Source: Branchiostoma lanceolatum (Eukaryota > Chordata > Leptocardii > Amphioxiformes > Branchiostomatidae). From it: DNA of 64,000 nt. Made by a program: the position numbers and the translations under genes. The notes under the pieces are model-generated. The model saw only the letters and a list, made by a program, of their open reading frames with translations. It did not search any database and was not told where the DNA came from. Where the stretch lies: NCBI RefSeq assembly GCF_035083965.1, contig NC_089724.1, forward strand, positions 33,546,722-33,610,721. Reading direction: 5' to 3'. Positions 1 to 64,000 of this stretch are shown piece after piece (position 1 is the first letter of the stretch; each line of letters starts with the position of its first letter).

Positions 1-1541
1 CTGATAATGAGTGATGAAAACGTTGTAAAATCGTTTCCAACATGTTTTCCCTATTTTTGTTTCTTGCAAAGTTGTGCTTTCACATTGTATATTTGTATAA
101 TTAAAATATGATGTTTGAAAATGCCAGTGCCTTGATGCCTGACAGTTTAACATTGCTTAAACATGTACAGCGCTTACAGGATCACTTGGATCAGCCAAAT
201 AGAAAATAAATAAAAAACGAAAAGAACAGTAACAACAGCAAGAGAATTCCAACCAACACCACACAGCACACTCTTTCAGGGCCGTTATCGGAGACACAAA
301 AGTAATTTCCCTAGGCCTAAGTTCAAAAGGATTAAGACGTAGACATGACACTGTTTCATGTGTTGAAATTGCAGATCATTCACTTGAGCCTATGAGATTT
401 GTTTGGTAAGCCCAAGCGAATCAATTGACGTACACACAGCCCCGTTTGATGTGCTAAAATCGAAGGATCTTTCCACATAAGCCCTTTGGAAGCGATTGCA
501 TCGTTTGATACACCATAGCCCGATAGATGTCGTTAAATGTCTCTTTTTTAATATTTCAAGATGCAACACACGTTAGGAATGAATGAAGTTATCTATTGCA
601 AATCCTTGCCCAGCTAAGTACAGGTCATAACAAAAACAAAACATACATACGCGTGTTGGTAAACGTAACGTAGTCTAGCATATAAAATCGGCTTCTCCTA
701 GCTTAACGGTAAAAATAGGATTGTAGGATTGTATGGGTTCAGTGATAGTCATTTTGTAATAAAGCATGAGGAATACCAATTTTTCAGTGCTACTTATGTC
801 CAAACTGAGAGAATATAAACGAATTAATAGGACATTTCTACAATTAAAATACAATCTACAATGAAGTTAGCTTAATATCTTCTACCGTGTTTGAGGTATA
901 AAATTCTATGCTCTAGTTTGTAACGTTAAGGCTAGTAATTCCTCTGGCTTCCCAATCAAAAGACCGTTACATAAAACATGAGAGCAACAACGGTTAAACT
1001 TAGAGGTCTTTAAATGCAGCATCAAAGAACCACGAGGTATGCATACTTCAATTATCCAGGAGTTCAAAACAGTCTTGAAAAGTCCTCAATAACACCTTTT
1101 TTGTCTCGATAACACTGTATTTTTGCCTCATTGCAATAACACTATTTTTCTATCTTCACGTGGCGGTCTTAGGATATCAGACGGACTTACCGGAATTTGT
1201 GAATATTAATTTTTTAGTATTCATTCATTTCGATCTAAAAAGATTTTTTCTCTACCATGTAACACTATTACACAACAAATCTCTTTAGAATGTAATTTGG
1301 ATATCTCATTATAAACGACAACGTAGTCTTATAATCTATGGATTTTGATAATCCACACTGTTTACAGTCTAATCCTCATCGTACGATGACAAAAAAAAAT
1401 CACCAAACAGATGTATTACCATACTGTATATCGAATTAGTTTTAGATCTCAATTCAATTCTTTTGTGGAGGTTTTAAATAATCTAATTCAGGAATAGTTT
1501 AGACATACGGTCCTAAATAAAATGTAAGAGAATAAACCTAC
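1..1541. other. Non-coding stretch, no gene recognised
   Basis: AT-rich sequence with only short chance reading frames. The minus-strand gene that begins at 1767 must cross this stretch, because its first coding exon ends in a good donor at 1542. I found no further exon of it here, so the stretch is probably intron, with the rest of the gene beyond the left edge. Confidence 0.4.
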
Positions 1542-1767
1542 CTGGACTGTTGTCATCTGTTCTGTTGATACCGATGTTTAGCTGCTCTTCTAATCGGTCC
1601 ATCAGTCCTTCAAACTGCACTTGTTTGTTATCCAGGGATTGTAGAAGGCTATCGATGCTCGCAGTCCTTTTTGGGATTCGACCACCGTTTGCTTCTCCCA
1701 CAACGTCCGTCAATAAGACGATAACACAAACGGCAACGAACCGCAAGGTGGAATATTGCATTGACAT
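1542..1767 (-). CDS. Signal-peptide first exon of a secreted coiled-coil protein (partial)
   Basis: First coding exon on the minus strand. The ATG at 1767-1765 opens a classic signal peptide: a short polar start, a hydrophobic core (FVAVCVIVLLTDVVG) and small residues before a likely cleavage site near EANGG. The mature part (SIDSLLQSLDNKQVQF...LEEQL) has heptad-like spacing and an N-glycosylation sequon, NRT. The exon ends at 1542 with CCAG followed by GTAGG, a good splice donor. In lancelets, a signal peptide plus a short coil is a common start for C-type lectin, collagen or fibrinogen-like secreted proteins, so a lectin-like partner of the plus-strand gene at 5.5 kb is possible. The remaining exons are not in the window, so the product is unknown. 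The exon itself is convincing; its family is a guess. Confidence 0.7.
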
Positions 1768-1808
1768 GCTCTTTAGTGTCCGCTAGATTGACCACCGCAG
1801 TTTATGTA

Positions 1809-1820
1809 GATATATACATC
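1809..1820 (-). promoter_or_regulatory. Possible TATA box of the minus-strand secreted-protein gene
   Basis: On the minus strand the sequence TGTATATATC lies about 45-50 bases upstream of the ATG at 1767. This spacing would allow a transcription start 25-30 bases downstream and a very short 5'UTR. Position and motif are visible; function is inferred. Confidence 0.35.
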
Positions 1821-2234
1821 ACAGGCAAATTAAAGTACAGAAACGAGCTGTACATGTCCGTGCCAATGTTTGATCGTCTAGATCAAGCCCAATCCTGGTC
1901 GGTAAGCCGTTCATATCACAAGCTTCTCAAGCTGTGCTGTTTGGAAGTGGTGTTACGCCGAAGCATTTCCGTACACGTATCCAATGCCTCTCGAAGCTTC
2001 GTTTTCAAGCATGCTGGCAGATTTTGAGTCCTCTTCCAATTGCCGTTAACGTCTAAACAGCGCCTTCTGCGTATTTTATGGAAGCCGAGAGTCCTTATGC
2101 ATCAGTGGGTTACTCAAGCATGTTAAAGAGTATTGATTTCTTCAGTGCGGTGAGGCGCCGTATTCCGACCCATGGTCGGGTAATCGTGGCGGTTAAATGC
2201 TGGTAATTGATGGTCGTCCGCCGCGCGGTCCCTC

Positions 2235-2242
2235 TGACGTCA
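2235..2242. promoter_or_regulatory. Consensus CRE palindrome TGACGTCA
   Basis: A perfect 8-bp cAMP-response element, followed within 10 bases by a half site (GATGACGTGG). It lies about 470 bases upstream of the minus-strand signal-peptide exon, so it could belong to that promoter. A chance match is also possible. Confidence 0.3.
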
Positions 2243-3049
2243 CGATGACGTGGAACTTACGCTCGGGTTGTTTACATTAGGGACATTTCATCATAAGACT
2301 CCAAAGGGGGTGGGGGCGTTGATGATTTTACTTTCAATCTATCTTGGGTTCTTCCTGCCAGACGCCTTGTTTCTATTTCTGGTGCACACTTGTTGTATAA
2401 CGCCTTGAATCACCCACACTGAATACAAAACGTAGTCCACCGGTCCGGTCATGTTTTGGAACTAAATGTCGGTTAACCAAACTCCTACACGGTGACAGTG
2501 ATGCATATAATTTGAATTGTAACGGCTACGTGTACGTAGCTATTTTAGCACTGCTTAAGTAAAACATGTTGCTCTGCTGTCGTTACCCTTTTTTCTGAAT
2601 CTTTGCTTTTCACAAGGCTTAAAATTAGTTCTTTAAGCACATCTTGAATTACGTGTAAATGTTTCGTTTCTTCATTCGATTAGAAACAAAAAAATTGACA
2701 TTTACGCATGCTTTAAGCTATAAGGTATGCTTAAAGATCGAATTTTGTGCAGTGTCATAACAAACATTGCCCCTTAAATGTGTAGTATTCTGTATTCACA
2801 ATGATAGAACTGTATGGAGGGTTTATGTTTTCTTTGGTGCAGAAATTACTCTTGCTGTAGCCCACACGGTCAGTTGTTGACCTGTTGGTCTTTTTGTCTA
2901 AGGCCTTTTCTTTTCCTCAAAGGCAAAGTGGTGAATTCATTTTTGATTTTCAATATAAGATAACAAACATCATATTCATATATACTCATACACCTGTATT
3001 GGTGGTAAGAATCATTCACGCTATGGCTAAGAAGTGTTACAACAAAACA

Positions 3050-3690
3050 ACGGTAGCATCAATTATGTACAGTAATACAGCAGTATCATATGTACAGCAC
3101 TACCGCAATATCAATTACGATTAATACTACGGCAGTGTCAATTATGAACAATACTACGGCAGTATCAACTATGTACAGTACTACGGCAATATCAATTTGT
3201 ACAATGATACTGCGTATCAATAATGTATAATACGGCAGTATCAATTATGCATGTACAATACTACTGCAGTATCAATTATGTACAATACAATGACAGTATC
3301 TATTATGTACAATACTACAGGAGTATCAAATATGCATGTACAATACTGGTACGGTATCAATTAAGTACAGCAGTGTCAATTATGTACAATACTACGGCAG
3401 TCCAATCATGTACAATACTACGGTAGTATCAGCTATGTACAATACCATTGTAGTATCAATTATGTACAATACTACGGCAGCATCAATTATGTACAATACT
3501 ACGGCAGTATCAATTATGTACAATACTACGACAGTATCAAATATGTACAATACTGTCGCAGTATCAATTATGTAAAATACTACGGCAATATCAATCATGT
3601 ACAATACTGTCACAGTATCAATTATGTATGATACTATGGCAGTGTCAGTTATCAATTATGTACAATACTGTATCATTCCTGTGCAATACT
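3050..3690. repeat. 27-bp tandem minisatellite
   Basis: About 20 or more imperfect copies of a 27-bp unit of the form TATCAATTATGTACAATACT plus ACGGCAG. Some copies carry short insertions (GTATGC-type) or have lost a few bases. Because 27 is a multiple of three, reading frames stay open on both strands and give a nine-residue repeat (plus strand like VSIMYNTTA, minus strand like VVLYIIDTA). These are products of the repeat, not genes. Confidence 0.9.
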
Positions 3691-4592
3691 ACAAGTCTAC
3701 AACGGTATCAATTATGGTCATATAAAATACTACAGAGACAACATACCCCACCTCAATCAACATGCATTATCAGAATAAAAGGATCTAAAATCATATCTTA
3801 GATAGTAAATCCTGTATATTTATTCCTATACAAATTAAAAGCACCAACGTGATGACAATGCAGTGAATCGCCCAGTGAGTATCAAAGGCTCCCTCCTATC
3901 TATATAAATGCAAGGCCATGACAAACCTGTTGACCATATTCTACACACGTGCGCGTGTGCACAGTAGCTTACGGCAACGCAACAGCTACTTTAGCACATT
4001 AATCATTGACGTAGTCAGCGGGGGAACGCCAAGGTTAATACTGACGCGGAAAAGTGCTCGTTTAAAATAATCCTAGCATTTTAACTGTGGAAAGCTGCAG
4101 TGGACTAGTGATTAGTTATCATACTTGTTGGCTCCAAAGTCGCTCGAACGATATGCAATTCTACACACAGTGAATTATTACTATTTTACTATTATCACTA
4201 CTAATTCATTACTTATTTCGTTTAGATATTGCCAATTAAACAATGTTTTGTAATCGGATTTGAAATAGTCGAAATACTCTGACTATCAAAAGAACCGGTG
4301 TATGAACATTTTGGAAACACATTTTATGTAACCTTTTGAAACATACCATTATATTTCATGACCGATTCTCACATAAATGCATAGCAAGATAATGATAACA
4401 ATGATTTCAATATTTCAGCACTTTTAGGAAGGAATATGTTCTGCATTTGCTGGCAAATGTTGGCTTTCTAGTCTACCAAATCATCAAATTTGCCGTCTAC
4501 TGTGCTGAACTTTATCGCCGTAAATTATGTTTGCAGCGAGGCGGCGTAAAAATAATCGAAAGATAACTAAGGGAGTTAACATAAGCATAGAG
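3691..4592. other. Intergenic or intronic, nothing recognised
   Basis: AT-rich single-copy-looking sequence. A TATATAAATG stretch occurs near 3899. It might be a TATA box for the plus-strand lectin gene, but no first exon is visible downstream. Confidence 0.3.
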
Positions 4593-5460
4593 AACTAGAG
4601 TTCCACGACCTCATACCTTCGCCAAATGATTTTAACCTTTATGACTGACGTATCAGGAGTGTTTCTGATCAAATATAAATCATACCAGTTGATCTTCTTC
4701 ACCCAAAAAACAAAAGTCACATAACTTCCAAATGACACAAGTATGAAATTGCCATCATTTACCTGTATGGAATTATAGTAGTTTCTGATTAATTATGCAA
4801 ATTAGGCCTACATTTGCATATTTTTAATCTATCAAAATTCCTCAGTATCAAATGTCACATATTTGAATAGACATATCATGGAACATGGCGGGTTTTTAAA
4901 ATTGTCTCATTGATTATGCAAATTAGAATCTGATTTGCATAATTATCGTCCAGTCATACAAAGCATCACTGCACGTAAGCTATCTACATACCAAAAATCA
5001 TTACCATCCATCAAGCCCATCTTGAGTTATAGTATTTTCTCATTAATTATGCAAATGAGGTCTTCATTTGCATAATTGATATCTATTAATATTTCTCTCC
5101 TCCTCAGTTACATATGTCACATGTTTGAGAGTCCTATCGTGGAATTTGGCGGATGTATAAATTTTCCTCATTAATTATGCAAATTAGATACTGATTTGCA
5201 TAATAAGTATCTAATCATGTACATCATCGCTCAAGCTATCTACTTACCAAAAATCATAACCATCCGTCTTCATTTGCATAGTTCATATCAATTAATATTT
5301 CTCTCTTCCTCACTTACATATGTCACATGTTTCAGAGTCCTATCATGGAATTTGGCGGATGCATAAACTTTCCTCATTTATTATGCAAATTAGATACTGA
5401 TTTGCATGAAAAGTATCTAATCATGTTCATCATCACTCAAGCTATCTACTTACCAAAAAT
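4593..5460 (+). repeat. Dispersed octamer-rich repeat, copy 1 (truncated at its 3' end)
   Basis: Starts with AACTAGAGTTCCACGACCTC and CATACCTTCGCCAAATGATT, nearly identical to the copy at 28.58 kb. Inside, a module of roughly 170-200 bp recurs three times, each with TTAATTATGCAAAT followed by ATTTGCATAA. It stops after ATCTACTTACCAAAAAT, where the complete copy continues, about 40 bases before the splice acceptor of the lectin exon. About eleven ATGCAAAT/ATTTGCAT octamers occur in the copy. Confidence 0.8.
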
Positions 5461-5497
5461 TACTTACTTACTCTGTTTGTGTCAAACCTTTTTCCAG

Positions 5498-6084
5498 CAT
5501 CTAAATGTCCTAATGGTTACAAAATGTGGCAAGGAATCTACTACAAAGCCTTCAACACAGAGAAGACCTTCAGCGAAGCGGCCGCAGCCTGTCGTGAAGA
5601 CGGCGGCACCCTCGCCATGCCCCGAGGCTTCTTGACCAACGCTTTCCTGATCTTCTTGTACAAATCCGTGAACTACGGCTCGCACTTCTGGTTCGGCCTG
5701 CACGATCAGCGCAAAGAGGGAAGCTTCGAGTGGGTGGATGGATCTGCACTTGGGACGTACAACTACTGGGGTCCAAAACAACCGAACAACTATGGTGGCT
5801 ACCAAGATTGCGTTCATTACCGGTACCACACAAATATGTTCGAGAAAGACAAGTGGAACGACGCATCATGCCACAAGTCGTATCCCTTCCTATGCCAGGC
5901 TGTTCCAGGTAGATATTGTAACCGCACCCTTTCCTGAAACCTTTCCATCTAGTAAACATGTCACAGTTTATGTTTACACATTAGACCATCATATTGTTGC
6001 TCTTCTTATATATGAAACATATCATTCCATATCTCATCCTTGCTACTTCGAATTCTGCTCCATTCTTTTCCAGGACGCCCATAG
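5498..6084 (+). CDS. C-type lectin domain protein, last two coding exons
   Basis: The main exon (5498-5908) follows a strong acceptor (ACCTTTTTCCAG) in phase 1 and encodes a full C-type lectin-like domain. Visible marks are CPNGYKMW at the start, AACREDGGTLAMP, FWFGLHDQ, the WVDGS strand, QPNNYGG with DCVH, WNDASC, and the closing YPFLCQ. The four core cysteines that form two disulfides are present (ACRED, DCVH, ASCHK, LCQ). QPN replaces the canonical EPN/QPD sugar-selectivity triplet, and the WND calcium motif is kept, so calcium-dependent glycan binding is plausible. After CCAG|GTAGAT at 5908 the last exon starts at 6074 (TTTTCCAG) and adds only GRP before TAG at 6082-6084. The cysteine expected in the opening long-form hairpin (ICYK) reads IYYK. 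Upstream exons, including the signal peptide, were not found. Likely secreted; immune or mucosal recognition is inferred from the family. Confidence 0.85.
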
Positions 6085-6204
6085 GCGACAGGCTCACCAC
6101 TACTTTACAAAGGTTCTGTGACCATCTGCAGTCAAACTAACTACAAAATACAAAGCATGGAATTATAGAATTGGGCCGAGACAGCACATGGATCTTCTGG
6201 TGAC

Positions 6205-6360
6205 AGCATTACAGATGAGCTCCTAGTTGCTAACCGGGAGACCCCGGTTCAAATCCCGGGAAGGACATAATAGTTGGGACTGCATCCGTCATTCGGAAGG
6301 GACATAAAATGGGGGTCATGTGTTCGAGGAAGTGTCTCGAGTACGTTAAATGGAGCCTAA
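6205..6360 (+). repeat. tRNA-derived SINE fragment
   Basis: Contains a pol III B-box-like GGTTCAAATCCC preceded by GTTGCTAACCGGGAGACC, then a body (AAAATGGGGGTCATGTGTTC, TCGAGTACGTTAAATGGAGC) that matches the SINE bodies at 21.4 and 35.5 kb. Confidence 0.6.
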
Positions 6361-7519
6361 ACTATTTTTGTTTGTAAATCTGTAAATTACCCCCTCCTTT
6401 TAAAAATATACTCTTATATACTGAACCAGCTTAATATACTGAACCAGCAAGGAGACTTGGAACCCCATGTGCCCCTAGACACATATGGTGAACAACTAAA
6501 TTAGCTCGTTGTTTTCTGACTATTCTAGTTTGTCGACGAGAAAGCTGATACAAGAGAAAGCATCAAAGCAATGAAGCAGTACTGTAAAATGGTAGAAACG
6601 CTTCAGGTGTTATATTTAGAGAATTAATCAGATCTTTTCTCAAGTAGCAATAACTTCTTTAAAAAGAAACTTCAAGAAGGTGAACAATTCCTGGTTTGGC
6701 CGTGTCAAATTCATTAACTGTTTCTGGAGCAACACAATTCCCATGTAATTGCCACCAGTGCTAAATTTCTATACACTACTGTAACTATTTCTGAAAATAT
6801 TTTAGCGATACGACTTAAACAATACTAGCAGCTCAAGTCAGTAGTTCCTTAAAAAGACAACACTTGTTGATGTTGATATGTTAATATTTACATTTTTAAT
6901 GTTATACTATATTATATTATATTATATTATACTATTCTAATTATTACTTTGTTCTATGATACGACTTTGTTGTACCTACCTTGACTTTGTTGTATTGTCC
7001 TGGTAACAATAACAATTCAGCCTAGTGACTGCCATTGTGGAACACGTTGTGATTTTGATCAAATGAAACATGACTGATATTGTTTAATATTTGGACAAGA
7101 AGAAAAAAGAACCACTAAAAGATAACTTTTAACCTGTAACACTGTTTTCACAATAGGCTGGCTTCTACTTGTTGTAGTAAAGGAAGAAAGAAAGTACAGT
7201 GTTAGAAATGCTGGTATGTATTGGCTGAAGTGCCTCTGTAATGAGCCTTAACAAAGTTGCAGAGATTATCTCAATAAACTCAATAAACTCAGTATGCTCT
7301 GGTTATTTGGCCCGTGACCCACTGCAGACTAGCTACTGCAGTGAAATAGGTCCTTTGAGCAGACTGAACAAGTTTGGAAACCTCATACCTCCTTGAATTA
7401 AATTAAGTTGTAGATTGTGCGAAGTACATTATCATTAAGTGTGACTTGAGATGTGAAATGAACGGATGAGGAAATCATATACATTATCTAATTTTACAGA
7501 ACTTCTGAAATTGTTGACA

Positions 7520-7632
7520 ACTTCTGCCAACCTACCTTGGCCACTGGCAGAAGTAACCATGACGTCATCTAACTTCTGCCAACTTCTGCCAACTTCTGCC
7601 AACTGCCACACTACCCTGGCCACTGGCAGAAG
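7520..7632. repeat. ACTTCTGCCA decamer array between direct repeats
   Basis: Three perfect AACTTCTGCC units lie between two copies of a longer module (TGGCCACTGGCAGAAG). A CRE-type TGACGTCA falls at 7560-7567. Short local tandem duplication; no coding meaning seen. Confidence 0.6.
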
Positions 7633-9349
7633 ATGCATTACGTCCATTTAGACATTATCTGTTGTCACACCTAACCCCCGATAGCCTCTACTGCCGATAA
7701 TGATAATGAATTTCTGCCAACTTCTTCCACCCTAGCCTCTGCCTTTTTACCCTAACAGTATTTTGCCCACACTACAGAATTGGTAAAATATATTGTTTTG
7801 GTCATTTTCTTGTTGTCTTTCTTCTTCTCCTGTCAGATCCTCAAAAGGACTCATCTCGGTCGTCCGTGTGTCCTTGTAGCTAAACAAATGATCTTAGAAT
7901 CGATTGCAAATGCCTGTGATATATGCCCACATGACTATTTACAACTATGGCATACGCTACTTCAGTATGATTCATTCTAGGATATTTTGGACAGTTTAAA
8001 CCAAAAAGTTGCATTCTGAGAGAGTCTATCCTTTAAGAGAGTCTAATTGGGAAAACTGCAGTTTGGACTGAAGTGATCTTAGGTGTTCTGGCCTTGGTAA
8101 TTTTGGACTGGACCTTTGACAGTACCGCTGGAAGACTGGCCTTTTGACAGTACCGCCGGGGGAGCCGCTGGAAGAGTCCATTCTTGAATGGGTGGATTTT
8201 GTTTAAATATAATTTTGAAGTGGGGTGATTACACAAAAGTTTTTTTTATTTTAAATAGAGATGTTTTCTGAATGTTTTTTTTTGCATGGGAGTTCCTTTT
8301 GAAAGTCCATTCTTGCGTAGGGGGACACAATCTCCAGTTCGGATTGGAATGACTTTTGTTTGCAGTAGTTCACTTTTGGGCAGACTGGTTTAGCTCAGTG
8401 GAGTTTTTGGGCACAATCAAGATAGCGAAATATGCTATATTTACTTTAAAACTCGCAAAATTTACCTTTCTAGTACTGGACCTAACTTTCAATAAAAGGC
8501 CAGGGGAGTCCAGACTGATAAGAGGCCAACTATCAGGAATCAAAAAGTTGGAATTACATTTGGTTGTTACCGTGTAAACGGGTGTTACAACCATAACTTT
8601 TCCATCATCAAATATCTGACTAGATACGTTTATAAGAACAAGGTGGTTTAAAATCAAGAACGACAGAAGCAGAGTATTTCTCAACTGAAAAATCTATTTG
8701 GTGATAGTTACATTTCCTTAGTATATGAGCTATTAAAAAATACACTGTAAAATTCAAAACTCATCACAATAGATAGAAAGAATAACGTAACTGATATCAT
8801 TCAAATGACCATTAAACAAAATTAATATATTGAATATGTGACAAATTTTGATTTGTGACAATAGTGCGATTTTGCTGGACCAGGTGTATATCTTTTTTTA
8901 CAGAGCCAACAGTCAAATATTGAAAACGATATCTGATATACAAATTAATGGCGGTGCTCAAACCTGTTAGACACACGTGCACAGACAAGCACATAACTTA
9001 TTATACAATAAGACATATATCGAACACACAGACACACATGCCTACAAGCACTACTTGGCCATGCACTGTTCCGAACCTGAAGTACAACGTAAGCAAAACG
9101 TTTCAAGCACATGACCATCAAGGTCGGCATTGTATTTATATACCTGACAACTGTAACCTTACTTTGTACATTAACGTCATTTTTTTTTGTAACAACATCT
9201 ACAACAATGCACGGGATATTTAAACAATGAATGAGTATACACCTATTAATGGGTGTGTCATATGATTCTAGATTGTTTTATTGTGGATCATTGAAAAATA
9301 ATGACATATTTAGCATTGAACTATTATCATTATAGGGTGATCGACTACC

Positions 9350-9560
9350 CTTTCTTCGCAACGAGGGGCTGAATTACGTATGGCTTACAATTGTCCAGTG
9401 CGGCTGCCATGTGGTGACCCTAAATTCGACAATTGCCCCATGTGCGTCCTTAGGACTGTTGGATTTTTACCACTCACACAGGGAAGGTCCCCTATCTGAG
9501 GGACGTCCCTAACCGAAGCTAGAGACTCTTTTTTGCCCGAGTATCTTTACCAATTGAACA
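9350..9560 (-). repeat. SINE copy, minus orientation
   Basis: Carries CCACTCACACAGGGAAGG and GAGGGACGTCCCTAACCGA, the reverse complement of the body of the SINE at 35.5-35.9 kb. The promoter end is degenerate. Confidence 0.6.
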
Positions 9561-10370
9561 ACATCGGGGTATATCAGTAGTTTCGAATCCAGGACCAACA
9601 TCCTACTAAGTTGCGCAGAACGATGCCACTAGCTATATACATGCCAACTATATCCTGTGCGATTAAAAGGAGCAGTAGTCAAGTCCCATCCTCAACAATT
9701 GCCAGCAGTTACATTATTGATGTGTTAACAGTGTAATCTACTCACAGAAAAGAATCGTGAGAAAAAGTCCACATATATATCATGAGAAAAAGTATTCATG
9801 TATATCTACAATATAAAAAGTGGAAGATGAAAATGACATCCATCAGTAATAATACATGAACGCTAATTGAATGTTTGTTGGGTACTATTCAATTGCAAAC
9901 ATGTGCATTAATGCATCATTTAGTACTGATCCATGAAGTTTCTTAAATGGATAGTTATATATTTACATGTGACAACCACCATATTTATCATTTCATATAA
10001 AAATTAAGGGTTTACTTACACCATACTTTATATAAGTATTAGCTCATGTCCTTTATATATATAAAAAGTTATTCTTATCAACCTGTAAACCAGCTAAGCA
10101 TTTACTCTGTTCTCTGGTTTTTACTACACAATTTTCCAGGCAAATCGTAGTGGTGATGTTATGTTAATTGCCTCAATAGTAGAGGCATGTCCCGTGAACC
10201 AATTAAGTATATTAGACCTCAAAAGTGATTCACGACACATGAAATTTGAAATCATGTTACAAAAATTTGAAAGTTTTCAGGATTCAACCATTGTATTGAG
10301 CAGTTGAAAAGGTCTTAGCCCGTGTTTAAGCTAGTCGGAATCAGTGTTTTCTTGTTTGTCACTTTCTCAG

Positions 10371-10536
10371 CACTGTTGGCGTCGACGGTTCGGGAAAGTT
10401 CTGCGACCTCTGCGATGTCTGTGGAGGAAATTTAGTGCGAATGTTCATGAAAAAGACAGTAATCAAAGAGTCAAACTCCTGCTACTGGAGATATATTCCC
10501 CTGGGGAATATTCTGTACCTCGGTAAAGACAGTCAG
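10371..10536 (+). CDS. Orphan exon resembling the ADAMTS/papilin cysteine-rich-to-spacer junction
   Basis: A strong polypyrimidine tract and acceptor (TTTGTCACTTTCTCAG) precede an open frame entered in phase 2. It reads VGVDGSGKFCDLCDVCGGN, then KTVIKESNSCYWRYIPLGNI. ADAMTS, ADAMTS-like and papilin proteins have the same order: a GSG stretch, a C..CGVCGGDN motif, then a spacer with an IPAGA-type turn, in extracellular-matrix proteases or their relatives. Two donors are possible: G|GTAAAG after 10522 or CAG|GTATCC after 10536. No neighbouring exon (metalloprotease, TSR repeat, rest of spacer) was found, so it may be part of a long-intron gene or a gene fragment. The aspartate after VCGG is missing. 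Confidence 0.5.
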
Positions 10537-11993
10537 GTATCCTCTCTTACATACCTCGTATTATCATACCTCCATGGAATGTTTGGACCGTTTGTAGTTT
10601 TATTGTTTTATCTTATGTTATTGAAGATGAATATGGCCGGAATTAGCATGATTTATTTCAAATGTAATGTTTTCTTTACGAAAATTACATAATGACATTG
10701 TACGTGTTAAATATGTTGATAACATTTCGTCATAAATTATGCAAGTTAGGTGACTTGGACATCTATACATAGCGATTCAGGGCTCGAAATTCATTTTATA
10801 GGTGCAGTGTGTAACTGTGTAACCTTTAGATTTAGTTGCACAGAAATAATTTGGGTGCACAGCATTGTATACTAAGAAAGTCGTCAAAGCGTAATTAAAA
10901 ACCTAAGACCTCTCTAAGAATTTCAATCTGTAATTCTAAAGCAAACTTTGTAATACTTCTGCAAAATTTGAAACATCTAATACATCAAAGTTCAAGAAAG
11001 GTTGTATTTCTTTTTCTGGTACTTAAATTTTAAGAATATTCAACCTGTATACTATTAGTATGTACGATAATATCTAGGTACACTGGTGCAACCAGTCAAA
11101 AATCAGGTTCATAGCTCCAATTTCGTGCAATTGCACCCAGTATTTCGAGCCCTGTGATGTACACCTTCAACGAAATTGCAAATATGTAATAGCCACCATT
11201 TACCACAAACAAATTATGACACGTTCGCCTTGATTATTTAAATCAGTTGCCTATCTGCACAATTGACATCTGTAGATGTTCTATCTGCCAAAAATTACAT
11301 ATGTTTTAAAGTCCTATTATGGGAAAATTGCAAATATAGAATCATCATTAATCATGCAATACATTGTGTGCATCCCTGTCGAAGCTACATGCATACGGAA
11401 TATCATAGAAATCCGTCGTTCCCTTTTTCAGATATCCTCCTTGAAAATTTTTGACAAAAATACCCCTGAAGTTCCAAATCAAGCTGCTAGAGAGTCCAAA
11501 ACCTGCACCTTTTATCACAAGCTACATACCACCAAACAAATCAATCAAGACTATAGCACATTCAGGACAGGCGATACAAAGCCAGAAGTTGGTTTGCAGT
11601 ATTACGGTCACACACCAAGGGGCCCAAAATCGACCTTGACCTTCGTCTTCGTTAAGACCTAGCCAAACCTTAAATATCATAGTAATCAATTCAGAGGTTT
11701 TGTAGTTTTTGCTTACAAACCAATAAATGCAGACAGAAACATGTCAATTTTGCAATATCAAAGGACATGGGGTAATTTAAACACATGCTGTTTTAGAGAA
11801 AAATTTAGGTCTTTGGAAATGTGTGAACCTGAGCATTAATCATTTTTCACATTCCTTGGCAGATCTAGACCTGGAAGATGTTAGAAATCAGACCTGATCT
11901 TTTCAGAACCTTTAATGTGAAGGAGTTGGATTTCTATGTAATATCATGTGCTATGGGAAAAAAAAGAATAACAAGTACACTACTGCGGCAGTC
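10537..11993. other. Repeat-derived sequence between gene fragments
   Basis: Contains a short inverted pair (CAGGGCTCGAAATTCATT near 10778 and its reverse form near 11146) and degenerate pieces of the octamer repeat family (about 11.16-11.66 kb, including AAGGGGCCCAAAATCGACC). From 11.82 to 11.95 kb it holds a decayed copy of the duplicated terminal exon of the minus-strand gene. Confidence 0.5.
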
Positions 11994-12480
11994 TTAATTA
12001 AGAAAAAAGTGGGAGACGACAGACCTGTTCTCTTCAGAACCTTGGATGTTCTCCTGTGGAGGAGTTGGTTGTCTCAGGTAACACATTGTGCTAAAGAGAG
12101 AAGTGATTAACAATTAGACTTCAGCAGCAGGGATTGCCTTAACGAAGGAAATCTGTAAAGCTGAACGTCATTCGTAACATTACCTTGAAGGATCTAGACC
12201 TGGAAGGTGGGAGATGTCAGACATGTTCTCTTCGGAACCTTGAATATTCTCCTGTGGAGGAGTTAGTTGTCTCGTGTCATATCGTGTGCTATAGAGAAAA
12301 TTGAATAACAATTAGACTACAGTAGCAGCCTTAGTGAAGGAAAATTGAATTGTGAACGTGAGTATCATTCTTCACATTACCTTGGCAGATGTAGACCTGG
12401 AAGGTTGGAGGCGTCAGACATGTTCTCTTCAGAAGCTTGAATGTTCTCTTGTGGAGGAGTTGGATGCCTCATGAAATATC
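11820..12480 (-). repeat. Tandem array of duplicated 87-nt exons, with decayed copies
   Basis: Four copies of one exon with its flanking intron, spaced roughly 110-210 bp. Copies A (12467-12381) and B (12270-12184) are intact, 87 nt each, phase 2 in and out, encoding about 29 residues (TPPQENIQ..SEENMSD..NLPGL). Copy C (12072-) has no donor and reads into TAA at 11996-11994. Copy D (about 11.82-11.95 kb) has an in-frame TAA and AG|GA where the donor GT should be. Confidence 0.8.
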
Positions 12481-15400
12481 TTGTGCTATAGAGAGAAGTG
12501 ATTAACAATTAGACTTCAGCCGCAAGAATTGAGGGATTGCCAAATCATTTAAACTCTGTTGTATCGCAAAAAAAATGTTTTTTTGGCTTTACTCTATCTT
12601 TGAACCTCAGCCTTCACATTACCTCGACAGGTTTTCATTTTTTTCTGCAGCTTTGATGTGCTCCTGTGAAGGAAATGTCGATTTTTCCTTGGATGCACCC
12701 TTGACACTTCGTCCTCGAATCTGCAATCCTAAAGGAAATATAATAACACTTATCTTTTCCAGTATTTCCAGTATCATTTATGTTGCTGCACGAGTCTTTG
12801 CTGATTATCCTAATACAATGATGATAATGATACCTATCGAAAGTCACTGTAAAACTCGATCTGATTTCAGTTGATGTGCTTCAAAATAAGATTACCTGCT
12901 GAGTCGTCAGGATCCTTCCTCAAAGGTTCCGAACCTTCTTTTGGCCTGCTGACTCTAGGGCGACGTCTGGGAACTGATTGTTTATATCCTCTTTTTTCTG
13001 AAAAGAACAATAGTTACCAAATGATTATCCACCTGTATCCAGTATTTTCAAACGTCGTGTTCTTACTCTTATCAACGCTTGAATGACAAAGGTGCAGACG
13101 TTTTCAAACAAAAAGTACAAATCTACATTACAAGTTAAAAGTTATTTTTCAAACATACCGACGATAGTGACAGTTGAATGTTCCCCGCAATTGACAAGAG
13201 TATTTCCTTTTCCAGATACTGTTGCACTGTTGTTGATCCCCCTGTCATAAAGTTGTGCCTGGGTCACCGAATCGCGGTATCGTCCGAATTCACCTACAGA
13301 GATAGGGTCAATCAATTAAATTGCTCCGCTTACTTTATCATTTACACAAAGTCGTATCTATATGCATTAACAGCTGCCAATACACCATCCCCTTTGCAGA
13401 TATCTAAACGATCGGCAAGACATTGGCTATAGTAATCTTATGATTTACAAAATGCTATGAATGAAAAGAAGGCCATTACAGGGTCCAGTCTTTCGAATTC
13501 ATCAAACAGATCTACATAAGTTTTTCTACATGATATTGTTAATAAGTCCGTCAAGGCTGTTGGAAGCAGATCAAAATACATACTTGCATGGTCTTGAGAA
13601 CCCGCTTCCGACGTAGATGTGGAAATTTGGACTTCCTTCACTTTCTGGAGCAAGCTTTCCACTTCCTCTGGGATGTGATCACTGCCAGGGGGCTCTTGTT
13701 CATATGTTTGTGTTCGTTTCTTTTTCAGTTGAATGAGAATGTGTGCCACATTCCCAATATTCACTTCAAGGTCTAAATGGTTCCTAATATATGTAGCTTC
13801 TTTTTCAAGAGATTCTATCAGCTCTTTCTCTTGACTGTCAGTGGGGTTGCTTTTCAACTTTTTACAAATGCTAAAGATTTCATGTAGTATTTCTTGAATC
13901 TTTGAAGTTTTTTCACCTTTCTCTAGTTTTTCTAGCCTCTGCAGTGCCAAATGCATGTCATGCTGAGTCTGTCTCATGTTATGAAGAAGGGCACACTGCT
14001 TCCTATCATGGTCATATACCTTGTCACACAGCTGTTTGACAAGAAACTTTCCTTCCGCAGAATCTCTTTCACTGTTTTTTACAGATTGGGTCAGATCAAC
14101 AGTATTCTCCTCAATTTGGACAAGACGCTGCTCTATTCTTTCAGTTGTTCTTCCAATTGAACACATAGAGTTGAAATAAAATTCCTGATCTGGTGTTGCA
14201 CTGACGTACCCAAGACTGTACGGAGCAGACTGTATTCCTCGCGATGAAATGATCATTCGTTTTCCCTCGTCGTCATCAGTCCCACTGGTCTAAAAAAAGA
14301 AGAACCTTATGTAGGAATTTGGATAATGACGCATGCACATGAAATAAATACATATCCTGAACGAACGAATGAATGAATTAATTAATTGATATACTAGAAA
14401 CTTACTAAGTACGTATAAAGAGACAAGATTAGCAGATTAAGATGATCAAAGGTACAATTTACACTCTATCCTTAAATATCTCATAAGCCGCATAATATCT
14501 CCTAACAGATTATCATAAATATATGACATGCCAACTTCTTGAAAATATGGAACAATTTTATAACGGATTATAGCTACATTTATAATACAATGCATTTAAA
14601 CGTCATGTACCACAAGATCATCCAAGTCACCATCATCTTCTGTGCTGTCACCTCCTCCATCACTTGATAGCATTGTGATAGTGGTCAGGTCTATGTCAGA
14701 ACATGAATCTGACCTAGTCAGACCAGCCATGGGACTTGTTGGGCTGAATTTGACTGTCTTCAGCTGTTTGCAATCTGTCAACGTCACATTGCACCGTTAA
14801 AATGAAAAACTCAATGACAAGAGACATGAAACGCGCATTTAATTGTACAGAATTTACTATCATATATGATACCTCACTCATTTGGGTTGCCGAACTAGAG
14901 TTCTACAAACATATATCTTCACCAAATGATTTGAATGATTTTGTCTTCATTTTTATTATTGATATCTATTGATGTTTCTCTCTATACTAGTTACATATGA
15001 CACATGTTTTAAACGGCTATCATGGAACGCTGTGGCCCCCTACCATATCTTTTGACATAAACTAGATCCACAGCCTTGGTGCCCTCCAATATAGGCCGAC
15101 TTCACATGTACAATACATTGCAACAGATATAGATTATGTCCTAATTTGCATAGAGTATATCTTATTGTGTCTATCATCACCTAAGGTTCCTGCCTGCCAA
15201 AAATGATACGAATCCATCAACCCCTGTCTCCTCCAAATTTCCCGACGAAAAAGTCCACTGTATTTCCAAACAGGCCGCTGGGGGGCCTGTAATTACACAA
15301 TTTTTTTCCTGCCCCAAGATCTATCCTCCAATTAAAAATCACAACCAAATCACTTCCAGAAAATTAGACATCAAACTTTCAAATTCCACTATAGAACTGT

Positions 15401-17619
15401 ATGGTGCACGCTAGGAGGCCCATTCTTGAGCTTAAACTTTGGGGTACATACACCTACCCACGTCATAAATACCACGAAGATCTATCACCAGCTACTTTTA
15501 AATCAAACATAGTTTACCGACATCCACAGCCACTCCACCCTAGCTAAACCGAAAACATAATCTTCTAATTCTGACGAATTTTAATGAATTGACATGAACT
15601 AATAAAGACCATGTAAATAAAATAGAATTCAGCCTTACCATCAGGAAATTTTGGTATGGTAGTCTCATCCAGTTTCTTAACTTCTCCCTTCTTTTTCTTC
15701 TTTTTGTCAGACTGAGGTATGCCATGCGTCTTCTCCTCAGAACTCCTCTCTGTACTGGATTTACCTTAAAGAAAACGCAACTGGTATTGACTTGATATAT
15801 ATGTTGCTTACTAGTCTTTACTCTTTATACACACACTGATTAGTGTTCCACACAGTCAAACAACTATATGAATGTCCTTGTATCTAATACTATGCTAGCT
15901 CTGTATGCTCCTATGATTGCTTTATCGCTGAATAGCCTGTCATCCACTAACACAGGTTTGATTGGCATTTTACTTGGGTTTAGGGTTCGAACGAGGCATT
16001 AAAAAGTTTGATCTCTATGTTGTACTGTTTCTGAGAAACAATTGATACACTGTCATGATTCATTAAGCTAACGCGATATGTGCAACATATAAGTGATGAA
16101 TATTTACCTATTTGAACCGATGTTTCTGGGGCTCTGTCGTCTCCTACATCACTGATTTGTTCTGTGATTTTTGTGTTTGTTTCCTCTCCCTCCAATTCAG
16201 TAGCACAAGTTACTAAAACCAAGAAAAAACATCAAGAAATACAATATTTCCAAGAAATACAATATATTGATATGTGAACTCCAGGAAGAATAGTGGAAGA
16301 TTGTATCTAACACTAATGGAGATTCAAATAAAAACAAACAAACAAACAAATATTTATTGAACTTTAACTATACCATAGTGTTTTAGCCGTGCTTGTGCAG
16401 CATAGTACAAAATAGAAATATTAAGTTATGCGGGTATATACACCTATTTTTTTGATTGGTTGAAAAAATATTAGTACATCTTGATATGCCCCCTATAAAC
16501 CAAACATCCTAATGCGTCCATAACAACTCCATCGAAACTGAGTCAATATTCTCTACAAAACTCCATTGCACTTCCATGAAAAGCTTTCAAGAATCTCAAT
16601 CTTGTGTCACGTCTTTGTCAGTCCAAGAGCTATCAACCACCGGTTGATTAGATGACTCATATTCAGATCAAGAGATACGGACAAAGGAAGTTCTGCAACT
16701 GTTTTCCCATATCAATTATGCAAATCAGGCCCAAATTAGCATAATTATTACTGTCTAATCATGTGTATCTTTACCTAAGCTGGCTCCAGCCCAAACTCAA
16801 GTTCACGAAACTTCCGCTGTGGCACCATAACCAGCGGCTTGGGGGCCAAATTCTTACAATTTTGAGGTCTCATCAAGAGCTAGCAATCAATCGTTCGTAA
16901 ACGCAATATAAAAGTTTGCTAGCCACATACCAATTATTAACACAATATTATTTCTTGACAAATACTGTATGTGGACACCAGATCAAACACCTAATACGAG
17001 GAAAACATTGTCTCCTGCCATTAGCGAAGGAAATTACACCTACTACCAAATCGGTTTTGCTGTCTTGGTGTTGGAGTAAGTGCTTACCTAACGGAAATAA
17101 CGCATATCTTACAGGGATCGTTGACCCAGACTGTAGCGTTACAATTACATGTTTACCAGAAAAGCCAACATTTGCAAACAAATGAAGGAGTATCACATTT
17201 CACTGCTATACCCACATTGTAAAAGAAAACAAAACAAAAAAAGAAACAACACTAGCAACATCATGTTGCAATAATTTAAGTACACCCGACATAAAAATTA
17301 AGACAGAGCGTTAATCCTACAACAGAATGAAGTGTCTGCTCTAGAAATAACAAAACAAAAATGTAGCGATAAGATAGATTGCTGAAGATGGTTGTTGGTA
17401 GAAATCAAATATCATGAATATAAACGTTTGCAAGAAGGTTTAAATCCATTGATTTGATGTGATATTTGCTAACTGATCAGCATTCGAAAATCATTTACAT
17501 ACCTACGTTATCATGACTATGGTATTTGTTATCTTACCTGGATAACTATCACTCCTCGCTGACAATTCTTCTGAACTATCCCACTGCATGCCGACATCTT
17601 CTGTCTGTCGTGTTTCCAT
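11994..17619 (-). CDS. Novel coiled-coil protein with acidic N-terminus, 11 coding exons
   Basis: Assembled from splice sites; every junction keeps phase. Exons: 17619-17538, 16212-16108, 15764-15639, 14774-14611, 14289-13449, 13293-13159, 12997-12896, 12728-12623, 12467-12381, 12270-12184, 12072-11994. Together they give 1914 nt, 637 codons plus TAA. The start ATG (METRQTEDVGMQWDSS) follows a UTR acceptor at 17645. Residues 1-160 are acidic and Ser-rich with a lysine block (SDKKKKKKGEVKK, near 85-95). The 280-codon exon carries a long amphipathic coiled coil (about residues 205-330), then a helical segment (YFDLLPTALTDLLTISCRKT). The tail has a GKGNTLVNCGEHSTVTI segment and a basic RRRPRVSRPK stretch that could be a nuclear signal. 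The last three exons repeat a TPPQENIQ..SEEN unit. I do not recognise the family. The gene might extend beyond the stop if copy C is not terminal. Confidence 0.7.
14880..15520 (+). repeat. Degenerate copy of the octamer repeat family inside an intron
   Basis: Begins with GAACTAGAGTTCTACAAAC and CTTCACCAAATGATTTGAAT and later has GCCGCTGGGGGGCCTGT, all shared with the copies at 4.6 and 28.6 kb. It lies in the intron between exons 3 and 4 of the minus-strand gene. Confidence 0.6.
16700..16870 (+). repeat. Fragment of the octamer repeat family
   Basis: Has CAATTATGCAAATCAGGCCC, TAATCATGTGTATC and CTTGGGGGCCAAATTC, matching internal parts of the 28.6-kb copy. Located in the first intron of the minus-strand gene. 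Confidence 0.5.
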
Positions 17620-19792
17620 ATTATATGATTTTTATATGATGGATCTGAAAAAAAGGCTTTAGTTTATACCTATGAGTACGAACGTCATGATCGATCATGA
17701 AACACATGTCCTAACAGCAACGCATTCCAGCTTAGTTGACTGTGCAACCAAAAACTTACTTCTTAATGTGATAACTGTAAGTGTTATGCTAAGTACTTGC
17801 GTTCTCTTGTCCGGTAACAACACGTCATGCAAAGAGAATAAAAAAGAAGAATCGTACACATATGCACACTATGTCTGTATTTTCTGTTACATTCCAGCTT
17901 ATCGTTGTGCAAAATATTTGAAATTCATTTGCTTGTTTTATTGTTTGCAATTGGTTACCAATAATAAAGTGAACCACAAGATGCTACTACGTTTATTCCT
18001 TTTAGACTTGGGTTTAAGGCAATTCTGTGGCAAGGGAAGCAATGACATTGGTATGATTATCAAATCATAAACGTTATAATAGGTCACACCTTATGTCATG
18101 GATGTAAGAAAATAAGTATGGTTCAACAAAGAAAGCCTGGAACCTATTCAACTTCTTTCAATTTAAATGTGTGAATTTTGTTGTAAAATATGCATGTCAG
18201 AAACCCGTTGCCACAAAAAATTATAAACGTATAAACGTAGTACTACTTTATCATACCTAGTCTAAGACTACCTACAGATTTTTGTCTGGACTGGACTCCC
18301 AAACACGGAATGGGATCTAGGGGAAGACCCAGAACAAATAGCTTGGCAATAGTTACCTGAAAATGACAGATATAGAAAGGATAGCCCATAATAGAACGGA
18401 TTGGCAAAGAATGGTACACGCACGAGGCTTTGAGACCCTGGCGCAGGCCACTCAACCAGTTGATGAGACCTTATGAAGTAAATATGTTTTTATCATTCTG
18501 AAATTGTTGCCAAAAACGTTTAGGAAAATTAAACAACTTTTGTAAAACTAGTGTAAGCGGTTCAGATGCTGTACGACTTAAAAACTTGCCTTTACTTACT
18601 TACGATTTACCTGCGATTGTATTAGGTACTCTCCCTTGACCCAATCAAGTACGATGGCCTATTGCGGTTGTGGCCACTGCTTTATTTGTTTAAACTTTAG
18701 CGATCGCTGTTTCTCAAACCATACGGTGTACGGGGCAAACTACGCGGAGAAAAATTCCATCGTTGCTAACCGTGCAATGTATGCGACCAGGGTTTTGTTG
18801 CGGTTCATGTTTATCTAAGATATAGTATTGTTAGACCTGGGGCAGGTTTGGACAAAGCATGCAAACACAAGATGTTAAAGATAAGAAACATCAGCCCATT
18901 GGCTAAAACATGGTAATGTGACTTTTATGAGGCATTCGTAGCGGTCATGATATATGGCCACTAGTTACAACCTTGTTTAGACTACATACGTATACCAGCG
19001 TTTCTAACCTGAGTGCTGTTAAATCACTGAAAATCCTATCGCGGTAATTTTCCCTTGCCACCGTACATAAATGAGAGACTTCCTAAAGAATATTGACTAT
19101 TAACATGTCTATGTCATCATGAATTGCTGTCTGTAATATCAATTACGTCCTTCTCTCGTTGGTTATGACATTACGGACACGTCGATGAAGGTTAGACATT
19201 TTGGTAAAACATCGCGTGATACGCAATAATCGAGCAAGTGCATGGATCTTGTCACATATCGAACGCTTTTTACCACAACGGGTCAACCCCCAAACAATTA
19301 TATGGTATTCCCAAGATGGACTAGTGAGGGCGCCTTCTTACAATACATATTTTCAATGTTTTTTCATAGTTTTCCGAGAACAAATAATACCAACTAGTGC
19401 CCAAGAAGATGGCAGCGGATAACTTCTTTGATAATAACACCAAGTGGATAACAATATCAAGGTGATTGAGGAAGGCCCCCTTCAGTTTCTATTGTATCGA
19501 AATCCGACGCACACAGAAAAGTACCTAGCATTCTATTCTCGCCATCTCTTGAACATAAACTTACAGTGTGGCAAATGATCTCCGTCGAGCAGACACTCTC
19601 ATCACCTCAGAGAAAGCAAGAATAAACGCGACATCTCAATAATGAAGTTGAGCAAGCGCGGATGCCAAACATTCACATCAAAGCCCTAAAAGTAACGCGA
19701 ACCGCTCACTGACAGGAAGAAATCGATCGTTTTCATCTATTAGAAATCAGAAAATCTCCCGGACTATTGGATCTTTTAGAAGGGTGTGCCTT

Positions 19793-19849
19793 AACACCTC
19801 ACCTGAACTCATCCGAGTCTAATATGCAGTATGAATAATGGGACAATGA

Positions 19850-19888
<39 letters not shown>

Positions 19889-20133
19889 CCTGGATACTGT
19901 CCTGGATACATTGTCTATGCAATTTTGAATACAAAACACACAACAATTTTTTTGAAGGTTTTATTTTTTCATCAGATACTTAAGACTTCCTGCGTGTTTT
20001 GTGTTCATAATTGCATAGGCAAAGTATCCAGGGCGTCACAGATATAAGGTCATTGTCCCATTATTCATATTACATGAGTTCGGGTGAGTTTGGATGAGTT
20101 CGGGTGAGTTCAAATTAGTTCAGGTGAGGTGTT
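19793..20133. mobile_element. Foldback MITE with an AT core
   Basis: The ends are inverted copies: AACACCTCACCTGAACT at the left and AGTTCAGGTGAGGTGTT at the right, with further inverted blocks (AATAATGGGACAATGACC and its complement; CTATGCAATTTTGAATAC and a matching block). An (AT)n run of about 35 bases sits at 19852-19886. The right arm also holds a tandem GAGTTCGGGT module. Confidence 0.75.
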
Positions 20134-21417
20134 GACTGTAGGCATGTACCTCTACAAGAATCTTTGTCAGAAAGTACCAACTCTATTCAATACTTATGCA
20201 AAAGTTGATACACCCAAATCGGGCAAACTTATATGGCTGCAGTAAGTCTCTTACAATACGTAAGAAGTTGTATTGGGCAACTACTGATCACCAGGTATTA
20301 GGTAACACGGGAATAACAGTCAGTCAAATGTAACAGTTGTTCTTCGAAAAGGTAAAGACACTACAGTCGTCTGCTTATCCCATGAAAGAAATTTTACCCC
20401 TGGTAGTTCTAGCTACGTCCAGGTACGAACACAGTTCACTTGCCTCAAAAATGTCTGATCACCGAATATAAGTGACCTTGATGAAGATGGCGTCACCAGT
20501 TCTGTACAGCGGAAACGGTAGCAGAGTTGCGTAGTTCGTAATCCCAGGGTAAGGTTGGGCTCTGTGAGCTAAGATTTGTTTGTAATGGCTAATGCCTTCG
20601 TTCCATAGTGCGTCACTTTTTGTACAAGCTAGCTTGCACAGAGTAAGCAAATAAAAGAGCTCGCTCATTGGTCAGTTGCGTGGCTTTGTGACATCTGATA
20701 CCTGCGGGTCATGACGTTGCCATGAGCAAATATCTTTATGGCGTCTCCTGTTCCCTTCGCCCGATAGCTAAAGTCTCTTTGTCCTTTCAAGCTGCGCCAT
20801 ATTCAAATTTATAGCAGGTGGGCAAAATATACTGCTCGCAATATCGTGGATCATTCACGCAGTCAACGAGAAAAACGCCTCATGTATACGTAACAAATCT
20901 TTGACAACATGCCAAATGTTGCTTTTGACCTCCGATTTTGTTTTACCAAGGATTGTGATTATCATTTTGAATAGTATCTATGTTAATGAAATAGTCTGCG
21001 TGAAGAGGTTATTTTTACGTTCCACATGTAATTAGTTTACAGCATGGGAGGTTTCGGGGGGGGGGGGGATTTGTACCCAACCGTGTTACTTTTGTAAACC
21101 AACACAAATATAACACGGTTGCTATTTACTTTAAGATGAATCTGGCTTTATACCGTCATTTGGTCCTTCGTGTGGCCTCGATCCAGACAAGCAAACCTCT
21201 TGTTGGCGTTCTTTACCCCCTCAATGTGTTTGCTGTTGTAAACATTTATATTCATCGCTAACGGACTCCGGTGTATTGGTATGTCAATATTTGTTTCAAG
21301 TTAAGTGTTCTGTAAAGTTTATTTGTTCATATGACAAGCCTAAACTTGCTACTTTACCTTAACTGGTGTGAATACATAACAATGCGTTCCATTGCGACAC
21401 AAATACGAGAAAACATA

Positions 21418-21650
21418 TAATGGCCGAGTGGCTATGCTAGTGTCACGATAACGAGAGGTCACGGGTCCGATTCCTGGCATTTCTTGCTAGACGTCGTGTC
21501 CCTGGGAAAATTACTTAACAGTACTTTCCTTACTCCTCCCATATGTTCGATAGGTACCTGACTTTGTTTATGGTTGTCAAAGGCGGTAGAATAAGATGAA
21601 TGGACTCCACCTTCCAATACCATGACTCAGTGGATAAACGCAAGTTGGTA
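21418..21650 (+). repeat. tRNA-derived SINE with A and B boxes
   Basis: A-box-like TGGCCGAGTGGCTATGC and B-box-like GGGTCCGATTCC lie in tRNA spacing, followed by the SINE body (GTCGTGTCCCTGGGAAAA). Family of the copies at 26.0, 27.7 and 35.5 kb. Confidence 0.7.
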
Positions 21651-24332
21651 CGGTCAATCTAACAACTTTTAAATTCATGATCGGAGTGTGTTCAAATGTA
21701 TTGAAATGAAAGCTAATAGAGACCACAAATTATTACCCCTTAAATGTTCTGTGCCTGCTTGAAATGTTATCGGAACACTTTGGAAAAAGTTTGAATAAAT
21801 CATGCATACCTCTACTAGCTATGTGCCACCAAGTTCACAATCGAACGTAATAACTTGACTTGTTGCTTCTGTACTCACTAAGGATAAAGGAACGCAAGTT
21901 TGCTGCACGGACCAACGAGAAACGACGAAACAGTTGCGTAGTTACTTTGTAATGAAAAGGTCAGATGTTACGCTGTAGAGTAGCGTGTTTGTATTGCTTT
22001 TGGCAGGTTTGAATGGAACATGCAAATAAAAGGTGTTGATTCTGTTATGCGGCGAGCAAAGAACAATTTTTCACCTGACGTAAAGCATGTAAAACATGCA
22101 TTAAGGTCCAAACATACACTACTTCTTCCTTTCATCATAAAAGCTGTTAGTCACAAACAAATCAAGACCATACCATGTCCAGAACAAACAAAAAATATTT
22201 GAAAATGGACGTTTTGCTGTAGTACCAAGGTCACACACCAGGGGCCCGAAATCGACCTTGACTTTTCTATGAAAGGCTGAGCTGGAACGGACAGTAAGGG
22301 TTGATCTATTCTCGTCGTGTTGTCTGCGATATCATAATACATGTCGTGCCGGTATGATCCGGTAGAGGGGGCGCGTGCACTGCGTAATGTGACCCGGAAG
22401 CGTAAGGTCGTATGGATCGAGTTGTCTGCGTGACAGCCTGTCAAATGCAATGGTACCGTCTGTAGGAATGTCAGGTGTAGGCATTGAAAGATACAAGGTG
22501 AGTGGAAACTTTGACCATTTTGGTAACAAGCGTAATGATAGATAAAGGAAAACCCTCCTCCGGATACAGTGTCAGTTCGAGTATGCAAGAGTATTTCATG
22601 AACTATATTCGTAAACATTCAGCACTGATATTGACTGAAGACATCGTCGTTGCAAGACTACATAAATCTGACGCGCGATTGAATGCGTGTGTTGGTTTTG
22701 TCAAATTGTCCATACATTCGTCAAGTGCAATCTTATAGTACTTTATGTGTGTCACGCCTTCCAAAGTAGATTCTATCAAGATTGCTTTATCTCACATTTT
22801 CTGTGTGTCATTATAATTGTCACGGCATTTTACAGTAATTAAAATGACTATGGTGAGATAAGCACAAAAAGCGTAAATCAATTGGCGTAAAACAATGAAA
22901 TGGCTATACATTCAGTTAGAATATGTTCTCCCCTCAAACGTGGAGAGGGGAACTATATCAATGGGGTGTTAGTGCTACCGATAGATAAATGACGTTGTGC
23001 ATGCTGCACATTGGAAACGCTGCAAGATTCTTTTCCAACGTTAGAGGCCATTGTCAGGAACCTGGCCAGTGGAAGGGCTCCTGCAGGCATGCGTGATATA
23101 AGATACAGTCAATCGACTTGTCCCACCAATCCTAATATTGTACAGCGGACCGGAGAGACTATAGAGTCTAAAAGAATTTGATAGAGGTTTCTTGTTCTTG
23201 GTCTTATTATCAGGCATTAGAAGAAAAATGGCTCTGGCATTAACGGTACAACGCTGGTCAGCAAAGTATCTCAAATAGCTATATAGTTTTGAATGCACCA
23301 TCCGTGACCACGTACATCTTCATTTGGTTTGATATCCGGCCGCTGTCCTCCTGAAGGACCCTCTCCTCTGTTGACCTCCTTCTCCAGTAATCCTACCAAT
23401 TGGACCACTCCGGTACACGACTTTCAAGTTTGGCATGGCAGGCCGCGACAATGGTGTTTAGCACAGCTTGCTACTATCGGGCCCAGGTTCCAAAAGCGAA
23501 CTTCAAGGAACGTCCTGCTAACTGGTCGGTCCTTTCATTATTACGGATACCTGCAGGGCCGGCTTGATGCAAATAATCTCAGCTGTCCCTTTTATAGTCC
23601 TCAGAAATTGAAATGATTAATTTTCAATGCAGCCTCTCTGATGCTGGTTCCGAAGCTAGGAGTTGTCAAAATGCTTGCAAAGTTATCCTCATCTGAGTTG
23701 CCAGAGACTAATGCGTCCTTCATCGCCTTGCATTTGGAATGGTAGGAGTTCGATCTTCCATATCTGCCATGCTGTAGACCATTCGACGGCAGTTTTGCCA
23801 TTACATTTCCAGACGCCGTCACTTCATGCAGTTGTGTAACCCCCGATGGATCCATCAGTTGCAATTCTAGTCACCTTTCCCTCAGTGATTGTTTGCTTGA
23901 CACTGATCCGAAAAAGGATTTTCCAGAAACGTACAACATACAGTCAAAGTAACCAGTTTAACCTTAACGGTCGACACACCTGTGTTTGGACCTTCGAAAA
24001 CGCTTGATGATAATTTGGTCACATTCTTCGCAATCGACCTAAATTAAAACGATAACATTGTATTATAAAGACATCCCTTGACTGAATTTCTTTTGTAAGT
24101 TTCGAGAAGATAATGCACCTTGTTCTTCTATGTCCAATTTTTTGCCATGTACACCAACTAATTCCGCACGATGTGAGATGGCGGCGTCTGGAGATGGTAT
24201 TTTTCATAGTATTCTTTCTTACAATAACTGAAAAATGCACCCGAGGATTTGTCCACTTGACAGAAACACGAAGACGCATTCAATACAAACTCTTACTACA
24301 CTCATGATAGTACCACTAAACTTGTTTCCGAT

Positions 24333-24629
24333 TTGGGTTGGGATACTTTAACGAATAGAAGGACAGCAAGCAGACTTACAGTACTGCAGAAAGCAGGACA
24401 ACACAAGATAGCCCTACCGGTAGAAACTCATTTGATGCCTGCTCCGCGCCAATTGCGACACTCAAATCAAAATTCATATAAGGCTCTACCATTCCGCAAA
24501 GACTGTTATAGATACTCATTTTACCCACTAACTATGATTGACTGGAATTTAACACCTCAGGACGTCACGGACATAGCCGATCCTCCCAAGTTCAAGGAGG
24601 CTGTGCTCCTGCATCTGAGAGGACAATAA
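24333..24629 (+). pseudogene. Non-LTR retrotransposon reverse transcriptase, C-terminal remnant
   Basis: The frame reads TLTNRRTASRLTVLQKAG, then YRYSFYPLTMIDWNLTPQ and PPKFKEAVL. This is the usual tail of RTE/CR1/L2-like reverse transcriptases: an R(R/L)-A-RL-L-K segment followed by SF.PRTI.DWN.LP and a closing FK..L. Only the end of the protein is present and nothing catalytic is left, as expected of a 5'-truncated LINE insertion. Confidence 0.65.
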
Positions 24630-24789
24630 CAGTGCAGCACACTCTCCCCTGGGCGCTTTATCCGAACAAGAGGGGTGTTGCCCAGTACCCGTTCAAGATC
24701 AAGAAAAGCCTGTGAGATTACTTTTTTGCTTCATTTCGGCGCACCCACCCTCATGCTTACTTCTTCCGATGCAGCCATCTTGTTTTTTC

Positions 24790-25265
24790 TGCCTGCATTA
24801 CATTTTGTCACAAGATGACCCAGGGTTTGGATAAAATGCGTCTGACTCTATCAAAACTTTGGACCAACCACAGTGCCGGTGCAATGCAGAGACTCCGGGT
24901 GTCGTACAACGACGCCTTTAAAATGTTAATGTCCCAGCCTAGGAGTACTAGTAATACGATACTCTTCTCGAACTGTCGGGTTGACACCTTCGACGCCAGG
25001 CGGCGTAACTTGGCACACTCCTTTGTGACTCGTCTCTTTGCGTCTGGAAACAGCATAATTCAACTACTATGCCATTCTGAGGTTTTCTCACTGAGCAGGC
25101 ACTGGCCTTAATACTGTCGATTGGTCCTCCCGCCTGCTCGTTTTGACACTATTCGATATGTAATATCTTGTTGTTGTTATATGTAAATATCTGTAAACTG
25201 TCTTTGTTGTTTTTGATATGGGCCCTCGACAAAGAATAAATAAACAAATAAATAAATAAATAAAA
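24790..25265 (+). mobile_element. 5'-truncated LINE 3' end with AATA tail
   Basis: A second LINE tail of a different type: the frame at 24815-25111 reads QRLRVSYNDAFKMLMSQPR and VDTFDARRRNLAHSFVTRLF. This matches the post-RT region of another non-LTR clade (RLRVAYNDAFR..., NV.TFDA..RK..F.F..R). It is followed by a 3'UTR ending in ATATGGGCCCTCGACAAAG and a tandem AATAAATAAATAAATAAA tail at about 25236-25265, typical of CR1/L2-like insertions. Confidence 0.65.
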
Positions 25266-25541
25266 TAACTGAAAACTTAAGGTTGCAATACTGAGTGTTT
25301 TATTACGTTTTTTCATAAAATCCGCGTGAATTTGATAAATGACTTCGATTGTTTAGGCTGCTAACTCATGAGACTTTTAACAAGAATGATAACCAATAGG
25401 ACCTCAGGATTCTGTCACCTTGGAAACCAGTCATCACAGCCTACAACACATGGTAACAGACTTGGTCAATGTGAACACGTAACGTTACATGTATGCATAA
25501 ATCACCATAATAAGGATACATTTCCCTGACTTAGAGACTGG

Positions 25542-25752
25542 TACTCTCCAAGCAGAGGAGGAGTTCTGGCATTTCTTTGACGTGTTTTTAGGCGTTTTTG
25601 TCGGACTTTCTACTTAGTCATTTTTTGGGGAGCTCTTCAATTATTTTTTTGTCTCTTCAAAAAAGGGAAAAAAATGACAAAGTAGAACGCCCGACAAAAA
25701 CGCATAAAACACTTCAAAACTAGCCCGGAACCCCTCCTCTGCATGGAGAGTA
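25542..25752. mobile_element. 211-bp MITE with 9-bp flanking duplication
   Basis: Inverted ends TACTCTCCAAGCAGAGGAGG and CCTCCTCTGCATGGAGAGTA. AGAGACTGG occurs directly on each side (25533-25541 and 25753-25761). Internal inverted blocks include GGCGTTTTTGTCGGACTTTC and its counterpart. A half copy of the same family lies at 51.40-51.49 kb. Confidence 0.75.
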
Positions 25753-25989
25753 AGAGACTGGGGCTGCTAGAAGTATGATTTCAGGCTATCCTTGAAAGGA
25801 GGGACTATACCAGGATTGGTTTTGAGTAACTCAGAGTAAGTTAACTTAGATAAAGGTAATTGAGTAAAATTCAGGAACATACATGCATACCACTGTATTA
25901 TGGACGGACACAGTAACTGGAGTTCACACACACAGTACACCTTTTACAATAATAATAATGGTTTATTGGTCAGAAATTACCCGTGCAAT

Positions 25990-26200
25990 GGCAGCCAGTG
26001 CTGAGTTACTGCAGGGGTTACAATCATATAATACATACGACCTTCCCCAACCGAAGTCAGGTATACCGACACATTTACACCTGACTTCGGAGTGAGGAAA
26101 GTCGTGTGAAGTGCCTTTCCTAAGGGTACAACTCTCGAACCCGGGACCTCTCGATTCTGGGCGAAACAACCTACCGATTGCGCCACATGATGCCACGATG
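25990..26200 (-). repeat. tRNA-derived SINE, minus orientation
   Basis: On the minus strand: A-box-like TGGCGCAATCGGTAGG, B-box-like GGTTCGAG within CCCGGGTTCGAGAG, then the family body (GGAAAGGCACTTCACACGAC and a GTGTAAATG stretch). Confidence 0.75.
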
Positions 26201-27639
26201 TTTCTTCACATTTATTAAAAAGGTAATAGAGAAACACCCACATATATCCATATACAATAGCAATATGATGATTTCTAGAATACCTAGGGAGCAAAGCAAA
26301 AGAATTTCGATCAATGTTTAAAATAGCTGCATATCGAAATTCTTATACCTTAAATAACAATTAAATGTGAAACAGAGGGAAAAAACAATAAAATACACAT
26401 GTTCTCTTTGGAATACCTCCGTCAAAACAGCGCTAGTAGGTCAGGCAGGGTATGCATATCTTGGACAGATTTCTCTCTGCATTGGCTCCATGAATGCTCA
26501 GGAAAAAAACCAAATGAAAAAGATAACATCTCGGGCACTCAAGGAGACGGGGCTCATGTTTGTTGCACATTGCCAACTACTTCTAAGTCCGCTAGTGCAA
26601 AGTACCATATTTTTTGTACTTGTGTGTGATTCTGGTGTTCGACTGGAACGGTCCATTCTCTGCATGTTACGGCGACGTGACTTCACGTTAAAAAAAAAAG
26701 GATGACAGTGACAGCGCTGACAGCGCTTGGACTTTCTATCAGTGCTCACCGCACAACGACATCGCATCTTTGCTCTTTGAATGTCGACATTTATTGGTAT
26801 AGTCTTAATAAAACTTACTATGTGTAGAAAAGACTAAAAATTTGAGTTTTTTAAATTCGAGTTTGAAGCCACATGAAGTGCTCTGGGTGCCTTTAACTAA
26901 CTTAATAATATTAAACATTCTGCATGAGTAATGCAAGAATTTAAGTTGTCATAATTTTCTAGTATCAGCAACAATCGTCGGTTAATGTCATAAGCTAATT
27001 GGGGTAGCATAGTGCAGCCATGCACAAACTTAATGGAAAATTTTGTTTGTTCTGTTCCTGTGCTTTTCTGTATTTCGGCACCTCCACCGGCCGCACCAAT
27101 GCCGTGCAGCTCGGTGGGATGCCCTCATGATCAAGAGGAGTCCAGTAATGTGTAATTTTGTCATTAATTGTTGGAATGGCTATTTTCTTCCTAGGGTCCG
27201 GTCTTTTGATTTTTTTAAAGTTCGCGGTGAAACGGTCACTGCATGAACCGCGAACATAAAACCGTCGCGAACATTTCTGCATTTACAGTATTAGACCATT
27301 GGTGCTTAAGAACCTACCTGTGTGGGCCCTGACATTTAAGTCTGTATTCCAGGTTACAATGAGTCCAGCATATGTACAGCACTACCTCATATCTAGATCT
27401 TTCTTCCTTCTGTACATTACAACTCTTCACATTCCCAAATATTATCTAAAATCCTTTAAATACAATAAAAATAACAAGGAATGTTTTCAAGTCTGGACAT
27501 AAGTTTAAAATCTTAACTATTTACATGGTCTGACTGTTACAAACTAAACCGTCCCAACAGATCATAAGGAATTAAAAACTAGTGGCCACATTAAAAAGGT
27601 AATCACATATTATAGCCTTTTTGAGGCTGTGAGGGCAGT

Positions 27640-27880
27640 GGTAACTCGATTGTTATCCACTGTGTCTAGGGCACGATATTGGAAGGTGGAGCCCATCCCT
27701 TTCTTTCCAGTGCCATTTTAATCCTCACCCAAAGTCATGTACCCATTTTTACACCTTGGTGGAGTGAGGAAAGTTTTTAAAGTGCCTTTCCCAAGGACAC
27801 AACCAAGATTGCCATGGCAGGGATTGAGCCCCTACCTCTTGATTTCAAGTTTTAGCCCAGCCACTTGGCCATTCAATGTC
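27640..27880 (-). repeat. tRNA-derived SINE, minus orientation
   Basis: On the minus strand it starts with TGGCCAAGTGGCTGGGCTA, a B-box-like GGCTCAATCCC, then GTGTCCTTGGGAAAGGCAC and the CACCAAGGTGTAAAAATGGG body. Same family as the copies at 21.4, 26.0 and 35.5 kb. Confidence 0.75.
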
Positions 27881-28576
27881 ACATTTTAACACTTAAAGAC
27901 AAGCTATATTTTCTTGCTGCTTATAGCAATCATCAAAAAGAGGAACTAACCATATCATACTGAGTTTTGTGATTGCCTTAATCCCAGAACAAGTAGTAAA
28001 AAATGCTATCAAAATGTCTGCATGGTCCAAAGAAAGGGAGGTAAGGCACTCTCTTTTGGGGGGAAAATTTTGTAGAAAATCTTGGCAAACCATATTAGAC
28101 CTGGGTCTTTACCAGTCTGAAGAAAACTCTGATATAGGTATGCCATTTGACTGTGGATAAGTCTGTCATCTGTTACAAGTTTCAATGATCTAAATGTTGC
28201 CAGGCTCTTTGCATGTACTAGCTGCCTAGTATGTTAAAAGTCATAACTTTTCTCAAAGAAACTGGGAACTTTCATAACACCAGAAGATGCAGACAGACTT
28301 ATCCAGTCAATTGGCCTCCTCCAGCCAACTTATTTCTGGCCAACTGTTTCGAATGATTTGGTCAATATTTACTTATCTATCCCCTGGTGGAGAAGCTAGG
28401 GGTTTAGACCCCTGAGCGATGGAGCTATCCGGTCCACACCCTCACACACAATTCTCAAATCCTGAAAGAAGAAGAAAAATACATATCTTGAATATGTTAG
28501 ATAGTACATGTACAATTTGATTGTGACACAAATGGCACCAAAGTATAATAATATTTGCAGATAACATTCAATTACA

Positions 28577-29675
28577 ACTAGAGTTCCATGACCTCATACC
28601 TTCGCCAAATGATTTTAACCTTTATGACTGACGTATTAGGAGTGTTTCTCATCAATTATAAATCATACCAGTTGATTGTCTTAAAAGATAACATGTCCAA
28701 AGTATGAGCTTGACAAAGAAGTTCAATTATGCAAATGAGGCCCAAATTCACATTCACATAACTTCCCGATGCCACAAAAAAAGTATTAAATGTATGAAAT
28801 TGCCTTCATTTGCCGGTGTGGAATTATAGAAGTTACTCATCAAGTATGCAAATTAGGCCTACATTTGCATAGTTTCTATATATCAACATTCCTCTCTTCC
28901 TCAGTTACAATTTGAATAGTCATATCATGGAGCAAAGCCGATTTTTTAAGTTGCCTCATTAATTATGGAAATTAGAATCTGATTTGCTTAATTATCGTCC
29001 AATCATACTAAGCATCACACAAGCTATATACATACCAAAAATCATGACCATCCATCAAGCCCATCTTGAGTTATAGTATTTCCTCATTAATTACGCAAAT
29101 GAGGTCTTCATTTGCATAGTTCATATCAATCAATATTTCTCTCTTTCTCAGTTACATTATGTAACATGTTTCAGAGTCCTATCATGGAATTTGGCAGATG
29201 TATAAACTTTCCTCATTAATTATGCAAATTAGATACCTATTTGCATAAGAAGTATCTAATCATGTACATCATCACTCAAGCTATCTACTTACCAAACATC
29301 ATTACCATCCATCAAGCCCTTCTTGAGTTATTCTATTTCAAAGTCAAATACAAAACCTGCTCCTGCAGTTAAAAAAAGGCTGCCAGGGGCCCAAACCCAC
29401 ACCACTTACTCTCTGTCCAAAGATCTATCTGCCACTCAAAAATCAGTTCCATAGCTTGTCCAGAACACCAGATATCAAAACAGGAAATTCTGCTGCAGTA
29501 CCGTAAGAAGCCGCTAGGGGGCCCAAAGTCTAATCGTTTTCAGGTCTCATCAAAACCTACCAACATTCCGAATACCAAGACAGTCCATCAAGGCATTCTC
29601 GAGTTATGCTGGTCCACTACAGACAAACAAACACACAAACGCTACCCTCTGCATAACCTTCTTGGCGAAGGTAAT
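28577..29675 (+). mobile_element. Dispersed octamer-rich repeat, most complete copy (about 1.1 kb)
   Basis: Begins CAACTAGAGTTCCATGACC ... ATACCTTCGCCAAATG and ends with a short inverted version (TTGGCGAAGGTAATAAG), consistent with a non-autonomous DNA element. Inside are repeated TTATGCAAAT / ATTTGCATA modules, a doubled GCCGCTAGGGGGCCCAAA / GCTGCCAGGGGCCCAAAC motif, and ACAAACAAACACACAAACG near the 3' end. No transposase is encoded. Confidence 0.75.
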
Positions 29676-30448
29676 AAGTACTATTCAAATAAAAAAGACA
29701 TGGTACAAAACTCCCTTCTGATGTTATTGCACATTGATCTTATAAATCATACTTTCAATTCTTGATTATTTTTATTCCATCGATATCATGTCACTGAGAT
29801 AACACCATCAGCCTGTTTGATACCTGGCACTGCAACTCGCAAAACATTCATTTGAGAAATATAAGGAAACAGCATATAATATGACAAGTTGAAATATCTT
29901 ATATTACAATTAATTTGATTACGTCTAAAAATGAAAGTATTTCGCGAGCTGGCTGCCATGCTCACTGTGACATCGTTGAAGGAATTTGATTGGATTAACT
30001 AGAGGCATGAATCAAGAAATGGAAGTTAATGTACTATTCATTTAATGGTTTGTAGGTTCACAGTTCAATAACATCAGAAGGGTGTATATTTTGTACAAAC
30101 GTCTATGCTCGTTTAATAACATTATCAAAATGCGGTAAATGTAATATGGAAAATATATTTTGGTGTCATTGGTGTCACAAACACTTTAACAGTCTATGCT
30201 ACATGTTGTAGACATGGGCTATTTTTTGCTATCATTTTTCTTTTCTTTCTAATAATAGCAAAAAAGGGCATTTACTTTTCAATATGAATACTAAAAACTA
30301 CTAAAAGGACTTACTTTAGCAGATTGTCAAGATATAAAGAATTGAGACTATTCCTAATTCGTTTCTCTATAAACAGTAAGGTTCCAATATCAAATGATCA
30401 GCAATCAAATTGAAAATAACTAATTTTGCTTTTCTGTTACCTTATCAA

Positions 30449-33400
30449 TCACAGCCTTCTTTGAAATATGCACTTGAGGAGTTGATTCTAAAGCAGATCT
30501 TTTGATATAACTGCGATACAGTTATAGCAACATAACTGTATTGCACTTATACAATACAGAGCAATGCTTTTTACTGCCCTAAGGTGCATGCATGTGATGA
30601 CATAGTTACATGTACTTTCACTATCACTGACAAACTCACGTAAAGTTCCTTCAGGGTCTTTTGCAGGTGTTTGTCTAACTTCCGAAATGTAGACTCCCTC
30701 TTCCTTAACTCCTCTGCAATCTTTAAAACATGAAATTAGAACAGTTTGACTCAAAGTTCAAGGACTATGTAAATGCTCCAAAATTACCATAAATCATTAA
30801 TAAACTATGTTAGCATTACTACTATTTTTAGAAATTCCAGTAATTTCGCAAGTGTTAAATATTGGTACGAATGAGATTTAATGAACTTTATTGCTCAACA
30901 ATCTTACATGGTACAACACATGTCATTGTTTGCATTTATAAATCTGATATAATAACACTGTGAATTTGCTATTACAACTGATACATTATTGCATACTTCG
31001 ATAAGATTCCAAAACTTTGTAATGACTTGGCAGCAATTTAGCAGACTGGCTGCCACTGTGGGACACTGTTCATCTTTGATTAAAAAAATTGATATAATGG
31101 CAAATTATGTCAGCAACGGGCTACAAATATGCTCGAAATGTATCATAAACTGCAATCACTAATCAAACTTGTTTCTGTTTTCTGTAAAATGCCCATTGAT
31201 TGTGAGATAAAGATTGTTGCAGAATCTGGTATTTTTATTGTGAATTGTGATAAACAAATGTTGCAAAATCAGTAAAGGGTCAGCAATGAGGGATCGCAAT
31301 CATTTTGATTGGACATAAAGCTGGTGCATAACCCCGTCTATAAGGGAGCTTAAGGCATTCAAGCCTAAAGTGTCAAACCTCAGCACATTAAACTTTAGGT
31401 TAAGAGCCCAACTCATTTATCAAGAAGAGTAGGGGCAAACAGTGGCAAAGATATAATACCTGGTCCCTTTCATTCTTAATCCTTTTCCAAGAGCCTTTCC
31501 AGGCCATCACAGCAATTGCTGTTGATCGATCCATGTTGGATTCCTTCAGTGCAGCTGCTGTTTCCACCAGCATCTGATCTTTGACGTTTATGGATGCTTC
31601 TTTCACCTTAAGAGTGGCTTCATCCTTAATACATACAAAGTAGAATACACTTTGATTAACTTCAACATAACAGGCTGGCTTTAATACACATCTAGAGAAG
31701 CCTATATTATCATATTTTATTGCAACATTACGTACTGAACATGAGCAAATTATTTTTTTTGCTAGCAGCCAATGAAATTTAATTGGTTTGACAATTTCTA
31801 CTAATTTAAAAACAACAACAGTAAGCTATTCAAATCATAACTCAAAATTTGATTACCATGAATTGTTGTCCTTTGACTATTGTACATGAAATGGATACTA
31901 TTCACTGCCAAATTAAAACTTTCTGACATTGTTAAATGCTTTAAAAATGAGTGAAATGTAAGATAAAAAGTCATAATACATGTACAGTATGAATACCATG
32001 AAAAGGTGGAAGAAGTATCATGATAATAAGAAAAAAAATACCATTTCGATTTTCTTATTAGCCACCTCCAGAGCAGCCTGAGATTCTGCCTCTTTCTTGT
32101 TCAGAGCCTCTATCTCCACCTGATTCTCCTCCTCCTTCCTCCTCAAGATAGCCTGGTTTTCCTCCTCCTTCCTCCTCAAGGCGGCCTGGTTCTCCTCCTC
32201 CTTCCTCCTCATCGCCTCCTCCTTCCTCCTAATGGCAGCCTGGCTCTCCTCCTTAATTCGCCTCATCTCCTCTTTCATCTTCCTCATCTCGTCAAGATGC
32301 TAAAAAAAATTCTTATTTTTTAGTCTTATATAAATGTGAGTACTAACATTAACAAATAGGTAATGTATCTCCCTGGTTTACATGTACTGGTCCACCAAAT
32401 GTTTTTGCTACAAACGGCAGAAGACAGAGGAATTATCATGGAAAGTAAGCTCTCCCTGCCAAAAATTTTACTACCATCATATTTACTAGCAGGTGTGCAA
32501 CCTAGTAGGTCTACTGGCTGTCAAGTCAACATGATGGACTTAACACATCACTGTCACAGGATGTATGTGTCTGGGTACAGGCCTAGGGATGGCAATAGAC
32601 CTCTTTCCAGTTACGGCGGCCATTTTGAATTCCCAGAGGTCAGCTCGGGGTCATGCACCAAAACGAGGCAGTCCCTGACTCAGATCCTACTATAACCCTG
32701 GGTAATGCCAGTTATACCATCTTCGGTAGTACATTTCGCCCCTCAAAGATGAAATTATCTAATATATGTGCCTTTCATATGTAGAAAATATTGTTCTGGA
32801 CATTTTGACTTATTTTTGGCTAAATTTTTATTCGTTTTTTACAGTTTTTGAAGGGTAACTTAAGGACGGTATCTACCGTGTATCCTCCTTAAAATCTTTT
32901 CTAGTAGGATTAATACAAGACCTGAAAAGTCTAGCTGCAGACTGGCATTCTTGTGGGTAAAAAATTAGAAGACAATTGGCAGTTGTTCCGACAATTTCTC
33001 GATACCAAGATCCGTTCTGCAAACTAAGCTCTATGGGGTCGACTGGTCCGGTCCAATGCAGAACTCAGTGGGGAAGGCGGGGTAAATCACAGATGCGTCC
33101 CCATCACTAGTTGCCAGTGTAGTTAGTTTTGTAGAGACTGGGGTCGATCCCTGTCCCACTGGCGATAACATTTACGAGTATAGCGTTTCTTTGCCATGCC
33201 GATCTTAGCATTGAGAAATCGTCAAAATCACAGGATGGATCTGCTAAATTTCAGCCCACAACAGTGGCCCACAATGATCTGGACTCAAATTGTGGAAGTG
33301 TATGCTACCAAAACTATCAATGGAGCAAACTGACATACAAATATACAAAGAGCGCATCCAGTGTGTACCCCACCTTTCCCACTGCACTGAGTTCTGCATT

Positions 33401-35252
33401 GGACCACCCCATGGAGCTCAGTGTTTGCAGAACGGATCTTGGCATCGAGAAATTGTCGGAACAACTGCCAATTGTCTTCTAATTTTTACCCACAAGAATG
33501 CCAGTCTGCAGCTAGACTTTTCAGGTCTTGTATTAATCCTACTAGAAAAGATTTTAAGGAGGATACACGGTAGATACTGTCCTTAAGTTACCCGTCAAAA
33601 ACTGTAAAAAACGAATAAAAATTTAGCCAAAAATAAGTCAAAATGTCCAGAACAATATTTTCTACATATGAAAGGCACATATATTAGATAATTTCATCTT
33701 CGAGGGGCGAAATGTACTACCGAAGATGGTATAACTGGCATTACCCAGGGTTATAGTAGGATCTGAGTCAGGGACTGCCTCGTTTTGATGCATGACCCCG
33801 AGCTGACCTCTGGGAATTCAAAATGGCCGCCGTAACTGGAAAGAGGTCTATTTGGCAGAATGTATATTCACAACTGATTTTAATCTTAAGTTCAGTAACA
33901 TTATCACAGGATACTACTGAATACAATTTCACTACAAGATAAAAGCAGAGATCTAAGGATCATGCAATATTACTTCAAGAATCTGTGACATTCCAAAGCT
34001 GGAGATATATATACCCGGTCCCAACAGTGAAAAAGAATGTTCAGGGAAAAGTCAGGACTGTGGCAGAAAAATCAGCAAACACAACACAACACAATTTCCA
34101 GTTCAACATACAAAATGTGCTAACCTTAGCATTTTCAGCTTCTGTTTCTGAGATTTCATCCGTCAGTCGCTTAACCGCATCGTTGGCTGTCTTTAAGTTT
34201 AACTATAAGAAGTACATGATGTCAGATATGTTATAATATAATGATGGTTTTTGCTTGGGGCAAGTCGGACATGTGTTAACCTACATTAGAGCATTACATT
34301 ACAATTGAGATGAAGAATATCAATCATAACTGAAGAGTTATGACATGACAAAAGTCACTTTTTTTCGAGACTGTCACTGTCTTTTTCACAACCGAAATGT
34401 CCGGTCTCATCTCAGCGTTCTTGTCACATGACTGGTGTTGATTATCATGTAACAAGTGGATGTGATGTTGATCTCTGCTATGGAATGTCACAGATTATAT
34501 TGTTACATTTGTTGCACCAGGACTTTAATGTTTTTCATGACAGCAACACCTAAAAGCTCATCTATGAGCAAATATGTCATATTCTCTGTTCCAGACTAAC
34601 AGTAACATGAAACCCCATGGAAATCCCATGATAGTACAGCAGCCCTACCTGTATTTTTTGCCAAAATTGCCAGATGTCGTCACTAGATGGCTCATTGAAA
34701 TGATGTTCTCAATGCACATGCATGCATGGAATCTTGCATTCCTGCATAATTTTTACAAACTAATATGAATTACTACCCATGTCGCCAATAAGCACAAAGA
34801 AATTGCTATACTTGCACACTTACCTGGTTATGTATTTCTTGACGTACTACTTTGAGCTTGGCACAAGATTGCAGAGCCCCTTTGTAAATCTCAGCCTGTG
34901 AGATGAAAGAAAAAAGACAGTTAAGCAATATTTCAACTACTAGTAGTATACATAAAGTTAAGGAGTGTTGATTATACACCTAGGCAGTGGCAGCAGCAGA
35001 AAGGTGGGGTTGACCTCTCAAAAAATATTATTCCATTTAAATAATCCTAACAAATAAGACTATTTTGTTTTGTAATATTTTTATCATAACTGATATGACT
35101 AATGTACCTGAGGACATTGTTTGCATATTCAATGAGAAACATATTTTGTCACTCAAAAGACATGAGGTCGTGGAACTCGAGTTTGTACCTACCTCTGACA
35201 TGATGCTTTTCATCATGGCACGAGTTGAAGAGGGATGAATCTCATCCGACAT
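30449..35252 (-). CDS. Coiled-coil protein with 11-residue repeats, 7 coding exons
   Basis: Exons: 35252-35193, 34895-34824, 34202-34125, 32299-32042, 31624-31460, 30720-30640, 30487-30449. All introns are phase 0 and the sum is 753 nt (250 codons plus TGA). The first exon starts ATGTCGGATGAG directly after an acceptor (TCTTTTCAG), so a 5'UTR exon lies upstream; an in-frame coding exon further upstream cannot be excluded. The protein is almost entirely charged helix. Exon 4 (86 codons) has three hendecads of the form RRKEEENQA-L after a shorter one, which fits a right-handed coiled coil. Exon 5 carries a Trp pair (AWKGSWKR), and the C-terminus (TFRKLDKHLQKTLKELYNQL) is another helix. No catalytic domain is seen. 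Likely structural or scaffold; the family is not recognised. Exon 7 is the least certain join. Confidence 0.75.
32594..33852. mobile_element. 1.26-kb foldback element in an intron of the coiled-coil gene
   Basis: Two inverted arms of about 500 bp run from AATAGACCTCTTTCCAGTTA at 32594 inward to about 33095, and from about 33358 outward to TAACTGGAAAGAGGTCTATT ending at 33852. By eye the arms differ at only a small share of positions. A spacer of about 260 bp lies between. A 4-bp TGGC flanks both ends (32590-32593; 33853-33856), a possible target duplication. The element lies in the intron between exons 3 and 4. Confidence 0.9.
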
Positions 35253-35504
35253 CTGAAAAGACAGATCAATATAGAGAAAACTATACAAATTTTGCCATGG
35301 AGGTTTTGACTTACAGTGATGCTAATGTAGCGATACTTGAGTATTGTCTTATGTGCTGTCCCAAACGTAAGGTACTGTTATAAATTCAAGAATAATTAAT
35401 GTCATATATGCAACAACAAATATTGTCCAGCAGTTATAAATAAGGAGGTTAAGATTGTCAGTTAATTCTTAAAAACTTGGTCCCAAACATGACTGAGTCT
35501 ATAT

Positions 35505-35900
35505 TGTGGCTATGTTGTGGGTCAGAACCCACCGATATGCCCCGATGTTGTGCCCTTGGGAAAGGCACTTTACACGACTTTCCTCACTTCACTCAAGTGT
35601 AAATGAGTACCTAGCCTCGGTTAGGGACATCCCTCGGATAGGACGTTAAATAGAGGTCCCGTGTTTGAGGAGAGCGGCACACCTCGAGAACATTAAAGAT
35701 TCCCCCACACTTATCGAAAAGTGTTGGGGTCCTTCCCGGTGTGAGTGGTTCATAACCATGCAGTTCGATGGCCGCAACTACTAGTAGAGCAATTGTCCTA
35801 TTGAGGTCACCTTCGCGCCAAAATGGCAGCCTCAAGACCCTTGCGATTCAGCCCAGTTGGGTAGTAGTCGGCCAACCCCTCAGTGTTGTACGACAGCGTC
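35505..35900 (+). repeat. SINE copy with long body
   Basis: Has B-box-like GGTCAGAACCCACC, then GTGCCCTTGGGAAAGGCAC, CACGACTTTCCTCACTTCAC, TAGGGACATCCCTCGGATAG and CCTTCCCGGTGTGAGTGG. This is the longest copy of the family in the window. Confidence 0.75.
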
Positions 35901-36381
35901 TTGTCAAGTTAAACAGCTGACAGGCCAGCTGCTATTAGTATTACTATAAGCTGAGGACTGGGGCTAAGCATAGAAAAAAAATATATCTATCAGGGTTCGA
36001 TACCCCTTCCAAAATCAGGGTTCATGACTCAAGAAATATATCCACTGTGATTGTACGTCTTGCTTGCGAATAAAGAACTGTTTAAGGTAGCAGAACACAG
36101 TTTCCAGGCTATGGAGACATTTTTCAGTCAAGGGACTACAAAGTGACAGGCATAGATAGATGCAGATAAAATTATAGTAGGGTACCCTAGAGAAGCACGA
36201 CTAACAAATTTGTTGAAGTTGAGGTTACAATCTACAAACTGAAAACTAAAAAAAGTTATCAATTTTTTTAGTTTTTGTAAGTTTTGACTTCCACTTTTAA
36301 ATGGTGTCATGCGGGGTCATACGGCACTGCAGCCGACTCATGCACATTTATACACCGAATGGGCAAACTTTACAGTCCTAT

Positions 36382-36435
36382 TCATCATCATCATCATCGT
36401 CATCATCGTCATCATCATCATCATCATCATCATCC
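36382..36435. repeat. CAT trinucleotide microsatellite
   Basis: About 17 units, interrupted by CGT in two places. It creates artificial isoleucine-rich or histidine-rich frames. Confidence 0.9.
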
Positions 36436-37526
36436 ACTGGTCTCTGCATCTGCAGTCATTGAAACGTCCTGCAGCTGCATTCAGTCTTTCTTCATCTAAT
36501 CCTCTGTCTCATTCGTACGATCGAAAAGCTGACTACCATACAGTAAACTTCACGCCATGCTGGCTTTCACATTTAAGTTTTTTTCATGCAGTTCAAGATT
36601 TAGGGTGCACTATCTTTTTACCCCTAACGTTACATAACAGACTCTGGGGTCGTGGATAAAGACTGTGCGCTACCACATTAAGCTTGTTATCCAGCTGTGA
36701 TTCTCCAACCAGATTAAATTATTCAAGGAAAACTATCGGCATTTACATATTCAGCTCAAATATAAAATACGCAAATCAGCCTAAGGCTGCGATGTACTGA
36801 GTATCCATGAAAATGATCAAATAAACAATTCATTCATCCATTCATTCATAAGGGAGAGTTCTGTTTGACTCCTACACAAATGGCTTGGTAAGGCCACGAC
36901 AATTTTTTCTGTTGTTTCTCGGAATAGCCTGTCCTTTTTTTCCCATTTTGAAAAAAAAAATTGGGTCGCTATTCCATTTCACAAATTTTTACTCCCAATC
37001 TTACTATCTGTTCAGTTATAAAACTCAATAGCTATAGATTATAAAGGCTTGCCCATGCCTAAAAAGTGTGGTCACATTGATCATAAGTTGTAATTTTTCA
37101 TTTATTAGAACTACTTCTCATATCAATCCATATAATATATGGCAAAAGATTATTTTGTTACTAAAATTATAGTACTAGATCAAAGAAAGGGGTGCATTGC
37201 CTAAAACTATATAAAACAAGCCATACAAAACTGAAACTTGAATTCTTATACTTTATAATATTATGTTAACCCTTATCTTCACCCCAGACTATTTGCCAAT
37301 TTTTTTTTTCTCCGCCCTGTCGCTCCAGTTTTTTTTCTGAAAAAGTCCAAGAATCAAGAAATAAAATTGGTATGGCCTAACCGGGACTTGAAACAAGCAT
37401 TCTAAAGTTGGATACCTGTTACAGTACAGCTTCGAATTCTGCTAAACATTCTATCCCTGAAATAATGCAGGACATAAGGACAAAACATTTCAACAGGTAT
37501 ATGGGGGACAAATTATTCTATGAGGG

Positions 37527-38017
37527 CCTGCATGCCCTTTTCCGTTAAGCCTTATGCGCTATTTCAATTCACCGTTAATCGTAGCCGGCCCGCTCTAATT
37601 CAACGTTAAACGTTATTGATATATTAATCATGAAGCTTTACTAGTCGTTTACATTCTACATAACGAGGGTCAAGATTTCAGAATTTTCTGGGGGAGCATG
37701 CCCCCAGGACCCCCTAGTATTATCACGCTTTCGGTGCCTGTCATCGTGATCATGAATATTTCGTCCCACCATTACGAAATTTCCTGTCGCCGCCTCTGAA
37801 TTTAAAGGGTTCGTAGCAAGCATGCCAGGTCTCATGCCACAAGATCAGGGCGACTAGCTATAGTGGCAATCAACCGTCATCTTCAGGGGTATCTCATGTT
37901 CTAAATCTCCTGAATTTATCGTTAAGCGTTGTCGGCCTGCCTTAATTTACCATTAAGCATTGTTGGCTGGCCTGAATTTACCATTAAGCGTTGTCAGCCC
38001 CCCCCTCCCATGCAGGC
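37527..38017. mobile_element. GC-rich repeat with CCTGCATG ends, copy 1
   Basis: The left end is GAGGGCCTGCATGCCC; the right end is CCATGCAGGCAAAAAATGG, an inverted match. It carries tandem copies of a TTTACCATTAAGCGTTGTC unit of about 31 bp and the block GAGGGTCAAGATTTCAGAAT. The same blocks occur in the opposite orientation at 47.08-47.65 kb. Confidence 0.6.
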
Positions 38018-38372
38018 AAAAAATGGGGGGCAATCAGAGGAGCAAATTGGCGATAGGCTTGTGCATTTGTTATAGTTATAGTATTCACTACATTATAAGA
38101 TATTTTCATATGTCATTAAATAATAATTCAAGACAATTAGTAACCGGTGGTTGTTTCTAAAGAAAGCTGTTCATCTTTTTTTTTCTATTTGTAATACAAA
38201 AAAAGCAAAATTTTTCATTTTCCAAACCTCTATGAACAGAAACACTCAAATAATGTTACAGTTAAACTTTAACATTTCTAAAGACGTGAATGGGGGAGGG
38301 GGGCGTTCTTCCGAAATGGAAAACAAAAACACACCAAACGGGACGTTTAAAAGTCGAGCTGATGGAAGCTAT

Positions 38373-39455
38373 TGCGTCACGTTTGGTGCTTTGTCACGTT
38401 TGGTGCCTAGGCACGGTTTGTGACAGTGCCCGCGTGTCACAAACCGTGCCTGGGACAAAAGCACGGTTTGTGACACTCGGACACCGTCACGAATGGTGCC
38501 CAACCGAGCACAGTTCGTGACACACAGGGGGTCTTATCCCATACTGTGCTTTTGGGCGGAGCTTAGTGTTTTGAGGGGGAGGAGTCTGCCTAACGCGTTT
38601 TTTTCCCTGCAGCCCGCCATCTTTGTTTTTTTCGGGGCGCTGGGATGAGAAAGAATCAGCGTAATTCTCGCAAATTGAAATACATTTCGCGCTTGTCTTG
38701 GATGATTTGGACTTAGAGTTGATGTGGCACAAACAGACGGACGTCTCATCGCGAATTTCTACAACAGAAATCCGTCCCGAACCCTGCCATTCACGACTGT
38801 GTCCTGAGGCACGGTTCGTGACAGTGCCGGAGTGTCACAAACCGTGCTTTTGCCCCAGGCACGGTTTGTGACACTCGGGCACTGTCACAAACTGTGCCCA
38901 GGCACGGATTGTGACAGTGCCTGAGTGTCACAAACCGTGCCTGGGGCAAAAGCACAGTTTGTGACACTCCGGCACTGTCACGAACCGTGCCTGGACAGTG
39001 CCCGGGGCTACAACTTCCCGTAGCATTGATTTAGATCGGGCGAGCTGACTGCCTCAGGACGTCGAAGTAATCGGCAAGTGGCCCGATCCTAGTCTAGATC
39101 TGGTTTCCCTGGATAGAATATATTTAGTCTTACAAATTGTTTTTTTTTTAGCATCTGTTATAGACACTGTCTTTTTGTGCCACTTCAATTCTAGGTCTAA
39201 GTTATTCAATTATTTTACAGAGCGAGAATTACGCTGTTCCTCCTTATCCCAGCACCCCGAAAAACAAAGATGACGGGGGGTGGGGGGACTGCGGTAAACA
39301 AAAACACGCTGCCTTCTATGGAAACGCGGGCATCACTGCCCCGTCAGTCACAGTGATTGACAGCACTTCCGGGCACAGTCTGTGACGGTCGGGCTGTGTC
39401 ACGTTCTGTGCCTGGGAAAGCATAGAACGTGACAGGCATGGTGTGTGACGGTACA
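38373..39455. mobile_element. 1083-bp foldback element, copy 1
   Basis: The ends are inverted around CGTCAC (left TGCGTCACGTTTGGTGC; right GTGTGTGACGGTACA). GAAGCTAT at 38365-38372 and GAAGCCTC at 39456-39463 look like a diverged 8-bp target duplication. The arms contain many inverted CACGGTTTGTGACA units and a longer inverted block (GCCATCTTTGTTTTTTTCGG against CCCCGAAAAACAAAGATGAC). No protein is encoded; an 8-bp duplication suggests hAT-like mobilisation. Confidence 0.85.
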
Positions 39456-41413
39456 GAAGCCTCAAAACTACATTCGACTACCTCACGCTATATATTGACA
39501 GTATTTCGATGTACTGCGGGCACCTTTAACTGTCATTACTTGGAGTTTTGTGTGATTTAAAGTGCTGTAAAGTGTAATATGCGTGAAAAGACAAAAGACA
39601 TGAAAATTGAACAGGACACTGTCATCATTTCTCTTTTTCCTTTTGGCAGTTCTTAGAGGGGTACATCGGTAGCATATTAGTTACGTTAGTAACTTCGGAT
39701 CTTCAGAACGAACTAGATCATGAGAATATTTGACATAAACCGCCCAAAAAAACAATAATACAACGACCCAACAAAGCACATGACACATGCGAAGTTGTCA
39801 AGAAAACATGAAGTCAATTCCCGTCCAAATGCCACGGTACAACTTTAAACAGTCCTGTAGTACAAAGTAAAACATTTTACAAACTTGCGTTATTTACTGT
39901 CACTGTTTATAATCAATCTTATAAATCTGTTACTTTTCGTCTTTTAGTTAGCGGACGTCTACAACTACCCTAGTAAGCCTAGTATCATGTTACGAGCCTT
40001 TTACTTCCATGTGTATTATCGTCTTTCTGGAGTACGAATATATAGGTTTTCTGGCCAATGCAACTTCTTAAACAGTCTCTCCTTCTATTGCATGCATAAT
40101 CAATGAGGAAAAGAATACCTTGTCTACTGTCACATGCGACGAGAAGCAACGACAATCCTTGGGAACCTTCACCATAGCCTGGAATCCATACCCTCGGTGC
40201 CTCCCCGATATCTCTACGGCACTGTGAGTGACCCTCACCCGCCCAGACAGCTTAGCCCGCTCGGGGTGTTGTTTACGGCCTTGGATTAATTAGTTCGGCA
40301 CCGACGGTATGGTCGGATATAATAGAAAATCCTCTCGATTTATGGCCCTCCCAGCGCCGGGTGTCTAGCGGTCTGACAGCGCGATTGGACATGGGCGCTG
40401 CCCACGGCGGCGAATCAGGATCTGTTTGTGTAGGATAATTGGCTAGCGGAACATGTCAGTTGATTAAACCTCCTTGGTTGCATCACGTACTCAGTAGCAA
40501 TGTCCTCTTTTGTGTTGACCAGGGATCAATCTATACCTTGTTTAGAAGCACAAGTAAATACCAAAGGTTGTTGTTCCCAATTCTCCAATCCATACAAACT
40601 GAAATATCGTGATAATCAAGATCTTGCTCGGCCGCCCGAAAATCTCACGGGTATTGTTGTTGTACTGCCTGGGTCACGTTTCTGATAGCGACATGTTGTC
40701 CTTTCACGCTAATTTCCAGAGTGACAGCCATGAGATCAGAGGGGCATTGGGGACCCAGTATAGCTCAGATTTTAAGCTAGTTTAGCGACAAGAGAGCCTT
40801 AGAAACAATGTTTTCTGCAGCCTTGTGGTGCGCGCGAGCGTCGCTCGTCTCAGATGGCGGCCATGTTAGATATGGTAATGAGCAGGGGGACCGAACAGCT
40901 GAAAACGCGCGCCAACCTGGCGCGCCAATCAGAGCTCAGCGGAATAATTAGATCAGTCTGCTCTGTTCCCATTGGGCGCATCAATCTCATGCGCCTGGAA
41001 TCAGGCCCGTATTGACACCCTGCCAGTCTCTAGGGGCTGCGAAAAAGTAGGAAGGCAGCGGAGTAGGGTGTAGCGGAAGTAGGATGGCAGCCAGAGGTAG
41101 AAAGGCCATCAGAAACTGACTGGCCCGGTAAACCACCACTAAGCCGACCCTAGAGACTGGGACCAGGCTACCTTCACCACGGATCCTACGTTTTCGCGGT
41201 TCCGGGACATTGTGTTTCGCGTTAAGGTTCCGGGTCGGAGTTCAAATAGACCGATCCCGGCTGTCAATCAAACTTAGCGATTCAGCCAATAACAGAACAG
41301 GATTTGGTCACGTGATCATGAGCGGGCGTGGCCGCCATTTTGTCCGTCAACTTTCGACTGTACTTTATTGCTCCAGAGAGCACTGTACTGCAAGCGCCCG
41401 GGAAAACGTGAAT
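39456..41413. other. Non-coding stretch upstream of the THAP gene
   Basis: GC-rich around 40.2-41.2 kb, with GCGCGCGAGCGTCGCTCG and GATGGCGGCCATGTTAG near 40.83-40.87 kb, a CpG-rich, promoter-like composition. It includes the small MITE at 41023-41161. The true left end of the transposon-like locus could be in here but was not recognised. Confidence 0.4.
41023..41161. mobile_element. Small MITE with CCAGTCTCTAGGG ends
   Basis: Left CCAGTCTCTAGGGGCTG and right GACCCTAGAGACTGG are inverted. The internal GTAGGATGGCAGCC resembles the hairpin MITE at 47.43 kb, so both may be related. Confidence 0.6.
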
Positions 41414-44064
41414 ATGGTCAAAATCTGTGCCTATGGCACATGTAATTCTGACTCCAGATACCCGGAACGTGTGTCTGGAGTTCAGTTTCACCCTTTTCCA
41501 AAACCGAAAACCAAACTCAAGGCCTGTCTTCGATGGATACGAGCCTGCGGAAGACCCCACTCACAACTGAACGCCTCGAAGGTGATTACGTTCGTCTGCT
41601 CCAAGGTGAGACTAATTAAAAATACACGGGCTTTTATAAGGTCCATTATATTGGGGACAAATAGACAAAACCACGTACGTTCAGTATTTAGGGAAGGGTA
41701 TTTCAAAGGGCATGAAAACAAGGACCGGTACTAGTAAGTTCTAGTAGTTCTACAACAGACAATATGGTGGTGGGAGGGGGGCGAATAACGCGTTGCACTG
41801 TTTTATTTAACTTTTAAGCATCAGAAAATCAGGGTCCGTACAGTTTGGGGAATATTCTGTACTCCTCCGTCCCGTCGTATGGTGTTCCTGTTCGTGTCTT
41901 TTCCCTTTTTAAAGAATTGTTTAAAAAGTAGTGAAATGTTTTCGTACTCATCTCCAAACAGCACTTCAAAGAAGGTCGACCGACCGAGCGTTTCCCTGAC
42001 CCCATGCCAGCAGACGGCAGTGCCGTGACTCCCACGAGGCCATACCTGCACAGGACCCCTCACACACCCCACTGAAAAGTAAAATTGGTAAGATGTCACC
42101 ATGTACTTACACTGTACTGTAGCTGTGGATTAAATAAAAATCAGATACACCATACGGCAAATATCTTCAGGTTTTCCTTTGCATTTTTTGCAGTCTACTG
42201 TATCATAAGTCATGTTGGCACATTGAATATACAAATTATGCTCATGCAGTTTGATATAAGGAATGGATCATACATTTGCATTTAAATGTAAGTGTAAACA
42301 AGTTTACACACATCTATTTACTAGGAGCATCAAGGGTCACAATGCCTTTCCTCCAACATTCAATATAGTGTAACGTTACATACCTTATTATTATAATTGA
42401 ATGAATGGCTCAAAATTACTTTCTTTGACGAGGCACGACTTGGCCACGTCTGACCAAGTAGGTTAAGTTCTGACTGTACAGTGTAACAGTTGCCACAGTT
42501 TAAAGATATGACTTTCACAGAAATGCTGCTTACCAATACCATAACTAAAGCTTGACAAACAGTTACATGTATAATTATTGTACAAGTATTTTGTCATTTC
42601 AGCAAAAAGAAGATCAGACTCTCCCCTCCCCATAACAAAGAGACTCCGAGCACTAGTAGTAGTACTGATGACACCTCATTCTTACAGGAAACACCCCAGG
42701 AAGCAAGTACTAGTAAGTGAAACACATTTTTGTTTTTTTACATTTTCCTAAGCACTACCTTGATACTAATATGATACATGCGGTATGCATTATGCTTATA
42801 GATTCAGACTTAGCAAACATTTTAGTCGTTATGGGATTTTTTCTGCATCCTGCGCTGAATGAAGGGCTTGGCATGACTTTGGTAGAACTGTGCCAGTTTG
42901 ACCAACATGTCCTGGCAGAATTGAACATCAGGGTAAATCCGTTCGACATGGGTATCTACACAATAGCACACAAAATCACAGAAAGGTGCTCCTGTCACCA
43001 TCAACTGCCCTTGCACCTGGAAATAATATTCATGCGTCTTATCCAATGTATAAGACTCCCCTTCTGCACTGAGGTAGAAGTTGGGGAGGGTCAGCACGGC
43101 ATCCTTGACAGTCAGATTCCTAGCGCTATATGGGCACTTGACCTCAAGGATGCCGGTCTGACCCCCACAACACACCTTGGCATCAGGTGATGCCCCCAGG
43201 AAAGAAAACGCAGGGTTAACAACGAGACCACAGTCATGAAGGTGTACTTTACCACCACTCGAGTGGAGATATTCCTCTTTGGCGTTTATCTCATTCTTCT
43301 TACCATGTGTAAGCGAGTCGCTTTTGGCTGACTTGTTTCCCATCAAGTTTGTCAGAAACTTAAGATTACACTCTTTCTTTCTGTTTAGAATTTTACCAAA
43401 GTTTGAAGCGGTTATTCGATTTTGCCGCTCTGCAAACCAAAGCTGGCATTCGGATTGCTGCACTGTTGCCCTCTCCAGGGCAACAGCTTCCTCTTTTGTC
43501 ACACTGAACATACTGTTGCAGTCGGAAAACCGACTAGGGAGAGCCCACTGCTGTGTGGGCTTCGGAAATGTCGTGTCACTGCATGGCACAACAGTGGGCT
43601 TCTGGACCTTGGGTGGGGGACACTTCAGCTGTAAGATGCAAAGAAAGGCAATCGTAGATAAGAAATATGAGTCAGTGCTAATAATGCATTGTTTCTTTTC
43701 AGCATCTTCAACACTGGCTCAAAAGTCGCTTGACAACATTAAACTTCAAGAGGAAAATGAGAAACTCAAGCAGCAACTAGCTTCCCTGCAGTTGGAACAG
43801 CTGCAGAAACAACAGCGGACTACTCAGCGGACTACTCAGCCCACACAGAGTTCCTTTAGTGTTGATGCCATTGTTCAATCTCCCATCAAAAACTTGTTGG
43901 AATATTATACTGGATTTAACTTGGCCACTTTCCTTCTGTTGTTTTCTTTTCTTGTCCCAAATAAGTCTGTAAACCCTATAGTGTACCTTGAGAAGAAATC
44001 TACTTGTATGTTGTTGCCATTGAAGGACCAATTGCTTTTAGGACCAATTGCGTTTATTTGGTAG
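41414..44064 (+). pseudogene. THAP domain transposase-like gene, truncated before the DDE domain
   Basis: Exon 1 (41414-41605) encodes MVKICAYGTCNSD..., the CxxxxC start of a THAP C2CH DNA-binding finger, ending ...CSK at a GTGAGA donor. Exon 2 (41962 to about 42041) opens HFKEGRPTERFPDPMPADG, supplying the final Cys-x-x-His pair in phase with exon 1. Exon 3 (42603-42712) is a basic, Ser/Thr-rich linker (KKKIRLSPPHNKE). Exon 4 (43703-44064) has a coiled coil (LQEENEKLKQQL) and SPIKNLLEYYTGF..FLLLFSFLVPNKS, the helix-turn-helix region that precedes the DDE domain in THAP transposases of ISL2EU/Harbinger-like elements. Phases match from 3 to 4. At the expected end of exon 2 the donor reads AT instead of GT. 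The frame stops soon after LPLKDQLLLG, and no DDE exon follows. Binding of transposon ends would be its ancestral role; today it looks like a relic. Confidence 0.7.
42822..43628 (-). CDS. YqaJ-type nuclease exon (terminal exon of the SWIM-YqaJ gene)
   Basis: An 807-nt terminal exon, entered in phase 0 after ATCTTACAG, 268 codons plus TAA. It carries the full YqaJ/lambda-exonuclease-like set: RITASNFGKIL (about residues 71-81), HGKKNEINAKEEY with the catalytic Glu near 113, FLGASPDA with the Asp near 149, ILEVKCPY with the Glu-x-Lys pair near 162 and 164, and FQVQGQLMVTG. This metal-dependent nuclease fold processes DNA ends. In ISL2EU DNA transposons a YqaJ protein is the second gene beside the transposase. 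No stop, gap or missing active residue is visible, in contrast to the THAP gene. It lies antisense within the THAP gene's intron between exons 3 and 4. Confidence 0.85.
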   Translation of the reverse strand: MKCPPPKVQKPTVVPCSDTTFPKPTQQWALPSRFSDCNSMFSVTKEEAVALERATVQQSECQLWFAERQNRITASNFGKILNRKKECNLKFLTNLMGNKSAKSDSLTHGKKNEINAKEEYLHSSGGKVHLHDCGLVVNPAFSFLGASPDAKVCCGGQTGILEVKCPYSARNLTVKDAVLTLPNFYLSAEGESYTLDKTHEYYFQVQGQLMVTGAPFCDFVCYCVDTHVERIYPDVQFCQDMLVKLAQFYQSHAKPFIQRRMQKKSHND

Positions 44065-44583
44065 TATCAATGAGACATACTTTGTTTTTTCTGATATAGT
44101 TTATTTTCTGACATGTAAGTTAGAGAGATACCTAATCATACATCTGGTCTTTGCATTGCAACAGAGAAGCCGTGTTTGACATTTATACACAGATCAATAG
44201 TAGTTAAAGTAAAAATGAAAGTAGCATATCCAGGTCATTTTAGGTGACTCAGTATTTAGCTGATTTCAGCTGTGTAATTTAATTCTTAAGATTTTGACTA
44301 TTGTTGCAGTGAAGCTGTGTATTTTGCATGACTACATTGTGTGCATTGCTCTTTGGCAGCGAATTCCAATTTTTTGTATCTGATATATGAACAGATTACT
44401 ACCAAGTGAAATGTCTAGATTTTGATCACTTGATCTCTTATGGAAAACATTTAAGGTAAGATGCATGTCTTTATTGAAATATCTCAGTGTTACTACATGT
44501 ACAAGAAAAAAGTAGAATAACCAATACAGTGTGTGCTGTTTTGTGAAACCATTACTGAAACCTTTTTTCTTCTTCATAATTAC

Positions 44584-44819
44584 CTGGTAGAACAGGGATG
44601 AGCACCTCTGTACCTTGCCCTTTGTGGTGTCTACTACCATACAGTCCTCACTTATGAGATAGCTAAGTGGAGTGTTGGGCTTGCTCTTAAGGTGGCCAAT
44701 GTCATCCTTGGTGGGTGGGAAAATACTGTGGAAAAAGGAGACTGTACATCTTCTGTTTTCTAAGTACTTGTATTGCCACTTTGTAATGTCAACTGTCTTC
44801 AACCCTTGTCCAGTGATTT
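44584..44819 (-). CDS. Middle exon of the SWIM-YqaJ gene
   Basis: Open minus-strand frame from about 44819 (acceptor AAATAAG, phase 1) to 44584, ending CAG|GTAATT in phase 0, which joins in phase to the YqaJ exon at 43628. It reads ITGQGLKTVDITKWQYKYLE, then FFHSIFPPTKDDIGHLKSKP and GKVQRCSSLFYQ. I do not recognise a domain. The phase does not fit directly onto the SWIM exon (which ends in phase 2), so an exon is missing, the acceptor is wrong, or there is a lesion here. Confidence 0.6.
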
Positions 44820-45147
44820 CTTATTTGCAATAAACTTGAGGTTGAACTAAAATAACTTTGTAGCAACTGATACAAACTTCAAGCTACAAACTAATGATTT
44901 TTAGAGGAATCAGATATGTCTCATCAGATAGAAAGGAGGCATGTTCAAGATATAAAAGACAACACAACAAGTGTTATTTGTATAACAAATTTTAATTGAA
45001 CTTCCTTCAACAAGTTGAGTCTCTGCAGCATGTCATGTTGTTTTGTCAAGGCTATTTGTCAATCGTCCATTTTTAGTTGAATCAAGTGCATCTTTAGTCT
45101 TGCAGAAAAACAGAATTTTCAATCGCCCATCCCAGAACCTGGGTTAC

Positions 45148-45381
45148 CTTTGTGATGTTGGTTTGTGGGAAACTGGTTTCCTCTTTCTTTTGACTTTTGT
45201 TGGCTTTGCCAGTACCATAGATGTTACCGCATCTGGCTTTATCTTCTTGTCCCTGGGCTTGTGCCACTGCTGTGGCAAGCTGGTGGCACTTGGCTGGGTA
45301 GGGACTTCCACTAGCCCTTGTTGTTGATAATGGGCCAGTGTATACACGAGAGCTATCAAATGTGCGCAGGTGCCTGACAGT
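45148..45381 (-). CDS. SWIM zinc-finger C-terminal exon of the SWIM-YqaJ gene
   Basis: Entered in phase 2 after CCAATGTTTCAG. It reads LSGTCAHLIALVYTLAHY, the C-x-H half of a SWIM finger, then VEVPTQPSATSLPQQWHKPR and a lysine/arginine-rich tail (KPTKVKRKRKP), ending CACAAAG|GTAACC. SWIM fingers (CxC...CxH) precede YqaJ in many animal transposon-derived proteins. The matching CxC exon should lie further upstream on the minus strand, and I could not find it. The 1083-bp element (copy 2) is inserted only 27 bases upstream of this exon's acceptor, which could disturb its splicing. Confidence 0.7.
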
Positions 45382-45408
45382 CTGAAACATTGGATCAGTG
45401 GGAGTTGT

Positions 45409-46491
45409 CGCGTCACGTTTGGTGCTTTGTCACGTTTGATGCCTAGGCACGGTTTGTGACAGTGCCCGTGTGTCACAAACCGTGCCTGGGAGAAAAGCAC
45501 GGTTTGTGACACTCGGACACCGTCACGAATGGTGCCCAACCGAGCACGGTTCGTGACACACAGGGGGTCTTATCCCATACTGTGCTTTTGGGCGGAGCTT
45601 AGTGTTTTGAGGGGGAGGAGTCTGTCCAACGCGTTTTTTCCCTGCAGCCCGCCATCTTTGTTTTTTTTTCGGGGCGCTGGGATGAGAAATAATCAGCGTA
45701 ATTCTCGCTCATTGAAATACATTTCGCGCTTGTCTTGGATGATTTGGACTTAGAGTTGATGTGGCACAAACAGACGGACGTCTCATCACGAATTTCTACA
45801 ACAGAAATCCGTCCCGAACCCTTCCATTCACGACTGTGTCCTGAGGCACGGTTCGTGACAGTGCCGGAGTGTCACAAACCGTGCTTTTGCCCCAGGCACG
45901 GTTTGTGACACTCGAGCACTGTCACAAACTCTGCCCAGGCACGGATTGTGACAGTGCCTGAGTGTCACAAACCGTGCCTGGGGCAAAAGCACAGCTTGTG
46001 ACACTCCGGCACTGTCACGAACCGTGCCTGGACAGTGCCCGGGGCTACAACTTCCCGTAGCATTGATTTAGATCGGGCGAGCTGACTGCCTCGGGACGTC
46101 GAAGTAATCGGCAAGTGGCCCGATCCTAGTCTAGATCTGGTTTCCCTGGATAGAATATATTTAGTCGTTCAAATTGTTTTTTTTAGCATCTGTTATAGAC
46201 ACTGTCTTTTTGTGCCACTTCGATTCTAGGTCTAAGTTATTCAATTATTTTACAGAGCGAGAATTACGCTGTTCCTCCTTAACTCAGCGCCCCAAAAAAC
46301 AAAGATGACGGGGGGTGGGGGGCTACTGCGGTAAACAAAAACACGCTGCCTTATATGGAAACGCGGGCATCACGTCCCGTCAGTCACAGTGATTGACAGC
46401 ACTTCCGGGCACAGTCTGTGACGGTCGGGCTGTGTCACGTTCTGTGCCTGGGAAAGCATCGTCTGTGACAGGCATCGTCTGTGACGGTATA
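45409..46491. mobile_element. 1083-bp foldback element, copy 2
   Basis: Same length and orientation as copy 1 and nearly identical by eye. Flanked by a perfect 8-bp duplication GGAGTTGT (45401-45408; 46492-46499). The different target sequences show that the two copies are independent insertions. Confidence 0.9.
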
Positions 46492-47079
46492 GGAGTTGTA
46501 AATCTCAGCATTCAGGCATTACATCAGTCATTTTAGATAGATCACTCTCTCTTCATGTAGGTTCGTTAGAAGAGTTAGTATATTTGAACACGGAGGTCAT
46601 AACCTCTTTAATTTGAAGAAATATCTGTACTTTAGAAATGAGGCATGTACATAAAGATTTAGGACAACTCAACAACGTGTTGAAAAGAGTTGAATGTCGG
46701 CAGTGTGTCATGTTGTTTTGTAATGGCGCTTCTGCATGCATGTAACTGACGCGTCTGGATCAAACTAAGAACGAATTCGATAGTTTAATGTATCAAAGTA
46801 AATGGTGTTTTTTATTTCACTTCAGTTTGAACTCAACCTAAAGACTTCTTTGTCTTGAGTTCTCTGAATAGCGCTATAACGTTAGTGTGAACGTTTCTTT
46901 CAAACTATCGATTGCCCCCCTCCCTACGTTTGCCCGAACTGTATTTTGACCCAACCGGCCGTGGATGTTTTTCTATTTTTCTCTCCATATATGTAGCTGC
47001 CAGGTACGCAACAAGGGCAACGAAACCTCAGTCACAAAAATACGTACCCCACTACACAAGTGCAATTGGAGCTTGTTAT

Positions 47080-47660
47080 GAGGGTCTGCATGGGGGGGTC
47101 CTGGCAACGCTTAACGGTAAATTCAGGCCAGCCGATAACGCTTAACGGTAAATTCAGGCCGGCCGATAACGCTTAACGGTAAATTCAGCATTTTTAGAAC
47201 ATGAGATACCACAGAATACAACGTTTTTTTTGCCACTAGTCGTCCTGATCTTGTGGCAAGAGACCTATTACGCTATGCCATTCTGGCACGCCTGCTCCAA
47301 ACCCTTTAAATTCGGCGGCGACAGGAAATTTCATGATCACGATGACGAGCGCCAAAGGCGCGACGAAAATTTTGAAATCTTGACCCTCTGAAACGCTATT
47401 TCTTGCATTCTAAGGCAGGCCCGGCATGCTAGCCTGGGTGCCATCCTATTTCTACCGGGGCTCCTACACTCGCTACCCTAAAAATTTTTTTTAGGGTAGC
47501 GAGTGTAGGAGCCCCGGTAGAAATAGGATGGCACCCAGGCTACGGCATGCACCCGGGAAAATTTTGAAATCTTGAACCGCGAAACGCTTAATTTCCTGAA
47601 TTTTGAGGCGAAAACTTTGCTAGTACAGTGATAAATAAAAGTGTTTCAGCTTAAGATTTT
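47080..47660. mobile_element. GC-rich repeat with CTGCATG end, copy 2 (inverted relative to copy 1)
   Basis: Starts ATGAGGGTCTGCATGGGG and has three tandem units of GATAACGCTTAACGGTAAAT plus TCAGGCCGGCC, then TTGTGGCAAGAG and GAAATCTTGACCCTC. All match the 37.5-38.0 kb copy in reverse orientation. It is interrupted by the hairpin MITE at 47430. Confidence 0.6.
47430..47542. mobile_element. 113-bp hairpin MITE with perfect 8-bp duplication
   Basis: A near-perfect palindrome from TAGCCTGGGTGCCATCC to GGATGGCACCCAGGCTA, arms of about 54 bases around an A/T-rich turn. CGGCATGC flanks both sides (47422-47429; 47543-47550). Confidence 0.95.
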
Positions 47661-48204
47661 GTGGGGGGCGCCCTTCCGACATATTTTCGCCGGAGCCGTG
47701 TGCTCCCCGGAGAAAATTTTGAAATCAGTTACAATAAGTTCCAGTTGTTTTCTCTTTTACCCAATATTTCAATCTGTTGAGATAACGTTATACTTTTAAA
47801 CCGTGGCTGGGCATTTAAAAGTGGTGAACCAGACCATCGAACTGCGTGGTGTGTAGTTTGATTATCTTCGCCGAGTACTTGTAATAGGAGAAGATTATTT
47901 TTTCGGTTGAAAAATCTGTTGGGTGGTTATGTATGTATGTCAGGAGCATAGCTCAAGAAAGTTTCCATAAATCTTTATGATTTTTGGTAGGTATGTAGTG
48001 GTTGTGCAAAGAAAGGTCAATTTCGAAAATGGTTCACCTTGCGTTTTTCAACGGTACTGCAGCGGACTTTGCACTTTTTGTGTTTGTATGTAGGCAAAAA
48101 AAAAGTGACGGAAACGTTGATGGATCTTCATGATTTTTTGCAGGTGTGTAGATGCTGTAGACACAGAGGTCAAGTTCAAAAGTCTACGAAAGCCACGCCT
48201 TCCG

Positions 48205-48662
48205 CACTGTACTGGTATTCCAGTGCTGAATCAACGGGCAAACTGGCCTCAGCACTGGATTTCTAGTGCTGAGGAAAGTTCAGCACTCGTTTTCCAGTGT
48301 CGAATGGCTGTGCTCCAGTGCTGAAGCTCTTTCATCGATCAGTACTGGGACTCCAGTGGAGCTCAGCACTTGGTTACCAGTGCTGAAAACGCGACGGAGC
48401 GGCGGTGGGTCATGTCATATGCCATTCAGCACTAGTTACCCAGGGCTGAAACCGCCGTCAGCCGAGTGCTGATGTACAAAAGCCACGCCTTCAGCACTGG
48501 ATTTACCTAGTATGCTCGGGGACAAGTCAGCACTGGAAAATGAGTGCTGACAAAACTCAGCACTAGAAAACGAGTGCTGAAAAAAACCTCAGCACTGGAA
48601 AACGAGTGCTAATGTGTTTTCAGCACTCAGTCTGGAACGTTTTTCCAACCAGTGCTGAGGGC
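48205..48662. repeat. Array of short CAGCACT / AGTGCTG palindromes
   Basis: About 20 half-sites of the form TCAGCACTNG or CNAGTGCTGA, mostly paired into palindromes separated by 8-20 bases, in about 460 bp. The phrase AAAGCCACGCCTTC occurs twice (about 48187 and 48479), suggesting a higher-order duplication. Confidence 0.8.
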
Positions 48663-48664
48663 GG

Positions 48665-51165
48665 TGTCAGGCGTAAGGAATACAGCAGGATCACTTACTT
48701 TCTTTACTTTTGTGATTCATTGAAAATAAACAATGACCACGTTGATGAATGTTAGACATCCAGGTAATGATATACGCTAAAACTAATTACTCAAGCAACT
48801 GTATAAGGTTTTGTAAGTGATTTGGGTGGCCCTTAAAATTCTGTTAATTTTGTTGCGTCATGAGGGTGTTTCTGTGCATGTGAATCGAATCAAATCAAGT
48901 GTTTTGAAGATAGTATTGGTAGGCAAATGAGTTCCCAGGTGTCTGTACATGTAACTTGTCCTCAAACAATTGCATCTTCCACGACGATACAGTCACCCTT
49001 AAACCGTTGGCCTACATGAATTCAGATCTTTGAAGTCGGTCACGTCGAGTTATATAGTCAGAGTAGCGTTAGAGCACTTTACCCCGGTAAGGCTGCACTA
49101 AGTAATTTGTATGGATGACGTCCTTTGGAGACCCTAAATCTAATGCGAGAGCGCGAAAAAAAAAACAAGAAGGGCCGAAAAAAACAAGATGCCTAGATTT
49201 GAAATATAATAGTCGACGACACATGTTAGGACACAAATTGAATGAGAGAACACAGTGTTACAACTAATGATTCTTTTATTCATCATGAAAGCAGCAATAA
49301 TTTGAATAAATCAGTTGAAGTTGAACACAAGTTGTTGTCCTGTCCTGTTTCTTTCCATATCCCATTGATTTTGCAGGCCTGTAGAAACATAGTATTTTAA
49401 AAAGGCAAAATTAGTTTCTGATTAACTCTTCGCATGCATGACTACATTTCTACTTATGCTTTAAAAATCCTAATGAATAATAGCAATTATTCAAAAGCCA
49501 AACAGGGACCAAAAATGATAGAAATTGAAAAAGCACATATTTCCCCAATAAGTATAAATAACCAGAAACGAATAAATGATCATTATCCATGCAGAATACA
49601 TGAATGCATTCATCTTACACTCCCCCTTCCCAGATTACAATTTTTGCGTTTCGGCGCCTTCGCGCCGGAACGCAATGTCCTGGCTTTTACCTTCGATGCA
49701 TGCATGCATGAAGGAGGCATGCTGTTTGGTTCAACACTGTGTCGCACACCAGAAGACCTTATATGGCAATACGTTCCCAAATCCTTGTATAGCCGTTGCC
49801 TTATATGTCAAGGGAGCACGAAAAGGCAGGCAGGCTACATTTGCATGACACACAGGAGGGCGACCGCATGTAACTGCTACAACTGTTCGGAAATATCATT
49901 GCATTGTGGTTTCGGACTTTGATATCCTGAAAAATGACCATATTACATCTATTCCACAAGATTGCAGAAGAAAAAAAATGATTTCGTCAAGAAAACGACC
50001 AAAAATCGGCATAAATGATACCATATAGTGAGGTTATAGCATTACGTACAGAGGGACGGGTTACGTACCGCAGCTTAGCCCATCTGGCAACGCGAAGCAC
50101 TTCGGACCCAGAAGATCCGGGTTCGTTTCCGTGCATGGATTTTTATTTTCTTTTTAGATATTGAATATCAAAAATATATATTGATATTATATTAATCTAT
50201 CAATATCATATTTATGAATATCATTTTTTCATTTTTTCATTAATAAATAAAGAAATATTTTATATTTGTTATTTTTAAATATTCATTTAATATATACAAG
50301 GCCTTTGTCTTATGAACAGGACTTCATAGATTCCAAACCCGGCATTCGAATTTTTTTGTTCATTGTAATGGAAAATACCGTGCAGCGGCTCCTATGCGCG
50401 GTAAGATGATTCTTGCAAAACACTCGCCACTAAACTTCTATCCCCGATGTAAACAGAGGCTCTTGATGTTGTTTGCAAAACAGCGATCCTTTGTTACAGT
50501 AGCAAATGCTCCATTGTTCAGTATCGACTTCATTCAGACAACACGGACGTGGAAAGTGGTGCCGCTCGGCACAAAACTATGGGAATTTTCATGAATTTTA
50601 GCAAAATTACCCAGGAAAAGAAGGAAGAAATGTTGTAAATGCGGAAACCAGAATAATACGGATGAGGTAGCTGTTGACTTGTTTGACATTTGGTAGTCAT
50701 TTTAGATAGAACCTTAGCTGTTATGAACTTCTATTTCACTTAATTACCATAGTGCTGATGATTCAATGGTGCTTTTTCAAATCTTATGTTTTATTGCGTG
50801 CCATGTACATAATTACATTGATAGCTTTTATAATGAGCCTATTGTACATTTTACAAATAAGTACAAGTTGTAGGCCAAGACCAGCTTTTTCAAAAGCACT
50901 TAAGTTAAGTGACGTAACTTCAAAATTGCTTTCCCCAATCTGCCTTTCTCTATTAAAACAGTACTCATTTCCCAAAATGACAATTTTCTTATAGACTGAA
51001 CAGCCCTTGAGTGACTTTTTCTGGCAGATTTTACTTCAAGTAAAGGGAAAAGACAATTCACACTCATAAACGTAGCCGAAACGCCAGCTTTTTTGAAAAG
51101 CTCTTGTTTCGCACATGGTACTTGATCCAAAACAGAAACAGACTAAAGAACGGAACTTTTCATAC
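48665..51165. other. AT-rich stretch without a supported gene
   Basis: Contains a tRNA-like block (50.07-50.13 kb). A 162-codon frame at 49434-49922 has no family signature and begins in low-complexity sequence, so it is not called. Confidence 0.35.
50068..50142 (+). repeat. tRNA-like pseudogene or SINE head
   Basis: TTAGCCCATCTGGCAACGCG resembles an A box and CCGGGTTCGTTTCCG a B box in roughly tRNA spacing, followed by a T-rich stretch. A clean acceptor stem is not apparent. Confidence 0.4.
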
Positions 51166-51326
51166 CTCAAAAACAGGCTTGGGCCTAGGAGCTTCATTTG
51201 TGGCAGCTGTCTTGTCGACCTCCATGCGTACGAAACACCCGAACTGATTGGTTGCCTGCCCCACCTGCAGGCCGGAGTAAACTTCGATGCCTCTCCCGAT
51301 CTTCTTGTCATTGCAGAAGAAATGCA
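51166..51326 (-). CDS. Unassigned internal coding exon
   Basis: Open minus-strand frame between an acceptor (AAGCTACAG, phase 1) and a donor (TTTGAG|GTATGA, phase 0), 53 full codons. It reads HFFCNDKKIGRGIEVYSGLQ, then VGQATNQFGCFVRMEVDKTA and NEAPRPKPVFE. The composition is protein-like and no stop occurs, but I do not recognise the domain and found no partner exon. A MITE half copy starts about 75 bases upstream. It could be an exon of a gene with long introns or a fragment of a mobile element. Confidence 0.45.
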
Positions 51327-51401
51327 CTGTAGCTTATCTTGACAAGACTTGCTTAAAATTGTACGGCCAAAACTCACTGTGTGGGTTATAGAGATAAAGA
51401 A

Positions 51402-51490
51402 ACCATGACAAAGTAGATAGCCCGACAAAAACGCCTAAAAACACGCAAAAAAACTGCCGGACCCACTCCTCTGCTTGGAGAGTAGTCTCC
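51402..51490. mobile_element. Half copy of the 25.5-kb MITE
   Basis: GACAAAAACGCCTAAAAACA and CTCCTCTGCTTGGAGAGTA match the right half of the 25542-25752 element. The left half is missing. Confidence 0.6.
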
Positions 51491-54437
51491 AACGGCAATT
51501 TGGCTGTTTCATTTGTTTTGATGTAGAATTACGCAACTTTTATGGCCGCAAATCCAATAAAGAAACGGTTCTTTTAGATGTTTTGCTTACACTTATTCGT
51601 AATTAGGCTCTAAAAATGTCGCAAAAATCCTACCCGGCGTACGGTATTTATGGCATAAATCAGCACTTATCGATCCGCAAAAGGCTCTCTCCGACCGCTC
51701 AGCCCCAGACCGCATCTCTAAGGACGAAAAATCGTACATGTAACGACAATCGCTCGGATGTCCAAACTTCCCTACCTAATCCTTGCAGTATTATATGTCT
51801 TGTATACAATTATTTTTTCGACCGTTTTTTTTCAGTCGACCAGTCGACTGTGCACTCGCAAGAATACATGGCAAGACACCTTCATACTACTGATTATTAA
51901 GATGACTTGGCAAACAAAGAAAAAATTGCTCCCCCCCCAAAAAAAAATATCTTAAATTACTTCCGTCTCTAGTCACTCCGTACCTAGCATCGCCTCAATA
52001 AAGACTGTCTTTGTGTGCTCTTTGATCTAAGCGCCACCTTCAGATTTGATTAGAAATGCAAATTATTTATCAAAGATCTTTAATCACCTGTTTGACGAGT
52101 CGGAAAATTTAATTGGGTGCACTTCACAAACATTTCGGTAAAGTAACATGCCCTGTGCATGTTGTTTTCATGTAAACCTGAACAGAATGCACGAAATATA
52201 TATTTTACGATACTAAACCTACTATTTGCGTAGCCTGGGAGAAAAGGGGTTACAAAGTACATGTATTGGTCCCGACATCTAGATGAAATATTTCATTGGG
52301 ACAAACTCCCAAAGAACATACATCCACATTTCACAAATATCTGTTAAGCCATGCATCTATACTTGTCAAAATTTGCACCCAGGATAAGAGTAAATAAATG
52401 AAATACTGCTGATAGTGCAGCTAGCGCACTAAAGAAGTCAGTCTAAAGCATGCTAGCAGGAATGGGGAAAGGATAACGCAATATTCTGAATAAAAGTTCC
52501 AAGCCAGGTCGGTCAAAACATAGCTTTTCCACCTGGGTAAGCAACAAGCGGTAACGCCAAAAGTAGCCGTGACTCAGAAAGGAAGGATAGTTTAAGTGAA
52601 GAGTCTTGAGATAAAGCAGAGCAAGAACTTTTAAAATGAGAGTTACAACAATGCGTAGTCAGTCACATATTTCATAATAACTGACTAGAAATGTGTAAAA
52701 TAACTTACAATTGTGAAGTGTGGGAATACTTCGGATCAACTTTAGTGTTTCTGGAGGTTTCCCTCTTTGTTTTTTGGTAGATTCGCCGGCCTGAGCTCAC
52801 GGAACTCAGACTGTGTTGTTTTCTTTTTTTATGGGGGGGGGGGGGGAGTTACAGTTCGCCAGCACATGGTTCAGAAGAATCTGACTACGGAATGCATATT
52901 GTTTGGTGATGCAGACGGGTTACCCTACTTGTAAGGCTTATATGTATACGATTTTTGGGGAGAAGCAGGGCCGGGCAAGCAGATTAATCAATTGATACAA
53001 AGCAGAGCCCATAGTATGGTCTTGCGTTTGACACTGTCCCTTACAATATAACTCGCATATCTGTTGTATCTGATATTTTTCCTGTTCTTTTTCGGACCAA
53101 TCGCCAAGTGCTGATTTTTAAGGAACATTTTTCATTTCTATTAATTCCGTTGACTATTAAGATGGCTTGGCAAACGAAAGAATATACGTTAGACTATACG
53201 CTTTACGTGAATTTCACTGAATACGCTTTACGGAAAAGTTTCGCCTCCTCCCACTACTTGCATTACCTTCCAAATCTTTAGCACCTTGCCGCCGGGAAAA
53301 GATCATGCAGACCTTCAGTTCAAATAAAGACCATTTAAAAGGAGTGAATACCGCTAGTTTAGTTTATCTTGCGTCTAGCTTTACACATCTGGTCGATTAA
53401 GATATACAATGCCACGGAGGCTCTGAAATATGGGAACACCGGCGTCTACAATGTACTTCGACGTCTGGAACCAAGCCTCATGGGGGTCTCTCAGTTGGGC
53501 GGGCGGCTAGAAGCGCGATTAAGTCAGGTTAGGGGCACATCTAAGTTGGGATTGAAGATCTAGCTTTCTGTACTCCTAACGGCACTGTATCAGCAATACA
53601 TATTTAGTCAAGGACATTATACACAGATAAAGCGTCTACCTGCTGTATTTCAATTATCCATATAAACGTTAAAAAAAGGTATCGAGGTATGCTGTCTACA
53701 AAAAAAAAATATCCACAAACACTGTGAATCACAAAGGTCCCCGAAAACCTAAACTTCATGTCGAAAGTCCTGAACCAAATGTGCTAGGAAATTGCAGTAA
53801 ATGTCAACATTAATATCATATCTAGAATATGTCACGTTGTACGGCCACAATTAATGCATTATTATTAGGTGCCAAAAATATCGCATCGGGTGCCTTTAGC
53901 GCAATAAAATATATAGAAACATACAGACAACTTTCGCAACAGTGTAGAAGCAACATGCCAAACTTTTTTTGAAAAAACTATCACATCCACAATTTCATTC
54001 CTCTGATCTGTCTGAAATCAAAGGGGCACGAAGGGATATGCCGGTCAGAATTATTTGGACGTGGAGCTCCCTCTACTCCCTCCGAATAATCAGGAAACAT
54101 CAGAAAAGAGATAAAGATTAATAGTTATTTCATATCGTATTATCTCAATCCCGCTTTACAGCTTTGAGTCGTGGATCATGCGTACTGCACAGCCTAGGAA
54201 ACTGACATGACATGTATAGCAACCTCTGGTGAAAACACAATAAACACAATAAACAAACAAGCAAATGTGATCAAATTTATATGGAAAGGACTTGATTTAT
54301 TATATGGTTCATTGGTGGTCAAACTTTATATGTGCCCCAGTTCTTTAAAGACTATATGACGATGATGTGCCTTTAACCTATTTGGATGCAAAGCTTACAT
54401 GAGATATGTCGTTCTTTGTCACTTTCAGAAAAGAAGA
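51491..54437. other. Interval upstream of the LRR gene
   Basis: Contains a G-run of about 14 near 52841-52856 and otherwise AT-rich sequence. The 5'UTR exon of the LRR gene should lie here, because its start codon sits just after an acceptor (CACTTTCAG) at 54428. Confidence 0.35.
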
Positions 54438-57050
54438 ATGGACACGGACAACCAAACATGGGAAGAATTTGTTGTCTCATACTTCTCTGGTAAGCCCAAA
54501 GACTTTTTTAATATAGATTTAATGCATTTCCTTTTCTAGTGCATACATGTATGTACAAGGGACGTCCTTGATAGAAATCTAAACGTCGTCTACTTACGAC
54601 TGTATTAAACAAGTACAGGGCGTTGGAAACTTGGAATTGAAGCATTCATTTTACATCATTCTTGATCATAAGTACAGAGTATCAACATTCGATTTGATAT
54701 TGATATTATGGATAAATAGAATGTTTTTGTCCTTAACACATTTTAGACAACGATGACGATGACGCGAGACAAATCATCCACCAGTGCAGTACCAGCCCAA
54801 TCACTAGGTGTCTCCTTCAAAACAAAGTCTTCTGGGGACCACTCTGTGAATTCCGACACATCTGCCAACCTCCCACCATCACTTCATTTGTAAAATATTG
54901 TATAGACTTTGGCCCGGAATACATGTTTTCCTTAGAAATCGATAGAAAGGACTTCTACGAATTTCTGGCCACAGCTCTGGCGTCACTTCCTGGAATCGCC
55001 GACGTCATTTCCTATTGTGACCTTCAATATGGCGCCCAAATTTCCGAGGAAGAATGCAAAGGAGAATCCCCTGAACATCATATATTGAACATGGACGACG
55101 AACACTTGACGGACTGTGAAATCAAAGCGTTTTGTCAACTATTTCCGTACATGAAACACTTGAAAACATTGGTGCTGTCTTGCAGCGACTTCTCGCCAGA
55201 GGGCGCTTTACACTTGGCCCGAAACCTTGCGTTTCTCACAAGTTTGGAAGAACTAGATCTGACGGAAAATAAGATCGGAGATGACGGTTTCGCTAATATC
55301 ATTCCGCATATTCGCCACATCTATAACTTCGAAGTAGCAGATAGTGTTGTGAGTTTGAATCCAGGGCTTCAGCTTAGTAGTCAAAATGCGTGTATTCCAA
55401 GCTTCTCTCTCAAGTTGAACTGCACCAGGTTGTCTGACGTCGGAATGGCCGAGCTGACGGTACATGCGCGCTCCTTGCGACATGTGACGGAACTGGATCT
55501 GGGTAGAAACAGAATCGGTGACGATGGCGCAGCCGCGTTGGCAAACAGTTTCTGCCACCTGTCTCGACTGAGAGTTCTGATACTGTACATTAACAACATC
55601 AGTAGTAACGGTGCCGTCGCGCTTTCAATGGGCTTGAGGTACCAAAAAAAGTCTCACAAAATCCACGCGTTCTAAATTTGTAATTGTATAAACCATAGCC
55701 TCTGTAATGTTTAACCAATTAGTTATTGCATGCTTATCAAAAGTAGTAGGCACACTAGTATCCCTTAGCAAACACACTGTTACTTTCTTCATTACCTTCA
55801 TGCCAGCGTAGGTATTGTTTTTGGTCTATGTGTTGGTTTGTTTTGGTGTGTGTCCGCAGTTAGGTTTTTTTTAAAGCTGTTAATCTAGTAGATAAGTATC
55901 AACTAAGCAAACCTGTTGGGTGTTACCTCTACAGATTTTTGCAGTATCTACGGGTTCTTAGTCTCGGAGCCAACAATATTGGTCACAGAGGAGTGACAGA
56001 GCTGGCTCGTCAGTTTGTACATATCTATAATCTAGAGGTTTTGAAGTTGGGCCACACAGGGATGACGCACAAAGGTATCACAGCATTCATTGAATGATTC
56101 GTATTTTTATGTTTCAAACCTGTAGTTATCTGCTAATTTGTTCTAGTTATTTGGTACCATGGTTTCTTTTCGTACATATGCCGATACAAAAGAATTGAAC
56201 CTATATATTTAGGACCACCCGCAAGCCTTCATCAAGCAATTAATTCACCCCTTCTGTAGCGTCAACTAAATATGCAAATTACGGACACGTGACTCAATGA
56301 GCAGTGTAGCAGGTAGTTTGTGGCGCCCTCCGTCTATTTTCAGAGACTTTTGTAGGCCCCTGACGTATGTTGCTTCTTTTACGCTTACGGCTTACAAATA
56401 TGTAATATTTTTTTGCCCAAGGTGAATTTCTCCTCCAATTTCAATTGAATATTTCAAAATCTATTCCAAAACCAGTGTATTTATTATGTTTTATATCAGG
56501 TGTAATCGCCATTGCTGCGCAAGTTCACCACATACCTCGCTTAAAACAGCTCGACCTCGGGAAGAACAGGATCGGTGACATCGGTGTCAGAGCTTTGACC
56601 GAGGTCTTCCCGAGCCTCAGACACCTTCAAGACCTCTTTCTATGGGACTGCGGCATCACCTCCTCTGGCGCAGAAGACATCACGAATCGTATGCCGCATC
56701 TTCGACAACTCCGAGAGCTCCAACTTGCACACAACGATATCACATTGGACAGTCTGCAACTGTTAGTGTCAGGGTTTCTCTCTACTCCCTGGCTTTCCAA
56801 AGTTGATCTGCGCGGGGTTCGAGCGTCCGAACTTGGCACACAAGCAGAAGGGATGTTTCACAGCTTTGTAGAGAGTTTAGAGGGATCAGTGGGCTTGTAC
56901 AGTTGGTATGGACGTCATGAGGACGAGTTGAGGTGGGGAACTGAAGATGAGGACTCAAACTACAGGAGATATCGTTTAGGGAGTGGAAACAACACGAAGA
57001 TTGTTACTGATAGACTGAGTATTTTGTTCAGCGCACGACTGGAGGATTAG
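54438..57050 (+). CDS. Leucine-rich repeat protein, RNase-inhibitor type, 4 coding exons
   Basis: Exons 54438-54489, 54747-55638, 55935-56074 and 56500-57050 join in phase (1, 2, 1) to 1635 nt: 544 codons plus stop. The ATG follows an acceptor, so a 5'UTR exon exists. Residues 1-150 form a helical, Cys-containing region (FVKYCIDFGPEYMFSLEID) with no NACHT Walker motif. From about residue 153 come roughly nine ribonuclease-inhibitor-type LRRs of 26-29 residues: LEELDLTENKIGDDGF, VTELDLGRNRIGDDGA, LRVLSLGANNIGHRGV, LKQLDLGKNRIGDIGV and others. This solenoid resembles the LRR block of NLR receptors, and the N-terminal part may be a leftover of the region after a NACHT module. There is no signal peptide, so it is probably cytosolic. 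A ligand-sensing or adaptor role in innate immunity is inferred from the family. AATAAA follows at 57311. Confidence 0.85.
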
Positions 57051-57121
57051 TTACTTTAGTTAGTTTGTTTGTTTGTTTCATCCCAAGAGAGTGCAATATT
57101 GGTTCTAGTGTGACTGTATGC

Positions 57122-57123
<2 letters not shown>

Positions 57124-57187
<64 letters not shown>
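57124..57187. repeat. TG dinucleotide microsatellite in the LRR gene 3'UTR
   Basis: About 31 uninterrupted GT units between the stop codon (57050) and the poly(A) signal (57311), therefore probably transcribed. Confidence 0.9.
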
Positions 57188-57190
<3 letters not shown>

Positions 57191-57310
57191 CCGTAAGAAA
57201 AAAAATCGATGCATGTTTCGAAGATGCAAATATGTATCATATTAAGATAGAAAAGTGACATGTTTTCTACACTATTCACATGAGCACAACCTACAAACAG
57301 GTCTATTCGG

Positions 57311-57316
57311 AATAAA
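57311..57316 (+). terminator. Poly(A) signal AATAAA of the LRR gene
   Basis: Canonical hexamer 261 bases after the stop codon, followed by GT/T-rich sequence (TTGTTGGTTTTGTATGG) that fits a downstream element. Confidence 0.6.
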
Positions 57317-57329
57317 GAATCTGGTGCCA

Positions 57330-60300
57330 ATTGTTGGTTTTGTATGGCTCCTTTTTTCTTAGCCATTCGACCTACAAGTTGCACAGATACCTTCAACATA
57401 TTTTATGAATTTTATATGGCATTTTTCGACTCTACCTTTACCTTGTTACGATCTTCATCCATACAGCGGTCCTCTCTTTACATTTTGTAACGATACATTA
57501 TGGCATTCGAGAAGTTGTTATTGCGTTCTTCGAATTTTCAGTGGTGATACTAGAACTTAGTTCGCAAAATCGTGCCGTACAATGATCCCCTTAGTTTTCG
57601 GAGCCTACAAAAACTCCAACCACGACTTTCAGTGAGTTCTCACATCACAACAACATCGTATTTTTGCATCATGGACGTCGCTCTACATTGTGATAGTGTT
57701 GATTTAACTATTCATGTATAGAAATGACTAAAAAGATTGACTTTCACAATCCGATTTTCGGGCCCTTCTATTGCTTGGGTTGCCTTTAAACTGCGCAAAA
57801 CGGCATGGATGGTGAATTACATTATCAGTCAGAGGTAATTTTAGTATAAATGCATGCTCGGAAGGAGTGAAACAGGCGGGGAGAAAAGTTACAGACGATA
57901 CATTGTTCTTATATGACCTGGTGTCCTTTCCAATTGGTTACACATTTGGACCCGTCCTATCATTTTTTAGGTTGGAGAAGTGCCAGTTGTTTTGAAAACG
58001 TTCATGCGCTATTAAATCTCGACAAAAGTGCTGTTCAGATGTGAGCAGTGACCCACAAATTGCATGTAATCTACGAACGCCGAGGTGCTCGCCTGCGATA
58101 ATTACATTAACGACCTTGGGCCCGGCAAATCAGTGAGTGTGTTGTTCATTTCGGAACAATTTTGGGGGGATGGAGCACTTTGCGTACAGCAGCTTGTGTT
58201 TGTGAAAATGAAAACATGCGTTGTACAAACTAACTTAATAACATCATTTACCCATAGGCCAGGGGGGCTGACGGAAATGTTGATTACTAATATGATAATA
58301 TTAGTTAATTGTCAATCCAAAACGAGTCACTTAGATGCGTCTCAAATATCAAAGTTGACAAATCTAAAGCTGTTTTGTAGCAAGGTTTTCTTATATTAAA
58401 TTCCATCACACGTTTCTCTCGAAATATCATAACACGTGCTTTGTCGACTTTAAGTAGTTTTGCAGGAAAGATCTCTTTTATTTTGAATGATCTTGTCTGA
58501 CCCTTGTCAAACAACCTGGGATTTATGCAATAGCGCCTCCTATGCTGATATCAGAGAATTGCATTTACCCAAAGCGTAAACACTTTGGGTATTAAATATT
58601 AGCTCGCAGCAAGTCAATATTATGGATCACATCAACTGCAGACTACAAATAAAAGCACGCGGGTGAAAAAAACATGTTGTAAGTTGAAAATTATCTACAT
58701 TTTCAAATTCAAAGACTACAAAGTAAAAAAAGAAGAATTAAAAGATAAAACATATTCATTAAAACAGTTAAAAACACTGGTATCAACAGAAATCTAATTG
58801 TAGACAGAATAAATATAAGTATTATGTATGCAATATTAAAATTTCTATAACAAGAAAACAAGGACGCAGAGACAAGGTTTCCCGTACACTGGGCACGGGA
58901 GTCTCCTGAGGCAGACTGACTGTGATGACATGATTACTCTGCTCACTTCGTCACAATGATGCTCCTACCTCTATTGCTTTCCTAAATGGAACTGCTTGGA
59001 CGTCACTGAGGCCATATTTATTTTTTTAATATTTTTTTACACCAATATCCTAAGTGCAGTTCGTGCTAAAGGATGTTTTGACATCGACACATTCCCTGCC
59101 TATCGACCGTCAGAGACCCGATATATCATTCAGTGGCAAATACAAGGCACAATATATTGTTTTAACAACTCTAGTAGGGATCTTCTATTCGTGGTAATCT
59201 ATAACAAAACAGCATTTGAAGCCAACTCACCTGACCTCACATATCTCTTGACTTAGTGGGGTCTGCAAGGAGTCACGGACGTGTGTGTGCGTGTGAGTTA
59301 GTTAGTGCGCGCGCGTGTGTTTGTGCATTTGTGCGTCTGTGTGTATTTATGTGTGGGAATGTGTTTGTGTATGTGTGTGGGTGCGTGTGTGTCTTGGTAG
59401 ATTCGTCGTACAAAATTCAGCTGTCTAAGATGTCAAGAAAAAAATATGTCTATACATCCCCGCCTGCCTTATAGAATTGATGCTGTTGTCTCGCTTTGCT
59501 GTATGCTATCTTTCACGTAGACACGGGGACCTTGCAGTTCTTTGTAAACATCCAATACATAACAGACCTTATTTCTCACGTTGGGACTGCATTTTTTTTA
59601 CATTGCAGCAGCGACACCTAGCAGTCGCTTGAAGAAGAACCGTTCAGTATTGCCCAAAGGAAGGTGACAGACTGTTATCGAAATTTCAGTAGATGAGTGT
59701 ATTCTGGTTGGACCTTTGCCCTGCACGTACAGTGATCTACCAACCCAATAAAACGATTAAAGAGTTCAGCCCTCAAAACCCTTAAACTTTGTGTGATTAA
59801 AATGACAGACCGGGTTACAAACGGAACCATTATATTTTGTTCAGTAATATATTCTTTCGGTGATTACATGCATGGCTTCATCAATGCTAGAGGGATATTT
59901 TGACTTCTTTCAGTGTAAACAATCCATTTAAATTTTCCCAAAAAAAATCAATATAAAGGCAAACCGCATAATATGGACGTGATTATGCCGTTAATAATAC
60001 ACATTGAGGACTGTAAAAATCTTCTGTTAACCCTCATCCGGCCGTATGGGGTCCGTTTGGACCCCAGGCGTGCATACATGTGTGCCATATCAATATTTTA
60101 ATGGGAGAAAAAATTTCATTCTAGAAGTTTGTTTGTGTAACGTGTCTTACAACTTCTGAGAATTCCTTTTACCGGGATCGGCTCATGTTTGTAGGAGTTA
60201 AATCCTAGAGTTTGCGTGTTGTGCGCTGGACCCCCGATGGTTATGCATTGTTTATTACGTGATATGAACGAAATTCCGCTCCAATAACAAAAAAATTGAT

Positions 60301-63300
60301 ATTTTTGTTATTATGATAACAAGTTATCGTTATGTAGAAAATTATGGTACCGACTTTTTAATGAGACAAATTAATACTAATCTTTTAAATTAAAAAATGT
60401 CAGAATATCCCTGGTATGTTAATTGAACAACATATCAACGGAAATCACAAAATAGCCAACAGAAAAGATTATTGTAATGAAAAGTGGCAAGTGTTCGTGT
60501 ATGTCTAGGTGGCAGGCTATGACGCATGATTGTAAATTATGAAGCACTTCATGTGCATATTTCCATGACATTGTCACATGCAAGGTCATGAGAAATAAGA
60601 CTGAATCTCAAGCTGATGATAATTCTTTATCTTTTACATATATTCTTACATTTCTTATTCATTAACGTTCTTATACTAGCAGCATGCTTTTGAAAGTGAT
60701 AGTATTATTAATCAAAATGACATGGCATTGAACAGTTAAACTAGGTGGAGTGTTGTAGCTTTTTTAGAGCAAAATGTGGGCTTTCCTTATTATTTGCATC
60801 AATCGTGATGATGAACATTGATTGATGACACCTGAACTTGTCAAATATTCTGCACAGATTATTGAAACATCATTTGTACACTGATAACAAAAATAATCAC
60901 CAGAAATATATTTATGAGCAAAACAAAATGGGGTCGCAAAAATGTATCGATCGTATGAGGGTTACAAACTATCCGTTTTCAAAATCTTCTCTATCATTTC
61001 CCCATGTGTTGTACCGATCTTTGTAAAAAAAAATGGGAGAGGTTTCTTACAGAAATGGTTGTCTTAGATCATTGTCGCCCTTTAGTACCGTCTCAGCCTG
61101 CTTGGGGATTTTACGACATTAAAATCGTACGAAGAACGCGGCAGTAGAAAATGATACTATAAACGTGCACTAACAAAAATCTTTTTTCTAATCAATTTTT
61201 CTAGCATGATGTTCTCCAATAAGAATTTTCTAGAAAAATAAGAATCATCTTCTTTGTCAGTCCTGCTGAAGGATAATTTTTTGTTTGGTCAAATGTGGTA
61301 TTCTTACAGATTTTTTTTGCCTTTTCTTGAAAATTTGATTCTACTAGAATATTTGTCTTGAGCTTTCTTGATTTAAGAAGAAAAAAATCTTAGATGTAAT
61401 TTTTGTTGGTGCTTAAGACAGAGATTATTGTTTGTGCTTTAAACGGGGATTCTTGAATACAGAATGATATTCTTGCTGACAGGAAAATTATTTGTAGAAG
61501 GAAAACAAGAAAAATAAGATAACCAATTGTTGGTAGTGTGGGGACGAATCCAGACTCTAATACTACCCGCGCTGCGCGGCATTCCTTTGACGGTTCCATC
61601 ATCAAACCACACAGTCCACGGAAAAAGGGGGCATGTAAGGAAACCGAAGACGTGTAGAGAATTTACGGTGTAACCTTGAGACCAAGGAGGTTGAGACGAA
61701 TTCCGAGAGCAACAAGCGTTTATTATTACGCATATACGTTACCCCTCAATGATAGCGACTGGAACTAAACAGATTCCTTTCACTGATCCACAGCTCCATC
61801 CGGCTTCTCGTTTATGGGAAAAAATGATTTGATATAGATATCAGAATTATGACTGTATTCAGTCAGCGAGAAATATCTGTGAAGCCCTTTTAGATAAGGT
61901 AGGTTTATATGTAATTTTGTTCGTATATAGCTAGGGGCTCTGCACTTGAAATTGAAAGTAGTTCAACGAAAAGCGTTTTCCCTATTTAAAGGTAGACGGT
62001 ATGTGCGGTTGAATGGGTGATTTACTTTGGTTTGGTTATCGTACGCCCCGCTAAGTCTACATTATCATTCTTTAAGTCGCTGCACTGTTAGTCTAACGTC
62101 GAACATGATAAGGCTTTTTGAAACAAATATTCAGATTGATCCCCTCGCTTGTAGATATTACCCACTTGTATCTAGGCGCTTTTGCAAACTTTAAGACAGA
62201 TCATTTTGACAACGGTTACAGTTACAGAAAACGAGTACAACGTTAACTCTCTGTATGTGTGTGGCAAGAACATAACGTTTACTGTTGCCACTTTAACATG
62301 GATTATCGCTTTGTTTCTATGCCTGGTTCTATCTCTGATGATGCCATCAAGTTAGCCGTCTTTGCTGTTAAGTCTTTGCTTTCCTAGATCTCTACTGTTG
62401 ATAGGAGAGATATACTTGTAAACTCTACCCCGTTTGGGAAGAAAGCTAACGATAAGCATTACGATGAACAGTACTAAGAAGCCATTACATCGAAAGTAAC
62501 GTTCCAGAAATAGTAAGAGTGCTGTCTTAGATCCAAGTCTAGAAGACACTGAGAGATATCCAGTGTTATCGTAGTGTCTGAATCTTTCAATGATTAAGGG
62601 TCGATGACCCTCCCCGAGGTGTTTACGGTAACTTAATGCCAGGCCAGTGACTTATAACCACCAAATATACATCACCGAGTGAGCGAAGTGAATGCAGAAT
62701 ACACTCACTGTATGAACAACATTAAAATTATATACATGTAGTGTTTTTTTTTTTATACAGTTCAATTTCAATATATATTCAGAACGTCAGGTATTGGCCA
62801 ATATCCCCAAACATAGTGTACCAATAGCACAATTACTCGAAAAGACCACCAGTCAACTGTCAACTAGAACATAATAAATTTTATTCATAAGTAGCAATTA
62901 GTAGCAGCCTTGAGTCACAGCTATGGCAATATTCGTTTTGCTATATTGAAGTCTGTAATTACCTTTATTATCATCCCTCTCACCAAATTATGAAGTGCAT
63001 ATCTGATGAAAACCGCACGTCAATCAAGTACACTTTAGTACGAGATGCTTATACACACTCAGTTGTTAATTGCACAAAATTGCTTGAACTGAAGATACAC
63101 GGGGGATCTGATTAACAATTGATATGATAAAAACTGCAAAAATGCTCCGTTGCTGCTTCTTTCATCTCCGGCTAGTCTGTCGTTTGATTGATTGAACGTC
63201 GTGCGTGGGGAACCTTCTTTGGAGTGACGTCGGCGACGTCAGGCGGTAAGAGTGGCGGCACCAAGCTAAATCAAATACCGGAGTATTTCTGCCTTTGAGC

Positions 63301-64000
63301 GATGGTCTTTGATCGACATCGCGGATACACAAAAACGTGCGTCATTCATCATTCATGAAACCGCGACATGCACTAATGAATAACAGAGTGATATCTCTCT
63401 CGAACGAACATGTCTAAGCTCTGTTGAGAGTTGGAGGCAAAAGATAAATCGTGTAGTTATCCCCCAAATATGAGCAGCCTCGTATATTTATCACTTAGAG
63501 ATTTCCAGTACGTGTTCAACAGGTATAAGCTGCTGGCTACATGGCCTCAGCATTCGGGTCAGCGAATGGCGCTCCGCAACGTATACTGACTGCTGATAAA
63601 GTAGTACATTATAAAGCGTAAATCAGGTAGTTATTTTTCACTAGTAATAGACAATTACGTTTGTATAATCTAGTTTAGCCGCTTTTGTACCTATTTTGCA
63701 CCCTGTTATTTCATGTATGTTATTTGCAATTAGCCATCGGGCAGGAATTTGCAATAAACTTATTAATAAACTTCTTAATTTGTCTACATTCTAGAGATAC
63801 TTTATTTACCAGAAACGGCAGTAATGCCTATAGATTTCGAAGGCTCGTTCAACTAGTGTCTTCCTCTTGCAGAGTATTGGCATTTAGGTCATGACATTTT
63901 CTTTTGCAACATGTACTGAGACCTCTGATTCGAAATTACATTGAGAGAACGTAAAGAAGATATTCAGATTCCTATGTTCTTTAAAAATATTTTGTTTACT
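57330..64000. other. Terminal gene-poor interval
   Basis: Contains a degenerate GT-rich stretch (59279-59399), poly-T runs and a palindromic TGACGTC-GGC-GACGTCA at 63225-63241. I could not support any exon. It may be intergenic or part of a long intron. Confidence 0.35.
63225..63241. promoter_or_regulatory. Paired CRE-like palindrome
   Basis: TGACGTC and GACGTCA face each other around GGC in a locally GC-rich patch, giving two overlapping-type CRE/bZIP half-site pairs. A promoter for a gene beyond the window is possible. Confidence 0.3.

Follow-up and report, generated by a model that had tools for sequence, protein, structure and literature searches.

The window analysed here, the whole stretch of 64,000 nucleotides, very probably contains a decayed ISL2EU-type DNA transposon (Harbinger-like, PHIS superfamily), in which a THAP-bearing transposase gene and a YqaJ nuclease gene share the region from 41.4 to 45.4 kb. 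The THAP and YqaJ domains are both present, the two genes have interleaved exons, the nuclease frame is open across three exons and the transposase frame is broken. Judged by this coding content, a THAP gene and a YqaJ gene forming one interleaved pair in agreement with the published description, the ISL2EU-type reading is well supported, and the locus is a fresh example of a sort of transposon that has already been described. We file the copy as an ISL2EU-like remnant and not as a full member because its transposase frame is cut off ahead of the DDE/HTH part. The first-pass annotation had proposed the same type of transposon. The interleaved coding pair upholds that proposal, whereas a DDE domain was not found and no TIR/TSD pair stood out, so that the assignment to ISL2EU is not sealed.

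Arrangement of the two genes

The two genes had been described as lying side by side, which our exon models correct. The exon borders of both genes are predictions that we made from the sequence. In these models the YqaJ exon lies inside the plus-strand intron 42713-43702, and transposase exon 4 lies inside the minus-strand nuclease intron between 44584 and 43628. Each gene houses one exon within an intron of the other on the opposite strand, with GT-AG borders.

Table 1. Predicted exons of the two genes and copies of the neighbouring 1083-bp element (positions in the window)
Feature	Position	Strand	Remarks
Transposase exon 1	41414-41605	+	N-terminal part of THAP finger, ends CSK at GT donor GTGAGAC; PF05485 E=1.1e-6
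Transposase exon 2	41962-42087	+	End of THAP finger (HFKEGR...); in-frame stop 42073-42075
Transposase exon 3	42603-42712	+	Its open frame continues into exon 4
Transposase exon 4	43703-44064	+	Coiled coil, NLLEYYTGF region; stop shortly past PLKDQLLL
Nuclease upstream exon	45148-45373	-	Second half of SWIM finger (CAH, by eye) and TSLPQQWHKPR segment
Nuclease middle exon	44584-44725	-	Linker; AG acceptor, GT donor, open frame
Nuclease last exon	42822-43628	-	YqaJ domain; PF09588, PF01771, 3syy alignment
1083-bp non-autonomous transposon	45409-46491		Flanked by GGAGTTGT at 45401-45408 and 46492-46499
Second 1083-bp copy	38373-39455		Same orientation; flanks GAAGCTAT / GAAGCCTC

The transposase gene is broken

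The THAP finger named in the first-pass annotation was confirmed by Pfam. Exon 1 alone scored 29.7 bits against PF05485 (cut-off 23.9), and when it was joined to the start of exon 2 the match reached E=5.8e-11 (43.4 bits). A PDB search with the THAP exon returned nothing significant (best E=0.6). The coiled coil and LLEYYTGF segment that had been pointed out are likewise present at 43703-44063, the latter as NLLEYYTGF, and this segment matched no Pfam family above its cut-off.

The claim that the transposase half is broken also stands. Exon 2 meets its stop when read in the frame of the THAP finger, and inspection showed that its other open frame also fails to join the frame common to exons 3 and 4. 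In exon 4 a 16-bp tandem duplication (44024-44056) is followed by a stop. PLKDQLLL, just ahead of that stop, is what we take to be the start point of the HTH/DDE part in transposases of this kind, and the missing part of the protein would be the DDE domain. An HMM search for such a domain had been proposed, and it gave no match on the plus strand from 36.0 to 56.2 kb: no DDE or HTH family of Pfam was detected in the three frames of 36.0-46.0 kb and 43.9-56.2 kb, translated with stops read as X, and no DDE domain was detected in three trimmed read-throughs covering roughly 44.0-44.6 kb. The read-through scan recovered the THAP exon at E=1.6e-4, just under the cut-off, as well as LRR repeats, which shows that the method functions, if at somewhat reduced sensitivity. 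A badly decayed DDE domain could escape it. The catalytic domain is either absent from this copy or decayed past recognition.

The nuclease frame is open across three exons

The three minus-strand exons join with AG acceptors and GT donors to give 390 open codons up to the stop; the upstream exon has an alternative acceptor 8 bp further upstream. The 298-aa frame that contains the last exon (43718-42822) matched PF09588 (E=3.2e-18) and PF01771, the viral alkaline exonuclease family (E=2.1e-12), and the spliced model matched PF09588 with E=1.9e-18. A phmmer comparison aligned the YqaJ frame with the solved exonuclease 3syy (E=2.1e-9), in agreement with the earlier identification of a YqaJ nuclease. 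The stretches around GKKNE, ASPD, EVK and QVQGQ, which presumably hold the catalytic residues of YqaJ, line up with 3syy. Structure prediction of the YqaJ exon by AlphaFold without an alignment yielded a poor model (mean pLDDT 35.3).

The SWIM half finger of the first-pass annotation was seen by eye only, as the CAH half in the upstream exon, and this reading leans on what we take to be the look of intact SWIM-YqaJ proteins. Pfam found no SWIM match in the spliced nuclease model, as expected when only the second half of the finger is there. Inspection of 46.5-49.5 kb by eye revealed neither an exon coding for the first finger half nor one carrying a start. Scanning 46.5-64.0 kb for a CxC-plus-donor pattern gave eight rows from five open stretches, none of them convincing by eye, and when 46-58 kb was translated in its three minus-strand frames, Pfam gave nothing beyond a weak hit to DUF3712 (E=0.11). 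The nuclease half had been said to look intact, and this holds for the YqaJ domain and the three open exons, but in the regions scanned neither a start nor the other half of the finger turned up.

Matches among phage and plasmid records were remote. They comprised 56 phage records, all below 60% identity, and two plasmid records; among the best 20 of the 56 phage matches, most were annotated as exonuclease, recombinase or hypothetical. In viral_contigs, five pattern matches to the YqaJ exon and eight to nuclease exons a and b were obtained, and in genome_contigs four to the 390-aa nuclease model, none of which was confirmed; neither collection consists of animal genomes. Since no relative turned up in these non-animal collections, they provide no second copy that would show mobility. 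Neither Rfam nor tRNA scanning gave a hit in the window.

A probable neighbouring insertion and the possible retention of the nuclease

The 1083-bp element at 45409-46491 is probably an unrelated non-autonomous transposon that entered the nuclease gene at a later time. A gap of 35 bp separates it from the SWIM half exon, so that it begins 36 bp upstream of the exon, probably within the intron that precedes it. The two 1083-bp copies are palindrome-rich; 32 substitutions over 1079 aligned sites and 5 indels set them apart. Their 8-bp flanking duplications agree at all eight positions for the copy beside the nuclease gene and at six of eight for the copy at 38373-39455. The element beside the nuclease gene is bracketed by short direct repeats (44929-45052 and 46633-46727) that are about 80-89% identical. 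Elsewhere in the window we observed LRR stretches on the plus strand at 54737-57050 (PF13516, E=2.1e-19 and 9.3e-9) and a C-type lectin stretch at 5410-5937 (PF00059, E=3.6e-22).

The first-pass annotation had raised the possibility that the nuclease is being kept for a host function. According to this explanation the transposase is dead, and the SWIM-YqaJ gene has been retained within the dead transposon and is expressed by the host from an unrecognised upstream exon, as a domesticated ISL2EU nuclease. We regard this as unlikely; it is compatible with the locus being a decayed ISL2EU element, and the confidence given to each need not total one. The explanation draws on the contrast between 390 codons open over three exons and a broken transposase, and on an estimate of neutral decay in which the neutral rate was taken as half of the divergence and indel rate of the two 1083-bp copies. 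Under this rate 0.68 stops and 2.7 frameshifts are expected in the 1173-nt nuclease frame, and the probability of finding none is 0.033 for an age of half the copies' divergence, falls to 0.001 when that age is doubled, and lies below 0.001 for d=0.05. Because the nuclease gene should predate the adjacent insertion, the estimate leans towards retention. Its assumptions are rough, however, and three reservations weigh heavily: the indel rate comes from 5 indels between two palindrome-rich copies, the copies may have diverged before the insertion took place, and we chose the test with the open frame already known. Moreover, if lesions are placed at random over both genes, the probability that all of them hit the plus-strand gene is 0.06 for three lesions and 0.15 for two, and the start and first SWIM half of the supposed host gene were not found. 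Neutral-decay probabilities of about 0.03 or less, obtained under rough assumptions, and the lesion asymmetry lend the suggestion of a host function weak support. The open nuclease frame is no more than a hint of retention, and as the support is a rough neutral estimate, host co-option stays a rival of low probability. Among the titles and abstract openings searched, there was no paper on a domesticated ISL2EU nuclease.

Search for the element ends

ISL2EU elements are described as having TIRs of 6-259 bp that usually start with GG, a mean length of about 4840 bp and an AT target duplication within A-AT-T (PMC4482050). TIRs with short duplications had been suggested as a check on the ground outside the two genes, and no ISL2EU-type TIR/TSD pair rose above chance there. 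When AT flanks were required, comparison of 39.5-41.4 kb with 45.4-56.0 kb gave three pairs with at least 11 of 14 matches, none of them starting with GG, and five control regions of the window gave 7 to 14 such pairs. A wider scan of 33.0-41.4 kb with 45.4-60.0 kb that required both GG and AT flanks gave one 11/14 pair, with 0 to 2 pairs in each of 20 mononucleotide shuffles. None of 136 exact-seed inverted pairs carried AT on both flanks.

One inverted repeat (37776-38015 and 47086-47332, 77% identical over 259 columns) flanks both genes in TIR orientation. We did not accept it as the element ends, as it has a 31-bp minisatellite inside and no terminal motif or duplication was seen. Two smaller structures were noted in the surrounding sequence. 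A short inverted pair, CCAGTCTCTAGGG and CCCTAGAGACTGG, about 140 bp apart at 41024-41161, was seen by eye and is possibly a small MITE, and a near-perfect palindrome at 47424-47550 is 94.6% self-complementary over 129 columns.

That no shared TIR pair was found would fit two unrelated insertions, with a YqaJ element landing inside a THAP gene. Exons that interleave in both directions with GT-AG borders argue against such an origin, as does the pairing of THAP with YqaJ, which is the signature of ISL2EU in the published accounts as far as covered, and we consider two unrelated insertions highly improbable. Equally improbable in our view is a different group of THAP-bearing transposons that happens to carry a YqaJ gene. 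The domain that would decide the group, the catalytic one, was not found, which leaves some room for this explanation, but the passages available to us assign YqaJ to ISL2EU as its second gene, and in PIF/Harbinger and Nuwa that gene is Myb/SANT. We infer instead that both genes arrived in one insertion, that of an ISL2EU-type element.

In the intact ancestor of this ISL2EU-like remnant, the interleaved genes of the two strands would each have encoded a protein. One, a THAP-HTH-DDE transposase, would have bound and cut the element ends. The SWIM-YqaJ protein would have been a nuclease of the lambda/alkaline exonuclease type with a role in transposition, probably trimming the ends or helping to repair them.

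Comparison with known systems

The coding capacity of the locus is that of published ISL2EU elements, whose transposase has DDE, HTH and THAP parts and whose second ORF encodes YqaJ (PMC4482050); two ORFs are likewise described in PMC9179366. The published elements share with our locus a THAP-bearing transposase gene paired with a YqaJ exonuclease gene. The present copy differs in that no DDE domain, ends or AT target duplication were found. It also has interleaved exons, whereas the published accounts, in the parts covered, are silent on the usual arrangement. ISL2EU elements are sparsely documented, the survey in PMC4482050 having listed 25 families from 14 animal species. With respect to amphioxus the sources disagree. 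The analysis in PMC9179366 itself detected no ISL2EU in amphioxus, and the paper says that the earlier survey (PMC4482050) had indicated these elements there, whereas the passages covered of PMC4482050 name amphioxus for another group, NuwaII, only. If the window is from a lancelet, our locus bears on this disagreement. YqaJ genes have been reported among transposon-related genes in scallops (PMC10225492), and the present locus offers a concrete case for asking why ISL2EU elements carry an exonuclease. Its nuclease resembles the YqaJ/lambda-type exonucleases (3syy) and PF01771 proteins in its PF09588 match and in the aligned motif stretches, and differs from them in being encoded by a spliced gene with a linker and, as recognised by eye, the second half of a SWIM finger.
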